Source: Flavobacterium piscis | Lineage (GTDB): Bacteria; Bacteroidota; Bacteroidia; Flavobacteriales; Flavobacteriaceae | Direction: 5' to 3' | DNA length: 64,000 nt | Assembly (NCBI RefSeq): GCF_001686925.1 | Contig: NZ_LVEN01000027.1 | Location: forward strand, 930,001 to 994,000 | Shown: in pieces, positions 1-64,000 of the stretch | How the letters are laid out: each line of letters starts with the position of its first letter | Position numbering within the stretch: the first letter of the stretch is position 1 | Made by a program: the position numbers and the translations under genes | Notes under the pieces: generated by a model | Told to the model about the DNA's origin: nothing | The model's input: the letters and a program-made list of their open reading frames with translations, nothing else | Databases searched by the model: none

Positions 1-2
1 CT

Positions 3-392
3 GCAGATTATTTTATGTGGGAACGTTTTATGACCAAACCACTTGTAGATCAGGGAATTTTCAGAAGAGTTGGCGACTGCCCTACTCCATGGCCGTCATT
101 TGTAATTACCGTTCGTGATGAATTCCTGAAAAAGAACCCAAAAATTGTCGAGAAAATATTAGAAATTATAAACAAAACAACGCACGATTTTACTCAAATT
201 CCAAATATAGACAAAACATTATCAGAGCTTTTCAATCAAAAAATTGAAGATATTCAGGAATGGCTAAAACTGACACAATGGTCTCAGAAGAATTTAAGTG
301 AAAAAGCATTCATTAAAATTCAAAATCAGTTATTTGATCTGGGAATTATTGATAAAAAAAGTACTTTTGTTGAAACGGTAAAAGCGCTTTAA
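3..392 (+). CDS. ABC-type substrate-binding protein, C-terminal part (5' end outside window)
   Basis: The reading frame is open from the first bases of the window, so only the last 130 codons are present. The stretch with MWERFMTKPLVDQG followed by FRRVGDCPTPWPSFV resembles the C-terminal half of periplasmic NMT1/SsuA-like substrate-binding proteins of ABC importers; the ligand cannot be told from this fragment. The remainder is helical and charged, as expected for the second lobe. The ATG at 15 is internal and should not be taken as the start. The next gene follows 20 bases later on the same strand, so the two may be co-transcribed. Family call is by recognition; moderate confidence. Confidence 0.6.
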   Translation, partial: ADYFMWERFMTKPLVDQGIFRRVGDCPTPWPSFVITVRDEFLKKNPKIVEKILEIINKTTHDFTQIPNIDKTLSELFNQKIEDIQEWLKLTQWSQKNLSEKAFIKIQNQLFDLGIIDKKSTFVETVKAL

Positions 393-412
393 ATACTTGC
401 TTTTGAATTCTT

Positions 413-1345
413 ATGATAAAATTCCCTAAAATTGACTTTCCGCAATTAAAATCCAAACTACAGGTGAAATCTCCCTGGGACAGGATTATTATTATGCTGT
501 TGAGTCTTTTGATTACCATACCGATTTTTATCATACTGCATCAAAACCTGATCGATTTAGAATGGGCTTTTAATCTCGATCGTGTATTTATTTTCATATT
601 TGTTTTTGCTGCGATTTCCTTTTTGTTAATGTACCTGCGAACCATTATTATTTTATGTATCGCGGTTTATATATTGGTTTTAATTTACGGAAGTGTTATA
701 GGTAATTATGGCTTTAGTGAAATTTCTGAAGATTATAATTCGATGATTTATACCATGTCTGATAATCCTTTTCCGCAGGATATTATTGTGGCAAAGCTGC
801 TTCCGTTTCCTAATAAGTCAAAGATTATCAATGCTATCGAGTATCAAAATCCAAAGGTTCGAAATTTTGCCATAATGGCTACGACAAAGCATTTTAAAGG
901 CATAAAAGGATATTCTGATTACAGAACCATTATTCAGTGTTTTGCTGTATTCAAAGAGATTAATAGCCGTTGGAATTATGTAAACGATCCCAAAGAAGGC
1001 GATTATATCGCGACGGCGAGCGAATCCTTAGAATATTTTTCGGGTGATTGTGATGATCACTCTATCTTAATGGCGGCTGCAATTCGCTCTATTGGCGGCA
1101 CTCCAAGGCTAATTCATACAAAAGGTCATATTTATCCTGAAATTCTAATTGGTACTACGATCGATCTGGAAAAAGTAAATTACTTAATAAAGAATGTGCT
1201 TTTTGTAAAAGAAAGTTATAAAAAGAAGATTCATTATCATATTGATGAACGCGGTCAGATTTGGATGAATCTTGATTATACAGCAAAATATCCCGGCGGA
1301 CCATTTATGTACGAAGAGATTTTGGGAGCTTTGACTTTGAAATAG
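413..1345 (+). CDS. Transglutaminase-like membrane protein
   Basis: 310 residues. Three hydrophobic segments occupy roughly residues 25-42, 58-75 and 77-95, followed by a soluble domain with the transglutaminase/cysteine-protease core: GDCDDHS with the likely nucleophile Cys213, then a His near 239 (KGHIYPE). These are the Cys and His of the papain-like triad; the acidic third residue is not obvious. Bacterial members may act as proteases or in envelope cross-linking, and the substrate is unknown. It starts 20 bases after the substrate-binding protein fragment, suggesting one transcript. The C-terminus is complete and is followed by a repeat-rich intergenic region. Confidence 0.75.
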   Translation: MIKFPKIDFPQLKSKLQVKSPWDRIIIMLLSLLITIPIFIILHQNLIDLEWAFNLDRVFIFIFVFAAISFLLMYLRTIIILCIAVYILVLIYGSVIGNYGFSEISEDYNSMIYTMSDNPFPQDIIVAKLLPFPNKSKIINAIEYQNPKVRNFAIMATTKHFKGIKGYSDYRTIIQCFAVFKEINSRWNYVNDPKEGDYIATASESLEYFSGDCDDHSILMAAAIRSIGGTPRLIHTKGHIYPEILIGTTIDLEKVNYLIKNVLFVKESYKKKIHYHIDERGQIWMNLDYTAKYPGGPFMYEEILGALTLK

Positions 1346-1371
1346 GTTTTTTTTTTAAAGCTACTGAGAGG

Positions 1372-1395
1372 CTAAGGTTCTAAGGTACTAAGGTT
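1372..1395. repeat. Short tandem direct repeat, CTAAGGT unit
   Basis: Three CTAAGGT copies start at 1372, 1380 and 1388 with an 8-base period. A related short direct repeat (TTCTAAGCTG, twice) lies at 55378-55411. It looks like the worn remains of a dispersed intergenic repeat. No coding potential. Confidence 0.5.
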
Positions 1396-1555
1396 TTGGG
1401 AGAAGTTTTTTTTAGTATTGTGTTTTTGCTCACCTATTTTACGGATTGAACGGGTTTACTCGTGTTTTTTTAAAATTTCAATCTCAAGTTCTTAGTATAA
1501 TTCAAAAAAGCCAGATCACAAATTTTCTAATAAAATTATTCTTATCATAGGGAAG

Positions 1556-1602
1556 CACAGCAATGCGTCTTACACATGTAGTAGACGCACTGCTGTGCGT
1601 CT
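1556..1602. repeat. Palindromic intergenic repeat, two alternative hairpins
   Basis: The arms 1556-1570 (CACAGCAATGCGTCT) and 1583-1597 pair with one mismatch around a 12-base loop. The right arm also forms a second, perfect 8-bp hairpin: 1583-1590 (AGACGCAC) with 1595-1602 (GTGCGTCT), loop TGCT. Short GC-richer palindromes of this AGACGCAC type, in otherwise AT-rich intergenic DNA, resemble REP/MITE-like dispersed elements. The 1346-1791 gap otherwise holds only the CTAAGGT repeat and the promoter of the lipoprotein gene. Confidence 0.65.
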
Positions 1603-1749
1603 CTACGATAAATACGGATAATTTAAAAATTAAATAACATAATCATCACTGAGTCAGTAAACTAAAATTATAAATCAAAAAATATAATTTTGTAAGTATA
1701 ATTACCGATTAATTTGTAAATATTTGATTTTTAGATTTTTAATTAAAAA

Positions 1750-1757
1750 TATTTTTG
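1750..1757 (+). promoter_or_regulatory. -7 promoter element for the lipoprotein gene
   Basis: TATTTTTG matches the Bacteroidota TAnnTTTG -7 box, 34 bases before the ATG at 1792. A TTTG at 1723-1726 could be the -33 box, but the 23-base spacing is longer than usual. Confidence 0.45.
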
Positions 1758-1791
1758 TAATTTTCTGAGGTCTAACTTTAATCGCAAAATC

Positions 1792-2160
1792 ATGAAAAAA
1801 TCTAAATTATTTATCTTCGGAATTGTATTATTGGCAGTATTAATGGTTTCATGTCATAAAGGGCGCAATAAATTGGTAAACTCCTGGAAAATCACCGCTG
1901 TTGAACCAAAAATGCCGCTTTCTGATTCTTTAAAAAATGTTATTCTTACTCAGGGTCAGCTTACTTTTACTGAAGATGGACATGTGACGGGATATTTACA
2001 AAGAGAAATAACTGATGGTACTTTTGCTTTGACAAAAGGCGGAAAGAGTTTAGTGATAAAAGATGAAACAGGAACCCCATACCCTTGTGAAAGTACTATA
2101 ACAGATGAAGAACTGATATTAGACAGCAAAGAGATGAAAATAACCCTCAAAAAAATATAA
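1792..2160 (+). CDS. Small lipoprotein with a lipocalin-like fold
   Basis: 122 residues. A signal sequence ends in the lipobox LMVSC with the lipid-accepting Cys21. The mature part contains a W near the start (LVNSWKITAVEP), and alternating short beta-like strands (QLTFTEDGHVTGYL, GTFALTKGGKSLVI, ESTITDEELIL), the pattern of Bacteroidota lipocalin-like lipoproteins of about 120-150 residues. No catalytic motif is visible and the ligand is unknown. It stands alone with its own promoter and a terminator at 2192-2226. Confidence 0.7.
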   Translation: MKKSKLFIFGIVLLAVLMVSCHKGRNKLVNSWKITAVEPKMPLSDSLKNVILTQGQLTFTEDGHVTGYLQREITDGTFALTKGGKSLVIKDETGTPYPCESTITDEELILDSKEMKITLKKI

Positions 2161-2191
2161 GCTGAGTTTTACGGAACTTAGAACATTTTTA

Positions 2192-2226
2192 AAACCATAC
2201 TGAATACAATTTAGTGTGGTTTTTTC
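2192..2226 (+). terminator. Rho-independent terminator after the lipoprotein gene
   Basis: AACCATACT and AGTGTGGTT pair, with one G-U type mismatch, around an 11-base loop and run into TTTTTTCTTTT. Confidence 0.7.
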
Positions 2227-2265
2227 TTTTAAAAAAAATCTGTTTTTATAATTAAAGACAAATCG

Positions 2266-2273
2266 TATCTTTG
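2266..2273 (+). promoter_or_regulatory. -7 promoter element of the ABC-F gene
   Basis: TATCTTTG fits TAnnTTTG. The start of transcription would be near 2280, giving a leader of about 105 bases before the ATG at 2386, long compared with neighbouring genes. A T-rich tract near 2241-2248 is a weak -33 candidate. Confidence 0.6.
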
Positions 2274-2301
2274 TAATCTTAAAATAGGACTAATAATTTA
2301 T

Positions 2302-2331
2302 GTGAAAAATAATTTCTTTCAGGCAATTTAG
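2302..2331 (+). CDS. Putative 9-codon leader peptide upstream of the ABC-F gene
   Basis: A GTG-initiated ORF encodes M(V)KNNFFQAI and stops at TAG 2329-2331. Its codons overlap the left arm (2309-2320) of a stem whose right arm covers the start region of the ABC-F gene, and its stop sits at the foot of the next hairpin. This is the geometry of antibiotic-responsive leader peptides of resistance genes. An ATG at 2300-2302 in another frame is followed at once by TGA, so it is a start-stop and not a competing peptide. Nothing shows directly that it is translated. Confidence 0.35.
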   Translation: MKNNFFQAI

Positions 2332-2396
2332 AGAGTAAACGGCAATTGCGGTTACTCTATTTATTCATTTTTATAGAAAGAAATTATGTTTACTCT
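2309..2396 (+). promoter_or_regulatory. Leader with mutually exclusive stems covering the ABC-F start codon
   Basis: The 12-base arm 2309-2320 (ATAATTTCTTTC) is perfectly complementary to 2376-2387, which reaches into the ATG. Between them, 2332-2340 pairs with 2351-2358 (one bulged A), capped by a GC/GC-closed AATT loop and followed by the T-rich stretch 2359-2373. The segment 2332-2339 (AGAGTAAA) is also perfectly complementary to 2389-2396, codons 2-4 of the gene. This fits an attenuator acting on translation, and possibly on transcription. Inference from base pairing only. Confidence 0.55.
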
Positions 2397-3972
2397 ACAG
2401 AACATTTCATATAAACACAATAACAGTGATTTATTGTTTGACAATATTAGTTTTACAGTAAATAATCACGAAAAAATAGCGCTAATTGGTGCTAACGGAA
2501 TTGGAAAATCAACGTTATTAAAAATCATAGCGGGAGAATTACAGCCATCAAACGGAGAGCTAAGAATTAACTCTGATCCGTATTATATTCCGCAAATTTT
2601 TGGTCAATACAATCATTTCACAATTGCCGAAGCTTTACGTGTTAATCACAAACTCAATGCCCTTCGGGAAATACTGAACGGCAATGTATCAGAAGAAAAT
2701 CTGACTGTCTTAAACGATGACTGGACTATTGAGGAACGTTGCGATAATGCCTTAAAATATTGGCAATTATCTGATTTGGATTTAGCAGAAAAAATCGAAA
2801 ACTTAAGCGGAGGACAAAAAACAAAAGTATTCCTGGCCGGTATTTTGATTCATGAACCTGAATTGGTTTTGCTTGATGAACCCAGTAATCATCTTGACAA
2901 GGCGACCAGAGAATTGCTTTACAATTTTATCGTAACTACAAATAGTAGTTTGATTATTGTGAGTCATGATCGAAAACTGCTTAATCTGTTACCCACCGTT
3001 TATGAACTTAGCAAACGAGGTATTACTATTTATGGCGGAAATTATGATTTTTATACCAGTCAAAAAGAAATTGAAAATCATGCCTTAAACCAGGATCTTC
3101 AAAGTAAGGAAAAAGCCCTGCGAAAAGCCAAAGAAAAAGAACGTGAAACTCTTGAAAGGCAGCAAAAACTGGATGCCCGCGGAAAAAAGAAACAGGAAAA
3201 ATCAGGTGTTGCCCGCATCATGATGAATACATTGCGTAATAATGCCGAAAACAGTTCGTCGAAACTCAAAAGTGTTCATGTAGAAAAAATAGACGGAATT
3301 TCGAAAGAATTACGCGAAATACGCTCGGCATTGCCGGATATTGATCAGATGAAATTTGGTTTTGATGATTCGGGTTTGCATAAAGGAAAAATTCTTTTTA
3401 AGGCAACTGACATTAACTTTAGTTACAACGATCAATTGCTCTGGAAGAAAGATGTAAGTTTAGAAATAACAAGCGGCGAGAGAATTGCGCTAAACGGCCT
3501 GAACGGATCCGGTAAAACGACCCTTATTAAAATTATTTTAGGTAAACTATCCCCAAAATCAGGTAGTGTGCGGATTGCAGAGAATAAAGCTGTTTATATC
3601 GATCAGGATTATTCGCTTATTACTAATGAACTCAAAGTTTACGATCAGGCACAACAATTTAATGTTGCAGGATTAGAAGAACATGAGATCAAAATGAGGT
3701 TGAATCGGTTTTTGTTCCATAAAGAATATTGGGACAAACCTTGCGGCATTTTAAGCGGAGGCGAAAAAATGCGATTAATGCTTTGTTGTTTAACGATTAG
3801 CAACGAATCGCCGGACATTATTATATTGGATGAACCTACAAATAATCTGGATATTCAGAATGTTGAAATCCTGACGGCCGCGATCAACGAATATCAGGGA
3901 ACATTGATTGTGGTTTCTCACGATGAATCATTTTTAGAACAAATAAATATTGAGAAAGCTATCCTTTTGTAA
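2386..3972 (+). CDS. ABC-F family ATPase, likely ribosome protection
   Basis: 528 residues with two ABC domains and no membrane segments. Domain 1 has Walker A GANGIGKST (about 35-43), signature LSGGQ (140-144) and Walker B VLLDEP (161-166). A charged linker of about 80 residues (KEKERETLERQQKLDARGK) separates it from domain 2, with Walker A GLNGSGKT, signature LSGGE and LDEPTNNLD. This is the ABC-F plan: soluble proteins that bind the ribosomal E site, either as translation factors or to dislodge antibiotics bound at the peptidyl-transferase centre. A resistance role is inferred from the long attenuator-like leader and monocistronic layout. The Uup/EttA/YheS type of housekeeping factor is the alternative. 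Confidence 0.85.
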   Translation: MFTLQNISYKHNNSDLLFDNISFTVNNHEKIALIGANGIGKSTLLKIIAGELQPSNGELRINSDPYYIPQIFGQYNHFTIAEALRVNHKLNALREILNGNVSEENLTVLNDDWTIEERCDNALKYWQLSDLDLAEKIENLSGGQKTKVFLAGILIHEPELVLLDEPSNHLDKATRELLYNFIVTTNSSLIIVSHDRKLLNLLPTVYELSKRGITIYGGNYDFYTSQKEIENHALNQDLQSKEKALRKAKEKERETLERQQKLDARGKKKQEKSGVARIMMNTLRNNAENSSSKLKSVHVEKIDGISKELREIRSALPDIDQMKFGFDDSGLHKGKILFKATDINFSYNDQLLWKKDVSLEITSGERIALNGLNGSGKTTLIKIILGKLSPKSGSVRIAENKAVYIDQDYSLITNELKVYDQAQQFNVAGLEEHEIKMRLNRFLFHKEYWDKPCGILSGGEKMRLMLCCLTISNESPDIIILDEPTNNLDIQNVEILTAAINEYQGTLIVVSHDESFLEQINIEKAILL

Positions 3973-4054
3973 ATGAGTTCAATTCGCTTTTTAATTCTGT
4001 TTTTTGGTTTTTGAACGCAAGTTTGTCAATGCTAATTGATAAAATCAATTTATA

Positions 4055-4093
4055 AAAGCTCTAAAGTTTAAAGATTTTAGAGCTTTTTTTTGT
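4055..4093 (+). terminator. Rho-independent terminator after the ABC-F gene
   Basis: Perfect 11-bp stem AAAGCTCTAAA / TTTAGAGCTTT with a 10-base loop, followed by TTTTTT. Confidence 0.85.
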
Positions 4094-4130
4094 AAATGAC
4101 TGATTAATAGTAAAAAAAAAATATAAAACG

Positions 4131-4178
4131 TTTTGCGCAGTCAAATAACTGCATTATATTTGCAGTCAAATAACTGCA
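4131..4178 (+). promoter_or_regulatory. ArsR promoter with duplicated 17-bp operator
   Basis: GCAGTCAAATAACTGCA occurs twice, perfectly, at 4137-4153 and 4162-4178, 25 bases apart. Each copy carries the inverted arms GCAGT/ACTGC. The -7 box TATATTTG (4155-4162) lies exactly between them, and TTTG at 4132-4135 is the -33 box with a 19-base spacer. The first copy fills the spacer and the second covers the start of transcription, so a bound repressor would block polymerase. The ATG follows 2 bases after the second copy. Confidence 0.8.
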
Positions 4179-4180
4179 CA

Positions 4181-4504
4181 ATGGAAATTCGTAGAGATGT
4201 ATTTCAGGCCATAGCCGACCCTACCCGCAGGGCAATATTAAGTTTAGTAGCAATACAAGCCATGAAACCGGGTGTAATAGCAGAAAATTTCGATTCGTCT
4301 CGACAGACCATTTCAAAACACATTCAAATCCTTGCAGAATGTGAATTGCTAAGTCAATACCAAAATGGAAGGGAAATTTATTATCTCACAAATGCAAAAA
4401 AGATGAAAGAAGTAGCTGATTTTATTGAACCTTTTCGTCAAATGTGGGACGATCGCTTTAATAAATTAGAAGCTTTAATGAAAAATTACAAACCCAAAAA
4501 ATAA
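4181..4504 (+). CDS. ArsR-family winged-helix repressor
   Basis: 107 residues from the ATG at 4181; the 16 codons that extend the frame upstream lie inside the operator and are discarded. [20 protein letters not shown] and the recognition helix region [19 protein letters not shown] with YYLT are typical of the ArsR/SdpR subgroup. There is no CVC or other metal-binding cysteine pair (one isolated Cys only), so it is not an arsenic sensor in the classical sense. It heads a run with AHSA1 and DoxX-like proteins, a common arrangement in which the regulator represses its own operon through the doubled palindrome just upstream. Confidence 0.9.
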
Positions 4505-4511
4505 ACGGCTT

Positions 4512-4979
4512 ATGGAATTAAAAACAAAAATTAGCGCCAAAGAGGGTCAACAGGATCTTGTCATTACCCGAGAGTTTGATCTTCCGGTAGAATTACTTTT
4601 TAAAGCTTATACCGAGCCTGAAATTGTAGCACAGTGGATGAGTACAAAAGTGCTTAAACTCGAAAACAAAAAATATGGAGGTTATGAATTTGAGACAAGT
4701 GATCCTCATGGCAACGTGGTATTTAAGGCAAATGGTGTAATTCATGAATATAGCCAAAACGTGAGAATTATACGAACATTTGAAATGGAGAAATCTCCTT
4801 TTGCCCCTCAGCTTGAATTTTTAGATTTTGAATCAATTTCTGAAGAAACAAGTACATTGACTATGCATGTAATTTATAAATCAGTTGATCTACGTGACCA
4901 GATGCTAAAACTGCCGTTTGCGCAGGGCATTAATATGGCACATAACAGGTTACAAGATATCGTAAGCAAATTAAAATAA
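4512..4979 (+). CDS. AHSA1/SRPBCC domain protein
   Basis: 155 residues, one helix-grip domain of the AHSA1 (activator of Hsp90 ATPase homologue 1-like) type: VITREFDLPVELLFKAYTEP and VAQWMSTK near the N-terminus, GGYEFETSDPHG in the middle, and a C-terminal helix. The fold makes a hydrophobic cavity; the ligand is unknown. It begins 7 bases after the ArsR gene and 6 bases before the DoxX-like gene. ArsR-AHSA1 pairs are common in bacteria, so co-regulation is likely even though the biochemical role is not established. Confidence 0.85.
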   Translation: MELKTKISAKEGQQDLVITREFDLPVELLFKAYTEPEIVAQWMSTKVLKLENKKYGGYEFETSDPHGNVVFKANGVIHEYSQNVRIIRTFEMEKSPFAPQLEFLDFESISEETSTLTMHVIYKSVDLRDQMLKLPFAQGINMAHNRLQDIVSKLK

Positions 4980-4985
4980 AAGATC

Positions 4986-5369
4986 ATGACAAAAAGAAAT
5001 AAAATCATTTACTGGATTGCAACTCTTTGGCTTGCATTGGGAATGACATCAACCGGCGTAGTACAATTAATAAAAATGAAAGAAGAAGTAGAAATGATGG
5101 ATCATTTAGGGTATCCGATCTATTTTTTAACAATTATTGGAATTTGGAAAATATTAGGCGTATTCGCGGTATTAATTCCTAAATTTACTTTACTTAAAGA
5201 ATGGGCTTACGCAGGATTCTTTTTTGTAATGTCTGGGGCTATTTTTTCTCATTTAGCCTGTGGAGATGCTCCTATTGCTCTTTTTGGGCCAATATTGTTA
5301 CTTATACTAACGATTGTGTCATGGTATTTCAGACCTTTAGAAAGAAAAATTGTTTCGGTTCAATCATAA
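4986..5369 (+). CDS. DoxX-like membrane protein
   Basis: 127 residues with four hydrophobic helices at roughly 8-25, 44-65, 72-90 and 98-115, the DoxX-like four-helix plan. No catalytic or metal motif is evident. Third gene of the ArsR-led run, with 6 bases from the AHSA1 gene and 11 bases to the next start. DoxX proteins are linked in other bacteria to membrane redox complexes; nothing here shows that specifically. Confidence 0.8.
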   Translation: MTKRNKIIYWIATLWLALGMTSTGVVQLIKMKEEVEMMDHLGYPIYFLTIIGIWKILGVFAVLIPKFTLLKEWAYAGFFFVMSGAIFSHLACGDAPIALFGPILLLILTIVSWYFRPLERKIVSVQS

Positions 5370-5380
5370 AAATAAAAGTT

Positions 5381-5938
5381 ATGAAAAATAAATTATCTAT
5401 AGATCAGCAAGAAGAATTGCTTAGCGTTTTAGAAGCGCGTTTTGAAAAAAATATGCAACGCCATAACGGTATACATTGGAATAAAGTAGTCGTAAAACTG
5501 AAAGCCAATCCCGATAAATTATGGTCTTTGGATGAAATGGAAAGAACCGAAGGTGAACCGGATGTTATTGCTTATGATGAAAATACAGATGAATATGTTT
5601 TTTATGATTGTTCTGCAGAAAGTCCTAAAGGCCGCAGAAGTATATGTTATGATCATGAAGCTTTAGAAAAAAGAAAAGAAAACAAGCCCAAAGACAGTGC
5701 ACTAAATATGGCAGAAGAAATGGGAATTAAAATACTTAACGAAGAAGAATACAAAGAACTTCAGAAACTGGGTAAATTTGACACTAAAACTTCGAGCTGG
5801 ATTGCAACTCCTTCTGATATCAGGAAGTTAGACGGTGCATTATTTTCGGACTTTCGATACAATACTGTTTTTGTGTATCACAACGGAGCTGATTCATATT
5901 ATGCAGCCAGAGGTTTTCGCGGATCGTTGCGTGTATAA
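5381..5938 (+). CDS. DUF4256 domain protein
   Basis: 185 residues from the ATG at 5381. A frame continuing 60 codons upstream overlaps the DoxX-like gene and has no protein-like character, so it is rejected. Features are HNGIHWNKVVVKL, LDEMERTEGEPDVIAYDE, YDCSAESPKGRRSICYDHEA and SWIATPSDIRKLDGALFSD, which I recognise as the DUF4256 family. The His, Asp and Cys residues are conserved-looking but no reaction is known. It is soluble, with no signal peptide, and probably the fourth gene of the ArsR-controlled run. Confidence 0.8.
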   Translation: MKNKLSIDQQEELLSVLEARFEKNMQRHNGIHWNKVVVKLKANPDKLWSLDEMERTEGEPDVIAYDENTDEYVFYDCSAESPKGRRSICYDHEALEKRKENKPKDSALNMAEEMGIKILNEEEYKELQKLGKFDTKTSSWIATPSDIRKLDGALFSDFRYNTVFVYHNGADSYYAARGFRGSLRV

Positions 5939-5973
5939 TCGATTAAAACCATAATGTAAACCAAATTAAAAAA

Positions 5974-6477
5974 ATGATATTAGCCTTTGATACGTATTAT
6001 TATGACGGAAAAGCAAAAACAGTCTGCCTTGAATTTGAAGAGTGGAATGAAAGTAAAAATTTTAAAATTCACACCGAAATCATTGAAAATGCCGAAGAAT
6101 ATATTCCGGGAGAATTTTATAAAAGAGAATTGCCTTGTATTGTCAGTTTATTAGATAAAATTGACTTAACGAATATTGAAGCCATTATTGTAGATGGTTT
6201 TGTGTATTTAGACGATGAAAAAAAATACGGCTTGGGAGGCCGCTTATACGAAAAACTCAATAGTAAAATCCCAATTATTGGTGTCGCAAAAACAAATTTT
6301 GCAGCCATAGAAGAACTCAAAAGAGCTTTAGTTAGAGGCGATAGCAAAAAGCCATTGTATATTACTGCTATTGGAATTGAGTTGGATAAAGCTTTTGATA
6401 AAATAGCGAGTATGGCGGGGGAATTTAGATTTCCAACGCTGTTAAAAGAGTTAGATAGATTGACGAAAGAATTGTAA
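5974..6477 (+). CDS. Endonuclease V-like protein, short form
   Basis: 167 residues. Landmarks match endonuclease V (inosine-directed nuclease): Asp6 in the first strand (FDTYY), YIPG at 43-46, Arg51-Glu52 in KRELP, VDG with Asp74 and GVAK at 103-106. These correspond to the D-E-D metal site and the YxPG wedge of the family. It is clearly shorter than the usual 220 or so residues: the N-terminal region and the C-terminal His segment are lacking. The wedge Tyr is kept, but activity on deoxyinosine cannot be assumed. It lies 35 bases after the DUF4256 gene and may belong to the same transcript. Confidence 0.6.
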   Translation: MILAFDTYYYDGKAKTVCLEFEEWNESKNFKIHTEIIENAEEYIPGEFYKRELPCIVSLLDKIDLTNIEAIIVDGFVYLDDEKKYGLGGRLYEKLNSKIPIIGVAKTNFAAIEELKRALVRGDSKKPLYITAIGIELDKAFDKIASMAGEFRFPTLLKELDRLTKEL

Positions 6478-6489
6478 AATACTGAATTT

Positions 6490-7035
6490 TTGGAACAGCT
6501 TGAATTAACAGAAAACGATATATTATTTCTGAAAGAAAGAATTAAGGAGTACGACAGATATAGTATTTTGTGGATAATTATTCTGCTGTTTTTGTCTTAT
6601 GGATTTTATTATTTAAATTTTTCAGAAGGGATCCCAACTGAAAGCTCATTTTTTGACAGCTTCATTTTATTAGAAATTGTTTTTTTAGGTCTCCTAACTT
6701 ATGCACTAATTAAAGGCTACGAGCGCAATATAAAATGGAAGAAAAATTTATATAAACAAAAGAAAATAGTAGGTTCTTTTAAAGTTCTGGAGAAATTAAT
6801 TACCAATCAAAATGATTCTGATGCTACAAGTCATAATGTTATTAGAATATTTTCTGAAATTGAAAAAAAAGATAAATTCATTTTCATGGATAATTATAAT
6901 TTTAGAAAGTTAGCGGTTGATGATTTTATTTATTTGGAATATTTTACAGATATGGACTTAATTAAAATTTTAGAATTTAATAACAGGAAATTAGAATACA
7001 TACGATATCAGATTTATGATAATACTTGGGGTTAA
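6490..7035 (+). CDS. Hypothetical membrane protein, TTG start
   Basis: 181 residues; family not recognised. The only usable start between the previous stop (6475-6477) and the body of the frame is TTG at 6490; the first in-frame ATG lies near residue 134, so the gene either uses TTG or has lost its start. Two hydrophobic segments (about 22-40 and 55-75) are followed by a basic stretch (RNIKWKKNLYKQKK) and a soluble tail rich in Asp, Tyr and Phe. It follows the endonuclease V-like gene by 12 bases. Confidence 0.5.
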   Translation: MEQLELTENDILFLKERIKEYDRYSILWIIILLFLSYGFYYLNFSEGIPTESSFFDSFILLEIVFLGLLTYALIKGYERNIKWKKNLYKQKKIVGSFKVLEKLITNQNDSDATSHNVIRIFSEIEKKDKFIFMDNYNFRKLAVDDFIYLEYFTDMDLIKILEFNNRKLEYIRYQIYDNTWG

Positions 7036-7064
7036 CAATTAAAAAATAATCTATTAATAATAAC

Positions 7065-7478
7065 ATGGAAGATCAAAAAAATCAAAAAGAAAACATAATA
7101 CCAAAAGTAACAGGAATTGGCGGTATTTTCTTTTTTACAGAAAATCCGAAAGAAACTCGTGAATGGTATGCTAAAAATTTAGGATTTGATGTCAATGACT
7201 GGGGTTCGACTTTTGAATCGAGAAATGTTGACAAACCTGAAGAAGTTACTTCTCTGCAATGGAGTCCTTTCAAAAAAGGAGATGACTATTTCTCACCTTC
7301 TAAAAAAGATTTTATGATTAATTATCGCGTTCAGAATATTGAAGGCCTTGTAAATCAGCTCAAAGAAAACGGTGTAACTGTCCTTGATGAAATTGCAACA
7401 TACGATTACGGCAAATTTGTACATATTATGGACGCAGAGGGCAATAAAATAGAACTTTGGGAACCAGTTTGGCTTTAA
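7065..7478 (+). CDS. VOC (glyoxalase/bleomycin-resistance) family protein
   Basis: 137 residues forming one vicinal-oxygen-chelate module: GIGGIFFFTENPKETREWYAKNLGF at the N-terminus and FVHIMDAEGNKIELWEPVW at the C-terminus. The Glu of IELWEP is the usual metal ligand of the second half-site; the first-strand ligand position is not a His here. Such proteins act as dimers in ring cleavage, isomerisation or antibiotic binding, and the sequence does not decide among these. It ends a same-strand series, followed by a decayed gene on the other strand. Confidence 0.85.
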   Translation: MEDQKNQKENIIPKVTGIGGIFFFTENPKETREWYAKNLGFDVNDWGSTFESRNVDKPEEVTSLQWSPFKKGDDYFSPSKKDFMINYRVQNIEGLVNQLKENGVTVLDEIATYDYGKFVHIMDAEGNKIELWEPVWL

Positions 7479-7528
7479 AAGATCTGTAGTTTCCTTGCTC
7501 AAAACAACTGTCAAATTTAAATCTTCGA

Positions 7529-7886
7529 CTATAAAGTATACTGACCTCCATTTCCGGATGTAAAGAGTATATTTTTCGCTATATCTTTATTTTTCAATGT
7601 TTTGCGACGCAGATAATAATCATAATAATCTGGTTCAGAGATCCAATTTTACTTTTATTGGTTTACATTTTTTATGAATCCTTTGTGAATAGCAATTCCA
7701 ACCAGTAAACTTGTTATTGATTTAAAAGAAGAGCGGGAATCCTGAAGTGAACAGCAGGATAGTGTTTACTGAAAATAGAATCCGTCATTTCACGCAAAAG
7801 AGAATCAGTGATTTTATTTTTAGTTTGGCCAGATATACTAAAGCTATTTAAGAATAGAAAAATATAAAAAAGTAAATGTTTTTCAT
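7529..7886 (-). pseudogene. Decayed serine hydrolase (class C beta-lactamase fold)
   Basis: Read on the minus strand, ATG at 7886 begins a signal-peptide-like start that changes frame in a T run (IFLFLNSFSISGQ continues in another frame). DSIFSKHYPAVHF then leads, with a further frame change and loss of material, into SSFKSITSLLVGIAIHKGF, the SxxK nucleophile region of beta-lactamase-family hydrolases. A stop follows KNVNQ. After a large deletion, WISEPDYYDYYLRR and NILFTSGNGGQYTL match the C-terminal part with its GNGGQ motif, ending at 7529. Order and motifs are right but at least three lesions are present, so no functional protein is expected. Confidence 0.75.
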
Positions 7887-8092
7887 GTTTATAAATTTGT
7901 GTTTTTGTAAAAAAATGGCACTGCATATTTTTAGAAAAAAAGACTTCCAGAAGCTAAAGTTCCCACTATTATAGGCCGGTTTTTCAAGAACACGTCCCAG
8001 TGTTTTTGGTACTTGCGGTAAAAAGCCCTATATTACAGGAAATTAAAATGTCATTTTTTACATTAAAAATTATTGGCAGAAAACATTTATAT

Positions 8093-9169
8093 ATGAAAAG
8101 ATTACTTCAGTGGACCATCATGATTCCGGCACTTGCCTGGATTCTTTTTTTTAGCGGACTCATAGACAACAGCAGCATTTTTCAGGTTATTGCCAGTATA
8201 TTGCTTATCCTTAGCGTTATGTCGGCCGTACATCATTCAGAAGTAATAGCAGAAAGAGTTGGAGAACCTTACGGAACCATTATTTTGGCCATATCTATAA
8301 CCGTTATCGAAGTTTCGATTATTGTATCGCTAATGTTATCAGAAGGAACTGAAGCAGCTTCTTTAGCCCGAGATACAGTTTATGCTGCTACAATGCTTAT
8401 TTTAAATGGAATTATCGGCCTTTGCCTTTTAATTGGCGGACTAAAACATTACGAACAAAATTTTTCGGTCTCTTCAGTGACTATTGGTTTGGTTTCACTG
8501 GTTTCGATTATCGTATTTACACTCGTTTTCCCTACTTTTACTGAAAGTGTAAAAGGATCTTATTATTCATTACCACAACTTGTTTTTGCTTCGATTGCAT
8601 GTCTTGTTATTTATGGCTCTTTTCTGTTTGCACAGACTAGCAGATACAGGCAATATTTTCTAACTGTTGGTGATGACGAAAACGAAGATGTAGTCGAGCC
8701 AATAGCAATTGATAATAAAACTTTTTATACCAGCCTTGTTTTTCTGATCGTAAGTTTGGGTATTGTGGTTTTACTCGCAAAAACATTATCTCCTACTATC
8801 GAAAGTATTATTGTAAGTTATCACCTTCCAAAAACTTTGGTTGGAGTTGTGATTGCCGCGATAATTTTACTTCCTGAGGCGATTGCTGCGATTATTGCTG
8901 CAAGAAAAAACAGGCTTCAAACCAGTATCAATTTAGCTTTAGGTTCTGCTTTGGCAAGTATTGGTTTAACTATTCCCAGCGTTGCAGTAGTTTGCATCAT
9001 GATGGATATGCCAATTATACTGGGACTTGATATAAAATCTATCGTTCTGCTGGCTTTATCGGTGTTTACCGTAATGTTGTCGCTGAGCAAAGGAAAATCG
9101 AATATAGTTTATGGTGTAGTGCTTTTGGTAAACTTGTTTGCTTTTGTTTTCCTTATGATTTATCCTTGA
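8093..9169 (+). CDS. chaA: ChaA-type calcium/proton (sodium/proton) antiporter
   Basis: 358 residues from ATG 8093, similar to the 366 residues of E. coli ChaA. Upstream in-frame starts (GTG 8000, ATG 8048) add an atypical N-terminus, so 8093 is preferred. About 11 membrane helices. Each half carries the CaCA signature: VGEPYGTIILAISITVIEV in the first, with the acidic Glu, and LLPEAIAAIIAARKNRLQT plus NLALGSALASIGLTIP in the second. The protein exchanges cytoplasmic cations for protons across the inner membrane. A strong terminator follows at 9212-9258. Confidence 0.9.
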   Translation: MKRLLQWTIMIPALAWILFFSGLIDNSSIFQVIASILLILSVMSAVHHSEVIAERVGEPYGTIILAISITVIEVSIIVSLMLSEGTEAASLARDTVYAATMLILNGIIGLCLLIGGLKHYEQNFSVSSVTIGLVSLVSIIVFTLVFPTFTESVKGSYYSLPQLVFASIACLVIYGSFLFAQTSRYRQYFLTVGDDENEDVVEPIAIDNKTFYTSLVFLIVSLGIVVLLAKTLSPTIESIIVSYHLPKTLVGVVIAAIILLPEAIAAIIAARKNRLQTSINLALGSALASIGLTIPSVAVVCIMMDMPIILGLDIKSIVLLALSVFTVMLSLSKGKSNIVYGVVLLVNLFAFVFLMIYP

Positions 9170-9211
9170 TACTAATAAACTCGATACTTTTTACAGATAA
9201 CAAACGAATTA

Positions 9212-9258
9212 AGCCAAGCCTTCAAAATAATCATTTTTTGAAAGCTTGGCTTTTTTTA
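9212..9258 (+). terminator. Rho-independent terminator after chaA
   Basis: AGCCAAGC / GCTTGGCT arms extended inward by TTCAAAA / TTTTGAA, followed by TTTTTTT. Confidence 0.85.
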
Positions 9259-9327
9259 ATGTCTATGCATAATACTGTTAACCACCAAAATCATTAATAA
9301 GAGTAGCGAAATAAACGTTTTTAAAAC

Positions 9328-9360
9328 ATAAAACTCCATTAGAAATAATGAAGTTTTATA
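9328..9360 (-). terminator. Terminator downstream of the cupin-like gene
   Basis: ATAAAACTCCATTA and TAATGAAGTTTTAT pair with one mismatch around a 4-base loop. Placed 34 bases past the stop of the minus-strand gene. Confidence 0.55.
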
Positions 9361-9393
9361 TTTTTAAATATTTGACATTCTTTATTTTAAGAC

Positions 9394-10269
9394 TTATTCT
9401 TGCGCTTCTAATGCAGCGTTTGTTCTGCGAATAGATTCGGCATCTTTGTAATCCAGCCATTCCTGGCCTTTTCTTTTTCGCATCCAGTTGTCGTAATATC
9501 GAATGATGGCAACGTTAGCAAAACCTTTCCATAAATTCGAAGGTCTTCCGGGAAGAGCGCGCAGGCTAAGCGAAAAACCAGGTGTTAGGTATTTCATATA
9601 ATGCCACCAGCCTTCTGGCATATAAAGCATTTCGCCATGATTAAGATTGGTGATGTAAGGTTTCACTTTTTTGAGTGCCGGAAAACGTTCAAAATCTGGA
9701 TTGTCAAAATCAATGTCCTCATTACATAACCATGAATATGGTAGTCGGTACATGTATTTTGTTTCTTTAGGATCGACCAGAACACATTGTTTTTGACCAT
9801 CAAAATGGACATGAAAAATATTAGGAAAATCAATATCATAATGCATGAATACTTTGGCATCCTGACCACCAAAAAAGACAAGCGGCATGCTTTTGAGCAA
9901 TCTTATACCCAAACGCGGCCAGTGCATGTCTGACTTTAGAGACGGAACATCTTTCATGAGATTGTATAAAAAGATACGAAGATTAGTTGGACCTTTCTCC
10001 AGAATATCAATATATTCAGACATCGTCATTGTAAAATCCGGTTCATTGACTTTTTTAGTATAATCGGTTTTACGATTATCGTATAAAGGTACTTTTTTGT
10101 CTCCGGCAACTTTTCGGATAAATTCCAAATTCCATTTAGTAAAAGCTGGCCAGTCTTCTATTTGTTTGGTAATAATTACAGGCTTTTGCGGCTTGTAATA
10201 ATTATCTATAAATTCTTTTTTTGTAAGTTTTTCAACCCTTTCTATCTGTATATAATGATCAAATGCCAT
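9394..10269 (-). CDS. Cupin-like (JmjC-related) Fe(II)/2-oxoglutarate oxygenase domain protein
   Basis: 291 residues. The jelly-roll metal triad is visible: His143 and Asp145 in FMHYDIDFPN, and His223 in MPEGWWHYM, spaced as in Cupin_8/FIH-like proteins. The N-terminus KEFIDNYYKPQKPVIITKQI with the acceptor-site PAFTKWNLEFI is characteristic of this family. Members hydroxylate protein or tRNA side chains; the target here is unknown. It is transcribed alone, divergent from the small membrane protein at 10770 across a 500-base gap. Confidence 0.85.
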   Translation of the reverse strand: MAFDHYIQIERVEKLTKKEFIDNYYKPQKPVIITKQIEDWPAFTKWNLEFIRKVAGDKKVPLYDNRKTDYTKKVNEPDFTMTMSEYIDILEKGPTNLRIFLYNLMKDVPSLKSDMHWPRLGIRLLKSMPLVFFGGQDAKVFMHYDIDFPNIFHVHFDGQKQCVLVDPKETKYMYRLPYSWLCNEDIDFDNPDFERFPALKKVKPYITNLNHGEMLYMPEGWWHYMKYLTPGFSLSLRALPGRPSNLWKGFANVAIIRYYDNWMRKRKGQEWLDYKDAESIRRTNAALEAQE

Positions 10270-10769
10270 CTCTAATAGGTTTTAAAATTATATGTTGATA
10301 CAATAAGTAAGTACTATAAATTAACGATTAAGAATAAGTTGATAATAAGTATCTTAATTTTTATTTTGGGAGTTTTCATAGTAAAGATAAACATTCTTCA
10401 CTAAAACAGAACCCCTATTTTTCTTTCGATAAAAACGCATTTTTCTTCAGTCAATCTTCATCAATAAAATTTATAAAATATTCAGATCTTCCTAAACAAC
10501 ATTTTGAAATAAATATTGCTTTTTTTGAATCACATTTATGCACAAAATCGAAAAGAAGTCCAGAAAAAATTTCGTCTCAAATTCAAAATAAGTCCCCAAA
10601 CTAATCCAAAAAAAAATTATTATATTAGCCAAAAAGAAAGCTCTTTATTGTATAAATAGTATTTAATAAATTGAACTACTGTTGTTATATAGAATATAAC
10701 AGAGTTTTAAATAAAAAACCAACAAAAAGACCAATCAAAATTTCCATAATAAATTAACCAAACCAACCT
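10270..10769. other. AT-rich 500-base intergenic region
   Basis: No ORF of note and no clear -7 box for the cupin-like gene. Runs of A are frequent. The one definite structure is a perfect 8-bp inverted repeat at 10683-10701, listed separately. It presumably holds the divergent promoters of both neighbours. Confidence 0.5.
10683..10701. promoter_or_regulatory. Perfect palindrome upstream of the small membrane protein
   Basis: TGTTATAT-aga-ATATAACA, 8-bp arms with a 3-base spacer, 69 bases before the ATG at 10770. Either an operator for a dimeric regulator or a leader hairpin; no T run follows, so it is not a terminator. Confidence 0.4.
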
Positions 10770-11027
10770 ATGAAAAAAAATATTTACGAAGAATTAACAA
10801 ACGAAAAATTAATAAAAAAAAGAGATTTATTCAAAGGTGTCTCGATAGGTTTTGGCGTTATTTTTTTATTAGCCATTGGCATTATAGTCTATATTTTAAG
10901 CGTAAAAGGGCTTAAAAACGTATCTATCGCCACATTTATCCCGATTTTTATTTTACCCATAACTTTTATTCCCATGTTGATCAATTTAAGTTTATTGAAT
11001 AAAGAAATTAAATCAAGAAATCTATAA
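10770..11027 (+). CDS. Small two-helix membrane protein
   Basis: 85 residues. A charged N-terminus (MKKNIYEELTNEKLIKKRD) precedes two hydrophobic helices at about 24-46 and 54-73, and a basic tail. Small proteins of this form occur singly in flavobacteria, sometimes misnamed redox-active disulfide protein 2, but no Cys is present here so that name would not fit. Function unknown. A terminator follows at 11054-11086. Confidence 0.65.
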   Translation: MKKNIYEELTNEKLIKKRDLFKGVSIGFGVIFLLAIGIIVYILSVKGLKNVSIATFIPIFILPITFIPMLINLSLLNKEIKSRNL

Positions 11028-11053
11028 CTAGTTTTGAAGATTTATTTCAATAA

Positions 11054-11086
11054 AAAACTCCAAAGTCATTACGATTTTGGAGTTTT
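11054..11086. terminator. Bidirectional terminator between convergent genes
   Basis: AAAACTCCAAA / TTTTGGAGTTTT stem around an 8-10 base loop, with A and T tracts on both sides, serving the small membrane protein and probably the signal peptidase gene. Confidence 0.75.
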
Positions 11087-11154
11087 ATAATTTAGATTTG
11101 TTTCGAATAAATTGCTGGTTTTTATATGATTATTCTATAACGCATATAATCAAG

Positions 11155-12762
11155 CTATGCTTTTTGTTTTCTTTTTATTAGTTTATTCACCCCAATATAA
11201 AGAGCTAATACCAATAGAAAATGAATCAAATATGATTGAGGTTCACTGTCTCCGTTTACTACAGAGAAAACACGATTCCATCGTACTTTGTTAATGCCTT
11301 TGCCGTCTTTGTCCCAACTAAACCAGATAAATACAGGTTTGCCTATAACATGATCAAAAGGAACAAAACCCCAAAATCTGGCATCTAAAGAATTTTGGCG
11401 ATTATCTCCCATCATCCAGTAATAATCTTGTTTAAAGGTATATGTCGTACTTACTTTTCCGTTTATAACAATATCATTGCCATGAACTTTCAGTGTGTTT
11501 TTTTCATATTCCTGTATAATTCGCTTGTAAAAAGGAAGCGTTTTAAGATCTAATTTTATAGTTTTTCCTTTCTGGGGAATATAAATAGGACCAAAATTAT
11601 CTATATTCCAACCCAATGATGCAATATGAGGAAAAACGCCTCCATCTTCTCCCTTAGGTGTTAAATGTTTTTTAACTTCCTTTACAATGGGATTATTGGC
11701 TATTGCTGCCGCTTCCTTATCTGTTAAGGTCAGGAAATATTCCCCCGTATTTGTAAGTGCATAATCTCCATTTTCGTATTTCATACCTTCTCGAGCGCCA
11801 TATCTATGCAAAAGAGCGTCCTGACTAATAGTTTGCCCTTTTGTATCTACAAGAAAATTATATTGTGCTTTTGCACTTTGTGGCAATTGATCTAATTTAC
11901 CATTGATATAAATGTTTCCATCCCGAATTTCCAGAGAATCGCCAGGTATTCCAATACATCGTTTTACTAAGTTTGTTTTTTTATCAATTGGTTTGTAATA
12001 GTTTCTGTCCGGTTTGAAGTTGTCCATATCACGCAGTGTATCTGCAGGCTGATTAAAAACTACAATCTCATTGCGTTTGATCTTTTCTAAAGCAGGAAAT
12101 CTAAAATAAGGTAATTGAAGCTTGTTTAATAATGATGTTTCTTTTTTTGTAAAATCATCATTAAACAAATATGATTTTAAACCCGTAAGCGGAATAGAAT
12201 CATGAACCATAGGCAATGCTACAGTCGTCATAGGAGTTCTGGCACCAAAATTAATTTTACTAACAAACAAAAAATCTCCCGTATACAATGTTTTTTCTAA
12301 TGATGAAGACGGAATCGTAAAGGGTTGTATAATATAGGTATGAACCAGTGTGGCTACAATAATAGCAAACAAAAGAGAGCCAATGGTATCTTCGGTATTT
12401 GTTTTAGGCTGTAAATCCCTGTTCTCAATATAAGTTAATTTTTCAGCAGTATAGTTTAAAAAAGTAATATAGAATCCTAAGGTTAGCAAAACCAATACAA
12501 TATCGAGTGTCGAGTTTTTTCCAAAACTTTTAATAGTTTCTATCCAGATTAAAGGAATCATCAGGAGATTGATGATAGGAACAAAAAGCAAGAAAACCCA
12601 CCAACGCGGACGATTTATAATTTTCATTAAAATTACTAAATTATAAATGGGTATAAAGGCTTCTAAAGGCTTTCTGCCGGCTTTTGCATACAGTTTCCAG
12701 GTAGATAATCCGTGAATAATCTGCATGATAAAAATAAAAAAGAGCCATTGTAATACATTCAT
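11155..12762 (-). CDS. lepB: Signal peptidase I, Bacteroidota long form
   Basis: 535 residues, far longer than enterobacterial LepB (324). An N-terminal membrane region (residues 1-105, about four helices, DUF5684-like) precedes a further helix at 128-148 and the catalytic domain. Ser154 lies in FTIPSSSLEKTLYTGD and the general base Lys267 in VKRCIGIPGD; GDNRQNSLDARFWGFVP is the closing conserved box. A large insertion separates the boxes, as in other Bacteroidota. It cleaves signal peptides of secreted proteins at the outer face of the inner membrane. A final hydrophobic helix sits near the C-terminus. Confidence 0.92.
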   Translation of the reverse strand: MNVLQWLFFIFIMQIIHGLSTWKLYAKAGRKPLEAFIPIYNLVILMKIINRPRWWVFLLFVPIINLLMIPLIWIETIKSFGKNSTLDIVLVLLTLGFYITFLNYTAEKLTYIENRDLQPKTNTEDTIGSLLFAIIVATLVHTYIIQPFTIPSSSLEKTLYTGDFLFVSKINFGARTPMTTVALPMVHDSIPLTGLKSYLFNDDFTKKETSLLNKLQLPYFRFPALEKIKRNEIVVFNQPADTLRDMDNFKPDRNYYKPIDKKTNLVKRCIGIPGDSLEIRDGNIYINGKLDQLPQSAKAQYNFLVDTKGQTISQDALLHRYGAREGMKYENGDYALTNTGEYFLTLTDKEAAAIANNPIVKEVKKHLTPKGEDGGVFPHIASLGWNIDNFGPIYIPQKGKTIKLDLKTLPFYKRIIQEYEKNTLKVHGNDIVINGKVSTTYTFKQDYYWMMGDNRQNSLDARFWGFVPFDHVIGKPVFIWFSWDKDGKGINKVRWNRVFSVVNGDSEPQSYLIHFLLVLALYIGVNKLIKRKQKA

Positions 12763-13084
12763 ATTTTAAGTTTTATTAGTTATTTTGTTTTACTGATATG
12801 ATATATGTAGTCTTTTGCTTAATTTGTTACACAATCATTCCGTAAAAGGATAAATAAAAATTGGAGAGCTTATTTACTTTTCTTAAAAGAGTGTTATTTA
12901 ATAATATGCAGAAAAAATATTCTGAAACTTCTATTCTAAATGTATTTTAATTGAATAATGCTGAAAAGCTATTTCAAATTCAATCAAAAAAAGTAAAGAA
13001 AACGTAGTGAAAAAAAATCTTATATTCGCCTTACGTTTATCCGGATTTTAATTAGATCAATAGAAAAATTAATTAAACAAAATA
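12763..13084. other. Divergent promoter region, lepB / AraC gene
   Basis: 322 AT-rich bases. TATATTCG at 13021-13028 is a one-mismatch -7 box for the AraC-type gene. No repeat or ORF stands out. Confidence 0.4.
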
Positions 13085-14113
13085 ATGATAGAGTCAAACC
13101 AGTTGCTTTTCTTTTTTAGTGCTTTAGGAGCTTTTAATGGTTTTATACTTTCGATCTATTTTGCTATTAATGCTAAAAAGAAAAATTTTACCAACTATTT
13201 TTTATCCTTACTCCTACTGGTTTTAAGTGTCAGAATCGTTAAATCGATTTTTTTTTATTTTAATCCGCATTTGTCTAATATTTTTATTCAAATTGGACTT
13301 TCTGCCTGCGTTCTGATTGGCCCGTTTCTTTTTTTATATCTAAAATCATATAAAGTTGAAAAATTAAACTGGACCAAACATGTCGTGTACTATTTATTAG
13401 TAATCACCATTTTAGGGATTTTTTATCCTTATGTTGAGCATCGGGCAATTTGGAGTAAATGGATTGTATGCGCCATATATTCACAATGGTTCATTTATAT
13501 TATTTTGTCCTTAAAATACCTTCGCTCTATTTTTCTAAAAATCAAAGAAAAAGAAACCTTAAAAAGAATAGATATATGGTTTCTTAGTATTTATTTTGGC
13601 GTTGCATTTATATGGTTAGCTTATAGTATGGCAGCCTATACTTCTTACATTGTTGGAGCTCTATCCTTTACGTTTGTTTTGTATTTAATTGTTTTGCTTT
13701 TAGTTTTTAAAACAAATAGCGAATCGACTTTTTTTAATGAAAAAGAGAAATACAAAAACAAGGTAATTGACAAGGAAACATTGAATCTAATAGGTCAAAA
13801 ACTATCAGTAATAGTTGAAAAAGAACTATTTCTTAATCCTAATTTTAGTCTAGAAGAAGCCGCAAAAGAACTAAAATTAACCAAGCATATTCTTTCTCAA
13901 TATGTGAATGAAGTATTAGGCAAATCCTTCTCCAGCCTTATAAAAGAATACAGAATAGACAAAGCAAAAAAGTTATTAGAAACCGAAACGAATTATACGA
14001 TCGAAAATTTAGGTTACGATAGTGGTTTTAATTCGAAATCGGCCTTTTTTACTGCATTTAAAAAAACAACTGGCTTAACCCCTGCAGAATATCAAAAAAC
14101 TTACTTTAAATGA
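13085..14113 (+). CDS. AraC-family regulator with N-terminal membrane sensor
   Basis: 342 residues. Residues 1-210 are seven hydrophobic helices, followed by a short linker and an AraC/XylS DNA-binding domain (about 240-342): FSLEEAAKELKLTKHILSQ, then YRIDKAKKLLETE, and the second helix-turn-helix with LGYDSGFNSKSAFFTAFKK and GLTPAEYQ. This 7TM-AraC layout is common in Bacteroidota and suggests direct sensing of a membrane or extracytoplasmic signal. It lies 103 bases before two secreted NTF2-domain proteins, which are candidate targets. Confidence 0.9.
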   Translation: MIESNQLLFFFSALGAFNGFILSIYFAINAKKKNFTNYFLSLLLLVLSVRIVKSIFFYFNPHLSNIFIQIGLSACVLIGPFLFLYLKSYKVEKLNWTKHVVYYLLVITILGIFYPYVEHRAIWSKWIVCAIYSQWFIYIILSLKYLRSIFLKIKEKETLKRIDIWFLSIYFGVAFIWLAYSMAAYTSYIVGALSFTFVLYLIVLLLVFKTNSESTFFNEKEKYKNKVIDKETLNLIGQKLSVIVEKELFLNPNFSLEEAAKELKLTKHILSQYVNEVLGKSFSSLIKEYRIDKAKKLLETETNYTIENLGYDSGFNSKSAFFTAFKKTTGLTPAEYQKTYFK

Positions 14114-14216
14114 GTTTGATATTATAAAATCAGAGTTCTAATTTATAAATTAAAACCTTTAAAAGATTCATATACCTGAAGTTTGTTCTCATTATTAATA
14201 ACTTAAAATTTTAAAA

Positions 14217-14675
14217 ATGAGAAAAGTGTTTTTGTTTATTTCCGTTATTCTTTTATCTTTTACTGTAAATGCTCAGGTAAGTGACACTACAAACGACCTG
14301 GCTTTGATCGAAAAAACAATCAATCTATATTTAGAAGGGCAAGCTACGGGAGATTCCATCAAAGTAGGTTCGTCATTTCATGATACCTGGCAATTAAAAT
14401 ATTTTGCTGATGATAAAGTGAATGTTGTAACTAAATCGAAATATATTACTGGCTTCCAAAAACACGACAGACCCAAGAATTGGTCGGCTCGAACTGTATT
14501 TGTCGATATAACAAACAATGTGGCCGTTGCAAAAGTAGAAATCAGTACTGCAACACTATTATTTACAGATTACTTTCATTTCATGAAAACCAATCAGGGT
14601 TGGCTAATTGTAGATAAAATTTCGGCCAGAACACCTCATAAAACCGTAGAGGCAACAGTCGCTAAAGCAAAATAA
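14217..14675 (+). CDS. Secreted NTF2-like (lumazine-binding-type) protein
   Basis: 152 residues. A signal peptide ends at about residue 19 (SFTVNAQ). The rest is one NTF2-like/SnoaL-like cone-shaped domain: LALIEKTINLYLEGQATGD, with FTDYFHFMKTNQGWLIVDKI as the closing strands, similar to proteins annotated putative lumazine-binding. The mature protein should be periplasmic. The same domain closes the next gene (ITEILLDYIEGTANGQ to FTDYFLILKYQRNWKIVHK), so the two are related by domain duplication. Ligand unknown. Confidence 0.8.
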   Translation: MRKVFLFISVILLSFTVNAQVSDTTNDLALIEKTINLYLEGQATGDSIKVGSSFHDTWQLKYFADDKVNVVTKSKYITGFQKHDRPKNWSARTVFVDITNNVAVAKVEISTATLLFTDYFHFMKTNQGWLIVDKISARTPHKTVEATVAKAK

Positions 14676-14720
14676 TACTTACCTGTTTCTTCAATTCAAA
14701 ACCTTATAATTTTTCAGTAA

Positions 14721-15857
14721 ATGAATAAAATAATAATCGTATTACTTGTTCTTGCAGGTTTACAGCCTGTAGTTACAAATGCGCAAAATAAGATCTTGTT
14801 TGTAACCTCCAATCAGGATTTTTATGGAAACACTAAAATTCCAACGGCGAATCATTTCGAAGAAATTGTCATTCCGTACGATATATTTACAAAAGCCGGA
14901 TATACAGTTGATTTTATAAGTCCTAAAGGTGGTGCTATCCCTGTTGGTTATATTAATACATCAGATCCTTTGCAAAAAAAATATTTGTACGACGGTTGGT
15001 TTATGGATAAATTGGAGCGTACTAAGAAACCCGCTGAAATCATAACCGAAGACTATTCGGCGATTTTTTATAGCGGCGGTGGTGCCGCAATGTTCGGGGT
15101 TGCAGATGACCTTACGATTCAGAAAATCGCAAAAAGTATTTACAGCAAAAACGGTGTTATTGCTGCAATTTGCCACGGAACTGCCGGAATTATCAATTTG
15201 AAGGATGAAAAGAAAAATTCGCTATACGCAGGAAAAAAAATTACAGGATATCCCGATCTTTTCGAAAATAAAGAAGCCGAATATTATAAAGCATTTCCGT
15301 TCTCGATAGACAAAGAAATTACACGTAATGAGGGGAAATTTGTGTATTCTGATCAAGGTGGAGATGCATTTTATATTGTTGACGGAAGGTTTGTAACCGG
15401 GCAAAATCCAAGTTCTGGTGTAAATGTGGCAAATGAGGTGATCAAAATTTTAAATTCTAATTCTAAAAGCACTAATACTTTTGCTTTAAGCGATTTAGAA
15501 CAAATTACAGAAATATTACTCGACTATATTGAAGGAACGGCAAACGGGCAACCCGAAAGGTTACGCAAAGCTTTTGATCCTAATTTTAATTTATACACTG
15601 TGGCAAAAGATACTTTATGGATACGTTCAGGAGAACAATATATTTCTAATATAAAAACTGGAGAAAAGACAAACAGAATTGGAAGCATTGTTTCTATTGA
15701 TATTGAAAAAGATACTGCAATAGCAAAAGCAGAAATCGTAATACCGAATCAGCGAATTTTTACCGATTATTTTTTAATCCTTAAATATCAGAGGAATTGG
15801 AAAATAGTACATAAAAGTTATTCCTGGAGGGAATTACCAAAAACAGAAAAGACATAA
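14721..15857 (+). CDS. Secreted DJ-1/PfpI domain fused to an NTF2-like domain
   Basis: 378 residues. After a signal peptide (to about residue 21), residues 24-245 form a DJ-1/PfpI-type glutamine-amidotransferase-like domain with the nucleophile elbow IAAICHGTAG (Cys151, His152) and SGGGAAMFG at 118-126, as in Hsp31/type 1 GATase-like hydrolases. Residues 255-378 form an NTF2-like domain homologous to the preceding gene product. DJ-1 family members act as glyoxalases or amidases; an exported version carrying a binding domain is unusual, and the substrate is unknown. It lies 45 bases after its neighbour, so an operon is likely. Confidence 0.8.
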   Translation: MNKIIIVLLVLAGLQPVVTNAQNKILFVTSNQDFYGNTKIPTANHFEEIVIPYDIFTKAGYTVDFISPKGGAIPVGYINTSDPLQKKYLYDGWFMDKLERTKKPAEIITEDYSAIFYSGGGAAMFGVADDLTIQKIAKSIYSKNGVIAAICHGTAGIINLKDEKKNSLYAGKKITGYPDLFENKEAEYYKAFPFSIDKEITRNEGKFVYSDQGGDAFYIVDGRFVTGQNPSSGVNVANEVIKILNSNSKSTNTFALSDLEQITEILLDYIEGTANGQPERLRKAFDPNFNLYTVAKDTLWIRSGEQYISNIKTGEKTNRIGSIVSIDIEKDTAIAKAEIVIPNQRIFTDYFLILKYQRNWKIVHKSYSWRELPKTEKT

Positions 15858-16151
15858 ATGTATTACAAAGTAGAAATCAGATCAAAAAACTTCTTACTTA
15901 TTTAAGGAGTTTTTTGTTATTCCTAAAAGCTATTTATTAGCTTATTTATACTAGCTTAGACATAAATTCTGAATAATTTATAAAGAGTTATTTTTTATTT
16001 TTAGAACCGTACAAATGGTAAATGGGGCTATAAGGAATATTCTGAAGAAAGCTATGAAAACGAAAAAGAAGTTGGCAGAATGAAACAACTTGAACTTGGT
16101 AAAATGTAATTGAAAATCTTAGCAGATTTAAATTTATCTATCATTAACCAT
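15858..16151. other. Intergenic region with an orphan gene fragment
   Basis: Near 16004-16108 the plus strand reads NRTNGKWGYKEYSEESYEN and then EKEVGRMKQLELGKM before TAA, with no start codon or N-terminal part. Its protein-like composition suggests the leftover C-terminus of a lost gene. I do not recognise the family. The first part holds a weak hairpin (AAGAAGTTTTTTGAT region mirrored as AACTTCTTACTTATTTAAGG) after the DJ-1 gene. Confidence 0.35.
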
Positions 16152-17234
16152 TTAAAACTTTCTTTTAAAAGAAACACCATTGAATCGATATACACCACTC
16201 GGGCTTGCTCCTCCAAGCCACAATTCGCCTTTTTTGCTTTTATATACAACCCAAATATGGTTGCTCTCTACTCCATCCTCTTTACTGAAATTTTTCACAG
16301 ACTTACCATCGTATCTCCATACACCAGATCCTACAGTCCCAAACCAAATATTCCCTAGTTTATCCTCTCCAATAGAAAAAACTTTCTCAAGAGAATTGCC
16401 TTTGGTTTCCTCCTTGATCAGTTTTTGCTGCTTGGTGAAATTGATTACTTTTTTTCCGTCATATTTCAAGACACCAATTCCATTATTACCTATCCAAAGA
16501 TTTCCCTTGCTGTCTGCCATTATGCTGCGGGCATGCAAATGTCCTGTTTGATCATTTAGCTCTAAAGAGGCATCATCTATTAATTTAAAATCTGAGCCAT
16601 TATACCCAATCACAGCACCAAAAGTCCCAAACCACAGCGTTCCGTTTTTACTTCTCACAAAATTTGTTGAAATTGAATAATGATTCTCGTGTCCCGCTTT
16701 TGTTGTAACGGGCAGTGTGCGATACGAAAGTTGTTTCCCGTCATACTGATACACGCCCGGATTACCTTCAAGTTTATTGTAGGATTCTATTGCATCACCT
16801 TTAAACCAAAGGTCAGTGTCGTTTATTTTCCATTCCTCTTTTGAATTATAATTTCGTTCTTTGTAAATGGTCATTTTGTGCCCGTCGTACGTGCTTAATC
16901 CTTTGCCACATTCAAACCAGATAATGCCATTCTTATCTTCATAAATATTCCTGACCTGATTATGACTTAATCCGTTTTTTGTGGTAAAATATTGGAGTTT
17001 CCCATTATGAAGCAAACTCACTCCTTCGTTGTAACTGCCAAACCAGATATTTCCTTTGCTATCTTCTAATATGGAACGAATTCCGGAGGTGTATTTTAAT
17101 CTTATAGAATCAGTTTTATTTTCAATTGTTTGAATCTGATTTGATTTGTTTTGATTATTACAAGAGATTGTTACTACAATAAGAAATGTATATAAAACAT
17201 TGAATATGTTTTGTTTGTGTAGATTTCTTCTCAT
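16152..17234 (-). CDS. Two-component-regulator-type propeller lipoprotein
   Basis: 360 residues. A signal sequence ends at a Cys in VVTISCNNQNKSN, marking a lipoprotein. The rest is a series of about six blades of the Reg_prop type, for example ILEDSKGNIWFGSYNEG, IYEDKNGIIWFECGKG, SKNGTLWFGTFGA, DSKGNLWIGNNG, DKLGNIWFGTVGSG and SKKGELWLGGASPSG. In hybrid sensor kinases these blades form the periplasmic sensing domain; here there is no membrane helix, kinase or regulator domain after them, so this is a free-standing propeller. Partner unknown. Confidence 0.85.
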   Translation of the reverse strand: MRRNLHKQNIFNVLYTFLIVVTISCNNQNKSNQIQTIENKTDSIRLKYTSGIRSILEDSKGNIWFGSYNEGVSLLHNGKLQYFTTKNGLSHNQVRNIYEDKNGIIWFECGKGLSTYDGHKMTIYKERNYNSKEEWKINDTDLWFKGDAIESYNKLEGNPGVYQYDGKQLSYRTLPVTTKAGHENHYSISTNFVRSKNGTLWFGTFGAVIGYNGSDFKLIDDASLELNDQTGHLHARSIMADSKGNLWIGNNGIGVLKYDGKKVINFTKQQKLIKEETKGNSLEKVFSIGEDKLGNIWFGTVGSGVWRYDGKSVKNFSKEDGVESNHIWVVYKSKKGELWLGGASPSGVYRFNGVSFKRKF

Positions 17235-17385
17235 ATTAAATGTGATTTTTCTAAGTGATTCTGGTCAATATATAGTACTTATTGATTTTCCTTACGTAAT
17301 GTACCGCAAAGTTTTAAAAGAAAGCAAAGAGATTTATTTTTTGAAACATAAAAAAATGAACTGTTGCATTTTGGAATAAAAAATA

Positions 17386-17742
17386 TTAATCTAAACGTTT
17401 TAAAATAACGGATCGTAAACGCTCTTCATGCTCATCTCCCCAATTTCCAATGGCTGAAATTACAGGAATTAGTGTTTTCCCAAAATCTGTCAGACTATAT
17501 TCGACTTTAGGAGGCACAACTGGGTAAATAATTTTTGAAACAAGCTCATGTTCCTCTAATTCCTTCAGCTGAATATTTAAAACCCTGCGGGATGCATCCG
17601 GTATTTTACGCTGCAATTCACTTGGCCTTTTATGGCCTTCATTGATAAACCAAAGCAAACGTATTTTCCATTTGCCATAAAGCACTTCACCAATAAGATC
17701 AAGTCCACAATTTAAGTTCGGTATTGTTTTTCTCTCATACAT
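17386..17742 (-). CDS. HxlR-family winged-helix regulator
   Basis: 118 residues: LDLIGEVLYGKWKIRLLWF is the family start, followed by PSELQRKIPDASRRVLNIQL and KELEEHELVSKIIYPVVPP with YSLTDFGKTL. Dimeric regulators of this family sense reactive electrophiles or oxidants, often through a conserved Cys near the N-terminus; Cys12 is present (LNCGLD). The gene diverges from an SDR gene, the usual pattern for HxlR regulators and their targets. The -7 box ends 5 bases before the start codon, so the message would be nearly leaderless. Confidence 0.9.
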   Translation of the reverse strand: MYERKTIPNLNCGLDLIGEVLYGKWKIRLLWFINEGHKRPSELQRKIPDASRRVLNIQLKELEEHELVSKIIYPVVPPKVEYSLTDFGKTLIPVISAIGNWGDEHEERLRSVILKRLD

Positions 17743-17746
17743 ATTA

Positions 17747-17754
17747 CAAAAGTA
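17747..17754 (-). promoter_or_regulatory. -7 element of the hxlR-type gene
   Basis: Minus-strand TACTTTTG, 5 bases from the ATG. The surrounding ATTACAAAAGTAAAC on the plus strand matches 14 of 16 positions of the palindrome at 35859-35874. Confidence 0.6.
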
Positions 17755-17824
17755 AACCTATCTGCCAATTTTTGCAATAGGGGAAAAATTTATCCCTATA
17801 TGAATCGTAACTCCGTACTTGTGA

Positions 17825-17841
17825 GGAAGTAACATACTTCC
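17825..17841. promoter_or_regulatory. Palindromic operator between hxlR-type and SDR genes
   Basis: GGAAGTA-ACA-TACTTCC: perfect 7-bp arms, 3-base spacer, 37 bases before the SDR start. GAGATTTG directly after it is a partial -7 box for the SDR gene. Position and symmetry fit an HxlR-dimer site. Confidence 0.65.
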
Positions 17842-17878
17842 GAGATTTGTACAATAGAAATTAAAAATACGACATAAC

Positions 17879-18661
17879 ATGGATTATCAAAATGAATTAT
17901 CAGGGAAGATTGCCTTAGTAACTGGAGGCACAAAAGGAACTGGAAGAGCCATTGCAAAAAGGCTGCTGCAAGCTGGGGCGACGGTTATTATCACTGCAAG
18001 AAATGCACCGGAAGAGGAAAACAGCAAGCTACATTTTATTCCGTCCGACTTGAGTAAAGCAGAAGGAACACAAAAAGTTGTCAGCGAAGTACTATCTGCT
18101 TACGGAAGGCTTGATATTTTGGTGAACAATCTTGGTTCTTCAACAACACCTGCCGGTGGCTTTACTGCATTATCTGATGAAGATTGGGAATCAACCCTAC
18201 AGGCCAATTTGCTTGCTCCGGTTCGACTTGACAGGGGATTTTTACCTCAAATGATAGATCGAAAAAACGGAGTTATTATTCATATAGCTTCTATCCAGGG
18301 AATGCTGCCACTATATGACTCCACCTTGCCTTATGCGGCTGCAAAAGCAGGTTTAAGAAACTATAGTAAAAGTTTATCAAATGAAGTTTCGCCTAAAGGT
18401 ATTCGGGTACTGACTGTTTCTCCCGGATGGATCAATACAGGAGCATCGAAAGCCTGGTTGGCCGAGATTGCAAGAAACGCCAATAGCACGGTAGAAGAAG
18501 CACAGCAAGGTGTAATGGATGCATTGGGCGGAATACCATACGGCAGACCTGCTGAGCCGGAAGAAGTAGCTGAATTGGTTGGTTTTCTTGTTTCTCCGAG
18601 AGCCAGTTATTTATCAGGAACTGAATATGTAATCGATGGCGGTACTGTACCAACAATTTAA
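17879..18661 (+). CDS. SDR-family NAD(P)-dependent oxidoreductase
   Basis: 260 residues, a classical short-chain dehydrogenase. Cofactor motif TGGTKGTG at 15-22, NNLG at 83-86, catalytic Ser138, Tyr152 and Lys156 (YAAAK), and the C-terminal GRPAEPEEVAELVGFLVSP with YVIDGG. Arg/Thr after the second strand (TARNAP) suggests NADP(H) preference. Substrate unknown. Divergent from an HxlR regulator and followed at 21 bases by a SnoaL-like gene; this trio looks like an electrophile- or quinone-responsive unit. Confidence 0.92.
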   Translation: MDYQNELSGKIALVTGGTKGTGRAIAKRLLQAGATVIITARNAPEEENSKLHFIPSDLSKAEGTQKVVSEVLSAYGRLDILVNNLGSSTTPAGGFTALSDEDWESTLQANLLAPVRLDRGFLPQMIDRKNGVIIHIASIQGMLPLYDSTLPYAAAKAGLRNYSKSLSNEVSPKGIRVLTVSPGWINTGASKAWLAEIARNANSTVEEAQQGVMDALGGIPYGRPAEPEEVAELVGFLVSPRASYLSGTEYVIDGGTVPTI

Positions 18662-18682
18662 TAATCTTTAAAAATAATAACA

Positions 18683-19006
18683 ATGAACTTACCAAAAGTA
18701 TTAACAGACTTGATTAAAGCACAGAACGAATTTGATGCCGTGACGTATGCCAATTTGTTTTCAAAAAATGCAGTAGTGTTTGACGAAGGTAAAACGCATA
18801 ATGGGAGACTTGAAATAGAGCGTTGGATCGATCACTCAAACAAGAATTACCAATCAGTGATGAAACCACTGGAATATACCCAAAACGGCACAACTAGCAT
18901 CTTAACTGCAGAATGTGCAGGAACATTTCCAGGAAGCCCTATCGCGCTAAAATTTCACTTTGATATTGTTGATGGGCAAATTCAGCATTTAAAAGTAACA
19001 GATTAA
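18683..19006 (+). CDS. SnoaL/NTF2-like protein
   Basis: 107 residues. NTF2-like fold: LIKAQNEFDAVTYANLFSKN at the start, RLEIERWIDHSNKNY in the middle and a final strand FDIVDGQIQHLKVTD. No signal peptide, so cytoplasmic. Catalytic residues of SnoaL cyclases are not evident. It lies 21 bases after the SDR gene and probably shares its promoter; SDR-SnoaL pairs are frequent, but the joint reaction is unknown. Confidence 0.8.
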   Translation: MNLPKVLTDLIKAQNEFDAVTYANLFSKNAVVFDEGKTHNGRLEIERWIDHSNKNYQSVMKPLEYTQNGTTSILTAECAGTFPGSPIALKFHFDIVDGQIQHLKVTD

Positions 19007-19051
19007 ACATAAAAGATAGTGTGACTGTTTACTATAAGTTATGTAAACGAC

Positions 19052-19077
19052 AAAAGCCATTGGATTCCAATGGCTTT
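19052..19077. terminator. Hairpin between SnoaL-like gene and tRNA-Val
   Basis: AAAGCCATTGG / CCAATGGCTTT, 11-bp perfect stem with a 3-base loop. T-rich on the plus side and TTTTG on the minus side; could end both converging transcripts. Confidence 0.65.
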
Positions 19078-19090
19078 GTTTGTCTTTGTG

Positions 19091-19165
19091 TGGGCGATGA
19101 GGGGTTCGAACCCCCGACCCCCTCGGTGTAAACGAGGTGCTCTGAACCAGCTGAGCTAATCGCCC
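19091..19165 (-). tRNA. tRNA-Val (anticodon UAC)
   Basis: 75 bases on the minus strand, 5' end at 19165. Acceptor stem GGGCGAT / ATCGCCC with discriminator A; D-loop TTAGCTCAGCTGGTTCAGAGC; anticodon stem CCTCG / CGAGG with loop TTTACAC, anticodon TAC reading GUA and other Val codons; T-arm GGGGGTTCGAACCCC. The CCA end is not encoded (CAC follows). It is alone, with no other tRNA in the window. Confidence 0.97.
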
Positions 19166-19375
19166 TATTTTACTAGGTTGCTATCGTTTGTGATTGCGAG
19201 TGCAAATATACAGCTAGATTTTGTATTTGCAAGCCTTTTTATAAAAAAAATGAAATAAATTTTAATGCTTGTATTTAGTAATCTATTTTTCAGCTTTTTA
19301 AAAAAGAAATAAAATTTGTGATTGCTGCACATTTAGTTAAAAACACAAATCAACACCCCTAATTTATAATATTGT

Positions 19376-19406
19376 TTTGTGTTCACTTGCTATAATCCTA
19401 TATTTG
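19376..19406 (+). promoter_or_regulatory. Promoter of the ABC exporter gene
   Basis: -33 box TTTG (19376-19379), 19-base spacer, -7 box TATATTTG (19399-19406). Both match the Bacteroidota consensus exactly; leader about 16 bases to ATG 19429. Confidence 0.8.
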
Positions 19407-19428
19407 CGTACCTTAATTGTATACTCAA

Positions 19429-21216
19429 ATGGCAAGATTTAAAGAAAATGATTTACCAAAATCAAAAATTACCGCTACTTCACTTAACAAAGCAACCATA
19501 ATATTCAAATACGCCGGAAAACACCAATGGAAATTTTATGTTGGATTGTTTTTCTTGTTACTTACAGGAGCCACTGCCCTCGCCTTTCCTAAATTAATGG
19601 GAATGTTGATTGATTGTGTCAAAAACAAAAATAACGATCAGGCCAACCAAATTGCATTGGGATTAATCGTAATCCTGTTTCTACAATCTTTCTGCTCTTT
19701 CTTCAGATTATCATTATTTGTGAATTTTACCGAAAATACATTAGCAAACCTGCGTTTGTCCTTATACACCAATTTAGTTAAGTTGCCAATGACTTTCTTT
19801 TCTCAAAAAAGAGTTGGAGAACTAAACAGCCGCATTAGTGCAGATATTACACAAATTCAGGATACATTAACATCAACAATTGCAGAGTTCTTACGTCAAT
19901 TCATACTTATTATTGGTGGCGTTATTTTATTGGCTACAGAAAGTTTTAAATTAACTTTATTAATGTTAGCCGTAGTTCCTCTTGTAGCGGTTGCCGCAGT
20001 AATCTTTGGTCGTTTTATTAGAAAATATTCTAAACAAGTACAAGATCAGGTGGCAGAGAGCCAGGTTATCGTAGAAGAAACCATGCAGGGAATTAGTATT
20101 GTAAAAGCTTTTGCCAACGAATGGTATGAAGTTGCACGTTACAAAGGCAAAATCAGCGAAGTGGTAAAACTCGCAATCAAAGGCGGCAAATACCGTGGTT
20201 ATTTTGCCTCTTTTATCATTTTCTGTTTGTTTGGTGCCATCGTAGCCGTAGTTTGGTACGGTGTACGTTTAAGCATTGCCGGCGAAATGAGCGTAGGACA
20301 ATTGATTTCATTTGTATTGTATTCTACATTTGTAGGAGCTTCTTTTGGAGGAATTGCCGAATTATATGCACAAATTCAAAAAGCAATTGGTGCTACCGAA
20401 AGAGTTTTTGAATTATTAGAAGAAACTCCTGAAAAAATAAATGCAACGCAAAATGGAGAACCTTTAGAAAAAATCAAAGGAAATGTTTCTTTCAAAAACG
20501 TCGCTTTTAGCTATCCTTCAAGAAAGGAAGTACAAGTTTTAAAAGATGTAAACTTCACTGCCGAATTCGGACAGAAAATTGCCATTGTAGGCCCAAGTGG
20601 AGCAGGAAAATCAACTATATCTTCTTTATTATTGCGTTTTTATGATATTGAGTCAGGAGAAATTACGGTTGACGGAAAAAATATTTACGATTATGATTTA
20701 GAAAATCTTCGTGGAAATATGAGTATCGTTCCTCAGGACGTTATTTTATTTGGAGGAACCATCAAAGAAAATATTGCATACGGAAAACCAGATGCAACCG
20801 ATGAAGAGATTATGCTGGCTGCAAAACAGGCCAATGCTTTGAATTTTGTTGAAGGTTTCCCAGAGAAATTTGAAACAGTTGTAGGGGAACGCGGTGTAAA
20901 ATTATCAGGAGGTCAACGTCAGCGTATTGCGATTGCGAGAGCGTTGCTTAAAAACCCAAGTATTTTAATATTAGATGAGGCGACATCATCATTAGATAGT
21001 GAAAGCGAAAAATTAGTTCAGGAAGCATTAGAAGTACTAATGAAAGGAAGAACAAGTATTATTATCGCTCACCGACTTTCGACTATTAGAAATGCTGATA
21101 AAATTTTAGTTTTAGATAATGGAAAAATAACCGAAGAGGGTACACATCAGGAATTAATAAACCTTGAAAACGGTACTTATAAAAACCTAAGTAATCTTCA
21201 GTTTAACAACTATTAA
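19429..21216 (+). CDS. ABC exporter (MsbA-like fused permease/ATPase)
   Basis: 595 residues from ATG 19429; a TTG 12 bases upstream lies too near the promoter to be the start. Six membrane helices in residues 30-320 are followed by an ATPase domain with Walker A GPSGAGKST (about 388), signature LSGGQRQR (about 494) and Walker B ILILDEATSSLD (about 514). Half-transporters of this plan dimerise to export lipids, peptides or drugs. MsbA-type lipid A core flipping is possible but not established. It lies 38 bases before a porin gene on the same strand. Confidence 0.9.
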   Translation: MARFKENDLPKSKITATSLNKATIIFKYAGKHQWKFYVGLFFLLLTGATALAFPKLMGMLIDCVKNKNNDQANQIALGLIVILFLQSFCSFFRLSLFVNFTENTLANLRLSLYTNLVKLPMTFFSQKRVGELNSRISADITQIQDTLTSTIAEFLRQFILIIGGVILLATESFKLTLLMLAVVPLVAVAAVIFGRFIRKYSKQVQDQVAESQVIVEETMQGISIVKAFANEWYEVARYKGKISEVVKLAIKGGKYRGYFASFIIFCLFGAIVAVVWYGVRLSIAGEMSVGQLISFVLYSTFVGASFGGIAELYAQIQKAIGATERVFELLEETPEKINATQNGEPLEKIKGNVSFKNVAFSYPSRKEVQVLKDVNFTAEFGQKIAIVGPSGAGKSTISSLLLRFYDIESGEITVDGKNIYDYDLENLRGNMSIVPQDVILFGGTIKENIAYGKPDATDEEIMLAAKQANALNFVEGFPEKFETVVGERGVKLSGGQRQRIAIARALLKNPSILILDEATSSLDSESEKLVQEALEVLMKGRTSIIIAHRLSTIRNADKILVLDNGKITEEGTHQELINLENGTYKNLSNLQFNNY

Positions 21217-21254
21217 TAAACTAAAAGCCTATAATTAATTTTAAACATAACTAA

Positions 21255-22562
21255 ATGCCACATCTAAGACTCGCCCTGATTTTATTATTTGTTATCCTAA
21301 ACGCCATAAGTGTACTTGCCCAGGAAAAACCTTTTAACGTTGTAAACATCAGTCCTGACGGCTCAAAATACATTAAATTTGGAATGAATCTCCAGGTTTG
21401 GGGAAGATACGCCGAATTAAACGAAGGCAGTAAAATTGGTACAAATGAAGTTAGTGACACTTACGACATTGTGATCAGGCGTTTGCGTTTACAGGCAATG
21501 GGAATGATTACAGATAATATTTTCTTTCATTTACAATTAGGTCAGAATAATATTAATTTCACACAGAATAATGGTCCTTCAAATGCGCCAATTTCTGTTA
21601 TGGATGCTTTAGGAGAATATCATTTTAATAAAAGCCTTCATATTGGTGGTGGTTTAACGGCCTGGGGAGCCGGAACAACCCGTTATTCAGCAAACAGCTC
21701 CTCTTCTCAGCTTACATTAGATACACCAATGTATCAGCAATTCATTAATACATCATCAACTTTCGGGAATAGAAATTTAAGTATTTACGCGAAAGGAGAT
21801 CTGGGAAAATTTAATTATCGTGCGGCAATTACCAATCCGTATCGAAATGCAAACAATAATCTTGGACTGAATTCAACCTTAAGCACCGAAACACCAAGAG
21901 CACAATATTCCGGAATTTTAACGTACTCTTTCTTAGATAAAGAATCAATTGAAGATGCTTATCATAAAGGAACTTATTTAGGAACCAAAAAAGTTTTTAA
22001 TGTAGCATTAGGTTATCTGACACAGGCCAAAGCTATGTGGTATTTAACACCAGATGCAACTGTAGCATACGATGATATGAACGTTTTAGGTTTTGATGTT
22101 TTTTATGACAGTCCAATTAACGCTAATGGCGCAGCTCTAACAGCATATGCTGCCTTTAACAACAATAATTACGGTAAAAACTATATACAGTCTGTTAATA
22201 CTCCAAATCCCGCTATTGGTGATAATACTCTTATTAATGGATCCGGCGCTGGATTTATAGGTGTAGGAACGGGAAATATATATTACGCCCAACTAGGATA
22301 TCTTTTCGGAAAATCAGATAATGAAGCAAAAAAAGGGCGTTTTCAGCCTTATGCAGCCATACAAATTGCTGATTTAGAAGCCTTAGATACACCAATGACG
22401 ATGTATGAATTGGGTGTTAATTATTATACAACCGGAACTTTGGGACCAAAATTTAGTTTAAATTACCAAAACAGAGCTGTTTATGACAAAACACTTATTG
22501 GCGCATACAAACAAAGCGATCGTTTAGGAATGGTAGTTTTACAATGCCAGGTTTCTTTCTAA
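21255..22562 (+). CDS. Outer-membrane porin (OprP/OprO-like)
   Basis: 435 residues. Signal peptide cleaved after about VLAQ (residue 22-23). The mature protein shows alternating hydrophobic strands rich in Tyr and Gly (YIKFGMNLQVWGRYAEL, DIVIRRLRLQAMGMIT) and ends in an aromatic C-terminal strand, VVLQCQVSF, with the terminal Phe required by the BAM machinery. This matches the phosphate-selective porin O/P family by overall plan; the solute is not shown. Follows the ABC exporter, and a strong terminator closes the unit. Confidence 0.8.
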   Translation: MPHLRLALILLFVILNAISVLAQEKPFNVVNISPDGSKYIKFGMNLQVWGRYAELNEGSKIGTNEVSDTYDIVIRRLRLQAMGMITDNIFFHLQLGQNNINFTQNNGPSNAPISVMDALGEYHFNKSLHIGGGLTAWGAGTTRYSANSSSSQLTLDTPMYQQFINTSSTFGNRNLSIYAKGDLGKFNYRAAITNPYRNANNNLGLNSTLSTETPRAQYSGILTYSFLDKESIEDAYHKGTYLGTKKVFNVALGYLTQAKAMWYLTPDATVAYDDMNVLGFDVFYDSPINANGAALTAYAAFNNNNYGKNYIQSVNTPNPAIGDNTLINGSGAGFIGVGTGNIYYAQLGYLFGKSDNEAKKGRFQPYAAIQIADLEALDTPMTMYELGVNYYTTGTLGPKFSLNYQNRAVYDKTLIGAYKQSDRLGMVVLQCQVSF

Positions 22563-22585
22563 AAGAGCTTAAAAATTTCAATAAA

Positions 22586-22620
22586 AAAAACTCCATTTGC
22601 AACGCAAATGGAGTTTTTTT
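22586..22620. terminator. Bidirectional terminator between porin and proline dehydrogenase genes
   Basis: AAAACTCCATTTGC / GCAAATGGAGTTTT, 14-bp perfect stem with an AAC loop, and A and T tracts on both sides. Confidence 0.9.
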
Positions 22621-22639
22621 ATATAGTAAAATCTAAAAT

Positions 22640-23809
22640 CTACTTCCCTTTTCTACGTTTGCGTTCTGCTTTAATCATAGACAATTCGCGGCTTGTTTGT
22701 CCTGCAACCGAAGTATTTTCTTCAGCTCGGCGAATCAGGTACGGCATAACATCTTTTACAGGGCCAAATGGCAAATATTTAGCTACATTATAACCGTTTT
22801 CGGCAAGGTTATAACTAATATTATCGCTCATTCCGTACAATTGTCCAAACCAGATTTTATTATCGTTTTTGGCAATTCCTTTTTCCTGCATCATTTCCAT
22901 CAATTTATAAGAACTCAATTCATTATGAGTCCCTGCAAAAATTGACATGATTTCTAAATGCTCTAACATATAGTGAACAGCAGCATCATAATTAATATCT
23001 GTAGCTTCTTTAGAAACACAAATAGGCGAAACATAATTTTTCTCTTCCGCTCTTTTGTTTTCTTTTTCCATATAAGCGCCACGAACCAATTTCATTCCAA
23101 TAAAGAAACCTTCTTTTTTGGCAATTTCATGCAGGTTTTTCAAATAATCCAAACGATCCCAACGGTACATTTGTAAAGTATTAAAAACAATCGCTTTTTC
23201 TTTATTGTATTTGCGCATCATATCAGTAACCAAATCATCAGCAGCATCCTGCATCCAGCTTTCTTCACCATCAATCAATAAAGCAACATCTTTTCTGTGC
23301 GCCTCACCGCAAACATGATCAAAACGCGCTACTACTCTATCCCACTCAGCTTGTTCTGCCGGAGTCAACGTTTGTTTTTCTCCTAGTTTTTCATACAATT
23401 CAAAACGACCAAAACCTGTTGGCTTAAATACAGCAAACGGAATCGCCAAACGTTCTTTAGCAAATTCAATAGTTTTTAAGGTCATTTCTAAAGCAGCATC
23501 AAACTGCTCTTCTTCTTCTTTTCCTTCAACCGAATAATCCAATACCGATGAAACACCTTTTGTAAACATTTTATCTACAACAGTGATACAATCATTCTCG
23601 TTTACACCACCACAAAAATGGTCAAAAACAGTTGCACGAATTAATCCTTCTACCGGAAGATTTGCTTTTATGGCAAAATTGGTAACAGCAGTTCCTATTC
23701 GTACTAAGGGTTGGCTGTCGATCATTTTAAAAAGAAAATAAGCTCTATCTAGTTCAGTATCGCTTTTTAACGAAAATGCAACTTGAGTGTTATCGAATAT
23801 TTTTTCCAT
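22640..23809 (-). CDS. Proline dehydrogenase
   Basis: 389 residues from ATG 23809; a longer frame to TTG 23830 overlaps the -7 box and is rejected. FAD-dependent TIM-barrel enzyme oxidising proline to pyrroline-5-carboxylate. Recognisable motifs are AVFKPTGFGRFELYEK, KLVRGAYMEKE, IFAGTHNE, WFGQLYGMSDNISY and the C-terminal PYLIRRAEENTSV with the Arg pair that binds the proline carboxylate. It is the stand-alone monofunctional form, lacking the aldehyde dehydrogenase half of PutA. The basic tail (KAERKRRKGK) is typical of flavobacterial members. Confidence 0.93.
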   Translation of the reverse strand: MEKIFDNTQVAFSLKSDTELDRAYFLFKMIDSQPLVRIGTAVTNFAIKANLPVEGLIRATVFDHFCGGVNENDCITVVDKMFTKGVSSVLDYSVEGKEEEEQFDAALEMTLKTIEFAKERLAIPFAVFKPTGFGRFELYEKLGEKQTLTPAEQAEWDRVVARFDHVCGEAHRKDVALLIDGEESWMQDAADDLVTDMMRKYNKEKAIVFNTLQMYRWDRLDYLKNLHEIAKKEGFFIGMKLVRGAYMEKENKRAEEKNYVSPICVSKEATDINYDAAVHYMLEHLEIMSIFAGTHNELSSYKLMEMMQEKGIAKNDNKIWFGQLYGMSDNISYNLAENGYNVAKYLPFGPVKDVMPYLIRRAEENTSVAGQTSRELSMIKAERKRRKGK

Positions 23810-23827
23810 TAAGGTCAGTTTTTTGTG

Positions 23828-23835
23828 CAAATATA
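23828..23835 (-). promoter_or_regulatory. -7 element of the proline dehydrogenase gene
   Basis: Minus-strand TATATTTG; transcription would start near 23822, which fixes ATG 23809 as the translation start. Confidence 0.65.
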
Positions 23836-24079
23836 GATAGAGTTTTGAATATTATTTACTAAAACATAGCATAATTTTTAATATCGATAACAAAATTATG
23901 TAATACCTTAATTTATTAAGTAAGAGTTTACGTTATTATGAAATATTGGTTTTAAAAAATTAAAAACAAATACCTAAACCTTAAATAGAATCATTCATTT
24001 TAAAACAAATAAGAACAAAAGTTTGAATATTATTTCCTTAAAAATGCCTTATTTTGCGTTTTCAATTAACTACACAAAT

Positions 24080-25147
24080 ATGCAATCTATTCAAGCTAAT
24101 AATTATCTCGTACATTTTAACCAAAATGCCTACGAAGCCCTAAATAATCATTTAAAAGAAAATAAATACTCTAATTTGTTTATTATAGTTGATAATGAGA
24201 CAAATGAGCATTGTTTGCCAAAATTTTTGCCTTTACTTGAAACCGATTTAACAATAGAAATTATTGAATTCGAATCTGGAGAAATCAATAAAAATATAGA
24301 AACTTGTATTGAAATCTGGAAAGTACTTACAGAACTTGGTGCCGACAGAAAATCGCTTGTTATTAATCTTGGTGGTGGTGTTGTAACAGATCTTGGCGGA
24401 TTTGTAGCTTCGACTTTCAAACGTGGACTAGATTTTATAAACATTCCTACTACTTTATTATCCATGGTTGATGCTTCTGTGGGAGGCAAAACCGGAGTTG
24501 ACCTAGGAAATCTCAAAAATCAGATTGGCGTTATCAACGTTCCTCAAATGGTATTAATTGATACTGATTACCTTGAAACTTTACCGCAAAGCGAAATGCG
24601 TTCTGGTTTGGCCGAAATGCTAAAACATGGACTAATATATGATTCTGCTTACTGGAAGCAATTTTTAGATCTTAAAGCTATCGATTTTGCCGATTTTGAT
24701 GCATTAATTTATCGCTCTGTAGAAATTAAAAATGATATTGTAATTCAGGATCCAACTGAAAAAAATATTCGTAAAGCATTGAATTTTGGTCACACTTTAG
24801 GTCACGCTATCGAAGGTTACTTTTTAGAAAGCCAAACCAAAACAACGTTGTTACACGGTGAAGCCATTGCGATTGGAATGATTTTAGAAAGTTATATTTC
24901 ATTGCATAAAAACTTAATTACAGCAGAAGAATATACCGAAATTAAAACGGCAATAAAGAGTATCTATGATGATGTAAAAATCGAAGAAAATGACATCGAT
25001 CCGATCCTTGAATTACTGATTCACGACAAAAAAAATGAGTACGGTTTGATTCAATTTGCATTAATTGAAGGAATCGGGAAAATAAAAATTAATCAATCCG
25101 TTGAAAATAAATTGATTCTAGACGCGTTTCAAGATTATAAATCTTAA
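24080..25147 (+). CDS. aroB: 3-dehydroquinate synthase
   Basis: 355 residues from ATG 24080, close to the usual AroB length; the 19-codon extension from TTG 24023 is unlikely. Second step of the shikimate pathway: DAHP to 3-dehydroquinate, with NAD and a divalent metal. Visible motifs are NLGGGVVTDLGGFVAST (NAD binding), RGLDFINIPTTLLSMVDASV with GGKTGVDLG, and metal ligands in LAEMLKHG, NFGHTLGHAIE and LLHGEAIAIGM. Stands alone, divergent from proline dehydrogenase. Confidence 0.95.
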   Translation: MQSIQANNYLVHFNQNAYEALNNHLKENKYSNLFIIVDNETNEHCLPKFLPLLETDLTIEIIEFESGEINKNIETCIEIWKVLTELGADRKSLVINLGGGVVTDLGGFVASTFKRGLDFINIPTTLLSMVDASVGGKTGVDLGNLKNQIGVINVPQMVLIDTDYLETLPQSEMRSGLAEMLKHGLIYDSAYWKQFLDLKAIDFADFDALIYRSVEIKNDIVIQDPTEKNIRKALNFGHTLGHAIEGYFLESQTKTTLLHGEAIAIGMILESYISLHKNLITAEEYTEIKTAIKSIYDDVKIEENDIDPILELLIHDKKNEYGLIQFALIEGIGKIKINQSVENKLILDAFQDYKS

Positions 25148-25191
25148 AGTTTTTTTAATAAAAAGCTTTGCTTTAGGTATATATTATTTTT

Positions 25192-25199
25192 TACATTTG
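25192..25199 (+). promoter_or_regulatory. -7 element of the small ORF / arginine decarboxylase unit
   Basis: TACATTTG, with TTTG at 25167-25170 as a possible -33 box (21-base spacing). Transcription would begin at or within a few bases of the ATG at 25205, giving a leaderless or nearly leaderless small ORF. Confidence 0.6.
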
Positions 25200-25204
25200 C
25201 CACG

Positions 25205-25384
25205 ATGAAAACAAACAAAAAACAAAGACAATTTAGTTCTTATAGAAATCGGCTCAATAGTTCCTTACTAAGGATGTTGAACCGTTTTTATAATAGTAAA
25301 AGTCCGCTTTGTTTTGATGTTTTTCAATATTCGAAAGCAGAACACGAAAAACTGCAGATTGTATTTGCGAATATTAGGGTTTGA
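25205..25384 (+). CDS. Small ORF upstream of arginine decarboxylase
   Basis: 59 residues, starting MKTNKKQRQFSSYRNRLNSS and ending EHEKLQIVFANIRV. Basic and rich in Arg, Lys and Asn in its first half, with no membrane helix. It directly follows a good -7 box and ends 61 bases before the arginine decarboxylase start, so it is probably the first cistron of that transcript. Its position and six Arg codons make a regulatory upstream ORF conceivable, but a small independent protein is equally possible. I do not recognise a family. Confidence 0.5.
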   Translation: MKTNKKQRQFSSYRNRLNSSLLRMLNRFYNSKSPLCFDVFQYSKAEHEKLQIVFANIRV

Positions 25385-25445
25385 ATTTTAGATTTAGCAC
25401 AGTTCACTAAATTAAAAAATTACAATTCTAAACATCGAAAACTAA

Positions 25446-26849
25446 ATGAATACAAAATATTCTGATCTAATTAATCAAACTTACTATTTTCCACAAACGG
25501 AATTTAAATTAAACAAAGACAATCTTCAATTTCACAACATCGATTTGATGAAATTGGTTGAACAATACGGTACGCCATTAAAATTCACCTATTTACCTCA
25601 AATTTCTGAAAATATCAATAAAGCGAAAGCCTGGTTCAGAAAATCGATGGAAAAAAACAAATACGAAGCAAAATACTATTATTGCTATTGTACAAAAAGC
25701 TCTCATTTTGAATATATTATGAATGAAGCTTTTAAAAACAACATTCATGTAGAAACTTCATCTGCTTTTGATATTAATATTGTAGAGAATTTGTTGGAAA
25801 ATGGTAAAATCAATAAGAGTACGTATGTAATTTGTAATGGTTTTAAAAGAGATGAATATATTACCAACATTGCACGACTAATCAATAACGGACATAAAAA
25901 CACTATTCCGATTATTGATAATTATGAAGAATTAGATTTGCTTCAGGCTGAAATTAAAGGAAAATTCAAAATTGGAATTCGTATTGCAGCCGAAGAAGAA
26001 CCTAAATTTGAGTTCTATACTTCAAGATTAGGTATTGGATACAAAAACATAGTTTCTTTCTATAAAAAACAAATTCAGGAAAATGATAAACTGGAGTTGA
26101 AAATGCTTCACTTCTTTATCAATACAGGAATTAATGATACAGCATATTACTGGAATGAATTAGTAAAATGTATCAAAGTATACATTGCACTTAAAAAAGA
26201 ATGCCCTACTCTGGATGGTTTGAACATTGGAGGTGGTTTTCCTATCAAAAATTCATTGGCTTTCGAGTACGATTACCAATACATGATTGATGAAATTATC
26301 AATCAGATTAAAATAGCATGTGATGAAGCTGAAGTTGATGTTCCGAATATCTTTACTGAATTTGGATCATTTACAGTAGGTGAAAGCGGTGGCGCAATCT
26401 ATCAGATTTTGTATCAAAAACAACAAAATGATAGAGAAAAATGGAATATGATCGATTCGTCTTTTATTACTACTTTGCCGGATACTTGGGCTATAAACAA
26501 ACGTTTTATTATGCTGGCGGTCAATCGTTGGAATGATACTTACGAACGGGTTTTATTAGGAGGTTTGACTTGTGATAGTGACGATTATTACAACTCAGAG
26601 CAAAATATGAACGCCATTTATTTGCCTAAATACAACAAAGAAAAGCCATTATATATTGGTTTCTTTAATACTGGTGCATATCAGGAAACCATTGGAGGTT
26701 ACGGTGGATTACATCACTGTTTGATTCCGCAGCCTAAACATATTTTAATAGATCGTGACGAAAATGGCATTTTAGCTACCGAAGTTTTCTCAGAACAACA
26801 AACTTCTGACGATGTATTGAAGATTTTAGGGTACACTAAAAAAGTATAA
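25446..26849 (+). CDS. speA: Arginine decarboxylase (fold III PLP enzyme)
   Basis: 467 residues. Alanine-racemase-like PLP domain with Lys84 in YYCYCTKSSHFEY as the Schiff-base lysine, the HVETSSAFDI strand, GLNIGGGFP near 261 as the phosphate-binding glycine loop, and the acidic TEFGSF. The C-terminal barrel carries CDSDD (Cys376), the active-site cysteine-aspartate motif. It converts arginine to agmatine, the first step of a polyamine route. It is shorter than the E. coli 658-residue enzyme, as in other Bacteroidota. The DHS-like gene follows 107 bases later. Confidence 0.88.
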   Translation: MNTKYSDLINQTYYFPQTEFKLNKDNLQFHNIDLMKLVEQYGTPLKFTYLPQISENINKAKAWFRKSMEKNKYEAKYYYCYCTKSSHFEYIMNEAFKNNIHVETSSAFDINIVENLLENGKINKSTYVICNGFKRDEYITNIARLINNGHKNTIPIIDNYEELDLLQAEIKGKFKIGIRIAAEEEPKFEFYTSRLGIGYKNIVSFYKKQIQENDKLELKMLHFFINTGINDTAYYWNELVKCIKVYIALKKECPTLDGLNIGGGFPIKNSLAFEYDYQYMIDEIINQIKIACDEAEVDVPNIFTEFGSFTVGESGGAIYQILYQKQQNDREKWNMIDSSFITTLPDTWAINKRFIMLAVNRWNDTYERVLLGGLTCDSDDYYNSEQNMNAIYLPKYNKEKPLYIGFFNTGAYQETIGGYGGLHHCLIPQPKHILIDRDENGILATEVFSEQQTSDDVLKILGYTKKV

Positions 26850-26956
26850 AAAAAAACCTGTAAATTAAATGTTAATATCCATAAAATTATTAATTTGCAG
26901 TATCATCTAAAAGGTTAAACTTTTAATTCAAAAAAAACAAAAAAAACAAAAAAAAA

Positions 26957-27925
26957 ATGAAAGGACCTATCAGTCAGTTTATTGAAAAACATTATTTACA
27001 TTTTAACTCTGCTTCGTTGGTTGATGCTGCAAAAGCATACGAACAACAATTGGCAAATGGTGCGAAAATGATGGTAAGTATGGCTGGCGCTATGAGTACA
27101 GCAGAAATTGGTAAAATTTTTGCCGAAATAATTAGACAAGATAAAGTACAGATTATTTCATGTACCGGAGCCAATCTGGAAGAAGATATCATGAATTTAG
27201 TAGCACACTCTCACTACGAAAGAGTGCCTAACTATCGTGATTTAACACCTGAGGACGAATGGGCTTTACTTGAAAGAGGACTAAACCGTGTTACAGATAC
27301 TTGTATTCCTGAACATGAAGCATTTCGTCGTTTGCAAAAACACATTTATAAAATCTGGAAAGATGCTGATGACAAAGGAGAACGTTATTTTCCGCATGAA
27401 TTCATGTATAAAATGTTGTTATCTGGTGTTTTAGAAGAATATTACGAAATAGATTTAAAAGATAGCTGGATGTATGCAGCTGCAGAGAAAAACTTACCTA
27501 TTATTGTACCGGGATGGGAAGATAGTACAATGGGAAACATCTTTGCTTCATACGTAATCAAAGGTGATTTGAAGGCTTCTACCATGAAATCGGGAATCGA
27601 ATATATGGTTTTCCTTTCTGATTGGTATCCAAAAAACAGCACTAACGGAATTGGATTTTTCCAAATTGGTGGTGGTATTGCGGGAGATTTTCCTATTTGT
27701 GTGGTACCAATGTTATATCAGGATATGGAAATGCATGATATTCCGTTTTGGAGTTATTTCTGTCAGATTTCAGATTCAACAACTAGTTACGGATCATATT
27801 CCGGAGCAGTTCCAAACGAGAAAATCACTTGGGGTAAATTAGATATTAAAACTCCAAAATTTATTATTGAGTCGGATGCTACAATTGTTGCTCCGTTAAT
27901 TTTTGCTTACTTATTAGATTTATAG
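26957..27925 (+). CDS. Deoxyhypusine-synthase-like protein
   Basis: 322 residues. SMAGAMSTAEIGKIF and SCTGANLEEDIMNL match the NAD-binding part of deoxyhypusine synthase, and TWGK places Lys294 at the catalytic lysine (human Lys329), with Trp292 and Glu288 also kept. By hand alignment the acidic spermidine contacts are changed: human Asp243 aligns with Asn194, Asp313 with Tyr278 and Asp316 with Tyr281. Bacteria lack eIF5A, so the product is not hypusine; bacterial relatives can make homospermidine-type polyamines. Located after speA and 7 bases before the poly-Asp protein. Confidence 0.82.
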   Translation: MKGPISQFIEKHYLHFNSASLVDAAKAYEQQLANGAKMMVSMAGAMSTAEIGKIFAEIIRQDKVQIISCTGANLEEDIMNLVAHSHYERVPNYRDLTPEDEWALLERGLNRVTDTCIPEHEAFRRLQKHIYKIWKDADDKGERYFPHEFMYKMLLSGVLEEYYEIDLKDSWMYAAAEKNLPIIVPGWEDSTMGNIFASYVIKGDLKASTMKSGIEYMVFLSDWYPKNSTNGIGFFQIGGGIAGDFPICVVPMLYQDMEMHDIPFWSYFCQISDSTTSYGSYSGAVPNEKITWGKLDIKTPKFIIESDATIVAPLIFAYLLDL

Positions 27926-27932
27926 GATATTT

Positions 27933-28340
27933 ATGAAAAGAGTTATAGTAGACTACGCTAAACTTACCAACGAAATTTTAAACCTTTTGGTTGAAAAATT
28001 TCCTGATGGTTATGATGATTCGGATGTAATCCGTTTTAGAAATGCTAAAAACGAATTGATCGAAGCTGTTGAAGTTCGTACTGAAGACACTATTTATTTA
28101 GTAAAAATTAGTACAAAACTTGCTGACAGGATTGAGAATTACGATGAGGATGATGATATCGATCTTGATGTTGATACAATCGAACCAGTAAAAGGTCTTG
28201 ATCTTGATGATGATAGTGATGATGACGATGACGATGATGCAATAGACAAACCGGATACTGATGGCGGAGATGATGATGACGATGAAGACAAAGATCCAGA
28301 TGATATTGCTGATGAAGATGATGAAGACGACGAAGATTAA
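27933..28340 (+). CDS. Small protein with long poly-Asp tail
   Basis: 135 residues. Residues 1-65 look like a folded domain (YAKLTNEILNLLVEKFPDG, then ELIEAVEVRTEDTIYLVKIS). Residues 70-135 are almost entirely Asp and Glu, with runs of up to seven Asp encoded by GAT/GAC triplets. Such a tail gives an extreme negative charge and could bind cations, polyamines or basic proteins. It starts 7 bases after the DHS-like gene and must be co-transcribed with it. Family function unknown to me. The triplet runs predict length variation between strains. Confidence 0.75.
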   Translation: MKRVIVDYAKLTNEILNLLVEKFPDGYDDSDVIRFRNAKNELIEAVEVRTEDTIYLVKISTKLADRIENYDEDDDIDLDVDTIEPVKGLDLDDDSDDDDDDDAIDKPDTDGGDDDDDEDKDPDDIADEDDEDDED

Positions 28341-28360
28341 TTTTCATCTTTCAAAATAAA

Positions 28361-28393
28361 AAAAAAGGAACTCTATTCGGGTTCCTTTTTTTT
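28361..28393 (+). terminator. Terminator of the speA / DHS-like / poly-Asp unit
   Basis: AAAAAAGGAAC / GTTCCTTTTTT stem with a 7-9 base loop and T run. Confidence 0.85.
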
Positions 28394-28482
28394 ATAATTG
28401 TTCAAAATCTTGTTTTTAAATATAAGAAAAATATTATATTTAAACTTTTTATTATATTTAAAAATCAGTAAATATCAGCCTT

Positions 28483-30801
28483 ATGAATTCAGAAATTTTA
28501 CACGCCAAACTAAAAGAGAATTTCGGTTTTGAAAAATTCAGACCCAATCAGGAAACGATTATTAATACCATACTTTCCGGCCAGGATACTTTGGCAATAA
28601 TGCCTACAGGTGGAGGAAAATCCATTTGTTTTCAGTTGCCTGCTTTGGTTTTACCCGGAATTACGATTGTTATTTCTCCTTTAATAGCCCTGATGAAAGA
28701 CCAGGTGGACAGTTTGAAAACCAACGGAATTAATGCGTGCTATATTAATAGCAGTCAATCTAGTGAAGAGCAGCAATTTTATATTGATAATTTAAAATCA
28801 AACAAATTTAAACTCGTTTATATAGCACCTGAAAGTTTATCTTACCTTGATGTTGTTTTTAATGAACTGACAGTTAGTTTAATTGCAATTGATGAAGCGC
28901 ATTGTATTTCATCGTGGGGACATGATTTTCGTCCGGCTTATACCAATTTAGGGTATTTAAAAAGCCGCTTCCCTTCTACCCCTGTTCTGGCTTTGACAGC
29001 AACAGCCGATAAAGCTACGCGAACAGATATTACAAAACAATTAAATTTAAGAAACCCAAAAACTTTTGTAGCTTCTTTTGATCGAAAAAATTTAAGTCTC
29101 GAAGTTCGTCCGGCATTAGATCGTGTAAAGCAAATAATAGATTTTGTAGAAAATAAACCCAATGAATCGGGAATTGTGTATTGTTTAAGCCGAAAAACGA
29201 CTGAAGAATTGGCGTTGAAACTTCAAAAAAATGGTGTTAAAGCGAAAGCATATCACGCAGGTTTAGAAAATAAACTTCGTGCAAAAACGCAAGACGAATT
29301 TATAAACGACGATTGCCAGGTAGTTTGCGCTACTATCGCTTTCGGGATGGGAATTGACAAATCAAACGTGCGCTGGGTGATTCATTATAATTTGCCTAAA
29401 AATATCGAAGGTTATTATCAGGAAATTGGCCGTGCTGGTCGTGACGGATTACCTGCCGAAACTGTTTTGTTTGAAAGTTACGCCGATGTAATTCAGCTCC
29501 AGAAATTTGCATCAGAAGGATTGAACTCAGATGTTCAGCTGGCAAAGCTGGAAAGGATGAAACAATATGCCGATGCTTTGAGTTGTAGAAGAAAAATTTT
29601 ACTCTCCTATTTTGGCGAACTCGTGAAAGAGAATTGCGGAAACTGCGATATTTGCAAAAATCCTCCAACTTTTTTCGATGGTACGATTCTCGCGCAAAAA
29701 GCATTGTCGGCTATTAGTCGTTTGCAGGAATCTGAGCCTTTGGCTGTAATTGTAGATTTTTTGCGCGGCTCGAGAAACGCGTATATCTACGAAAAAAATT
29801 ATCAAAGCTTAAAAACGTACGGAATTGGCGCTGACATTTCATGGTACGACTGGAATCAATATTTAATTCAGCTAATAAACTTAGGATATTGCGAAATTGC
29901 TTTTCATCAGCATAATAAAATTCTATTAACTCCTTTTGCAAGGAAAGTTTTATTTGAAGGCGAAAAAGTAAAACTGAATACTGTTGTTAAAAAAGTAGTT
30001 GATAAAACAGAGATTAAAGAAACAAAAACTAAAGCGGCCAAAAGTTCGCTTTTTGAGATTCTTCGTAAATTACGTTATGAAATTGCCAAAGACGAAGAAG
30101 TTCCAGCCTATGTTATTTTTAGTGATGCCGCGCTTAGACATATGGAAACTTTACGCCCTATGAGTGATGAAGAATTTCTGGCAATTGATGGTGTTGGTAA
30201 AGTAAAACTGGAAAAATACGGTCAGGAATTTATAGATGCCATTGTGTATTATGAAAATGCAAAAAAAACAATAGCAAAAGCTAAAAAAGAAGGTAACACT
30301 TACAAAACAACTTTAGAGATGTTCGAAAATGGCAATACAGTAGCGGAAATTGCAGTAAAACGAAATCTGGGGCAAACGACTATTGTTTCGCATCTGGCTA
30401 AATTGTATGTTGATGGAAATAATATCGATTTAACTCAGTTTGTAACTCATGACGAAGTGAAACTACTTCATAAAGCACAAGTTGAATTAGAATATCCGAC
30501 TGCTTTAAGGCCTTACTATGAATATTTTGAAGAAAAAATGTCTTATGACAAAATTAGATTTGGACTAGCTTTTCTTGAAAGGCACAAAAATGACGATGAA
30601 AAGTTAAAAATTAAAGCTTATTCATTGGATGAAAAAAGATTAGAAAATCCTGAAGCCTATAAAAAATGGAGTTCAATGGAAGATTCAGATCTTGTTCATC
30701 ATTTTTATCAAGGAAAGAAAGTAAAAGAAATAGCGCTTTTGTTAGGAAGAAATGAAGGCGCAATAAACTCCAGATTGAAAAAATTAGAATTGAAAAAATA
30801 A
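28483..30801 (+). CDS. recQ: ATP-dependent DNA helicase RecQ
   Basis: 772 residues, complete. SF2 helicase core with Walker A PTGGGKS (41-47), DEAH box IDEAHCISSWGHDFRPAY (about 135-152) and motif VI QEIGRAGRDG. The RQC part has zinc-binding cysteines CGNCDIC. An HRDC domain follows (YVIFSDAALRHMETLRP, GVGKVKLEKYG), then a C-terminal helix-turn-helix region (TVAEIAVKRNLGQTTIVSHL and KVKEIALLLGRNEGAINSRL) found in many Bacteroidota RecQ proteins. It unwinds branched DNA in recombination and fork repair. Single gene with its own promoter region. Confidence 0.95.
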   Translation: MNSEILHAKLKENFGFEKFRPNQETIINTILSGQDTLAIMPTGGGKSICFQLPALVLPGITIVISPLIALMKDQVDSLKTNGINACYINSSQSSEEQQFYIDNLKSNKFKLVYIAPESLSYLDVVFNELTVSLIAIDEAHCISSWGHDFRPAYTNLGYLKSRFPSTPVLALTATADKATRTDITKQLNLRNPKTFVASFDRKNLSLEVRPALDRVKQIIDFVENKPNESGIVYCLSRKTTEELALKLQKNGVKAKAYHAGLENKLRAKTQDEFINDDCQVVCATIAFGMGIDKSNVRWVIHYNLPKNIEGYYQEIGRAGRDGLPAETVLFESYADVIQLQKFASEGLNSDVQLAKLERMKQYADALSCRRKILLSYFGELVKENCGNCDICKNPPTFFDGTILAQKALSAISRLQESEPLAVIVDFLRGSRNAYIYEKNYQSLKTYGIGADISWYDWNQYLIQLINLGYCEIAFHQHNKILLTPFARKVLFEGEKVKLNTVVKKVVDKTEIKETKTKAAKSSLFEILRKLRYEIAKDEEVPAYVIFSDAALRHMETLRPMSDEEFLAIDGVGKVKLEKYGQEFIDAIVYYENAKKTIAKAKKEGNTYKTTLEMFENGNTVAEIAVKRNLGQTTIVSHLAKLYVDGNNIDLTQFVTHDEVKLLHKAQVELEYPTALRPYYEYFEEKMSYDKIRFGLAFLERHKNDDEKLKIKAYSLDEKRLENPEAYKKWSSMEDSDLVHHFYQGKKVKEIALLLGRNEGAINSRLKKLELKK

Positions 30802-30856
30802 CTTTCTCATTTTTTTCATTTGCGACTTAATAGATATTATAAATCCTCTCCAAAAT

Positions 30857-30890
30857 AAAAATCCTGTGAAAGAAACTTCACAGGATTTTT
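30857..30890. terminator. Bidirectional terminator between recQ and the DinB-family gene
   Basis: AAAATCCTGTGA / TCACAGGATTTT stem with a T run after it. Confidence 0.85.
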
Positions 30891-30908
30891 TTATCATTAA
30901 GTAAGCTG

Positions 30909-31424
30909 TTATAAATATCTTTCCTGAAAAACATTTTGATGATGTTTTTGATGACCGATAATTACATATCCTAAAGCCCGAGCTGAAATCTGATGCGTTG
31001 AAGCAGTTCCAATTCGTTTAAGTTGTTCTTCAGATAAGCTTTTGTAAAACAATAAGGTTGAATGTCTTACTGCTGAAAATTCAGTTAGTAATTCCTGAAT
31101 GCTCCTTCCGTTTGCATAAGTATTATCTACATAATCATTTTCTTCAAATCCAGGCAAAGCTGTTTTATCATTTCTTGAAAAACGCAAAGCGCGATACCCA
31201 AAGATACGCTCACAATCTATTAAATGCTGAATAATGTCTTTGATAGTCCATTTACCTTCAGCATAGCGATAATCAAATTTATCCAATGGAATATTTTGAA
31301 CAAAGCGGATAAAATCATGAAGCGAAATTTCTAATTCTTCGATCAGGTTAATTTCTCCAGCTTCTCGAACGTAATTAGCAAAAGGACCTGAATATTCTGT
31401 TTCTAACAAATGATTTGAATTCAT
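30909..31424 (-). CDS. DinB-like (DUF664/YfiT) four-helix protein
   Basis: 171 residues. Four-helix bundle with the metal-binding histidines of the DinB/YfiT superfamily: WTIKDIIQHLIDCE (first His) and IIGHQKHHQNVF (the C-terminal pair). EGKWTIKDIIQHLIDCERIF is the diagnostic first motif. Members are metal-dependent, often thiol S-transferases or hydrolases; no specific substrate is visible. It lies 33 bases downstream of ppc on the same strand and could be transcribed with it. Confidence 0.85.
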   Translation of the reverse strand: MNSNHLLETEYSGPFANYVREAGEINLIEELEISLHDFIRFVQNIPLDKFDYRYAEGKWTIKDIIQHLIDCERIFGYRALRFSRNDKTALPGFEENDYVDNTYANGRSIQELLTEFSAVRHSTLLFYKSLSEEQLKRIGTASTHQISARALGYVIIGHQKHHQNVFQERYL

Positions 31425-31457
31425 GTTTATAATTTTTTCGTAATTCTTAAATCGAAA

Positions 31458-34043
31458 TTATGCTGAGTTTCTGCTCGCATTAGTATTTCCAAAAAGTGAT
31501 CTGGTTACAATTTTTTCGTATACTTTTATCAACTCTTCATCAACCTCATTTTCTTTATTCAATTCATTAATTCTTAACAAAGCATATTGCTGTATAGTCA
31601 ACAATGGCAACACAATACGTTCTCTTACCTGAATTGACGCTATACCATCAGGATAATTTTCCATAAGTGTTTTATGTCCCGCAATTTTAAGTAATAAACG
31701 TTTTGTTTCCTGAAATTCATCATAAATAATTTGCCAGAATTCACCAAATTCAGGATCGTTTCTCATGTAAGCTGTTAATGGTAAAAATGATTTAGCCAAT
31801 GACATCATACTGTTTTCCAGCAATGTTTTAAAGAATAACGAATTGTGGTACAAATCGTGAACTTTATCCCATTGTCCTGATTCTTCAAAATGTTTTAAGG
31901 CAGAACCTACACCAAAAAATCCAGGTACATTTTGCTTCAATTGACTCCATGAACCTACGAAAGGAATCGCTCTTAAGTCTGCAAAGTCTAATGATTCAGA
32001 CTTACTTCTTTTCGAAGGACGGCTTCCAATATTTGTTTTAGAGTAATACTTTAACGTACTCATTTTCTCTAAATATGGGATGAATTTTGGATGATTTTTA
32101 AAACTTAAATATTTCTCGTAACCTAAATCAGCCAATTGTGTTAAAATCTGAGTTTCGTCTGCGCTTAACTCGTTTTTCTCTTTACTAAATACCTGATTGG
32201 TAACACCGGCAGTCAATAAATTTTCAATATTATAACGGCAAGAATCCATAGTTCCAAAATTAGAACTAATTGTTTGTCCCTGAACGGTAATCTGAATTTC
32301 GTTATTTTCTATCTTTGGTCCTAAAGAAGCATAGAATTTATGCGTTTTTCCTCCACCACGAGCCGGAGGTCCGCCGCGTCCGTCAAAGAAAATCGCTTTG
32401 ATGCCATATTTCCTTGATATTTCGGTTAAAGCAATTTTAGCCTGGTAAATACTCCAGTTGGCCATTAAGTAACCGCCATCTTTAGTTCCGTCAGAGAAAC
32501 CTAACATGATGGTTTGCTTGTTTCCTCTTTCCAGCAAATGTTTTGAATATTCAGGATTAGTATACAATTGCTCCATAATATGATGTGCATTTTGCAAATC
32601 ATCAACAGATTCAAAAAGTGGAATAATGTCCACAGTTGGATTTTCCCAATTGTTCAAACGAATCATGGCAAAAGTTTCCATTACATTTAGTGCACTTTCG
32701 TTATTACTAATAATATAACGATTCGCCCCAAACTCACCATTTGCTTTCTGAATGGTTTTTATAGCTTGAACAGATTCTAAAGTAGATCTCGTAATTTCAT
32801 TCTCAAAATCAGCAGGGTTTAATTCCCCTTTAACTTTAGATAAAACAACTAATTTTTCATCTTCAGATAATTCGAAATAATTAGACGGAAATATTGAAGA
32901 ACCCGAATTTAAATAATGGTTTACTACATCTTTAAATACTGCATCATGAATTTTACTGTTCTGACGAATATCCAAACTTGCAAAATGGAAACCGAAAAGA
33001 TTAATTTTTACCAAAAATGCTTCCAGATCATCTAAATAAAGTGATTGATGTTTTTCGATAATAATATCACGAATAAGGTTTAATTGCGTTAGTAGTTCTT
33101 CTAAAGTAATATAAATTTCACCTTTAGAATAAAAAACAGAACGATAAAGTTTATATTCAAGTTCGGCTACTAAAGTATCTACTCCTGAGAACGTTAACTT
33201 GCGTTTTAGATTCCTCATTTCGATGTAATAACATTTTAATATCGAAGTGCGTAAACGTTCCGCAACTTTTAGGGTAATTTCTGTAGTAACAAATGGATTT
33301 CCGTCACGATCTCCTCCTGGCCAAAAACCAAGTTTTATTAATTGATTCTGAATAGCATTTCCCTGAAGAATATTCTTTTGCAAATAATGAACAATTTCTC
33401 CGGAAGTAGCATAAAAAACATTCTCTAAATACCAGATCAAACTAACCGCTTCATCATAAGGATTTGGTTTTTCGTTCTGTATAAAGGGAGTTTTTCCTAA
33501 CTGCGCCAGTAATTCTTTGATTTTTAATAGATCATTTAAACGAATTGCTTCTGTCAAGTCATTAATAATTCCTAAAACAGGTCCAGGATAAAATTGAGTT
33601 GGATGCGCTGTTAGAACTGTTCTGACATTAAAATTTTCTAAAAATTCAATCAATTCATCATCTTTCTCCTTGGCATCTGATTTTTCTTTAATATCACGCA
33701 AAGATCCGCGGCCTTCCATGTTGTTAACTTCCGGGAAAGCAGCATCTTCAATAGCGTCAAATAATACAATTTGTCGCTCTGTGTATTGAATAAATCGAAA
33801 CATTAAATCGATCTTATCTTTTTCAGTTGCATTGTTTAAATAGCGATTAGAGAAAAAATCGAATATTTCTTTTGGAGTTTCTTGTTTTTTAAATCCCGTT
33901 TCGCATGTTTCTGTAAACAAAGGAAGTAAAGCACCCGTATTGTCTATAGAATCAAAAGGCAATGTTATAAATACACTATTATAAATGTGGTATTTTGAAA
34001 GAACATCTTGATTAAAACGTTCTATTTTAGGTAACGTGTACAT
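31458..34043 (-). CDS. ppc: Phosphoenolpyruvate carboxylase
   Basis: 861 residues, complete. It carboxylates PEP to oxaloacetate to refill the TCA cycle. Motifs: VLTAHPTQF (catalytic His; the usual Glu is Gln here), GFWPGGDRDGNPFV, MLGFSDGTKDGGYL, and the loop GRGGPPARGGG (classically GRGGxxGRGG). Both departures from the proteobacterial form appear in the expected places, so they probably mark a Bacteroidota subtype rather than damage. The gene precedes the DinB-family gene and diverges from nothing; an Lrp-type regulator lies upstream on the same strand. Confidence 0.93.
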   Translation of the reverse strand: MYTLPKIERFNQDVLSKYHIYNSVFITLPFDSIDNTGALLPLFTETCETGFKKQETPKEIFDFFSNRYLNNATEKDKIDLMFRFIQYTERQIVLFDAIEDAAFPEVNNMEGRGSLRDIKEKSDAKEKDDELIEFLENFNVRTVLTAHPTQFYPGPVLGIINDLTEAIRLNDLLKIKELLAQLGKTPFIQNEKPNPYDEAVSLIWYLENVFYATSGEIVHYLQKNILQGNAIQNQLIKLGFWPGGDRDGNPFVTTEITLKVAERLRTSILKCYYIEMRNLKRKLTFSGVDTLVAELEYKLYRSVFYSKGEIYITLEELLTQLNLIRDIIIEKHQSLYLDDLEAFLVKINLFGFHFASLDIRQNSKIHDAVFKDVVNHYLNSGSSIFPSNYFELSEDEKLVVLSKVKGELNPADFENEITRSTLESVQAIKTIQKANGEFGANRYIISNNESALNVMETFAMIRLNNWENPTVDIIPLFESVDDLQNAHHIMEQLYTNPEYSKHLLERGNKQTIMLGFSDGTKDGGYLMANWSIYQAKIALTEISRKYGIKAIFFDGRGGPPARGGGKTHKFYASLGPKIENNEIQITVQGQTISSNFGTMDSCRYNIENLLTAGVTNQVFSKEKNELSADETQILTQLADLGYEKYLSFKNHPKFIPYLEKMSTLKYYSKTNIGSRPSKRSKSESLDFADLRAIPFVGSWSQLKQNVPGFFGVGSALKHFEESGQWDKVHDLYHNSLFFKTLLENSMMSLAKSFLPLTAYMRNDPEFGEFWQIIYDEFQETKRLLLKIAGHKTLMENYPDGIASIQVRERIVLPLLTIQQYALLRINELNKENEVDEELIKVYEKIVTRSLFGNTNASRNSA

Positions 34044-34074
34044 AATCTATTGTAGTTGGTGGTTAATTAGTCAT

Positions 34075-34104
34075 AAAAAAACCTCAAGAATAAACTTGAG
34101 GTTA
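34075..34104 (-). terminator. Terminator of the Lrp/AsnC gene
   Basis: AACCTCAAG / CTTGAGGTT, 9-bp perfect stem; on the minus strand it is followed by TTTTTTT. Confidence 0.8.
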
Positions 34105-34133
34105 TATTTTAATATAGCATTCAAGAGAAAAAA

Positions 34134-34613
34134 TTACATATTTTTAAAAATAGTATGCATCAAACGTTTCTTATCGTTGATACTTTCTTCTAATGAGATC
34201 ATAGTTTCTGTTCTGTAAACACCATCGATATCATCGATCATGAAGATAACTTCTTTTGCGTGCTTAGTATCTTTTGCTCTAATTTTGCAAAAGATATTGA
34301 ATTTTCCTGTCGTTACAGAAGCCACTGTTACGAACGGAATTTGATTGATTCGCTCTAATACAAATTTAGTTTGAGACGTATTGTTTAGGAACACACCTAC
34401 ATATGCAATAAATGAATATCCTAATTTATCGTAATCTAAAGCCAATGAAGAACCCATTATTATTCCTGCGTCTTCCATTTTCTTAACCCTAACATGCACT
34501 GTACCAGCAGATATCAATAGTTTTTTTGCAATGTCAGTAAACGGAACTCTCGTATTGTCTATTAACATATCTAAAATCTGGTGATCTACTTCATCTAAAC
34601 GAAATTTACTCAT
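34134..34613 (-). CDS. Lrp/AsnC-family transcriptional regulator
   Basis: 159 residues. N-terminal helix-turn-helix (LDEVDHQILDMLIDNTRVPF, TDIAKKLLISAGTVHVRVKK) and C-terminal RAM ligand-binding domain (FIAYVGVFL to FCKIRAKDTKHAKEVIF). Octameric regulators of amino-acid metabolism. This form resembles the flavobacterial copy that sits beside M14 peptidase genes: here the carboxypeptidase gene lies 78 bases upstream on the same strand, and amino-acid sensing would suit that neighbour. Closed by its own terminator. Confidence 0.92.
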   Translation of the reverse strand: MSKFRLDEVDHQILDMLIDNTRVPFTDIAKKLLISAGTVHVRVKKMEDAGIIMGSSLALDYDKLGYSFIAYVGVFLNNTSQTKFVLERINQIPFVTVASVTTGKFNIFCKIRAKDTKHAKEVIFMIDDIDGVYRTETMISLEESINDKKRLMHTIFKNM

Positions 34614-34690
34614 AATTCTTTAATTAATATTACTAATTGCTATTACAAAGTATAAAAATATATATAAAAAACAACAAATTCACATAAAAA

Positions 34691-35845
34691 TTAACTTTTT
34701 ATCAATCCGTTAACAAATTTAACATTTTTATTTAAATAAAAATCTGCTTTTTGATTTGATTTCGGAAAATTACTAAAGTCATCGGAATAAACTGCTCCTT
34801 CAGCATCATATTCGTAATGTCCAAAATAATTTTCCAATTCGCCCGCTTCAACTATGTAAGCGTTAAAATGAATCTTATTTTCAATCAATTCTTCTTTGTA
34901 TTGTGCGACAAAATTCGTAATAATTTCGATACCATCATAATTTATTTTGATATTTTTATACATAAAATCATAAAAAACCACTTTATTTTGTGAAATATTC
35001 AAATAATCATTAATTCTATTATCAACTAAATCGTTTTCGCTAATGATTTTAAAACTTGAAAAAAGTGAGAAAAATAAGAACTTTCGGGTAATTTCTCGTT
35101 CGTAATCATCAGGAAAATGACCTGCTTCGAATAAAATAGTTGGCGCTCCCAAAAACTGAAATGTATCTCCTATACAATTGATATTAAACGAATCATCAAA
35201 GCGGCCAACCTGTCCCGGAATATACTCTTGCAGTACATCATTAATTCCCGCAATAACATTAATTGCTTTTAAGCGATTCTCATTCACTTCTCTTTCTTCA
35301 TTATAAGAAGGTGCTAAAAATGAAACAGTTGCAGGTTTTCCTGTGTCTCCTGCGCCAAATATAGTGCGCTGATCATGCAGGTTAAAGCAATAATGAGGTT
35401 TAAAACGCTCGAAAACATCTCGTAAAACCTTGCTTTCTGGCTGAGTAAGGTTTTGAGAATCTCTGTTTAAGTCAATTTTATTAGCATTTTCTCTTGTATA
35501 AAGTCGTGCACCATCCGGATTTAAAATAGGAATACAGTAAAAGGTAAACGTATTAAGCATTTTCTCTGCAATCTCAGATCCGCTGTTTACAACATTGATA
35601 AAGTCAAACAAGGCTTTTGTTGTAGTGCTTTCATTTCCGTGCATTTGTGACCAAAGGTAAATGCGGGTTGCTCCGGTCCCAATTTGGTAACTATATATAG
35701 GTTCGTCTAAAACTGATCTTCCAATTATTTGTACTTGATTATTTGTATTTAATTTATCTAATAATGGTTTAATACGATCTAATGTCAGATAACGACCTTC
35801 TATTGTTTTCTCTTTGTAGTGGCTAAATAATTCTTCTAAATTCAT
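34691..35845 (-). CDS. M14-family zinc carboxypeptidase
   Basis: 384 residues, no signal peptide. Zinc site HxxE in WSQMHGNESTTTKALF, substrate-binding NxR-like NKIDLNRD, the third zinc His in FNLHDQRT, and the general base Glu in LFEAGHFPDDYERE. Members remove C-terminal residues from peptides or amidated substrates; a cytoplasmic form suggests intracellular peptide recycling. Its promoter lies inside one of six palindromes shared with the divergent HTH regulator, so it is probably a regulated target of that protein. Confidence 0.87.
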   Translation of the reverse strand: MNLEELFSHYKEKTIEGRYLTLDRIKPLLDKLNTNNQVQIIGRSVLDEPIYSYQIGTGATRIYLWSQMHGNESTTTKALFDFINVVNSGSEIAEKMLNTFTFYCIPILNPDGARLYTRENANKIDLNRDSQNLTQPESKVLRDVFERFKPHYCFNLHDQRTIFGAGDTGKPATVSFLAPSYNEEREVNENRLKAINVIAGINDVLQEYIPGQVGRFDDSFNINCIGDTFQFLGAPTILFEAGHFPDDYEREITRKFLFFSLFSSFKIISENDLVDNRINDYLNISQNKVVFYDFMYKNIKINYDGIEIITNFVAQYKEELIENKIHFNAYIVEAGELENYFGHYEYDAEGAVYSDDFSNFPKSNQKADFYLNKNVKFVNGLIKS

Positions 35846-35858
35846 TGTCTTTTGATTA

Positions 35859-35874
35859 GTTTACAAAAGTAAAC
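35859..35874. promoter_or_regulatory. Operator site 1 over the carboxypeptidase promoter
   Basis: GTTTACAAAAGTAAAC, perfect 6-bp arms. Its minus strand contains TACTTTTG (35871-35864), a -7 box 19 bases from the M14 start codon, so operator and promoter coincide. Confidence 0.7.
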
Positions 35875-35883
35875 ATCTTTATT

Positions 35884-35930
35884 TTTACATTTGTAAACAT
35901 TGAAAAATAAGTATAATTTATAATTGTAAA
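35884..35930. promoter_or_regulatory. Operator sites 2 and 3
   Basis: TTTACATTTGTAAA (35884-35897), perfect palindrome; TTTATAATTGTAAA (35917-35930), one departure from TTTACAnnTGTAAA. Confidence 0.65.
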
Positions 35931-36080
35931 CAAGATTTTAATCTATTTTAATCAATTAGTGTATACTTGAGTTGACAAATGTTATAACTTTAATTATCAA
36001 TAATTAATATACTGTATATTAGATATTTAATATTAATTATCTAAAGCTTTAATTACTGTTAAATTGCCTTTTAACTATAA

Positions 36081-36094
36081 TTTACAACTGTAAA
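36081..36094. promoter_or_regulatory. Operator site 4
   Basis: TTTACAACTGTAAA, perfect palindrome directly before the -33 TTG (36096-36098) of the HTH gene. Between sites 3 and 4 is about 150 bases of AT-rich DNA with no other clear signal. Confidence 0.65.
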
Positions 36095-36095
36095 A

Positions 36096-36130
36096 TTGCT
36101 TTATTAAATTCTTTTAATTACATTTGTAAA
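36096..36130 (+). promoter_or_regulatory. Promoter of the HTH gene with operator site 5
   Basis: -33 TTG (36096-36098), 20-base spacer, -7 TACATTTG (36119-36126). The -7 box is embedded in ATTACATTTGTAAA (36117-36130), a one-mismatch copy of the palindrome. Confidence 0.7.
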
Positions 36131-36151
36131 CAATGGTTTTAAAAATGAAAA

Positions 36152-36165
36152 TTTACAATGGTAAA
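36152..36165 (+). promoter_or_regulatory. Operator site 6 over the HTH start codon
   Basis: TTTACAATGGTAAA contains the ATG (36158-36160) of the regulator gene. Sites 4, 5 and 6 are spaced 36 and 35 bases apart. Confidence 0.6.
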
Positions 36166-36607
36166 CATAGATGATTTTGTAAAACGCCTGGAAATTATAC
36201 TGGAGTATTATGCTTTAAATGCGTCTTCTTTTGCGGATAAAATTGGTGTACAGCGTTCAAGTATGTCTCACCTACTTTCAGGCAGAAATAAACCAAGCTT
36301 GGATTTTGTAATGAAAATTACTGAAGTTTTTCCTGAAGTCGATCTCTACTGGATTTTAAATGGCACGGGAAGTTTTCCAAAAAACAATGAGGAAATTTTA
36401 GAAACTACAAAAACTCCCGCTCCTATTTCTTCAAATGAAAATTTAACTCCAGGAGATTTGTTTTCTGAGATTAATTATGAAGCTGGAAAAACAGAAATAA
36501 AAATTGCTTCAGAAACTAAAAATCAAAATTTAATTTCTGAAGAAAGTGAAATTGAGAAAATTGTTATTTTTTATAAAAACGGAACTTTTAAGGCATACAA
36601 TCCATAA
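36158..36607 (+). CDS. XRE-type HTH regulator
   Basis: 149 residues. Residues 5-66 form a Cro/C1 helix-turn-helix domain: YALNASSFADKIGVQRSSMS with HLLSGRNKPSLDFVMKI, followed by VDLYWILNGTGSFP, a tail common in flavobacterial members. Residues 70-149 are low-complexity Glu/Lys/Asn sequence ending in KIVIFYKNGTFKAYNP, with no enzymatic motif. The upstream region carries six TTTACAnnTGTAAA palindromes, one over its own -7 box and one over its start codon, which strongly suggests autoregulation and control of the divergent M14 gene. Confidence 0.85.
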   Translation: MVNIDDFVKRLEIILEYYALNASSFADKIGVQRSSMSHLLSGRNKPSLDFVMKITEVFPEVDLYWILNGTGSFPKNNEEILETTKTPAPISSNENLTPGDLFSEINYEAGKTEIKIASETKNQNLISEESEIEKIVIFYKNGTFKAYNP

Positions 36608-36688
36608 TTCGAAAAATCGCATATTGCAAAAAAAATAAAAATATTTTACGTTTAAGCGATTCTCACGTTGCTTAAAAAGAATGAAATT

Positions 36689-37243
36689 TTATAACTGAAA
36701 ACCATTTTCCGGAATTCTGCCAACGACTCCTTTATAATGCTTTTTCAAAATCAAAAGATCAGCTTCGTAATTTCCGGTTGGTAAAAATGGTTTTGCAAAA
36801 CTGACTTCTTTTTTACCCCAATCAAAAGCAACCGGAACAATAGGCACATTTGCCTTAAGTGCAATATAATAGAATCCTGTTTTGATTTCTTTTACTTTTT
36901 TACGGGTTCCTTCGGGTGCTACAGCCAAACGAAAAACATCTTTTCTGTCAAAAATCGCTGCAATCGAATCTACTTTGTTCAATCCGCCGCTGCGATCCAG
37001 AGGTTCTCCTCCTACGCTTCTAAAATAATATCCAAAAGGAAATTTGAATAATTCTTTTTTCCCAACCCAATTCATTTCTAAACCGGAGATTCCACGGGTA
37101 AATATTCCCAAATAAAAATCATGATTGCTTGTATGTGGCATCACCATCATCACACATTTTTTCACTTCCGCATTTTCAATTCCCACTATTTTCCAGCCCA
37201 TTAGCTTAAAAAAGATGAATTTATACAACTGTTTTTTCATCAA
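36689..37243 (-). CDS. 1-acyl-sn-glycerol-3-phosphate acyltransferase-like protein
   Basis: 184 residues. PlsC-family motifs in order: HTSNHD (HX4D, catalytic), GGEPLDRSGG (glycerol-phosphate-binding region) and APEGTRKKVKEIKTGFYYIA (motif III), then IVPVAFDW. It lacks an N-terminal membrane helix and is shorter than PlsC (about 245), a form seen in many bacteria where the acyl acceptor is unsure (lysophospholipid or ornithine lipid). Convergent with the HTH gene and divergent from the spermidine-synthase-like gene. Confidence 0.85.
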   Translation of the reverse strand: MMKKQLYKFIFFKLMGWKIVGIENAEVKKCVMMVMPHTSNHDFYLGIFTRGISGLEMNWVGKKELFKFPFGYYFRSVGGEPLDRSGGLNKVDSIAAIFDRKDVFRLAVAPEGTRKKVKEIKTGFYYIALKANVPIVPVAFDWGKKEVSFAKPFLPTGNYEADLLILKKHYKGVVGRIPENGFQL

Positions 37244-37280
37244 AGTTTATTTTTCTTGCAAAATAAAAGATTTAAAGTGG

Positions 37281-37288
37281 TAAATTTG
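37281..37288 (+). promoter_or_regulatory. -7 element for the spermidine-synthase-like gene
   Basis: TAAATTTG, 17 bases before ATG 37306. It probably drives the whole run up to 40202. Confidence 0.55.
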
Positions 37289-37305
37289 AGTAAAAGCATT
37301 TAAAA

Positions 37306-37971
37306 ATGATTCAAAAATTATTCAGTTATATCATTCCAATAAAAATATTCAAAAAAAAATCAGAAAGAAGTAAAATTATCGAGGTTACGTGGGCAAACGG
37401 AGAGTTGGTTCTGGATTCTGAGAACACCAATTATTCGTACGGAAGTTTGCAGCGTATCTTAAGATACGGTCTTAGAAACATAGGTTATAATACGATTCTT
37501 AAAATGGATCACATTCTTTTATTGGGAGTTGCCGGTGGGAGCGTCATCAAAACACTGGTAGATGAAATTGAATATAAAGGTAAGATTACAGGTGTAGAAA
37601 TAGATTCTGAAATTATTCAGATCGCCAATCAGTATTTCAACCTTGATCAAATAAGGCAATTGGAAATTGTAATTGATGATGCGTTTGAATTTGTTTTAAA
37701 AACAAAAAACAAATATGATCTCATCATTATTGATATTTTTGAAGATATCAAAATGCCAAATTTCTTATTTGAAAGTTTTTTTAGCGGACGAATTTGCTCT
37801 CTTTTAAAAAATAAAGGTTTTGTTCTTTTCAATACCATGATTTTAGATGAAGCCCATAATGTTCGCAACAAAAAATATATCTCAGAAATAAATACCGAAT
37901 CGTTTACTTCGAAAATGCTGCCCCGCATTGAAGTACATAATGAGTTAATAATTATTGAAAAAGTTGTTTAA
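37306..37971 (+). CDS. Spermidine-synthase-like methyltransferase-fold protein
   Basis: 221 residues. Rossmann-fold core with ILLLGVAGGSVIKTLVDE (nucleotide-binding loop), ITGVEIDSEIIQIANQYF, VIDDAFEFV and DLIIIDIFEDIKMPNFLF, in the order found in polyamine synthases. It lacks the usual N-terminal strand domain that tetramerises SpeE, and the canonical acidic DAxD/GGGDG residues appear as GVAGG and DIFED. Aminopropyl transfer is therefore uncertain; another SAM-dependent reaction is possible. First gene of a tight five-gene run. Confidence 0.75.
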   Translation: MIQKLFSYIIPIKIFKKKSERSKIIEVTWANGELVLDSENTNYSYGSLQRILRYGLRNIGYNTILKMDHILLLGVAGGSVIKTLVDEIEYKGKITGVEIDSEIIQIANQYFNLDQIRQLEIVIDDAFEFVLKTKNKYDLIIIDIFEDIKMPNFLFESFFSGRICSLLKNKGFVLFNTMILDEAHNVRNKKYISEINTESFTSKMLPRIEVHNELIIIEKVV

Positions 37972-37982
37972 ATTTAAAATTT

Positions 37983-38660
37983 ATGAAACCTCTTGCCTCC
38001 ATTTTAAAAGCCTTGCCACCTACTAAAGTGATTGATTCTAGTATACATCTTTCAAAATATATTCCGTTAGATTTATCTGTTACGAATCATGAATTAATGG
38101 AAATGAAACCTGAAAATGCATCTGAATTTGAAACATTTATTTCTAATTACCTGGAAAAAAATAATGCAGAAGTCGCATTTGGAGGTTACATAGAAGGTCG
38201 TACCTTATACAAACGAAGTACGATTTTTAAAAACGATTCTATTCCGGAGCGCAATATTCATATTGGGCTTGATTTATGGACAAAAGCTGATACGGCAGTT
38301 TTGGCACCGCTTAGCGGAAAAGTACACAGCTTTAAAAACAATATTGGTTTGGGTGATTACGGTCCAACAATTATTTTAGAGCACATTATCGAAAATGAAA
38401 AATTTTATACTTTATACGGACATTTATCGTTAGAAAGTATAGAAAACCTTAGTGTTGGGACATTTTTTAATAAAGGTCAAAAAATTGCAACTCTTGGAAA
38501 TTCAAGTGTTAATGGCGATTATGCACCTCATGTACATTTTCAGATCATAAATGATATCGAAGAGTACAACGGTGATTATCCCGGAGTTTGCAATACAAAT
38601 GATTTGAATTTTTATATTGAAAATTGTCCTGATCCCAACTTATTATTAAAAATTACTTAA
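37983..38660 (+). CDS. M23 (LytM-type) metallopeptidase
   Basis: 225 residues. Zinc ligands and active site: HIGLDLWTKADTAV (HxxxD), TLYGHLSLE and YAPHVHFQII (HxH), typical of lysostaphin-like endopeptidases. The spacing is that of an active peptidase. No signal peptide or membrane helix is evident at the N-terminus, which is unusual for a peptidoglycan hydrolase. Starts 11 bases after the preceding gene and 6 bases before the next. Confidence 0.85.
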   Translation: MKPLASILKALPPTKVIDSSIHLSKYIPLDLSVTNHELMEMKPENASEFETFISNYLEKNNAEVAFGGYIEGRTLYKRSTIFKNDSIPERNIHIGLDLWTKADTAVLAPLSGKVHSFKNNIGLGDYGPTIILEHIIENEKFYTLYGHLSLESIENLSVGTFFNKGQKIATLGNSSVNGDYAPHVHFQIINDIEEYNGDYPGVCNTNDLNFYIENCPDPNLLLKIT

Positions 38661-38666
38661 ATAGTT

Positions 38667-39143
38667 ATGAAGAAAGCAGGATTGATTATATGTTTGTTGC
38701 TGTTAATTGGGTGTAAATCGAAAACCGTTAGCAGAGATACCGAAGATTTAAAAATTAAGAAAATTTCTGGTGCAGAGGTTAATGCCAATCAGCAACAAAA
38801 AGCGTACGAATTAGGAAAACGGGTTTTAGAAACCTGTAATACATCAAAGTTTAAACCTTTTAATGAAACAGAAGTAACTGCTTCGGTGAGGCAAAACACA
38901 ACCGAAGAGCGTTTAACCAAAACATGTCAGAGGTTCAGACAATATTACGGAAGTTTTATAGATTTAAAATTAGATGGCGTTTACAAGACAAAACAAGAAG
39001 TAGTGTACCGCTATCACGCCTTATACACAAAAAAAGTCGCCAATAAAGAATTGCGCGTTTTTGTGAATGAAGAAAATTTGGTTTCTGCCATTAAATCAAT
39101 GGATTGGGATGAAAAATTTGATTCTAAAATAACTGAACAATAA
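38667..39143 (+). CDS. Lipoprotein of unknown function
   Basis: 158 residues. Signal sequence with lipobox LLIGC (Cys16). The mature part is hydrophilic, with a Q/N-rich stretch, the segment CNTSKFKPFNETEVTASVRQ and a C-terminal region YRYHALYTKKVANKELRVFV that looks like a small alpha/beta domain. Family not recognised. In the run after the M23 gene (6 bases apart) and 9 bases before another exported protein; adjacent exported genes suggest an envelope role. Confidence 0.65.
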   Translation: MKKAGLIICLLLLIGCKSKTVSRDTEDLKIKKISGAEVNANQQQKAYELGKRVLETCNTSKFKPFNETEVTASVRQNTTEERLTKTCQRFRQYYGSFIDLKLDGVYKTKQEVVYRYHALYTKKVANKELRVFVNEENLVSAIKSMDWDEKFDSKITEQ

Positions 39144-39152
39144 AATAAAATT

Positions 39153-39677
39153 ATGAATTTAAAACTGCCTTTTTTTTTAGTACTGCTAATTTCAACATTT
39201 GCAAATGCTCAGGAAACAATGAGTGTAAAAGGCTCTAAACCTTATCCTGCAACAGAAAATTATACTTTCATTTGCGAAAAATATGTTTACACAGGCGAAG
39301 CAAATGTTCAGATTGCAAAAACAGAAAAAGGAGGCATTTTAAAAATAACCATTAAAACAGCAAATGATAAAACCCGAATTTCTGGTGGTTTATATGTTGA
39401 TTTAGCAAACGGGGATGTTATTCCCTGCGTTGACAAAAAAGTAAACGAAAGTACTGAAGGGACAACATCTTCATATTATTATTTTACTCCGGCCGAAATG
39501 ATCAAACTTAAAAAAAATGACATTAAAGGAGTACGCTTTATAGTTACCGGAAACTCTAACGCCTTTGGCGATCAAACCGGATATTTTACAGCGTCAAATA
39601 AAATGACCTATTTTTCGACGGCATTTGATAAATCTAAAAAATCATTTGATACTGCCGCAGCAATTACTACTCTATAA
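39153..39677 (+). CDS. Secreted protein of unknown function
   Basis: 174 residues. Signal peptide cleaved after about FANAQ (residue 20). Mature part of about 150 residues with many short strands and Thr/Ser/Lys-rich loops (YTFICEKYVYTGEANVQIAK, ISGGLYVDLANGDVIPC). Two Cys could form a disulfide in the periplasm. No recognised domain. Fourth gene of the run; the following NTF2-like gene is 54 bases on. Confidence 0.6.
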   Translation: MNLKLPFFLVLLISTFANAQETMSVKGSKPYPATENYTFICEKYVYTGEANVQIAKTEKGGILKITIKTANDKTRISGGLYVDLANGDVIPCVDKKVNESTEGTTSSYYYFTPAEMIKLKKNDIKGVRFIVTGNSNAFGDQTGYFTASNKMTYFSTAFDKSKKSFDTAAAITTL

Positions 39678-39731
39678 ATAAATTATTTAATCTAATAATT
39701 TATTTATATTTAAACTCTAATATAATACCCT

Positions 39732-40202
39732 ATGAATCCTAACGAAGCATTAATTACCAAATTTTACACTGCTTTTGCGAACGCCGATGCGAAAACAATG
39801 AGTGAATGTTACCATCCTAAAATTCATTTTATTGATCCTGCTTTTGGCTTACTAAAAGAAGATCAGGTGACTAAAATGTGGGAAATGCTTATTTTAAAAA
39901 GCAAAGGCAATATCAAAATAGAATTTTCTGATATAAAAGCCGATGATTCTTCAGGTTCAGCAAAATGGGTTGCTGCTTATAATTTTAGTAAAACAAATAG
40001 AAAAGTAATCAATACAGTTACTGCCGAATTTGCTTTTCAGGACGGATTAATTATCAAACATACAGACAGTTTTGATGTTTGGAAATGGTCGAAACAAGCT
40101 TTTGGTCCAATGGGATATTTATTAGGATGGACAGGTTTTTTTCAGAAGAAAATTCAGGACCAGGCCTTATTGTCACTCAAAAAGTTTCAGGAATCTAAAT
40201 AA
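39732..40202 (+). CDS. NTF2/SnoaL-like protein
   Basis: 156 residues, no signal peptide. NTF2-like domain: EALITKFYTAFANADAKTMSE followed by CYHPKIHFIDPAFGLL is the typical first helix and turn, and HTDSFDVWKWSKQAFGPMG with LLGWTGFFQKKI the characteristic C-terminal part of the subgroup seen in many Bacteroidota. Ligand unknown. Possibly the last gene of the 37306-40202 run. Confidence 0.82.
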   Translation: MNPNEALITKFYTAFANADAKTMSECYHPKIHFIDPAFGLLKEDQVTKMWEMLILKSKGNIKIEFSDIKADDSSGSAKWVAAYNFSKTNRKVINTVTAEFAFQDGLIIKHTDSFDVWKWSKQAFGPMGYLLGWTGFFQKKIQDQALLSLKKFQESK

Positions 40203-40326
40203 TTTCCAGAGATTATAAATTCAAAATCAGCTAAAATATATTTTTAGTATTTACTATCTGCCTTCATTTAATATTTGCTTGTTTTTTACTACTTTTTGTT
40301 GAGTTAATCGTTAATGGGGAATAACT

Positions 40327-42069
40327 ATGAAAGAACTTGTACACAAAAAACTAAATCAATTACAGGCAACGGCAATTTGTGGAAACGATATTAGTTCCTC
40401 TTGTTTATATGTTTCAGCATTAACTATTTTGTATGCAGGTCAATACGCCTGGATTTCATTATTAATAGTTGCAGTGGTTTTGTATTTGTTCAGAAAAATT
40501 TATGGAGAAGTTGTTGGTGCAATCCCCTTAAACGGTGGAGCTTACAATGTTCTATTAAATACATCAACCAAACGATTGGCTTCACTCGCTGCGACATTAA
40601 CCGTTTTGTCGTATATGGCGACAGCAGTAATTTCAGCATCAGAAGGCATGCATTATTTACACGGAATCTTCGAAAGTTTAAATGTAACTATTGCAACAAT
40701 TGTCGTTCTCATTTTATTTACAGGACTTGCTATTTTAGGAATCGGCGAATCGGCATTCGTGGCCGTGATTATTTTTATCACACATTTAGCTACTTTAACC
40801 CTACTCGTCTTAGCTTCGTTATGGTTTGTCTTAAACAATGGTTTTGAAATTTTTCATATCAATTGGGCAACTCCCATAGCGTACGGAAATATTAAAACAG
40901 CCTTATTTCTGGGTTTTTCGGCAGCCATGCTTGGTATTTCGGGTTTCGAAAGTTCTGCCAATTTTGTCGAAGAGCAAGAACCAGGCGTTTTTCCAAAAAC
41001 GCTTAGAAATATGTGGGCAATCGTAAGTTTCTTCAATCCTGTAATTGCGATACTGTTAATCAGCATTATTCCATTAACAGAAGTCGGCGCAAACAAAGAA
41101 TCACTTCTCGCTCATTTGGGACAAACCACCGGAGGATCATGGCTCGCGTGGCTGATTTCTATCGATGCGGTTTTAGTTTTGTGCGGAGCAGTATTAACTT
41201 CATTTGTTGGAGTTTCCGGATTATTAAACCGAATGACCTTAGACAGAATTCTGCCCAATTATTTTTTAAAACAAAATGCAAGAGGTTCGCATTATAGAAT
41301 TGTAATCAGTTTTTTGGTTTTATGCATTTCGGTACTTTTTGCTACAAGCGGTCATTTAGAATCTTTGGCCGGAGTTTATACCTTTTCGTTTCTCGCCGTC
41401 ATGGCATTATTCGGAATCGGAAATTTATTACTCAAATTCAAACGTAAAAAATTACCAAGACCTGAGCGTGCACGTGGAATTGCAGTCGTGCTGGCAGTTT
41501 CGTTTATCATTGCCGCTTTCTTAGGAAACATGAAGCTCAACATCAACTCCTTTTATACCTTTTTAAAATACATGGTTCCGTCACTGATTTTTATCGGAAT
41601 CATGCTAAACCGCGTCATCTTAATTCGATTACTAATCGAAGCTTTAGAGTATTTCTATCAGCCTTTACGAAAAATGGTAATTCTCAGCAATCGTTATTTA
41701 CAACGAATGAGTGTCGAAATCAATTCGCAGGAATTTGTCTTTTTTACCAAAGGCGACGACATTGCCATTCTCAACAAAGTCCTGCAATACGTTCAGGGAA
41801 ATGAAACCACTAATAAACTAAAGATTGTTTATGTAACAAACAATACTTCAAGAAACGAAGCTTTAATAAAAGATCTTGAAGTTCTGGATCGCGCTTACGA
41901 TGAAATTGACCTGGAATATCTTGAAATACAAGGTGTTTTTGGTCCAGAAATCATAAACGAATTATCCGAAAAGTGGAAAATCCCTAAAAACTTCATGTTC
42001 ATAGGTTCTCCCGGAAATAAGTTTTCGTACCGCGTTTCGGATCTTGGCGGAGTGCGCCTAATTATGTAG
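40327..42069 (+). CDS. APC-family amino-acid/polyamine permease
   Basis: 580 residues. Twelve hydrophobic helices up to about residue 440, beginning in the APC pattern (SSSCLYVSALTILYAGQYAW, VVGAIPLNGGAYNVLLNTST) and containing GISGFESSANFVEEQEPG, the E-containing helix of the LeuT-like fold. The remaining 140 residues are cytoplasmic and resemble a USP-like alpha/beta domain (VLQYVQGNETTNKLKIVYVT), as found in several Bacteroidota permeases. Substrate not determinable. Preceded by 124 bases without another gene. Confidence 0.85.
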   Translation: MKELVHKKLNQLQATAICGNDISSSCLYVSALTILYAGQYAWISLLIVAVVLYLFRKIYGEVVGAIPLNGGAYNVLLNTSTKRLASLAATLTVLSYMATAVISASEGMHYLHGIFESLNVTIATIVVLILFTGLAILGIGESAFVAVIIFITHLATLTLLVLASLWFVLNNGFEIFHINWATPIAYGNIKTALFLGFSAAMLGISGFESSANFVEEQEPGVFPKTLRNMWAIVSFFNPVIAILLISIIPLTEVGANKESLLAHLGQTTGGSWLAWLISIDAVLVLCGAVLTSFVGVSGLLNRMTLDRILPNYFLKQNARGSHYRIVISFLVLCISVLFATSGHLESLAGVYTFSFLAVMALFGIGNLLLKFKRKKLPRPERARGIAVVLAVSFIIAAFLGNMKLNINSFYTFLKYMVPSLIFIGIMLNRVILIRLLIEALEYFYQPLRKMVILSNRYLQRMSVEINSQEFVFFTKGDDIAILNKVLQYVQGNETTNKLKIVYVTNNTSRNEALIKDLEVLDRAYDEIDLEYLEIQGVFGPEIINELSEKWKIPKNFMFIGSPGNKFSYRVSDLGGVRLIM

Positions 42070-42114
42070 TAGAATTTTCAGGAGCAAACAAATCAGTTTT
42101 CTTAAGACTTTCTG

Positions 42115-42177
42115 TCCCGCTTTCACCTTTATCTTTGTTCGTTCCTCTCAAAGGATACCGGCTCTATCGGGGCTAAG
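42115..42177. repeat. Dispersed repeat, CCCGCTTTC ... CTATCGGGGCTAAG family, copy 1
   Basis: The ends CCCGCTTTC and CAAAGGATACCGGC/TCTATCGGGGCTAAG match, in opposite orientation, the element at 50976-51052. Here the central hairpin has worn down. It lies just after the permease stop. The 42070-42384 gap contains only this and the next repeat. Confidence 0.7.
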
Positions 42178-42234
42178 CGAGAAATTTATCATTCATAAAA
42201 AACAAAAAATAGTTTGCAACCGAAATTGTTTTTT

Positions 42235-42371
42235 AACCGCGAGGCATAATTTTACCGCAAAGCACGCAAAGTTTTTTATCAAAGCAGTTTTATAAAAACG
42301 TAAAGTTCGCGAAGCTTTGTATTGACCAGCTTTGCGAACTTTGCGAAAAAATCTTAGCGCTCTTTGCGGTT
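42235..42371. repeat. Dispersed repeat bounded by AACCGC / GCGGTT
   Basis: Begins AACCGC and ends GCGGTT, with repeated GCAAAG and TTTGCG motifs inside and an internal inverted repeat (AAGTTCGCGAAGCT against AGCTTTGCGAACTT, one mismatch). Related to the element beginning at 60668 (AACCGCTAAGAACGCAAAG). It sits between the convergent permease and PLP-enzyme genes. Confidence 0.7.
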
Positions 42372-42384
42372 ACATTTTAAATTT

Positions 42385-43872
42385 TTAAGATTTAAACCAT
42401 CCGGCAACCAATTCATCCTCAAAAGAATTTGCATTTTTATGAACAAACTCATTTGTGTTTTTATTATAAGAATAATCCAAAGCCCAATTTTTGTGGTTCT
42501 CGGCTAAATCCCTGATACTTTCACAAACAAAAGCAATTTCTTCATCAGTTGTAGTCGGGTGAATCGACATTCTAATCCATCCCGGTTTTTTGATCAAGTC
42601 ACCAATCGTAATTTCATTTACCAGTTTATTCGAAGTTTCCTGATCTACATGTAAAAGAAAATGTCCGTAAGTTCCGGCACAGCTGCAACCTCCCCTGGTC
42701 TGAATCCCAAATTTATCATTTAGCAATTTTACGCCTAAATTAAAATGAAGATCATCAATAAAAAACGAAATTACACCCAAACGATTTTGGTGTTGTCCAG
42801 CCAGAATCTTAATATTAGAAATTGGATTTAATTCATTAAAAACAAAATCTACAATTTCATGTTCACGTTGCAGAATGTTTTCAATTCCCATTTCTTCTTT
42901 TAGCTCAATAGCCAGTGCGGTTTTTATAACTTGTAAAAAACCAGGAGTTCCGCCATCTTCGCGATCCTCAATATTGTCAATATATTTATGTTCTCCCCAA
43001 GGATTTGTCCAGCTTACAGTTCCTCCGCCAGGACAATCAGGAATCATATTATTGTATAATTTTTTATTAAAAATCAAAACACCCGAAGTTCCGGGACCTC
43101 CTAAGAATTTATGTGGCGAAAAGAAAATCGCGTCAAGATAGGCTTCAGGATCTTCAGGATGCATGTCGATTGCTACATAAGGACCAGAGCAAGCGAAATC
43201 TACAAAACAAACACCATGATGCTGGTGCATTAATTTTGCCGCTTCATGAAAAGGCGTTTTTAAACCCGTAACGTTCGAACACGAAGTTATCGAAGCTATT
43301 TTGATCGTTCTGTCAGCATATTTTTCTAATAGTAAAGACAAATTATCCAAACAAAAAAGTCCCTTTTCGCAAGACGGGATAATCTCTACATCAGCAATTG
43401 TTTCTAACCATGATGTTTGATTAGAATGATGCTCCATATGCGAAATAAAAACAATTGGTCTTTTTTCTGCCGGAACAGTAATAAAATCCTTTAGATTCTC
43501 CGGAACTTTAAGCCCTAAAATACGCTGAAATTTATTCACAACACCAGTCATTCCCGTTCCGTCAGTAATTAAAACATCATCTTTACTGGCATTCGTATGA
43601 CGCTTAATAATGTTTCTGGCATGATGATACGCTTTTGTCATGGCAGTACCTGACACAGTAGTTTCTGTATGTGTATTCGCCACAAACGGGCCAAAATCAT
43701 TCAAAAGCTGCTCCTCAATTGGGCGGTATAACCTCCCGCTGGCAGTCCAATCGGTATAAATGATCTTTTTTTTGCCATACGGAGAAGTAAATTCCTGATT
43801 AATTCCAACAATATGTTTTCTAAAATCCTGAAAATAGGTTTCTAAAGTGATGGTATTATTTTTGCTATCCAT
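42385..43872 (-). CDS. Class V aminotransferase-fold PLP enzyme (cysteine desulfurase/selenocysteine lyase-like)
   Basis: 495 residues from ATG 43872; a further 20-codon extension crosses the promoter and is rejected. Fold I PLP enzyme: cofactor Lys in FFSPHKFLGGPGTSG, a His-rich active-site turn (HMEHHSNQTSW) and FVDFACSGPYVA (Asp of the cofactor). The C-terminal TRGGCSCAGTYGHFLL holds cysteines where desulfurases carry their sulfur acceptor. It is longer than IscS/SufS, matching the large Bacteroidota subgroup whose substrate is not established. Monocistronic on the minus strand. Confidence 0.85.
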   Translation of the reverse strand: MDSKNNTITLETYFQDFRKHIVGINQEFTSPYGKKKIIYTDWTASGRLYRPIEEQLLNDFGPFVANTHTETTVSGTAMTKAYHHARNIIKRHTNASKDDVLITDGTGMTGVVNKFQRILGLKVPENLKDFITVPAEKRPIVFISHMEHHSNQTSWLETIADVEIIPSCEKGLFCLDNLSLLLEKYADRTIKIASITSCSNVTGLKTPFHEAAKLMHQHHGVCFVDFACSGPYVAIDMHPEDPEAYLDAIFFSPHKFLGGPGTSGVLIFNKKLYNNMIPDCPGGGTVSWTNPWGEHKYIDNIEDREDGGTPGFLQVIKTALAIELKEEMGIENILQREHEIVDFVFNELNPISNIKILAGQHQNRLGVISFFIDDLHFNLGVKLLNDKFGIQTRGGCSCAGTYGHFLLHVDQETSNKLVNEITIGDLIKKPGWIRMSIHPTTTDEEIAFVCESIRDLAENHKNWALDYSYNKNTNEFVHKNANSFEDELVAGWFKS

Positions 43873-43893
43873 TAGTGTGCGTGAGTTAGATTG

Positions 43894-43901
43894 CAAATAT
43901 A
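43894..43901 (-). promoter_or_regulatory. -7 element of the PLP-enzyme gene
   Basis: Minus-strand TATATTTG; transcription should start near 43888, fixing ATG 43872 as the start. Confidence 0.65.
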
Positions 43902-44051
43902 TTGCTTTTTTATAAAATTGCGAATTTATCAATTGTAAACTTCAAACATTCCATTACCGTTTAGTATCTTTAAGTAAAACATTGTTTTTTTAATAATTTA
44001 TCATAATATTCTATCGGATTAATAGGGAAAGTAAAACTAAACAATACTTTA

Positions 44052-44585
44052 ATGAAAAATTTATCGTTAGCTACTTTTGGTGGTGGATGCTTTTGGTGTA
44101 TTGAAGCTGTAATTCAGCGTTTAAACGGAATAGAATCATTAAAATCAGGATTTTCGGGAGGTTTTATCAAGAATCCTCCATATCGGGAAGTTTGTACCGA
44201 AAGAACAGGTCACGCCGAAGTCATACAAGTAACATTTGATCCTGACATAATTTCATATCATGATTTGATACTTATATTTATGACAAGCCACGATCCCACA
44301 ACTGTAAATCGTCAGGGCGCAGATGTTGGGACTCGATACCGTTCTGTAGTTTTATATCATGACGAAAAACAAAAAGCAATTGCAGAAGAAGTTTTTAAAG
44401 AAGTTAAACCTTTTTACGAAGATTCAATTGTAACTGAATTAATACCATTTAAAGTATTTTACGAAGCCGAAGAAGACCATCAAAATTATTATAATAACAA
44501 TCAGGATGCGCGATATTGCGAGATTGTAATTGCCCCGAAAGTACAGCAATTAAAAAAAATGTACGCAGATAAATTAGCTCACTAA
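44052..44585 (+). CDS. msrA: Peptide-methionine (S)-S-oxide reductase
   Basis: 177 residues. Reduces methionine-S-sulfoxide in proteins. The active-site motif GGGCFWC (Cys13, Cys16) is followed by GYSGG-like SGFSGG, and the downstream motifs SHDPTTVNRQGADVGTRYRS and DHQNYY are all present. No signal peptide, so cytoplasmic. No MsrB domain is fused. An AATCTGTGG-type repeat separates it from selO; the start codon is the first ATG of the frame. Confidence 0.95.
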   Translation: MKNLSLATFGGGCFWCIEAVIQRLNGIESLKSGFSGGFIKNPPYREVCTERTGHAEVIQVTFDPDIISYHDLILIFMTSHDPTTVNRQGADVGTRYRSVVLYHDEKQKAIAEEVFKEVKPFYEDSIVTELIPFKVFYEAEEDHQNYYNNNQDARYCEIVIAPKVQQLKKMYADKLAH

Positions 44586-44596
44586 ATATAAGTTTC

Positions 44597-44692
44597 TGCC
44601 ACAGATTAAAAAGATGAGAATGATTTTCCTTACTTACTTATAAATCTCTTAGAGATTTAAAAAGAATCATTTTATTCATATAATCTGTGGCA
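44597..44692. repeat. Inverted repeat, TGCCACAGATTA ... TAATCTGTGGCA
   Basis: Perfect 12-bp arms at 44597-44608 and 44681-44692, with an inner perfect hairpin AAATCTC-TTA-GAGATTT near 44642-44658. It belongs with the element at 49109-49177, whose arms share the CACAGATTA sequence. Fills most of the msrA-selO gap. Confidence 0.8.
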
Positions 44693-44709
44693 AATTAATA
44701 AAATTTAAA

Positions 44710-46278
44710 ATGAAAAATTTAAAAATAAATAATCGATTTACTGTTGAATTACCTGCAGATGCTAATGAAACAAATGAAATTCGTCAGGTTTCTAATGCTG
44801 TTTTCTCTTATGTAAATCCAACAAGACCATCTGAGCCCAAATTAATCCACGCTTCCGAGGAAGTCGCTGAATTAGTGGGAATTGCTCCGGATGAAATCCA
44901 GTCAGAATCTTTTTTGAATGCTTTTTCAGGAAAAGAAATTCTTCCTGAAACGCGTCCTTATGCTATGTGTTACGCGGGACATCAGTTTGGTAATTGGGCT
45001 GGGCAATTGGGCGACGGCCGTGCAATTAACTTAACCGAAATAGAACATAATAACGAATTTTATACGCTCCAATTAAAAGGAGCCGGAAAAACGCCATACT
45101 CAAGAACTGCAGATGGTCTTGCTGTTTTGCGTTCTTCTGTAAGGGAATATTTGTGTGCCGAAGCAATGTATCATTTGGGCGTTCCCACTACCCGATCGCT
45201 TTCGCTAATGTTATCCGGAGATGAAGTTTTAAGGGATATTTTATACAACGGAAATCCTGCTTACGAAAAAGGTGCAATTGTTTGTCGTGTAGCGCCATCG
45301 TTTATTCGTTTTGGAAGTTTTGAAATGTTAACTGCCAGAAACGAACTCAAAAATCTAAAAGAATTTGTAGCGTACAATATCAAGCATTATTTTCCTGAAA
45401 TAAAAGGAGAACCCAAAGAGCAATATTTACAATTCTTTCAAACAGTTGCAGATAAAACTCGCGAAATGATTTTACACTGGCAACGAGTAGGTTTCGTACA
45501 CGGTGTGATGAATACAGATAATATGTCGATTCACGGGATCACGATTGATTACGGACCTTACGGCTGGTTAGAAAATTACGATCCAAATTGGACACCTAAT
45601 ACTACAGACAGTCAAAACAGAAGATATCGTTTTGGCAATCAGCCACAAATTGCGCAATGGAATTTATATCAACTGGCAAATGCTCTTTATCCTTTAATCA
45701 ATGAAGCAGAGCCTTTAGAAAAAATATTAGAATCTTTTATAAATGATTTTGATTCTGATTATAAAATAATGTTTTTGAGTAAATTAGGAATATTTACTTC
45801 AACTGAAGCTGATAGTAAATTAATAACTGATTTAGAAACTGTTTTGCAGTTATCAGAAACCGATATGACCATCTTTTTTAGAAATTTGAGCCAAATTTTA
45901 AAATCTGATACAACAGAAAAAACAATTGAAAGGATAAAAGATTCTTTTTACAAGCCTGAAGAAATTTCAGGAGAAATCTTAGAAGCCTGGATCAAATGGT
46001 GTACTGTTTATATCGAAAGATTAAATACTGAGGAACTATCAGACGAAAATCGTTCGAAAAAAATGAATACTATAAATCCTAAATATGTTTTGCGTAATTA
46101 TATGTCACAGTTGGCAATTGATGCGGCAGATCAGGGAGATTATTCTTTAATTGATGAGCTTTACAATGTACTGAAAAAGCCTTATGATGAGCAGCCGGAA
46201 TACGAAAAATGGTTTGCCAAACGTCCGGATTGGGCGAGATCTAAAGTTGGGTGTTCTATGCTTTCTTGCAGCTCTTAA
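44710..46278 (+). CDS. selO: Protein adenylyltransferase SelO
   Basis: 522 residues. Pseudokinase-fold enzyme that transfers AMP to Ser, Thr or Tyr of target proteins, linked to oxidative stress. Typical motifs: AMCYAGHQFGNWAGQLGDGR, LQLKGAGKTPYSR, LRSSVREYLCAEAMYHLGVP, and VNTDNMSI-like MNTDNMSIHGITIDYGPYG with the DYGP metal Asp. It ends CSMLSCSS, the region where some eukaryotic SelO carry selenocysteine; here both are Cys. No TGA Sec codon is involved. Follows msrA, a functionally fitting neighbour. Confidence 0.93.
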   Translation: MKNLKINNRFTVELPADANETNEIRQVSNAVFSYVNPTRPSEPKLIHASEEVAELVGIAPDEIQSESFLNAFSGKEILPETRPYAMCYAGHQFGNWAGQLGDGRAINLTEIEHNNEFYTLQLKGAGKTPYSRTADGLAVLRSSVREYLCAEAMYHLGVPTTRSLSLMLSGDEVLRDILYNGNPAYEKGAIVCRVAPSFIRFGSFEMLTARNELKNLKEFVAYNIKHYFPEIKGEPKEQYLQFFQTVADKTREMILHWQRVGFVHGVMNTDNMSIHGITIDYGPYGWLENYDPNWTPNTTDSQNRRYRFGNQPQIAQWNLYQLANALYPLINEAEPLEKILESFINDFDSDYKIMFLSKLGIFTSTEADSKLITDLETVLQLSETDMTIFFRNLSQILKSDTTEKTIERIKDSFYKPEEISGEILEAWIKWCTVYIERLNTEELSDENRSKKMNTINPKYVLRNYMSQLAIDAADQGDYSLIDELYNVLKKPYDEQPEYEKWFAKRPDWARSKVGCSMLSCSS

Positions 46279-46318
46279 TTTTTTTTCTACAAATTTTAAA
46301 CATTTAATTTTTAAATAA

Positions 46319-46379
46319 ACCATTAAGATATTAAGAAAAATTAAGTACTGTTTCTTAAATAACTTAATCTCTTAATGGT
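46319..46379. repeat. Inverted repeat, ACCATTAAG family
   Basis: Arms 46319-46335 (ACCATTAAGATATTAAG) and 46363-46379 pair with one mismatch over 17 bases. Located between the convergent selO and ypdA genes, where it may also help end transcription, though no clean T run follows. Confidence 0.75.
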
Positions 46380-46421
46380 GAAAAAAAATATTTTAATGTT
46401 TTAAAATCTGTGGCAAACCTT

Positions 46422-47390
46422 TTACTTCGAGGTGATATAATCTACAATCATATTGGCATGAATGCGGGAATTTTCTATAAACCATTTATGTGTTTGCATT
46501 CCGCCACAAACTACTCCCGCCAAAAATAAACCCTCAATATTGGTTTCCATTGTTTCAGGATCGTATTGAGGAGTTTTTAATTCATCATCAGATAGTTGAA
46601 TTCCCATCTTTTCCAGAAAAGTCAAATCTGGTTTATAGCCTGTTAATGCCAGAACAAAATCATTTTCTATAGTCACTTTCCCGGTAGGTGTTGCTATTTC
46701 TACTTCATTTTCTAGTATTTCAGTAATATTCGATTCAAAATAAGCTTTTATACTTCCTTCTGCAATTCGGTTTTCGATATCCGGTTTGACCCAATATTTG
46801 ACTCTGTTATTAATTTCGTTTTTACGAATAACCATCGTAACATTTGCCCCTTTTCTCCAACATTCTAAAGCAGCATCAACAGATGAATTATTGGCGCCTA
46901 CTACCAGAACATTTCTAAAAGCATATTCGTGCGCTTCTTTATAATAATGACGCACTTTAGATAATTCTTCTCCTTTTACGTTCATTTCAATCGGAATGTC
47001 ATAAAAACCCGTCGCAATGACTACGTTTTTCGCTTCATACGAAGACTTGTCGGTTGTAATCTTAAAAGATTTATTTTCTAATTTCAGAACCGTATTTACT
47101 TTTTCAAATAAATGAATGGAGAAATTAAAATAGCGATGAATATTTCTGTAATATTCTAAAGCTTCCTGACGGCCTGGTTTGGGAGCCAGACAATTAAACG
47201 GAATATTTCCAATTTCAAGTCTTTCTGCCGTCGAGAAGAAAGTCATATATAAGGGATAATTAAAAATACTATTTACAATCGCACCTTTCTCAATAATTAA
47301 ATAACGTAATTTTTTCTTTTGAGCCTCGATCGCGCAAGCAAGCCCTATTGGTCCGCCGCCAACGATAATCAAATCATATTGTTCTGTCAT
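46422..47390 (-). CDS. ypdA: YpdA-type flavoprotein (putative bacillithiol disulfide reductase)
   Basis: 322 residues. Two Rossmann motifs: FAD-binding LIIVGGGPIGLACAIEAQKK at the N-terminus and NADPH-binding VLVVGANNSSVDAALECWR near residue 165, with VIATGFYDIP and AGVVCGGMQTHKWF. This is the YpdA family, which recycles oxidised bacillithiol in Firmicutes and Bacteroidota. Unlike thioredoxin reductase there is no CxxC. It overlaps no neighbour: the CYTH gene ends 4 bases upstream on the same strand. Confidence 0.88.
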   Translation of the reverse strand: MTEQYDLIIVGGGPIGLACAIEAQKKKLRYLIIEKGAIVNSIFNYPLYMTFFSTAERLEIGNIPFNCLAPKPGRQEALEYYRNIHRYFNFSIHLFEKVNTVLKLENKSFKITTDKSSYEAKNVVIATGFYDIPIEMNVKGEELSKVRHYYKEAHEYAFRNVLVVGANNSSVDAALECWRKGANVTMVIRKNEINNRVKYWVKPDIENRIAEGSIKAYFESNITEILENEVEIATPTGKVTIENDFVLALTGYKPDLTFLEKMGIQLSDDELKTPQYDPETMETNIEGLFLAGVVCGGMQTHKWFIENSRIHANMIVDYITSK

Positions 47391-47394
47391 AACT

Positions 47395-47871
47395 TTATTG
47401 CTTTTCCCAGCTTTTAAAAGGATTTTTACTCAAATATGCGTTGTAGTATCTTTTGTCATTTGTCACTTCTTCGCCTAGCCAATCAGGTTTCTCAAATGAT
47501 TCTGTTTCAGATTTTAACTCGATTTCGGCCATTATCAAACCTTCATTTTCTCCATAAAATTCATCGATTTCAAAAATGTGCTTTCCGGATTGTACTTCAA
47601 AACGAGTTTTTTCTATTTTGCCTTTTTCACATAATTTAAGCAACTCCTGAGCTTCACCAAGCGGAATTTCATTTTCCCATTCAAAACGAGACATTCCTCC
47701 CTGTTGACCAATTCCTTTTATTGTAATAAAGCCTTTATTTCCTTTTATTCTAACGCGAACAGTTCTTTCAGGAATTGAACTCAAATATCCCTGAGCGATA
47801 TTATTTTGCGTAAAAGCCTGTTCTTTAAAATCATCCGATTTTACAAGAAACTTTCTTTCTATTTCGACCAT
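47395..47871 (-). CDS. CYTH-domain (triphosphate tunnel) protein
   Basis: 158 residues. The signature EIERKFLV at residues 3-10 is the ExExK motif of the CYTH fold, with RVRIKGNKGFITIKG and a run of alternating charged residues forming the metal-lined tunnel; EIELKSETES is the acidic C-terminal strand. Members are inorganic triphosphatases or adenylate cyclases; the short single-domain bacterial type is usually a triphosphatase. Located 4 bases upstream of ypdA. Confidence 0.85.
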   Translation of the reverse strand: MVEIERKFLVKSDDFKEQAFTQNNIAQGYLSSIPERTVRVRIKGNKGFITIKGIGQQGGMSRFEWENEIPLGEAQELLKLCEKGKIEKTRFEVQSGKHIFEIDEFYGENEGLIMAEIELKSETESFEKPDWLGEEVTNDKRYYNAYLSKNPFKSWEKQ

Positions 47872-48046
47872 TTTTATTGTCTCAATTTAATTTTTATGCA
47901 AGTTACTTAATTTAATTCACTCTTAAAATTGAGTTTTCAAACAATCAAGAATCAAAAAGCACTTTATCTATTAGGCAATGCAGTAAAGTCAGTTTACTTT
48001 TTTATCCTACTTATTGTAACCTCTGGACCTTTGTTTCTCTTCACCT

Positions 48047-49081
48047 TTAAAAAAAAGGACTCCATTTTTTAGAAGTATTGTACCACAATTTTCCTTCTGA
48101 AACTTCAAGAGGACAATCGATATTATTGGTGTAAAGTGCGCCGGTTCCTAAACCCTGGGGCATTTTTGAGTTTTGAAGAAATGTCCATTGAGAAATGGCG
48201 TTAAGACCAATATTGCTTTCTAAAGCTGATGTGATCCACCAGCCAATATTATATTTATTGGCTAAATCAATCCATTCTTTGGTTCCTCTGAAGCCTCCTA
48301 TAAAACTTGGTTTCAGAATAATGTATTGAGGCTTTATTTCCTGCAGTAATTTTTCTTTTTCGGGTAATGAAAAAACACCGATTAATTCCTCGTCTAATGC
48401 AATAGGAAACGGAGTTGTTTCACATAAATTTGCCATTACCTTACTATTACCTTTTTTGATTGGCTGTTCTATACTATGAAGCTGAAATTGATTTAATTGA
48501 TGGAGTTTATCTAAAGCTTCATTAAAGGCAAAAGCGCCATTTGCATCTACACGAATTTCGATCTGTTCTGCCGAAAAATGGCTTCGGATAAAGTGTAACA
48601 ATTCTAATTCCTTATCAAAATCGATAGCGCCAATTTTAAGTTTGATACAATTAAAACCGTCGGCTAATTTCTCTTCAATTTGTTGTTTCATGTACGCAGC
48701 TTCACCCATCCAAACCAATCCATTTATTGCAATTGATTTAGAATTATTGGTAAAATCCGAAGGGAATAACACATATGGATTTTCACTTTTAAGAGATAAA
48801 AAAGCCATTTCGATCCCAAATTGTATCGACGGAAATTCTAATAAAGCTTCCCATAAAGCAGTTTCTCCCAATTGAATATTTTGACACGCCCAGTTCAGTT
48901 TTTCTTCGTAATCATCCCGATCATCTGCACTTAAACCACGCAAAATACCGCACTCGCCTATTCCTTTTTTACCATTTTCTTCAAGAACAATAAACCAGGT
49001 TTCTTTTTCGGTCATAACACCTCTCGACGTTCCCGAAGGACGCTTAAATTCGAGCATGTATTTTTGGTAAGTTGCTTTCAA
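48047..49081 (-). CDS. menC: o-Succinylbenzoate synthase
   Basis: 344 residues, an enolase-superfamily dehydratase of menaquinone synthesis (SHCHC to o-succinylbenzoate). Catalytic pair KLK in FNCIKLKIGAIDFDKE, metal ligands Asp in RVDANGAF, Glu in SIEQP and Asp/Glu in IALDEELIG, and the second lysine in LKPSFIGGF. It works with menD, menB and menA in this window. Transcribed separately from menA, after two unrelated genes. menE, often adjacent, is not found here. Confidence 0.9.
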   Translation of the reverse strand: MKATYQKYMLEFKRPSGTSRGVMTEKETWFIVLEENGKKGIGECGILRGLSADDRDDYEEKLNWACQNIQLGETALWEALLEFPSIQFGIEMAFLSLKSENPYVLFPSDFTNNSKSIAINGLVWMGEAAYMKQQIEEKLADGFNCIKLKIGAIDFDKELELLHFIRSHFSAEQIEIRVDANGAFAFNEALDKLHQLNQFQLHSIEQPIKKGNSKVMANLCETTPFPIALDEELIGVFSLPEKEKLLQEIKPQYIILKPSFIGGFRGTKEWIDLANKYNIGWWITSALESNIGLNAISQWTFLQNSKMPQGLGTGALYTNNIDCPLEVSEGKLWYNTSKKWSPFF

Positions 49082-49108
49082 AATATCTTATTTTTATGTC
49101 GCAGATTA

Positions 49109-49177
49109 CACAGATTAAAATGATTTTTTTTTAAACATTGAATGTTTTTATCTTTTCCTCAATCGTTTTAATCTGTG
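49109..49177. repeat. Inverted repeat, CACAGATTAAAA family, second copy
   Basis: Arms 49109-49125 (CACAGATTAAAATGATT) and 49161-49177 pair with one mismatch over 17 bases. Same family as 44597-44692. Between menC and the TPR protein gene on the minus strand. Confidence 0.8.
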
Positions 49178-49190
49178 GCAAAACTTTTTA

Positions 49191-50393
49191 TTAATTATAT
49201 AATTTTAAAACTCTTTCAAAGTCTTTTGATGGTAATCCGGCTTTTTCGAAAACGGTAAAATCCTGTTTGGTTTTTTCTTTCCAGCTTAAACTGTCTGTGA
49301 CATTTTGAGTTTGGTATTTTTTATAAATGGCTTTTGCTTCGCTGTAGTCGTCGCTTACCAGATAAACGTGTGCCAAATTTAGTTTTACCAATAATTCTGT
49401 ATCGTCTAATTTTTCGCCTTCTTTCAGAAATTTAATTGCTTTTGCATATTGTTTGGTCAAAATGTAGCAGTAGCCAAGAGATCCATAATCGATTGCGGTT
49501 GCTTTTCCGTCATTAATAATCGTATTGAGTTTTTGAATGGCTTCGTTGTATTTTTGCAGTTTTATCAAAGTCTGAGCTTGTGTTCTTAGATCGTTGTAAA
49601 CGTTTTTAGAAATATCGGCATCTTTATAACAACTGTTCCCGAAGTCTTTATATACTTTGTTTTTCTCTATTGGCAATAATTTCTGAAATTCTGTATAACG
49701 ATATTGTTTCATTATTTTTTCGAGAATACAAACGCAAAAATCATCAGAATTGGCCATCTTTTGCGCCATTGTAGATGTTTTGCAAAGACTTATAATTTCA
49801 TTTTTATTGTCCTGATTCCATCCACGATTTAATTTTGAATCGACCCACGGCACAACTTCCAGTACTATTTTTTGGTTTAAAAGCCAGTTTTTACTATGAA
49901 AACCAAACCACAGTGTACTAATATTTTGTCCTAAACATGAAGATTTATCAAGTGATAATCGTTTGGCATCTTTACTTAATGGTTCTTCCTGGTTGTAACA
50001 GGCTTTATCCGTTTTACCATCAGAAATGTATTTTTTAGCATTTTCGTTTGAAGTAAAAAGCGCGTAAGAACAAGTGTCGTCACCAGAAATTTTCGACATT
50101 AAAAAAACAGCTCCGGCAGAACCCTGAGATATTCCGGTTGGATCAGGAATGGATTTTAATATCGAAACCAAACTATTGGTCATTTCCTGATTTTCGTCTA
50201 ATAGTGTGATTCTATAAACGATTTCTGTTGTTCCAACAGGTAAATCTTCGGTTTTTAGCACAATTCGGTCTCGTGCTGAAACTATAATTTCTTTTGTAGT
50301 AGCGCGTTCCTTATCCCAATAGCCATCTTTTTGCGCGAATGTGTTGCAAGATGACGCAACTAAAAGAAACAAGGCAATCTTTTTTAAATTCAT
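49191..50393 (-). CDS. Secreted TPR-repeat protein
   Basis: 400 residues from ATG 50393, which places a signal peptide at the N-terminus (FLLVASSCNTFAQ); a start nine codons upstream lacks it. The central region is unrecognised, with several Cys (YALFTSNENAKKYISDG, SSCLGQNISTLWFGFHSKN). Near the C-terminus are tandem TPR helices (AQTLIKLQKYNEAIQKLNTI, YGSLGYCYILTKQYAKAIKF, KLNLAHVYLVSDDYSEAKAI). A protein-binding scaffold in the periplasm; partner unknown. Located 20 bases after the DUF2199 gene on the same strand. Confidence 0.7.
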   Translation of the reverse strand: MNLKKIALFLLVASSCNTFAQKDGYWDKERATTKEIIVSARDRIVLKTEDLPVGTTEIVYRITLLDENQEMTNSLVSILKSIPDPTGISQGSAGAVFLMSKISGDDTCSYALFTSNENAKKYISDGKTDKACYNQEEPLSKDAKRLSLDKSSCLGQNISTLWFGFHSKNWLLNQKIVLEVVPWVDSKLNRGWNQDNKNEIISLCKTSTMAQKMANSDDFCVCILEKIMKQYRYTEFQKLLPIEKNKVYKDFGNSCYKDADISKNVYNDLRTQAQTLIKLQKYNEAIQKLNTIINDGKATAIDYGSLGYCYILTKQYAKAIKFLKEGEKLDDTELLVKLNLAHVYLVSDDYSEAKAIYKKYQTQNVTDSLSWKEKTKQDFTVFEKAGLPSKDFERVLKLYN

Positions 50394-50440
50394 TTTAGAA
50401 AATTTAGTTAAATGTCTCATGCAAATTTCAAGCCTAATTT

Positions 50441-50950
50441 TTATAGTATTTCCCGAATCCTCTTTTCAGCTTCTTCTTTTGTAATTCCGTTATAAAAATC
50501 TTTTACAAAAGGATGGTCGAAATCTTTATGAGGGAAAATTTCCGGTCTGTCGTTTCCGCTTTTAGTGACAACGGTTGTTGGAATACTATTTGAAAATTCA
50601 TATTGAGGAATATAATTGGAAAGCCATCCAAAATATTGTGTTTCATGATTTTCATTATCGAAGTTTTCGAGATAATCCTTGAAACTTGTTTGGCTCAATG
50701 AAACCCAGAAACCGTATTCGAGGTCTTCGCAATGATCGTTTACTTTTTGAATAAGTACTACTCTAATGAATCTATCAATATGACCATCAGCATACTTTAT
50801 TACACAGAAATCCTCATCGATAACTGCAATTTCTTCTTTTTCCTGAGCTGAAAGATTACTGTAACTATTGGGTGCGTTATAAGTTATTGCCGGCCAGCTT
50901 TCGTGCTCTTTGCCGCAACAATCGCAAATATATTTAATAGTGTCATTCAT
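50441..50950 (-). CDS. DUF2199 domain protein
   Basis: 169 residues. Zinc-ribbon-like start CDCCGKEHESWPA with three closely spaced cysteines, then DFCVIKYADGHIDRFIR, LEYGFWVSLSQ and FGWLSNYIPQY, the DUF2199 pattern. Soluble and intracellular. Function unknown; the cysteines could bind a metal. Located between the TPR gene and the MBL-fold hydrolase gene in an otherwise mixed region. Confidence 0.8.
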   Translation of the reverse strand: MNDTIKYICDCCGKEHESWPAITYNAPNSYSNLSAQEKEEIAVIDEDFCVIKYADGHIDRFIRVVLIQKVNDHCEDLEYGFWVSLSQTSFKDYLENFDNENHETQYFGWLSNYIPQYEFSNSIPTTVVTKSGNDRPEIFPHKDFDHPFVKDFYNGITKEEAEKRIREIL

Positions 50951-50975
50951 TTAAATTTCTTATGAAAACTGAAGC

Positions 50976-51052
50976 CTTAGCCCCGATAGAGGCGGTATCC
51001 TTTTTTGAGAAGATTTTTCATCTTCTCAAAAAAGATATAGCCGAAAGCGGGA
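50976..51052. repeat. Dispersed repeat, CTTAGCCCCGATAG ... GAAAGCGGG family, copy 2
   Basis: Contains a perfect 14-bp hairpin, TTTTTTGAGAAGAT (51001-51014) with ATCTTCTCAAAAAA (51020-51033). Its ends match the reverse complement of the element at 42115-42177, showing a shared origin. It sits in the gap between the UPF0173 gene and DUF2199 gene. Confidence 0.8.
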
Positions 51053-51092
51053 AATAGCTCCTTCCTTTTACTACGCTTGGGATAATAAATTA

Positions 51093-51770
51093 TTATAATT
51101 CGATTGATTCACCGATTTCGAGAAGCATTAAATCTTTTCCTTTATCGAAAAATTTACGAATAGATTCTTCATGATTGATTTCGATATAACCAAAAGTATC
51201 AAAATGATAACCCAGGATTTTATCGCATTCTACAAAATCTGAAGCAATAATGGCGTCTTCAACATCCATTGTAAAATTGTTTCCGATTGGAAGAATCGCT
51301 AAGTCTAATTTTGTACGTAACGGAATCAGTTTCATATCGTATGTAAGCGCTGTATCACCTGCAATGTAGATGTTTTTATGTTCGCTTTCGATCACAAAAC
51401 CACCTGGATTTCCGCCGTAGCTTCCGTCAGGAAAAGAGCTTGAGTGAATGGCGTTTACATATTTTACTTTTCCGAAATCGAATTGCCAGCTTCCCCCGTG
51501 ATTCATTGGGTGCGCTTTAAACTCTCTCTGAGCGTAATAACTGGTAATTTCTGCATTCGAAACGATCGTTGCATTCGTACGTTTTGCAATAGCTTCGACG
51601 TCAAGAACGTGATCACCGTGTGCGTGTGTAAGCAAGATATAATCTGCTTGTAATGTGTCGATATCTATACCTGCGGCTTTAGGATTTCCGGTGATAAAAG
51701 GATCAACAAGAATGTGTTTTCCGCCAACTTCAATACCTAATGAAGCGTGTCCGTAATATGTGATTTTCAT
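51093..51770 (-). CDS. Metal-dependent hydrolase, UPF0173 (MBL fold)
   Basis: 225 residues. Metallo-beta-lactamase fold with the zinc motif HAHGDHVLD (HxHxDH), a preceding DPFITGNP and later His/Asp ligands (IHSSSFPDGS, IAGDTALTYD, GYHFDTFGYI). It is the UPF0173 family; the substrate is unknown, although related proteins hydrolyse phosphodiesters or lactones. It begins 30 bases downstream of menA on the same strand, so it is likely co-transcribed, but no menaquinone role is known. Confidence 0.87.
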   Translation of the reverse strand: MKITYYGHASLGIEVGGKHILVDPFITGNPKAAGIDIDTLQADYILLTHAHGDHVLDVEAIAKRTNATIVSNAEITSYYAQREFKAHPMNHGGSWQFDFGKVKYVNAIHSSSFPDGSYGGNPGGFVIESEHKNIYIAGDTALTYDMKLIPLRTKLDLAILPIGNNFTMDVEDAIIASDFVECDKILGYHFDTFGYIEINHEESIRKFFDKGKDLMLLEIGESIEL

Positions 51771-51800
51771 TTTGTTTAAATTTTAAAGTTGAACTTTGTT

Positions 51801-52763
51801 TTATCTGCCGCCTAAGAAAAGGTTCACAATAATGTCTGAAATCAATGAGATCATACACACTGTTAATAATATGGAAAGCAAAAATGTGCTAAGTGCCAAT
51901 TTTTTTAATTCCGGATCTAACAGTTTGGGATTTTGATTTTTATAAACAGTAATTAAATGTTTAGTTAAAGGTATATAAGCCAGTAAAAACAAATACTGAT
52001 CGAAGTTATAATCGCTTAAAACAGCAAAAATAAGCACACAAAGCATTGCGGTAATGATCAGTGTAAAATGATAAATTTTGGCTTTTGCCCCTCCTATCTG
52101 AACTACGATAGTGTTTTTTCCTGATTTTCGGTCAGATTCCTCATCACGCATGTTATTTAGGTTTAAAACTCCTACGCTTAGCAAACCAATGGCAATGGCT
52201 GGAAGAATTAAAAGCGGGTCGATTTCTTTTGAATATAAAAAGTTGACTCCTAAGGTACTTACCAAACCAAAGAATACAAAAACAAATAGATCACCAAAAC
52301 CCTTATATCCGTAAGCTGAATTACCAACAGTATAACGAATTGCTGATACAATTGCTGCAACTCCCAGTAATAAGAAAAAGATAGAATATCCAAAATTTGA
52401 TTCTCCGAAAGCAAAATAAATTAGGGTTATTGCAGATAATAAAGTCAATATCGACGTTATTATTATGGCTTTTTTCATGGCCTGAGGTGTAATAATTCCG
52501 CTCTGGATAGCACGTTTTGGCCCTATTCTGTCTTCGTTATCAGTACCTTTTACGCCATCTCCGTAATCATTTGCAAAATTGGATAAAACCTGTAAGCCTA
52601 ATGTTGTTAAGAGTGCAAAACCCAAAATTTTCCAACTGAATACTTCTGTTGGTGTATCGATCGTAGAGGTTGGGTTTGAAAGCGCATAGATACTTCCAAC
52701 TATAATTCCGGAAACTGATAAAGGCAATGTGCGCAGTCGTGCGGCTTCAATCCAATGTTTCAT
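51801..52763 (-). CDS. menA: 1,4-dihydroxy-2-naphthoate polyprenyltransferase
   Basis: 320 residues with eight to nine membrane helices, UbiA superfamily. The two Asp motifs are present: NFANDYGDGVKGTDNEDR (first, DxxxD) and NMRDEESDRKSGKNT (second). MenA attaches the isoprenoid tail to 1,4-dihydroxy-2-naphthoate and gives demethylmenaquinone. It follows menB after 106 bases, which contain a short hexanucleotide repeat; a shared transcript is possible. Confidence 0.93.
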   Translation of the reverse strand: MKHWIEAARLRTLPLSVSGIIVGSIYALSNPTSTIDTPTEVFSWKILGFALLTTLGLQVLSNFANDYGDGVKGTDNEDRIGPKRAIQSGIITPQAMKKAIIITSILTLLSAITLIYFAFGESNFGYSIFFLLLGVAAIVSAIRYTVGNSAYGYKGFGDLFVFVFFGLVSTLGVNFLYSKEIDPLLILPAIAIGLLSVGVLNLNNMRDEESDRKSGKNTIVVQIGGAKAKIYHFTLIITAMLCVLIFAVLSDYNFDQYLFLLAYIPLTKHLITVYKNQNPKLLDPELKKLALSTFLLSILLTVCMISLISDIIVNLFLGGR

Positions 52764-52805
52764 TTATTTTTAATTTTAGATTTTAGAGTTCTTGAAAAAG
52801 TTTTC

Positions 52806-52853
52806 AGTCACAGTTTCAGTTTTCAGACTGAGACTGAGACTGAGACTGTGACT
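52806..52853. repeat. Hexanucleotide tandem repeat within an inverted repeat
   Basis: ACTGAG is repeated three times at 52827-52844, followed by ACTGTG. The outer 9 bases AGTCACAGT (52806-52814) and ACTGTGACT (52845-52853) pair perfectly. A microsatellite-like element between menA and menB that could vary in length. Confidence 0.7.
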
Positions 52854-52869
52854 AGAAACTAATTACTTT

Positions 52870-53703
52870 TTATGGCAACCATTTGTTTTCTCCAAAGTTT
52901 GGTTTTCTTTTTTCTAAGAATGCATTTCTTCCTTCTTTCGCTTCTTCGGTCATGTAGGCTAAACGAGTAGCTTCGCCGGCAAAAACCTGTTGACCCACCA
53001 TTCCATCGTCTGTAAGGTTCATCGCAAATTTTAGCATCTTGATAGAAGTTGGGGATTTTTGAAGTATTTCCTGAGCCCATTCATAAGCCGTATCTTCTAA
53101 TTCATCGTGAGGGATTACGGCATTTACCATTCCCATATCCATCGCTTCCTGCGCTGAATAGTTTCTTCCTAAAAAGAAAATTTCACGTGCTTTTTTCTGG
53201 CCTACCATTTTTGCCAGATAAGCAGATCCGTAACCCCCGTCGAAACTAGTTACATCAGCATCTGTTTGTTTAAAAATAGCGTGCTCTTTACTTGCCAGAG
53301 TCATGTCGCAAACTACGTGTAAACTGTGTCCGCCTCCAACTGCCCAACCCGGAACAACTGCAATAACGACTTTTGGCATAAAACGGATTAAACGCTGCAC
53401 TTCAAGAATATTCAAACGATGTTGACCATCTTCACCTACATAACCCTGGTGTCCGCGTGCATTTTGATCTCCTCCGCTGCAAAAAGAATATACGCCATCT
53501 TTGGTAGATGGTCCTTCTGCAGAAAGTAAAACTACTCCAATAGAAGTATCTTCCTGAGCGTCGTAAAAAGCCTGGTATAATTCTGAAGTTGTTTTAGGGC
53601 GAAAAGCATTTCTAACATTGGGTCTGTTAAAAGCGATTCTTGCAACTCCGTTACATTTTTTATATGTTATATCTTCAAATTCTCTGGCAGTTATCCAATC
53701 CAT
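52870..53703 (-). CDS. menB: 1,4-dihydroxy-2-naphthoyl-CoA synthase
   Basis: 277 residues, crotonase superfamily. Typical MenB stretches: FCSGGDQNARGHQGYVG (oxyanion hole), PKVVIAVVPGWAVGGGHSLH, DADVTSFDGGYGSAYLAKMV and FFLGRNYSAQEAMDMGMVN. It closes the second ring of DHNA-CoA. The C-terminus WLP is normal for the family. Followed on the same strand by menA; upstream is 800 bases without a gene. Confidence 0.95.
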   Translation of the reverse strand: MDWITAREFEDITYKKCNGVARIAFNRPNVRNAFRPKTTSELYQAFYDAQEDTSIGVVLLSAEGPSTKDGVYSFCSGGDQNARGHQGYVGEDGQHRLNILEVQRLIRFMPKVVIAVVPGWAVGGGHSLHVVCDMTLASKEHAIFKQTDADVTSFDGGYGSAYLAKMVGQKKAREIFFLGRNYSAQEAMDMGMVNAVIPHDELEDTAYEWAQEILQKSPTSIKMLKFAMNLTDDGMVGQQVFAGEATRLAYMTEEAKEGRNAFLEKRKPNFGENKWLP

Positions 53704-54364
53704 TTCTATTTGTTTTATTTTTAATAATTATAGCGTAAAAATAAACCATTTTTACATTTTTACCTACTCTATTTGCGTTAAGTCTGTACGAAAATTACTT
53801 TCAATGTTAACAATTGACAGTCTTATATAAAAAATAACATTTTTTAACATTAGTTTCGGAAAATAATAAGTAATTTTACACCCTAGAAATCAATGAGATA
53901 CATTTTATTTCATCGATTTGGGATTGATTTTCTTTCACTGATTTATTAACCTAAAAAATGATTTTTTTGAGAAAATTTAAAAAATTTGTCGCTCATTTTT
54001 TTACGGTTCTTAATAGTAAACCCTTAAATAATGGGCAAATGATTTACTCATTTATTGAAACTTCGAAAAGGAGATAGTAACACCTAAGGTTAAATGCTAG
54101 AATTGTTTAGTAATTAGTATAAAATTGATTACGAAAAGAGGAAAAAATGCTAACTAAAACTTTCTATACGTTATTTTATCAAACCAATGGATTAGCCGTG
54201 AAATTGACGTTTCGCTTTTAATATGAATGTATAAGTTATTTAAAGACATACCGTTTCAAGAAGTAATTTCTAAAATTTTTAAAGCTTTTATTTCTTGAAG
54301 GATTCAAATTATTTTATTTCTGTTTTTTTTTAATTACAATTTTTTTTAAAACTAGAATAAAAAG
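53704..54364. other. Gene-poor region upstream of menB
   Basis: About 660 bases of AT-rich DNA. Two short plus-strand ORFs exist, at 53958-54077 (39 codons) and near 54148-54222 (24 codons, MLTKTFYTLFYQTN); neither has a clear promoter and I cannot support them as genes. No strong hairpin lies in this part. Confidence 0.4.
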
Positions 54365-54395
54365 GGAAAGGCTGCTTGTAATGAGCAGCCTTTCC
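54365..54395 (-). terminator. Terminator downstream of the CvfB-like gene
   Basis: Perfect 12-bp stem GGAAAGGCTGCT / AGCAGCCTTTCC with a 7-base loop; on the minus strand it is followed by CTTTTTATT. It probably ends the transcript from 55366. Confidence 0.75.
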
Positions 54396-54439
54396 TGTTT
54401 ATAATTTTAAAAATTCCTAAAATTAAATTCCAATAATAA

Positions 54440-54486
54440 AAATTCCAAATTCCAATATCTATTTTTCAGATTGGAATTTGGAATTT
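54440..54486. repeat. Inverted repeat, AAATTCCAAATTCCAAT
   Basis: Perfect 17-bp arms at 54440-54456 and 54470-54486; a further AATTCCAA copy lies at 54425-54433. Directly after the CvfB-like stop. Likely a further dispersed repeat family. Confidence 0.75.
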
Positions 54487-54511
54487 AAAAAATTTTGAAA
54501 TTTAAAAGAAA

Positions 54512-55366
54512 TTATTCTTTTACAAGATAAATTCCATCTTCTTTTATTTCAATAAGTTTGTCTTTGTATAAAGCTCCAATTGCTTTTTTGAAAGTCTTTT
54601 TACTCATTTTTAATACTGTTTTAATATCCTCAGGATGCGAAGCGTCATTGAGACGTAAAAAACCGCGATTGGCTCTTAATTCATCTAATATTTTTTCTGC
54701 ATTTGGTTCAATACTTTGATAACCCTGTACTTGTAACGCAACATCAATTTTATTATCAGGACGAATGTTTTTGATAAACCCCGTCAATCTGTCTCCGGTT
54801 CTAATGGCATCATCGTAAACTTCATCTTTGTACAACAAACCTTTATGTTGCTCATTGATAATTACATTGATACCTAATTCCGTAATATGTGACACGATCA
54901 AATCAACTTCTTCACCTTTTTCAACCGTTAGGTTTTCATTGCTTAGAAATTGGTTCAATTTACTTGAAGCTACCAAACGATTGGTTTTTTCATCCATATA
55001 AAGGTGAACCAGGTAACGTTTTCCTTTTTCCATTGGGCGGGCTTGTTCTTTAAAAGGAACAAGAATGTCTTTTTCCATTCCCCAATCCATAAAAGCACCA
55101 ACCTGATTGGTATAATTTACTCTTAAAAGAGCAAACTCGTTCAATAATATATAAGGTTCAAGCGTTGTAGCAACCGGGCGTTGTTCGTGGTCTAAATAAA
55201 CAAACACTATAAGTTCTTCGCCTATTTCAAATTCGTTCGGAACGTATTTATTGGGTAATAATATATCGTGAATTCCTTCAGGATCTTTTTCAGGATTACC
55301 TAAAAACAAACCAACTTTGGTATCACGTAATATAGTAAGGGCATTGTATTTTCCTATTTCAATCAT
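54512..55366 (-). CDS. S1-like RNA-binding protein (CvfB family)
   Basis: 284 residues from ATG 55366; a TTG-started extension of 16 codons overlaps the -7 box and is rejected. MIEIGKYNALTILRDTKVGL opens with the first S1-like domain, ILLPNKYVP and GAFMDWGMEKDILVPFKEQA form the middle, and TGFIKNIRPDNKIDVALQVQGY is a third S1 domain before a winged-helix C-terminus (LRLNDASHPEDIKTVLKMSK, KKTFKKAIGALYKDKLI). CvfB proteins bind RNA and affect virulence gene expression in Firmicutes; the role here is unknown. Closely spaced with the men genes but not of that pathway. Confidence 0.85.
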   Translation of the reverse strand: MIEIGKYNALTILRDTKVGLFLGNPEKDPEGIHDILLPNKYVPNEFEIGEELIVFVYLDHEQRPVATTLEPYILLNEFALLRVNYTNQVGAFMDWGMEKDILVPFKEQARPMEKGKRYLVHLYMDEKTNRLVASSKLNQFLSNENLTVEKGEEVDLIVSHITELGINVIINEQHKGLLYKDEVYDDAIRTGDRLTGFIKNIRPDNKIDVALQVQGYQSIEPNAEKILDELRANRGFLRLNDASHPEDIKTVLKMSKKTFKKAIGALYKDKLIEIKEDGIYLVKE

Positions 55367-55411
55367 ATTCTTTAAGGTTCTAAGCTGATAAGCAACTAAG
55401 TTTCTAAGCTG

Positions 55412-55419
55412 CAAATGTA
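55412..55419 (-). promoter_or_regulatory. -7 element of the CvfB-like gene
   Basis: Minus-strand TACATTTG. The leader from about 55406 to 55366 carries the direct repeat TTCTAAGCTG (55378-55387, 55402-55411). Confidence 0.6.
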
Positions 55420-55489
55420 CGAAGTTTGAAAATGGTACAGTGAAAAAAAATCCATCAATATCTTTTTCAGGGTTTGATTATTTTTTAGT

Positions 55490-55497
55490 TAAATTTG
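55490..55497 (+). promoter_or_regulatory. -7 element of the M28 peptidase gene
   Basis: TAAATTTG, 25 bases before ATG 55523; no clear -33 box at the right spacing. Confidence 0.5.
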
Positions 55498-55522
55498 AGA
55501 ATCAAAAAATAATTCCAAATCA

Positions 55523-56872
55523 ATGAAAAAGACCTTTTTCTATTCCGTTTTTACTTTCTTGTTTTTTACCCAAATTATCTTTTCCCAAGTTGCTGAAGAT
55601 CCGGAAATAAAAAAAATGATTACCGAAATTAAAGCAGAAAACCTTGAAGCTACTGTTCGAAAGTTAGTTTCCTTTGGTACAAGACATACTTTAAGTGATA
55701 CTAAAAGTAAGACCAAAGGAATTGGTGCGGCGCAGCAATGGGTAAAATCTGAGTTTGATAAATATGCATTGGAATCGAATGGAAGACTGACCGCTGAAAT
55801 TGATTATTTTACTATAAAAGCAGACGGAAAGCGTATTAATAAAGACAGTCAGCTTGGTAATGTTATGGCAACCTTAAAAGGAAGCGACCCCAATGACAAT
55901 CGCGTCCTTATTATAAGCGGTCATCTGGATTCAAGAGTTTCTGATGTTATGAATATAAAATCTGATGCGCCAGGCGCAAATGATGACGCTTCAGGAGTAG
56001 CAGCTGTAATGGAACTAGCGAAAGTAATGAGCAAAAGATCTTTTTCTGCCACTATTATTTTTGTTGCTGTGGTTGGTGAAGAACAAGGACTTATTGGGGC
56101 AAGATATCTTGCTGAAAAGGCAAAAGAATCCAACTGGAACATTATAGCAATGCTAAATAATGATATGATTGGCAATAGTTTGTCAAGCGGAACTAATTTA
56201 AGAGACAATACACAAATCAGGGTTTTTAGCGAAACGATTCCGTTTCTTGAAACCGAAGATGAAGCTAAAATGCGTAAAGCAACAAGCCGCGATAATGACA
56301 GTCCGTCGAGATTATTGGCGCGTTACATAAAAACGGTTACAGAACAATACGTTGATCAATTGACTGTAAAATTGGTCTATAGAAATGATCGCTTTTTACG
56401 TGGAGGCGATCATACTCCGTTTAGTCAAAATGGATTTACAGCAGTTCGTTTTTGTGAAATGAATGAGAATTTTGATCACCAACATCAGGATTTAAGAACT
56501 GAAAATGGTATTAAATACGGTGATTTGGTCGAATTTATGGACTTTGAGTATTTACGAAAGAACACTTGTTCTAATTTGGCTACATTGGCTAATTTAGCGT
56601 GGTCACCAAAAGCACCAGCAAATGTAGGTATCGAAGTTAAAAACCTTTCTAATTCATCTACTTTTTCCTGGAATGCACCAGAAGGAAAACCTCCCTACGG
56701 TTATCAGATTTTAATGAGAGAAACATCTTCTTCTCATTGGCAGAAAACCTTTTTTATAAAAGACACCAAAGCTGAAATCCCTTATTCTAAAGATAATTAC
56801 TTTTTTGCTATACAAACCGTAGATGATTTAGGTCATGCAAGTTTGCCGGTTTTCCCCGTTCCTATTCGATAA
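55523..56872 (+). CDS. Secreted M28-family aminopeptidase
   Basis: 449 residues. Signal peptide (to about residue 20, IIFSQ). Co-catalytic zinc site: SGHLDSRVSD (His and Asp), GANDDASGVAAV (bridging Asp), GEEQGLIGARY (general-base and zinc Glu), NNDMIGNS and GGDHTPFSQNG (final His). The last 90 residues form a fibronectin-type III-like module (TFSWNAPEGKPPYGYQILMR). It releases N-terminal amino acids from peptides in the periplasm or outside. Terminator at 56884-56909. Confidence 0.87.
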   Translation: MKKTFFYSVFTFLFFTQIIFSQVAEDPEIKKMITEIKAENLEATVRKLVSFGTRHTLSDTKSKTKGIGAAQQWVKSEFDKYALESNGRLTAEIDYFTIKADGKRINKDSQLGNVMATLKGSDPNDNRVLIISGHLDSRVSDVMNIKSDAPGANDDASGVAAVMELAKVMSKRSFSATIIFVAVVGEEQGLIGARYLAEKAKESNWNIIAMLNNDMIGNSLSSGTNLRDNTQIRVFSETIPFLETEDEAKMRKATSRDNDSPSRLLARYIKTVTEQYVDQLTVKLVYRNDRFLRGGDHTPFSQNGFTAVRFCEMNENFDHQHQDLRTENGIKYGDLVEFMDFEYLRKNTCSNLATLANLAWSPKAPANVGIEVKNLSNSSTFSWNAPEGKPPYGYQILMRETSSSHWQKTFFIKDTKAEIPYSKDNYFFAIQTVDDLGHASLPVFPVPIR

Positions 56873-56883
56873 AATCATAACAT

Positions 56884-56909
56884 AAAAAGCGCCTAAAATT
56901 GGCGCTTTT
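56884..56909. terminator. Terminator between the M28 gene and menD
   Basis: AAAAGCGCC / GGCGCTTTT, 9-bp perfect stem with a 7-base loop and T run; suits the plus-strand M28 gene and, weakly, menD. Confidence 0.85.
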
Positions 56910-56978
56910 GTTTTTTAAATTCTGAAGAGATTTATCTGTAACATTTTCTAAAAAAAACATTTCATTTGGTCTACATTA

Positions 56979-58646
56979 CTAAACCAGCTCTTTAAAATAT
57001 TGTTTTAAAATAACATCATTTTCTAAAGTTGGAGTAAACACTTCCAGAATTCCTGCCGCAGTATTATTACTGTAAAGGTTTTTTATTGCCTCTTCAAGAG
57101 ATGCTACATCGTTAGCAGTAAAATAATTAAGCTTATACATCTTTGCTAAATGTTCTGCGGTAAGATTATGCGAAGTTTCGAAATAAGTATTAAATACAGG
57201 TTTTTCTTCATGTCCAGGTAAAATTCTAAAGATTCCTCCTCCTCCATTATTAATTATAATAATCTTGAAGTTTTTAGGGATATAAGAATTCCATAAAGCA
57301 TTGCTATCGTATAAAAAACCAATATCTCCGGTAATAAATACGGTTTGTATATCATTTCTTCCTACCGCCGCTCCTATCGCTGTTGATGTACTTCCATCAA
57401 TACCGCTTGTACCCCGGTTGCAATAAACTTCGATTGAAGGATCAATTTCGATTAACTGCGCATAACGGATCGCTGAACTATTGCTTATTTGAAGCTGACT
57501 GTTTTTAGGAAGTGATTCTATTACTTTTTCGAATACTTTAAAATCAGAGAATGTAATTTTACGCAAATATTCCTGTTTTCTGATTTTTCGTAAATCGTAA
57601 ATTTTATCAATTTTTGAGAAATATTTACTTGAAACAAATGCTGTTTTTGGAAGCAGTTCTTTGAAAAAATCGTCTGGCTCCATTACAAAATGTTTACTTA
57701 AAGCATTAAATGTATCGTAAGCACGTAAAGTGTCTATGTGCCAGTGATGTGCAGGTTTATATTTTCGCAAAAAAGCTTTAATACGTTTTGAAACAATCAT
57801 ACCACCAAAAGTGATTAAAACTTCCGGTTCTAATTCTTTAAAATCAAAATCGTCAAAAGGTGTAATTAAACTGTCTATACTATTAATAAAACTTGGTTCA
57901 TGCAAATTTGATGTTGTTTCTGTAAGGACTACAATTGAAGGATCTTTGGCGAAATTTTCGAGAATTTCTTTACTAACAGAATTGGCTTCGTTTATACCTC
58001 CAATAAGAATTAATTTTCTTTTTGAAGTATTCCAGACAGAAGCTACATCATCAATATTTTCGATAATTTTTGTTCCGAGAATTTCCTCTGAATGGGTAAT
58101 CTTTGGTTCAACAGAAAGCTCTGAAACTGTTTCGTATAAAGGTTCTTCGAATGGTGCATTGATATGAACCGGTCCCTTTTGAAGGATTGCAGTTTCGATT
58201 GCTTTATTGATTTTTAAATCATTTTCAACGGAAGCTTCCTCGGTTAAATTGGCATTGAAAACGGAGTGATTCTGGAAAACATTTTCTTGGCGAATTGTTT
58301 GTCCGTCACCAATATCGATCTTGCTTTGCGGACGATCTGCAGAGATTACGATTAACGGAATCTGACTGTAAAATGCTTCGGCTACAGCCGGATAATAGTT
58401 TAATAATGCAGATCCTGAAGTACAAACAATTGCAGTTGGCTGTTTGGTTTGCTGTGCAATACCCAATGCAAAAAAAGCAGCACAACGCTCATCAGCAATG
58501 CTGTAAGATTTAAAATTAGGATTTTGCGCAAACCCAATCGTTAAAGGTGCGTTTCTTGATCCCGGAGAAATTATAATATTGGTGATTCCTTTTGCTAAAC
58601 AAATTTCGATAATGCTTTGAGCAAGCGCTATTTTGGGGTAAATCAT
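56979..58646 (-). CDS. menD: SEPHCHC synthase MenD
   Basis: 555 residues, thiamine-diphosphate enzyme that starts the committed menaquinone branch from isochorismate and 2-oxoglutarate. SPGSRNAPL and the N-terminal Glu region, ADERCAAFFALGIAQ, CTSGSALLNYYPAVAEA, SADRP and the TPP-binding motif GDIGFLYDSNALWN to IINNGGGGIFRILPG are all present. menF (isochorismate synthase) is not seen on its upstream side. Separated from menB by the M28 and CvfB-like genes. Confidence 0.95.
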   Translation of the reverse strand: MIYPKIALAQSIIEICLAKGITNIIISPGSRNAPLTIGFAQNPNFKSYSIADERCAAFFALGIAQQTKQPTAIVCTSGSALLNYYPAVAEAFYSQIPLIVISADRPQSKIDIGDGQTIRQENVFQNHSVFNANLTEEASVENDLKINKAIETAILQKGPVHINAPFEEPLYETVSELSVEPKITHSEEILGTKIIENIDDVASVWNTSKRKLILIGGINEANSVSKEILENFAKDPSIVVLTETTSNLHEPSFINSIDSLITPFDDFDFKELEPEVLITFGGMIVSKRIKAFLRKYKPAHHWHIDTLRAYDTFNALSKHFVMEPDDFFKELLPKTAFVSSKYFSKIDKIYDLRKIRKQEYLRKITFSDFKVFEKVIESLPKNSQLQISNSSAIRYAQLIEIDPSIEVYCNRGTSGIDGSTSTAIGAAVGRNDIQTVFITGDIGFLYDSNALWNSYIPKNFKIIIINNGGGGIFRILPGHEEKPVFNTYFETSHNLTAEHLAKMYKLNYFTANDVASLEEAIKNLYSNNTAAGILEVFTPTLENDVILKQYFKELV

Positions 58647-58779
58647 TCTTTTGTGTATTATTTTTTAAAGAAAATCTAAAAGTCGAAGATTTCTTTTTCA
58701 TATTACAAAGTTACAAACTTCGTGTTGGATTTAACTTATAAATAGGAAGATATTAAGGGCTGTTTTTAGAAAAAGGAGA

Positions 58780-58787
58780 TATATTTG
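58780..58787 (+). promoter_or_regulatory. -7 element of the thioredoxin-like gene
   Basis: TATATTTG, 34 bases before ATG 58821. Confidence 0.55.
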
Positions 58788-58820
58788 TAAATCAGATTTT
58801 TTAATAAAAATAAACTTTCT

Positions 58821-59999
58821 ATGCGCTTCTTTTATATTTTTTTCCTTTGCTTATCTATACAAGCTGTACATTCTCAAAATCAGTTTGTTCCGGATGATAC
58901 GCCGTATAAAATAGCTTTAGAAAATGCAAAAACTCAGGGAAAACCTCTTTTTGTAATGCTGTATGCTGATTGGTGTCCGCATTGTAATCAAATGAAAAAG
59001 GAAGTTTTTAGCGATCCCGCGGTAATGGATTTTTTAAATAAAAACTACGTTTGTGCCTGGAAAAACGTTGAAAAAGAAGAAGGTATTACCCTTAAGGATA
59101 AATACAATACCAAATCATTGCCTACTTTTTTATTTATAGATCCAAGTAGTGAAGTTCTTTTATACGCTTTGAAAGGAGAATCGAAAAAAGCAGATTTTTT
59201 GACAGAAGCTAATTATGCTTTGAATCCCAGAATGCAATTACCTTATTTAGAAAAAGAATTTCTTGCTGATCCAGGTAATTCAAACAAGTTTTTTGCTTAT
59301 TTGAATACTTTAAAGAAAGGAAAAGACAGAACCGATTTATCAATCCCGACACATATTTACCTGAATACACAATCTGATACACAATTGGTTAGTGAATTGA
59401 ATTGGCGTGTTATTGCAAATGGTGTAACGGACATTAAATCAAGAGAATTTCAGTATGTTTTAAATCATCAGAAAGATTTTGCTGCTGTAGCTTCTCAAAA
59501 CCGAGTGGATCGTAAAATAGAAAGTATTGTAAATGAATTACTTCGTCCTTATGTTGATAATTTAGATACTGTAAACTACTATAAACAAAGAGAAATAGCC
59601 AAATCGATTCGTTTACAAAAAACCGATTCTCTTGTTTTTAAATTTGATTTGACCTTGGCGGAAAGAACTGAAAAATGGCAATATTATAAAAAAGTTACTC
59701 TTGCAGATACTGAAAAATTAATCTGGAATGATGCGAGTTTCCTAAAAGATATCGGACAAACGTATTTGAAACATATTGCTGACACTGAAAGTTTGAAAAA
59801 GTCTATTTCGTGGGTAAAACATTCTCTGGAATTGAATGATTCTTATGATGGAAATTTACTCGTTGCCCAACTTTATAATAAAATAAAAGACAAAAAATTA
59901 GCTCTGAAATATGCAAAAGAGGCCAGGGAAATTGGTACCGAAATGGGTTGGGGCACTAAAGATGCAGATGATTTATTGGCTGAACTCAATAAAAAATAA
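58821..59999 (+). CDS. Secreted thioredoxin-fold protein
   Basis: 392 residues. Signal peptide (to about residue 20). Thioredoxin domain in residues 30-140 with the active site ADWCPHCNQMKKEVF (CPHC). The rest is helical, with the C-terminal part resembling TPR-like repeats (AREIGTEMGWGTKDADDLL). The CPHC sequence resembles DsbA-type oxidants more than CGPC thioredoxin, but its redox direction cannot be told. Periplasmic or lipoprotein-free. Followed by a repeat. Confidence 0.82.
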   Translation: MRFFYIFFLCLSIQAVHSQNQFVPDDTPYKIALENAKTQGKPLFVMLYADWCPHCNQMKKEVFSDPAVMDFLNKNYVCAWKNVEKEEGITLKDKYNTKSLPTFLFIDPSSEVLLYALKGESKKADFLTEANYALNPRMQLPYLEKEFLADPGNSNKFFAYLNTLKKGKDRTDLSIPTHIYLNTQSDTQLVSELNWRVIANGVTDIKSREFQYVLNHQKDFAAVASQNRVDRKIESIVNELLRPYVDNLDTVNYYKQREIAKSIRLQKTDSLVFKFDLTLAERTEKWQYYKKVTLADTEKLIWNDASFLKDIGQTYLKHIADTESLKKSISWVKHSLELNDSYDGNLLVAQLYNKIKDKKLALKYAKEAREIGTEMGWGTKDADDLLAELNKK

Positions 60000-60090
60000 A
60001 TTTAAAATAAATACGAAATTCCAATCTGAAATGCTTTTTGAAAAGTTTTGAATGATTTGGATACTAAATAAAACTTTAATAATTAAAATA

Positions 60091-60141
60091 GCCACGAATT
60101 CACGAATTGATATTTATGATTAAAATAATTTAATTCGTGGC
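60091..60141. repeat. Inverted repeat, GCCACGAATT ... AATTCGTGGC
   Basis: Perfect 10-bp arms at 60091-60100 and 60132-60141; a second CACGAATT lies at 60101-60108. It contains a GTG (60137) that creates a spurious upstream start for the acetyltransferase frame. Confidence 0.8.
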
Positions 60142-60160
60142 AAAAAACTACCAAAACAAA

Positions 60161-60658
60161 ATGGACGTAATACTTAGACCAGCTACAACCAACGATTTAG
60201 AAAAAATCCTTGATATTGTAAACCACTCGATTTTGCACACAACCGCAAATTATAATTATGATATTCAAACTATCGATATTCAGACCAAATGGTTTGAAGA
60301 CAAAACAGCCAAAAACCTGCCCATTGTTGTTGCTGAATTAGAAGGCGAAGTTGTTGGTTTTGGAAGTTATGGGCAATTTCGTGAGAAAATTGGCTATCAA
60401 TACACTGTTGAACATTCTGTTTATGTAGTTGATACTATTATAGGTAAAGGAATTGGGTCTAAACTATTACTTGAACTGATTCGTTTGGCCAAAGAGCAGG
60501 GTTATCATGTGATGATTGGAGCAATCGATGCAGATAACGCAGGAAGTATTGCTTTTCATGAAAGATTTGGTTTTGTTGCAACAGGAACCATTCGCGAAGT
60601 GGGTTATAAATTTGATCACTGGCTTGATTTGGTTTTCATGCAGTTGATATTGAAATAG
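60161..60658 (+). CDS. GNAT N-acetyltransferase (phosphinothricin/methionine acetyltransferase-like)
   Basis: 165 residues from ATG 60161; an extension from GTG 60137 lies in the repeat and is rejected. Acetyl-CoA-binding motif A: VVDTIIGKGIGSKLLLELI (Q/RxxGxG/A type), then AIDADNAGSIAFHERFGFV and the C-terminal REVGYKFDHWLDLVFMQL. The whole matches the MddA/Pat subgroup that acetylates methionine sulfoximine, phosphinothricin or related amino acids. Substrate inferred only from this similarity. Confidence 0.87.
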   Translation: MDVILRPATTNDLEKILDIVNHSILHTTANYNYDIQTIDIQTKWFEDKTAKNLPIVVAELEGEVVGFGSYGQFREKIGYQYTVEHSVYVVDTIIGKGIGSKLLLELIRLAKEQGYHVMIGAIDADNAGSIAFHERFGFVATGTIREVGYKFDHWLDLVFMQLILK

Positions 60659-60667
60659 TTTTTTTAA

Positions 60668-60860
60668 CCGCTAAGAACGCAAAGACTTACGCAAAGTTCG
60701 CGAAGGTTTTTGTTTAAAGCTTTTTTTTGAGAGCGCTAAGCTTCGTAAATTTGTTTTTGCTCTTTTATGACAAAAAAAATCCGCTTTAATCCGTTTTTTC
60801 GCTTGCGAATCGGCGTCATCTGCGTTCAAAATAGGACATTTTATTTAGCTAGTGAGATTG
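60668..60860. repeat. Dispersed AACCGC/GCAAAG-type repeat region
   Basis: AACCGCTAAGAACGCAAAG at the start, ACGCAAAGTTCGCGAAGG, then AAAAAATCCGCTTTAATCCG and GGCGTCATCTGCGTTC further on. The first part matches the element at 42235-42371; the second is another dispersed motif with the common text ATCCG...CATCTGCGTTC. The gap 60659-60945 holds no gene. Confidence 0.6.
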
Positions 60861-60881
60861 CTTGTTTCCTCGCAAAGACAA

Positions 60882-60927
60882 AAAAAATCCACAAAATTGA
60901 AATTACATTCAAATTTGTGGATTTTTT
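60882..60927. terminator. Terminator downstream of the glutathione peroxidase gene
   Basis: AAAAAATCCACAAA / TTTGTGGATTTTTT, perfect 14-bp stem with A and T tracts on both sides. Confidence 0.85.
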
Positions 60928-60945
60928 GGTTGAGATAGTTGTTTA

Positions 60946-61533
60946 TTAACTTTTTATCCAGTTGATTACTTCAGGATCTGTTGGCAATGTTCTTGGTTTG
61001 ATAACCTTTACCAATTCACCTTTTTCGTTGATTAAGTATTTCTGGAAATTCCATTCTACTTCAGAATCCTGTAAGCCGTTTTTAGATTTTTGTGTCAGGA
61101 ATTTGTAAACCTCGCACATATCATCTCCTTTTACAGAAACTTTATCCATCATTGGAAAAGTTACTCCGTAATTTTGTTGGCAAAAAGTTTCGATTTCTTT
61201 GTTTGTTCCCGGTTCCTGCGAAGCAAAATTATTAGCAGGGAAACCTACAATTACAAAACCTTTATCTTTATACTCTTTATAAATGGCTTCAAGATCTTTG
61301 TATTGAGGCGTTAATCCGCATTTTGAAGCGGTATTTACGATCATTACTTTTTTTCCTTTTAATGATGCAAAATCAAAGGTGTCTCCTGATAGATCCTGAA
61401 CTTTAAATTGGTAAATATTTTCTTTTGCCATAGTTTTATCTGTTTTAGATAATTTATTTTTACTTGTCTGAGCCTGAACTTGTGAGCTCAATAATAAGAT
61501 CACACTACAAGCTATAAATGCTATTTTTTTCAT
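60946..61533 (-). CDS. Secreted glutathione peroxidase family protein
   Basis: 195 residues. Signal peptide ends at about VQAQ (residue 22), so a periplasmic version. Thioredoxin fold with peroxidatic Cys in NTASKCGLTPQY (Cys where mammalian enzymes have Sec), Gln in GFPANNFASQEP and Trp in VEWNFQKYL, forming the catalytic tetrad. It probably uses thioredoxin-like donors, as do other Cys-GPx. Upstream is a strong orphan hairpin at 61626-61656. Confidence 0.9.
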   Translation of the reverse strand: MKKIAFIACSVILLLSSQVQAQTSKNKLSKTDKTMAKENIYQFKVQDLSGDTFDFASLKGKKVMIVNTASKCGLTPQYKDLEAIYKEYKDKGFVIVGFPANNFASQEPGTNKEIETFCQQNYGVTFPMMDKVSVKGDDMCEVYKFLTQKSKNGLQDSEVEWNFQKYLINEKGELVKVIKPRTLPTDPEVINWIKS

Positions 61534-62410
61534 TGATCGATTTTTTTATAAAATTAGTCAAAAACTGGTTTAGGATACTATTTTGAGATCTTTATTTTTA
61601 TTAAACATAAGTTAAATAAAAAATTGAAGCCTAGCGTTAATCAGACGCTAGGCTTCCCCCCATACAAACAAATCAAACCATGAATTTAATTGTAATCTAT
61701 TTTTATTATGTTAGTTAAAATTATAGTTGATGCCCCGGTTATAGTGAAAATTATATTTAGAATCATACAACCTTATATTTTTAAATATTATTTTATTTCT
61801 GGCGTTTAATCTTATTATATTGTTATCAGCGTAAATTTGGCATTTAGTTTTCTATTCTAATTTTCGGTTTGGAAGTCCGATGACATCAACTATGCAATGC
61901 TATATTTTAAATCTGAATTAAATTTTTAATTCTTTTATATTTTTATTTGATAATTATATCCAGATTTTTTACAATCATTTCTAAAATCACTTTTGCTGCT
62001 TGTCAATGCTAAAACTGTTGTCAAGCCCACGATTAATATTCGTAAATCGTATATCATATTGATGACATTTTATTATTGCATACTTACTTTACAATTTCAA
62101 CCTTTAACAACTGTTAAATTTCAACTTGTCATCTCAAACAAAAACAGCTTTTATATTCTAATTTTGAAGCTCTTTTCTTTCTTCTGCTATTTTTCAGCAT
62201 TATTGTTTGATGTTATAATAGCATTTACGTAATAGGTTTGCTTTTGGTTTTAAAAAAATGAAAAAAAAGTAATATTTTTTTCAAACCCCTTATTTTTCTA
62301 GGTCTCGGACTATTAAAAAAAAATAAAATTTCACAAAAAAATAAATTATCTTTATCTCAATCTATAAAAATGTATACTGAAATTTTGTTTAAGCTTAAAA
62401 ACCTAAATCT
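61534..62410. other. Long AT-rich region upstream of the ECF sigma gene
   Basis: 877 bases without a supportable gene. It holds the hairpin at 61626-61656, a plus-strand TAAATTTG at 61832-61839 (possible -7 box with no ORF after it) and a 79-codon frame at 61993-62232 with no normal start and no homology that I recognise. Minus-strand ATGs yield only very short peptides. Confidence 0.45.
61626..61656 (-). terminator. Strong orphan hairpin, terminator-like on the minus strand
   Basis: Perfect 12-bp stem GAAGCCTAGCGT / ACGCTAGGCTTC with a 7-base loop. On the minus strand it runs into AATTTTTTATTT. No gene precedes it on that strand, so it may end a small RNA or act in the leader of the glutathione peroxidase gene. 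Confidence 0.5.
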
Positions 62411-62941
62411 ATGAGTCAAGATGAATTGCTAGTTTTAATTTACAAAAAAGACGAAAGAGCTTTTACCCATTTGTACGATATGTATTCGAAAAGTCTGTTT
62501 TCGGTTATCAATGTTCTAATAAAAAATCGTGAAGAAGCAGAAGATGTTTTGCAGGAAGTTTTTGTCAAAATCTGGAAAAATATTGATTCTTACAACGAAA
62601 GTAAAGGCCGTTTTTATACCTGGATCCTTAATATAGCCAGAAATACGTCGATTGATAAATTAAGATCTAAAAATTTTAATAACAGCCAAAAAAACCTTTC
62701 CTCGGATAATTTCGTAAATCTGTTAGATGACAGTAATAAACTTACTAATAGAATTGATACAATTGGAATTCAGGAATTTGTAAAGAAACTAAAGCCAAAA
62801 TGTATTGAGATTATAGATTTATTGTTTTTTAAAGGATATACCCAACAAGAAGCTTCAGAAGAATTGGCATTGCCACTGGGAACTATCAAAACGCAAAACA
62901 GAAACTGTATTAACGACCTACGTAATTATTTAAAAATATAA
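62411..62941 (+). CDS. ECF-type RNA polymerase sigma factor
   Basis: 176 residues. Region 2 (DERAFTHLYDMYSKSLFSVI, EEAEDVLQEVFVKIWKN, TWILNIARNTSIDKLRS) and region 4 (FKGYTQQEASEELALPLGTI, KTQNRNCINDLRNYL). It directs polymerase to promoters of an extracytoplasmic stress regulon. The gene ends in TAATG, where its stop overlaps by one base the ATG of the following anti-sigma gene, so the two are translationally coupled. Confidence 0.93.
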   Translation: MSQDELLVLIYKKDERAFTHLYDMYSKSLFSVINVLIKNREEAEDVLQEVFVKIWKNIDSYNESKGRFYTWILNIARNTSIDKLRSKNFNNSQKNLSSDNFVNLLDDSNKLTNRIDTIGIQEFVKKLKPKCIEIIDLLFFKGYTQQEASEELALPLGTIKTQNRNCINDLRNYLKI

Positions 62942-63729
62942 TGGAAGCACAAGAATATATAGACTCAGGAATTCTCGAATTGTACGTTTACGGTTTATTG
63001 ACCGAAACTGAAAATCTGGAAATAGCCGAAATGGCTAAGAAGAATCCCGAAATGGAACAGGAAATTATTGCAATAGAAAAAGCTATTGTGGCTTTGTCAT
63101 CCAGCTTCTCCCCTTTTCATTCGGTAGCTAATTTCGAAAAAATAAAGGCTCGTTTAGAGCTGAAACATGGCAAAGTAGTCGACATGAAACCGGCATCGAC
63201 CTGGTCTCAATATGTGGGATGGGCTGCAGCGGTATTACTATTACTGGGACTTGGATATCAAACGCTGGAACTTACCAAAACAAAAGAAGCAATTTCTACT
63301 GTTGGAACGGAGAAAGATAAAATACAAAGAGAATACGCTTTCTTAGATCAGCAAAATAAAGAGACAGAGAAAAACTTAACTATTGTCAGGGACATTAAAA
63401 ATACTGGTGTAACACTTGGCGGTCAGGCAGTTTCGCCTAATTCATTTGCAAAAGTGTATTGGAACAAGCAAACAAAAACAACTTATATTGATGCTGCAGG
63501 TTTACCAGCGCCTCCAAAAGGAATGGTGTATCAGGTTTGGTCCTTAAAATTAAGCCCGGTACTTACGCCAACAAGTATTGGTTTACTGGATAATTTTGAA
63601 GGAAACTCGCAAAAAATCTTTGCTGTAAGCCAAACAGATTCTGCAGAAGCATTTGGAATTACTCTTGAGCCCGCAGGCGGAAGCTTAACGCCTACAATGA
63701 CACAATTGTATACTTTAGGAAAAGTTTAA
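62941..63729 (+). CDS. Anti-sigma factor with RskA-type C-terminal domain
   Basis: 262 residues. N-terminal zinc-less sigma-binding helices (LELYVYGLLTETENLEIAEM), one membrane helix at about residues 90-108 (YVGWAAAVLLLLGLGYQT), then a coiled stretch and the periplasmic anti-sigma-K/RskA-like domain (SFAKVYWNKQTKTTYIDAAG, KGMVYQVWSLKLSP, FGITLEPAGGS). It sequesters the preceding sigma until a signal triggers proteolysis. Immediately overlaps the sigma stop codon. Terminator after it at 63754-63788. Confidence 0.9.
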   Translation: MEAQEYIDSGILELYVYGLLTETENLEIAEMAKKNPEMEQEIIAIEKAIVALSSSFSPFHSVANFEKIKARLELKHGKVVDMKPASTWSQYVGWAAAVLLLLGLGYQTLELTKTKEAISTVGTEKDKIQREYAFLDQQNKETEKNLTIVRDIKNTGVTLGGQAVSPNSFAKVYWNKQTKTTYIDAAGLPAPPKGMVYQVWSLKLSPVLTPTSIGLLDNFEGNSQKIFAVSQTDSAEAFGITLEPAGGSLTPTMTQLYTLGKV

Positions 63730-63753
63730 AAATAAACTTAGCATAAAACTCAG

Positions 63754-63788
63754 AACGCATATTAATTTATTTTGATGTGCGTTTTTTT
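63754..63788 (+). terminator. Terminator of the sigma/anti-sigma operon
   Basis: AACGCATAT / ATGTGCGTT arms with one mismatch and TTTTTTT. Confidence 0.75.
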
Positions 63789-63835
63789 ATTATTTTTATT
63801 TCGAATAACTCACTACTAATCAAACCGCTAAAACC

Positions 63836-64000
63836 ATGAACGGAGCTTTCCTTTTGCGAATTGCAGTTGCGATCATTCTCCTCACCCATTCTGTTTTTGG
63901 AATATTTGATAACGGAATTAATGATTTTGGCAATTTATATTTAAATCAAATTGGTTTTGCTCCTTTTGGTGTTTTTATAGCGTGGTCGATAAAATTATCA
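63836..64000 (+). CDS. DoxX-family membrane protein, N-terminal part (3' end outside window)
   Basis: 55 codons from ATG 63836, open to the edge. A first hydrophobic helix (RIAVAIILLTHSVFGIF) and a second segment starting GVFIAWSIKLS suggest a DoxX-like integral membrane protein, resembling the 4986-5369 gene in plan only. Too short to name further. Confidence 0.55.
   Translation, partial: MNGAFLLRIAVAIILLTHSVFGIFDNGINDFGNLYLNQIGFAPFGVFIAWSIKLS

Follow-up and report, generated by a model that had tools for sequence, protein, structure and literature searches.

The question raised by this locus is how expression of an ABC-F gene in Flavobacterium piscis is controlled by the leader that precedes it. 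In the 64,000-nucleotide stretch of DNA that was analysed (hereafter the window), the initial annotation had described an attenuator-like leader, in which an arm beside a short upstream ORF (uORF) pairs with the start region of the ABC-F gene, and this description agrees with what is found in relatives, where the layout is conserved with some compensatory changes. In the conserved uORF, a stop codon comes directly after the start codon (AUG-stop), and it is likely that the leader is a translation attenuator with this one-codon uORF as its sensor.

The ABC-F gene and its leader

The protein encoded by the gene scores 391.2 bits against the NCBIfam model NF000355 ('ribosomal protection-like ABC-F'; cut-off 380), which places it within the ribosomal protection ABC-F family, and the second-best model, Sal, reaches 288, far below its own cut-off of 725. 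Among proteins of solved structure, YbiT, Uup, PoxtA and a ribosomal protection ABC-F (7p48) are related to it in sequence, and the closest ABC-F protein among the loci fetched is that of Flavobacterium bizetiae (90%). Judged from these matches, this is a probable antibiotic-resistance gene of the ribosome-protecting kind, whose protein, to judge by family resemblance, would confer resistance, with a drug spectrum that is likewise presumed.

Table 1. Features of the ABC-F leader and gene in the window.
Feature	Position	Strand	Basis
Bacteroidota -7 promoter box TATCTTTG	2266..2273	+	sequence
AUG-stop (ATG-TGA), one-codon uORF, proposed sensor	2300..2305	+	conservation in relatives
GTG ORF (rejected as sensor), M K N N F F Q A I	2302..2331	+	
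P1 left arm ATAATTTCTTTC	2309..2320	+	12 perfect pairs with 2376-2387
Internal hairpin P2, lying inside P1	2332..2358	+	predicted fold
P1 right arm GAAAGAAATTAT, its end reaching the A and T of the start ATG of ABC-F	2376..2387	+	
ABC-F gene, ribosomal protection-like	2386..3972	+	528 aa; NCBIfam NF000355
Codons 2-4 of ABC-F, partner of 2332-2340 in the alternative pairing (not conserved)	2388..2396	+	by eye

The -7 box that had been reported at 2266 is present, the 12-bp stem (P1) is perfect at exactly the positions first given, and the internal hairpin (P2) is the same as the one in the predicted fold (Table 1). A thermodynamic fold of 2273-2400 is better than those of shuffled sequences (z -2.56; 4/200 shuffles equally good). 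U-rich sequence lies 3' of P2, and a scan of 2150-2420 found no intrinsic terminator in the window leader, its sole terminator-like site (2191-2223) lying before the promoter. This hairpin stands 3' of the gene at 1792-2160 and separates that gene from the ABC-F promoter. No known Rfam family matched the leader at its gathering score, and three hits fell far below it; elsewhere in the window, a Flavo-1 RNA (RF01705) is found at 50975-51058 (+) with 66.6 bits.

Conservation of the start-stop

The leader set comprised 81 sequences, namely the window and the best 80 of 230 relatives, which were picked by the similarity of their proteins and not by their leaders. In 79/81 of these a start codon and an immediate stop are found a few bases 5' of the left arm of P1, as ATG-TGA (46), ATG-TAA (18), ATG-TAG (14) or GTG-TAA (1), and the remaining two carry ATG-AAA-TAA. 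A general start-stop pattern matched 78/81 leaders, while the other three were recognised by eye and then by widened patterns, these being L010, with ATG-TGA ahead of a slightly different arm, and the two-codon uORFs of two Proteiniphilum loci (L069 and L073). The start-stop stands 81-91 nt before the ABC-F ATG in 79/81 and 166 nt before it in both Proteiniphilum loci, whose leaders contain about 80 extra bases that form one more strong hairpin ahead of the right arm.

All 81 leaders therefore have, by sequence, the short uORF between promoter and gene that an attenuator would need, and in all 81 a -7 box of the form TAnnTT[TG][GA] stands upstream of the start-stop. When the transcription start is placed 5 nt past this box, 4 or 5 nt being a common distance in F. 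johnsoniae, there is no ATG between it and the start-stop in any of the 81 leaders, and the two are separated by a median of 21 nt (range 6 to 26). Since the median 5' UTR of F. psychrophilum is 24 nt, the start-stop lies where a start codon usually does. An A at -3, which is a favourable start context in Flavobacterium, precedes just 21% of the start-stops, as opposed to 91% of the ABC-F ATGs in the same 81 leaders, so that initiation at the start-stop may be weak, and the loading of ribosomes may depend on position and not on context. Further ATGs between the start-stop and the ABC-F start are found in 29/81 leaders.

The stop is kept directly after the start codon, which is a reading-frame rule and foreign to a mere sequence motif. 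In none of the 81 leaders does TGG follow the start codon directly, even though either position often holds a G (P = 6.6e-7 on the assumption that the two positions are independent, with kinship ignored). On a quick tree of 100 ABC-F proteins, with 35 open forks and with 19 rows from the genome search that are whole open frames untrimmed at the start codon, the one-codon rows include 47 with TGA, 21 with TAA and 21 with TAG. There are 15 changes from one of these stops to another, which is a rough count because, when well-supported branches alone are considered, TGA must have been gained or lost just 2 times, TAA 3 times and TAG 4 times. Since UGA, UAG and UAA are all in use, the leader is unlikely to sense any single release factor.

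As a control, 252 other genes in the window and the 80 loci were taken, each preceded by 120 nt or more of clear sequence. An [AG]TG-stop at -100 to -65 precedes 11/252 of them, and 1/252 also has a stem of at least 8 pairs to its start, whereas of the 75 ABC-F genes (out of 81) that pass the same filter, 68 have the [AG]TG-stop and 67 also the stem; this comparison is descriptive and carries no p value, because related sequences are not independent.

Pairing of the leader with the ABC-F start region

The left-arm region pairs with the ABC-F start region in 81/81 leaders (P > 0.5 at the best base), the mean fold z of the leaders is -3.0, and the interior, which corresponds to P2, has z < -1 in 74/81. 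Two alignments were used, one of 78 of the 81 leaders (A1, from which L049, L069 and L073 were left out) and one of 60 of the 81 (A2), on which the covariance model (CM) and the pair counts are based. The covariation score in the 60 leaders is 0.185, whereas shuffles give 0.136 (sd 0.009) and slid versions no more than 0.127. In the real structure 81.7% of the cells pair, compared with at most 54% when it is slid, so that P1 goes beyond chance by both its pairing probability and its covariation. Changes on both sides are seen in 12/20 pairs overall and in 4/12 within P1, which is mostly invariant. Two cruder counts on the same 60 leaders fail to separate the real structure from slid ones, with 12 double-change pairs at slide -1 versus 12 real, and 63 double-change cells at slide -3 versus 60 real. 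RNAalifold on the 78 leaders recovered P1 alone, with 9 pairs and a small covariation term of -0.33, and did not recover P2. While all 8 modelled pairs of P2 have changed on both sides, just 57-69% of its cells pair in the 60-leader alignment, and because P2 aligns poorly its exact form is less certain.

The strongest argument for P1 comes from distant relatives in which the two arms differ from those of the window and yet match each other, as in L123 (ATAAATCTTT/AAAGATTTAT), L125 (TATCTTTTC/GAAAAGATA), L126 (GTTTTCTTTCTG/TAGAAAGAAAAC) and L138 (AATATAAAC/GTTTATATT). A further claim of the initial annotation, that an alternative pairing joins 2332-2339 with codons 2-4 of the gene, stands in so far as a run of 9 pairs exists, placed by eye between AGAGTAAAC (2332-2340) and 2388-2396. 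It does not exceed what chance would give over the 81 loci, as p <= 0.05 against shuffles is reached in 3/81 (window p = 0.04), and this pairing was rejected.

The two P1 pairs that involve the first two bases (A and T) of the ABC-F start codon are kept as the commonest pair in 45-48/60 leaders, and the left arm starts 7-13 nt past the first base of the uORF start codon, so that the start-masking pairing has an arm within reach of a ribosome on the uORF, as in an attenuator. The P1 pairs past +16 number exactly 4 in 64/81 leaders, probably too few to hold alone. When a block from -15 to +16 was simulated, the ABC-F start region went from a mean unpaired probability of 0.26 to one of 0.54, and it was opened by more than 0.2 in 65/81 leaders, with no effect in L001, L010 and L033.

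Distribution in genomes and plasmids

Matches to the CM were found in 18/395 Bacteroidota genomes, including that of the window (5.9 Mb), and the gene that follows is directly this ABC-F in 17/18 and a remnant in one. In the latter case (L107, on contig 9 of G017) a complete start-stop leader stands before the first ~18 codons, as counted by eye, of a decayed ABC-F gene, and the same genome has an intact copy with an AUG-stop leader of its own on contig 8 (L125). A second hit in the window's own genome (L090, E 0.25) was rejected, as its GTG-TAA by eye lies inside an MscL-like coding sequence; there is no ABC-F match within the 3-kb locus.

A search with the ABC-F protein found it in 26/395 genomes at E <= 1e-120. 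The start-stop precedes the gene in 19/19 of the genomes with at least 55% identity, among which the ABC-F of G343 has a TAG inside the match. In the other 7/26, the uORF has two codons in one, three codons in three and five codons without a stem of more than 5 pairs in one, and nothing convincing was found in two. Layouts before the distant ABC-F genes are ATG-AAA-TAA, ATG-AAA-ATC-TGA or GTG-AAA-ATA-TAA, several of them with different but complementary arms, and three-codon uORFs are found in five distant Bacteroidota relatives (L130, L135, L136, L137 and L138). Two of these, L137 and L138 (35% identity), came from a separate search and have GTG-AAA-ATA-TAA beside a matching stem, and the gene of G070 (L131/L134) has GTG-AAA-ATA-TAA and an 11-pair stem, seen by eye outside the scripted search window. 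A distant ABC-F branch at 35-42% identity (L134-L138) has this mini-ORF with a matching stem of its own, and its leaders may form a second family. Relatives at 45-53% identity can be without the start-stop and stem (L128, L129, L142 and L143), and a further search of 128 genomes gave matches in 2 and no new leaders.

A match was found in 254 plasmid records, 6 of which were examined. In three Empedobacter copies (74-75% identity) both the ATG-TAA and the stem are kept. In 2/3 of these Empedobacter plasmids, the 10-kb NZ_CP106832.1 and NZ_CP104210.1 (L140 and L144), the ABC-F gene with its AUG-stop leader adjoins a predicted macrolide esterase gene, estT, a neighbourhood that bears on resistance only indirectly. 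The three copies from gut Bacteroidales (49-53%) are without the layout, as nothing convincing was found in L142 and L143, while in L141 the MRI triplet at -157 has no stem, and the 8-pair run that goes with a GTG-TAA at -81 begins about 27 nt from it.

Proposed mechanism and alternative explanations

The leader has the anatomy of an AUG-stop attenuator in its parts, conservation, pairing and spacing. As the AUG-stop is conserved and lies beside a stem that hides the start codon, the two probably form a drug-triggered translation switch. We infer initiation at the AUG at 2300, drug trapping, opening of P1 and induction, in the following way. Ribosomes would load at the first AUG of the transcript, ~21 nt from the presumed 5' end. 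When no drug is present, the release factor would read the stop in the A site, formyl-methionine would be freed, the ribosome would depart, and P1 would mask the ABC-F start codon. A drug that binds on the A-site side of the peptidyl-transferase centre, such as a pleuromutilin, a lincosamide or a streptogramin A, would block the first reaction of the initiating ribosome and also block release, which in turn would hold the ribosome with the AUG in its P site. The leading edge of this ribosome, 16-18 nt past the AUG, would cover about 8 of the 12 bases of the left arm, P1 would open, and the ABC-F gene would be translated.

Drugs that block the first step of peptide formation would also block the action of release factors on formyl-methionine. 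On balance, we lean towards a reading in which, the uORF having no elongation step, the reaction that is sensed is the release of formyl-methionine by the release factor on the start-stop. The switch would then read just the peptidyl-transferase function of an initiating ribosome, with no nascent peptide and no aminoacyl-tRNA except the initiator. If this is so, it would ignore amino-acid starvation and peptide-dependent drugs and respond to every drug that blocks first-step catalysis, and the Bacteroidota ABC-F leaders with three, two and one codons would mark stages on the way to this minimum or back from it.

The initial annotation had put the sensor in the 9-codon GTG ORF; on this reading a drug would stall the ribosome through the peptide MKNNFFQAI and so free the start codon. 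The frame exists, but it begins within the ATG-TGA, which had gone unnoticed, its GTG at 2302 being the tail of 2300-2305; all 46 leaders that use TGA share such an overlapping GTG, and in E. coli re-initiation can occur at the GUG of an AUGUGA site (PMC9841429). Across relatives, however, the codons of this ORF are not conserved, the GTG being absent in 35/81 leaders and the ORF having 9 codons in 21/81 and 2 to 73 otherwise, and the shared FFQ residues are a consequence of the P1 arm, itself kept even in leaders without a GTG. Because the GTG ORF is not conserved, this part of the initial annotation fails, and such a stall is highly improbable. Just as improbable is transcription attenuation, in which P2 and the U-rich stretch that follows it would act as a terminator; several ABC-F leaders do use terminators, but the scan found no terminator-like site within the leader of the window, and the pairing that is conserved masks the start codon.

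Of the remaining explanations, one takes P1 as a constitutive or growth-tuned repressor that lowers ABC-F translation, with the AUG-stop as a decoy or ribosome clearer and no sensing of drugs. While P1 by itself would repress, a decoy needs no fixed spacing of 7-13 nt to the left arm, nor would there be need for a uORF in every examined leader at >=55% identity, and the layout equals that of drug-inducible ABC-F leaders, which makes plain repression unlikely. The short uORF also ends just before a stem whose far foot bears the next start codon, as would suit a ribosome shunt or termination-reinitiation, with an end at the AUG-stop before P1 and a restart at the ABC-F AUG. Shunting across a stem has been proposed for plant pararetroviruses, whereas we know of no bacterial precedent, and since P1 in the window extends over the first two bases of the ABC-F start codon, in pairs that most of the 60 leaders keep, it would hinder landing there; we regard this route as very improbable.

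Comparison with known systems

Among the openly licensed papers listed in the literature searches, none described an attenuator that has a start-stop for its sensor. In ermC/ermB-type leaders, a ribosome on a uORF likewise switches RNA pairing and frees the start of a resistance gene, but the macrolide stall there depends on the nascent peptide, and an AUG-stop yields none. Peptide-dependent leaders such as ermCL and msrDL thus differ from the present one, in which the uORF is a single codon in 79/81 and the GTG peptide is not conserved. The AUG-stop is known as a minimum uORF with a regulatory role in plant boron genes, where the start codon likewise stands directly before the stop, although that system is eukaryotic and boron-dependent and works via stalling and mRNA decay. 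The tetracycline attenuator of Sinorhizobium has a uORF of 29 aa, which is not a start-stop.

Start-stops in which the AUG lies directly or almost directly before a stop have been described in E. coli and Campylobacter jejuni, and those of E. coli have potential regulatory functions; the C. jejuni sites are of 2-3 codons, internal and out of frame, and the available part of the account notes neither a masking stem nor a resistance-gene leader (PMC11955535). At the AUGUGA/GUGUGA of narQ, initiation is likewise followed by immediate termination, but re-initiation there corrects the reading frame of the gene itself and involves neither a leader nor a drug (PMC9841429). The uORF of the E. coli toiL-topAI system likewise pairs with a downstream translation start, and retapamulin and tetracycline stall ribosomes at its start codon, with 3' ends of the tetracycline footprints at +16 to +18; in contrast to the leader described here, toiL has eight codons, several sensing sites, a Rho-dependent layer and control over a toxin-antitoxin operon (PMC12121999).

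The closest likeness is to the ultra-short uORFs of ABC-F genes in other bacteria. PLSA drugs are believed to stall ribosomes on the uORFs of cplR (MRI), vmlR2 (MK[L/Q]) and lsaA (MAGN) with little dependence on context; these uORFs have three to four codons and are Gram-positive, cplR has a terminator hairpin, and no AUG-stop form is noted in the available part of the source (PMC10201436). By analogy, the AUG-stop would be the limit of this series. As the default minimum of uORF4u is three codons, regulators of one-codon size escape it.

In Bacillus subtilis, the resistance ABC-F gene vmlR likewise stands behind a very short uORF, whose start codon is essential; the inducers are drugs that halt ribosomes as they initiate, an arrest on which induction depends, and variants of the uORF peptide work, MRK less well (PMC9226507). 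In a 30S toeprint on vmlR, the leading edge lies ~16 nt downstream with the AUG in the P site. While the vmlR leader has three codons (MIN) with a Shine-Dalgarno sequence, four stem-loops, a terminator and a NusG pause (PMC9226507), the Flavobacterium leader has one codon, where vmlR and cplR have three, no predicted terminator in the window, and a single stem from the uORF to the start codon. If the proposed reading is true, a ribosome-based drug sensor would need no more than a start and a stop codon beside a stem, the leader would offer a clean natural test of which drugs trap the initiating ribosome against the release factor, and inducible ABC-F control would reach a phylum naturally without Shine-Dalgarno sequences, small-plasmid copies included. 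Seen beside these systems, the AUG-stop leader of the ABC-F gene would most likely work by a mechanism like that of vmlR and cplR, with the uORF cut down to its start codon.
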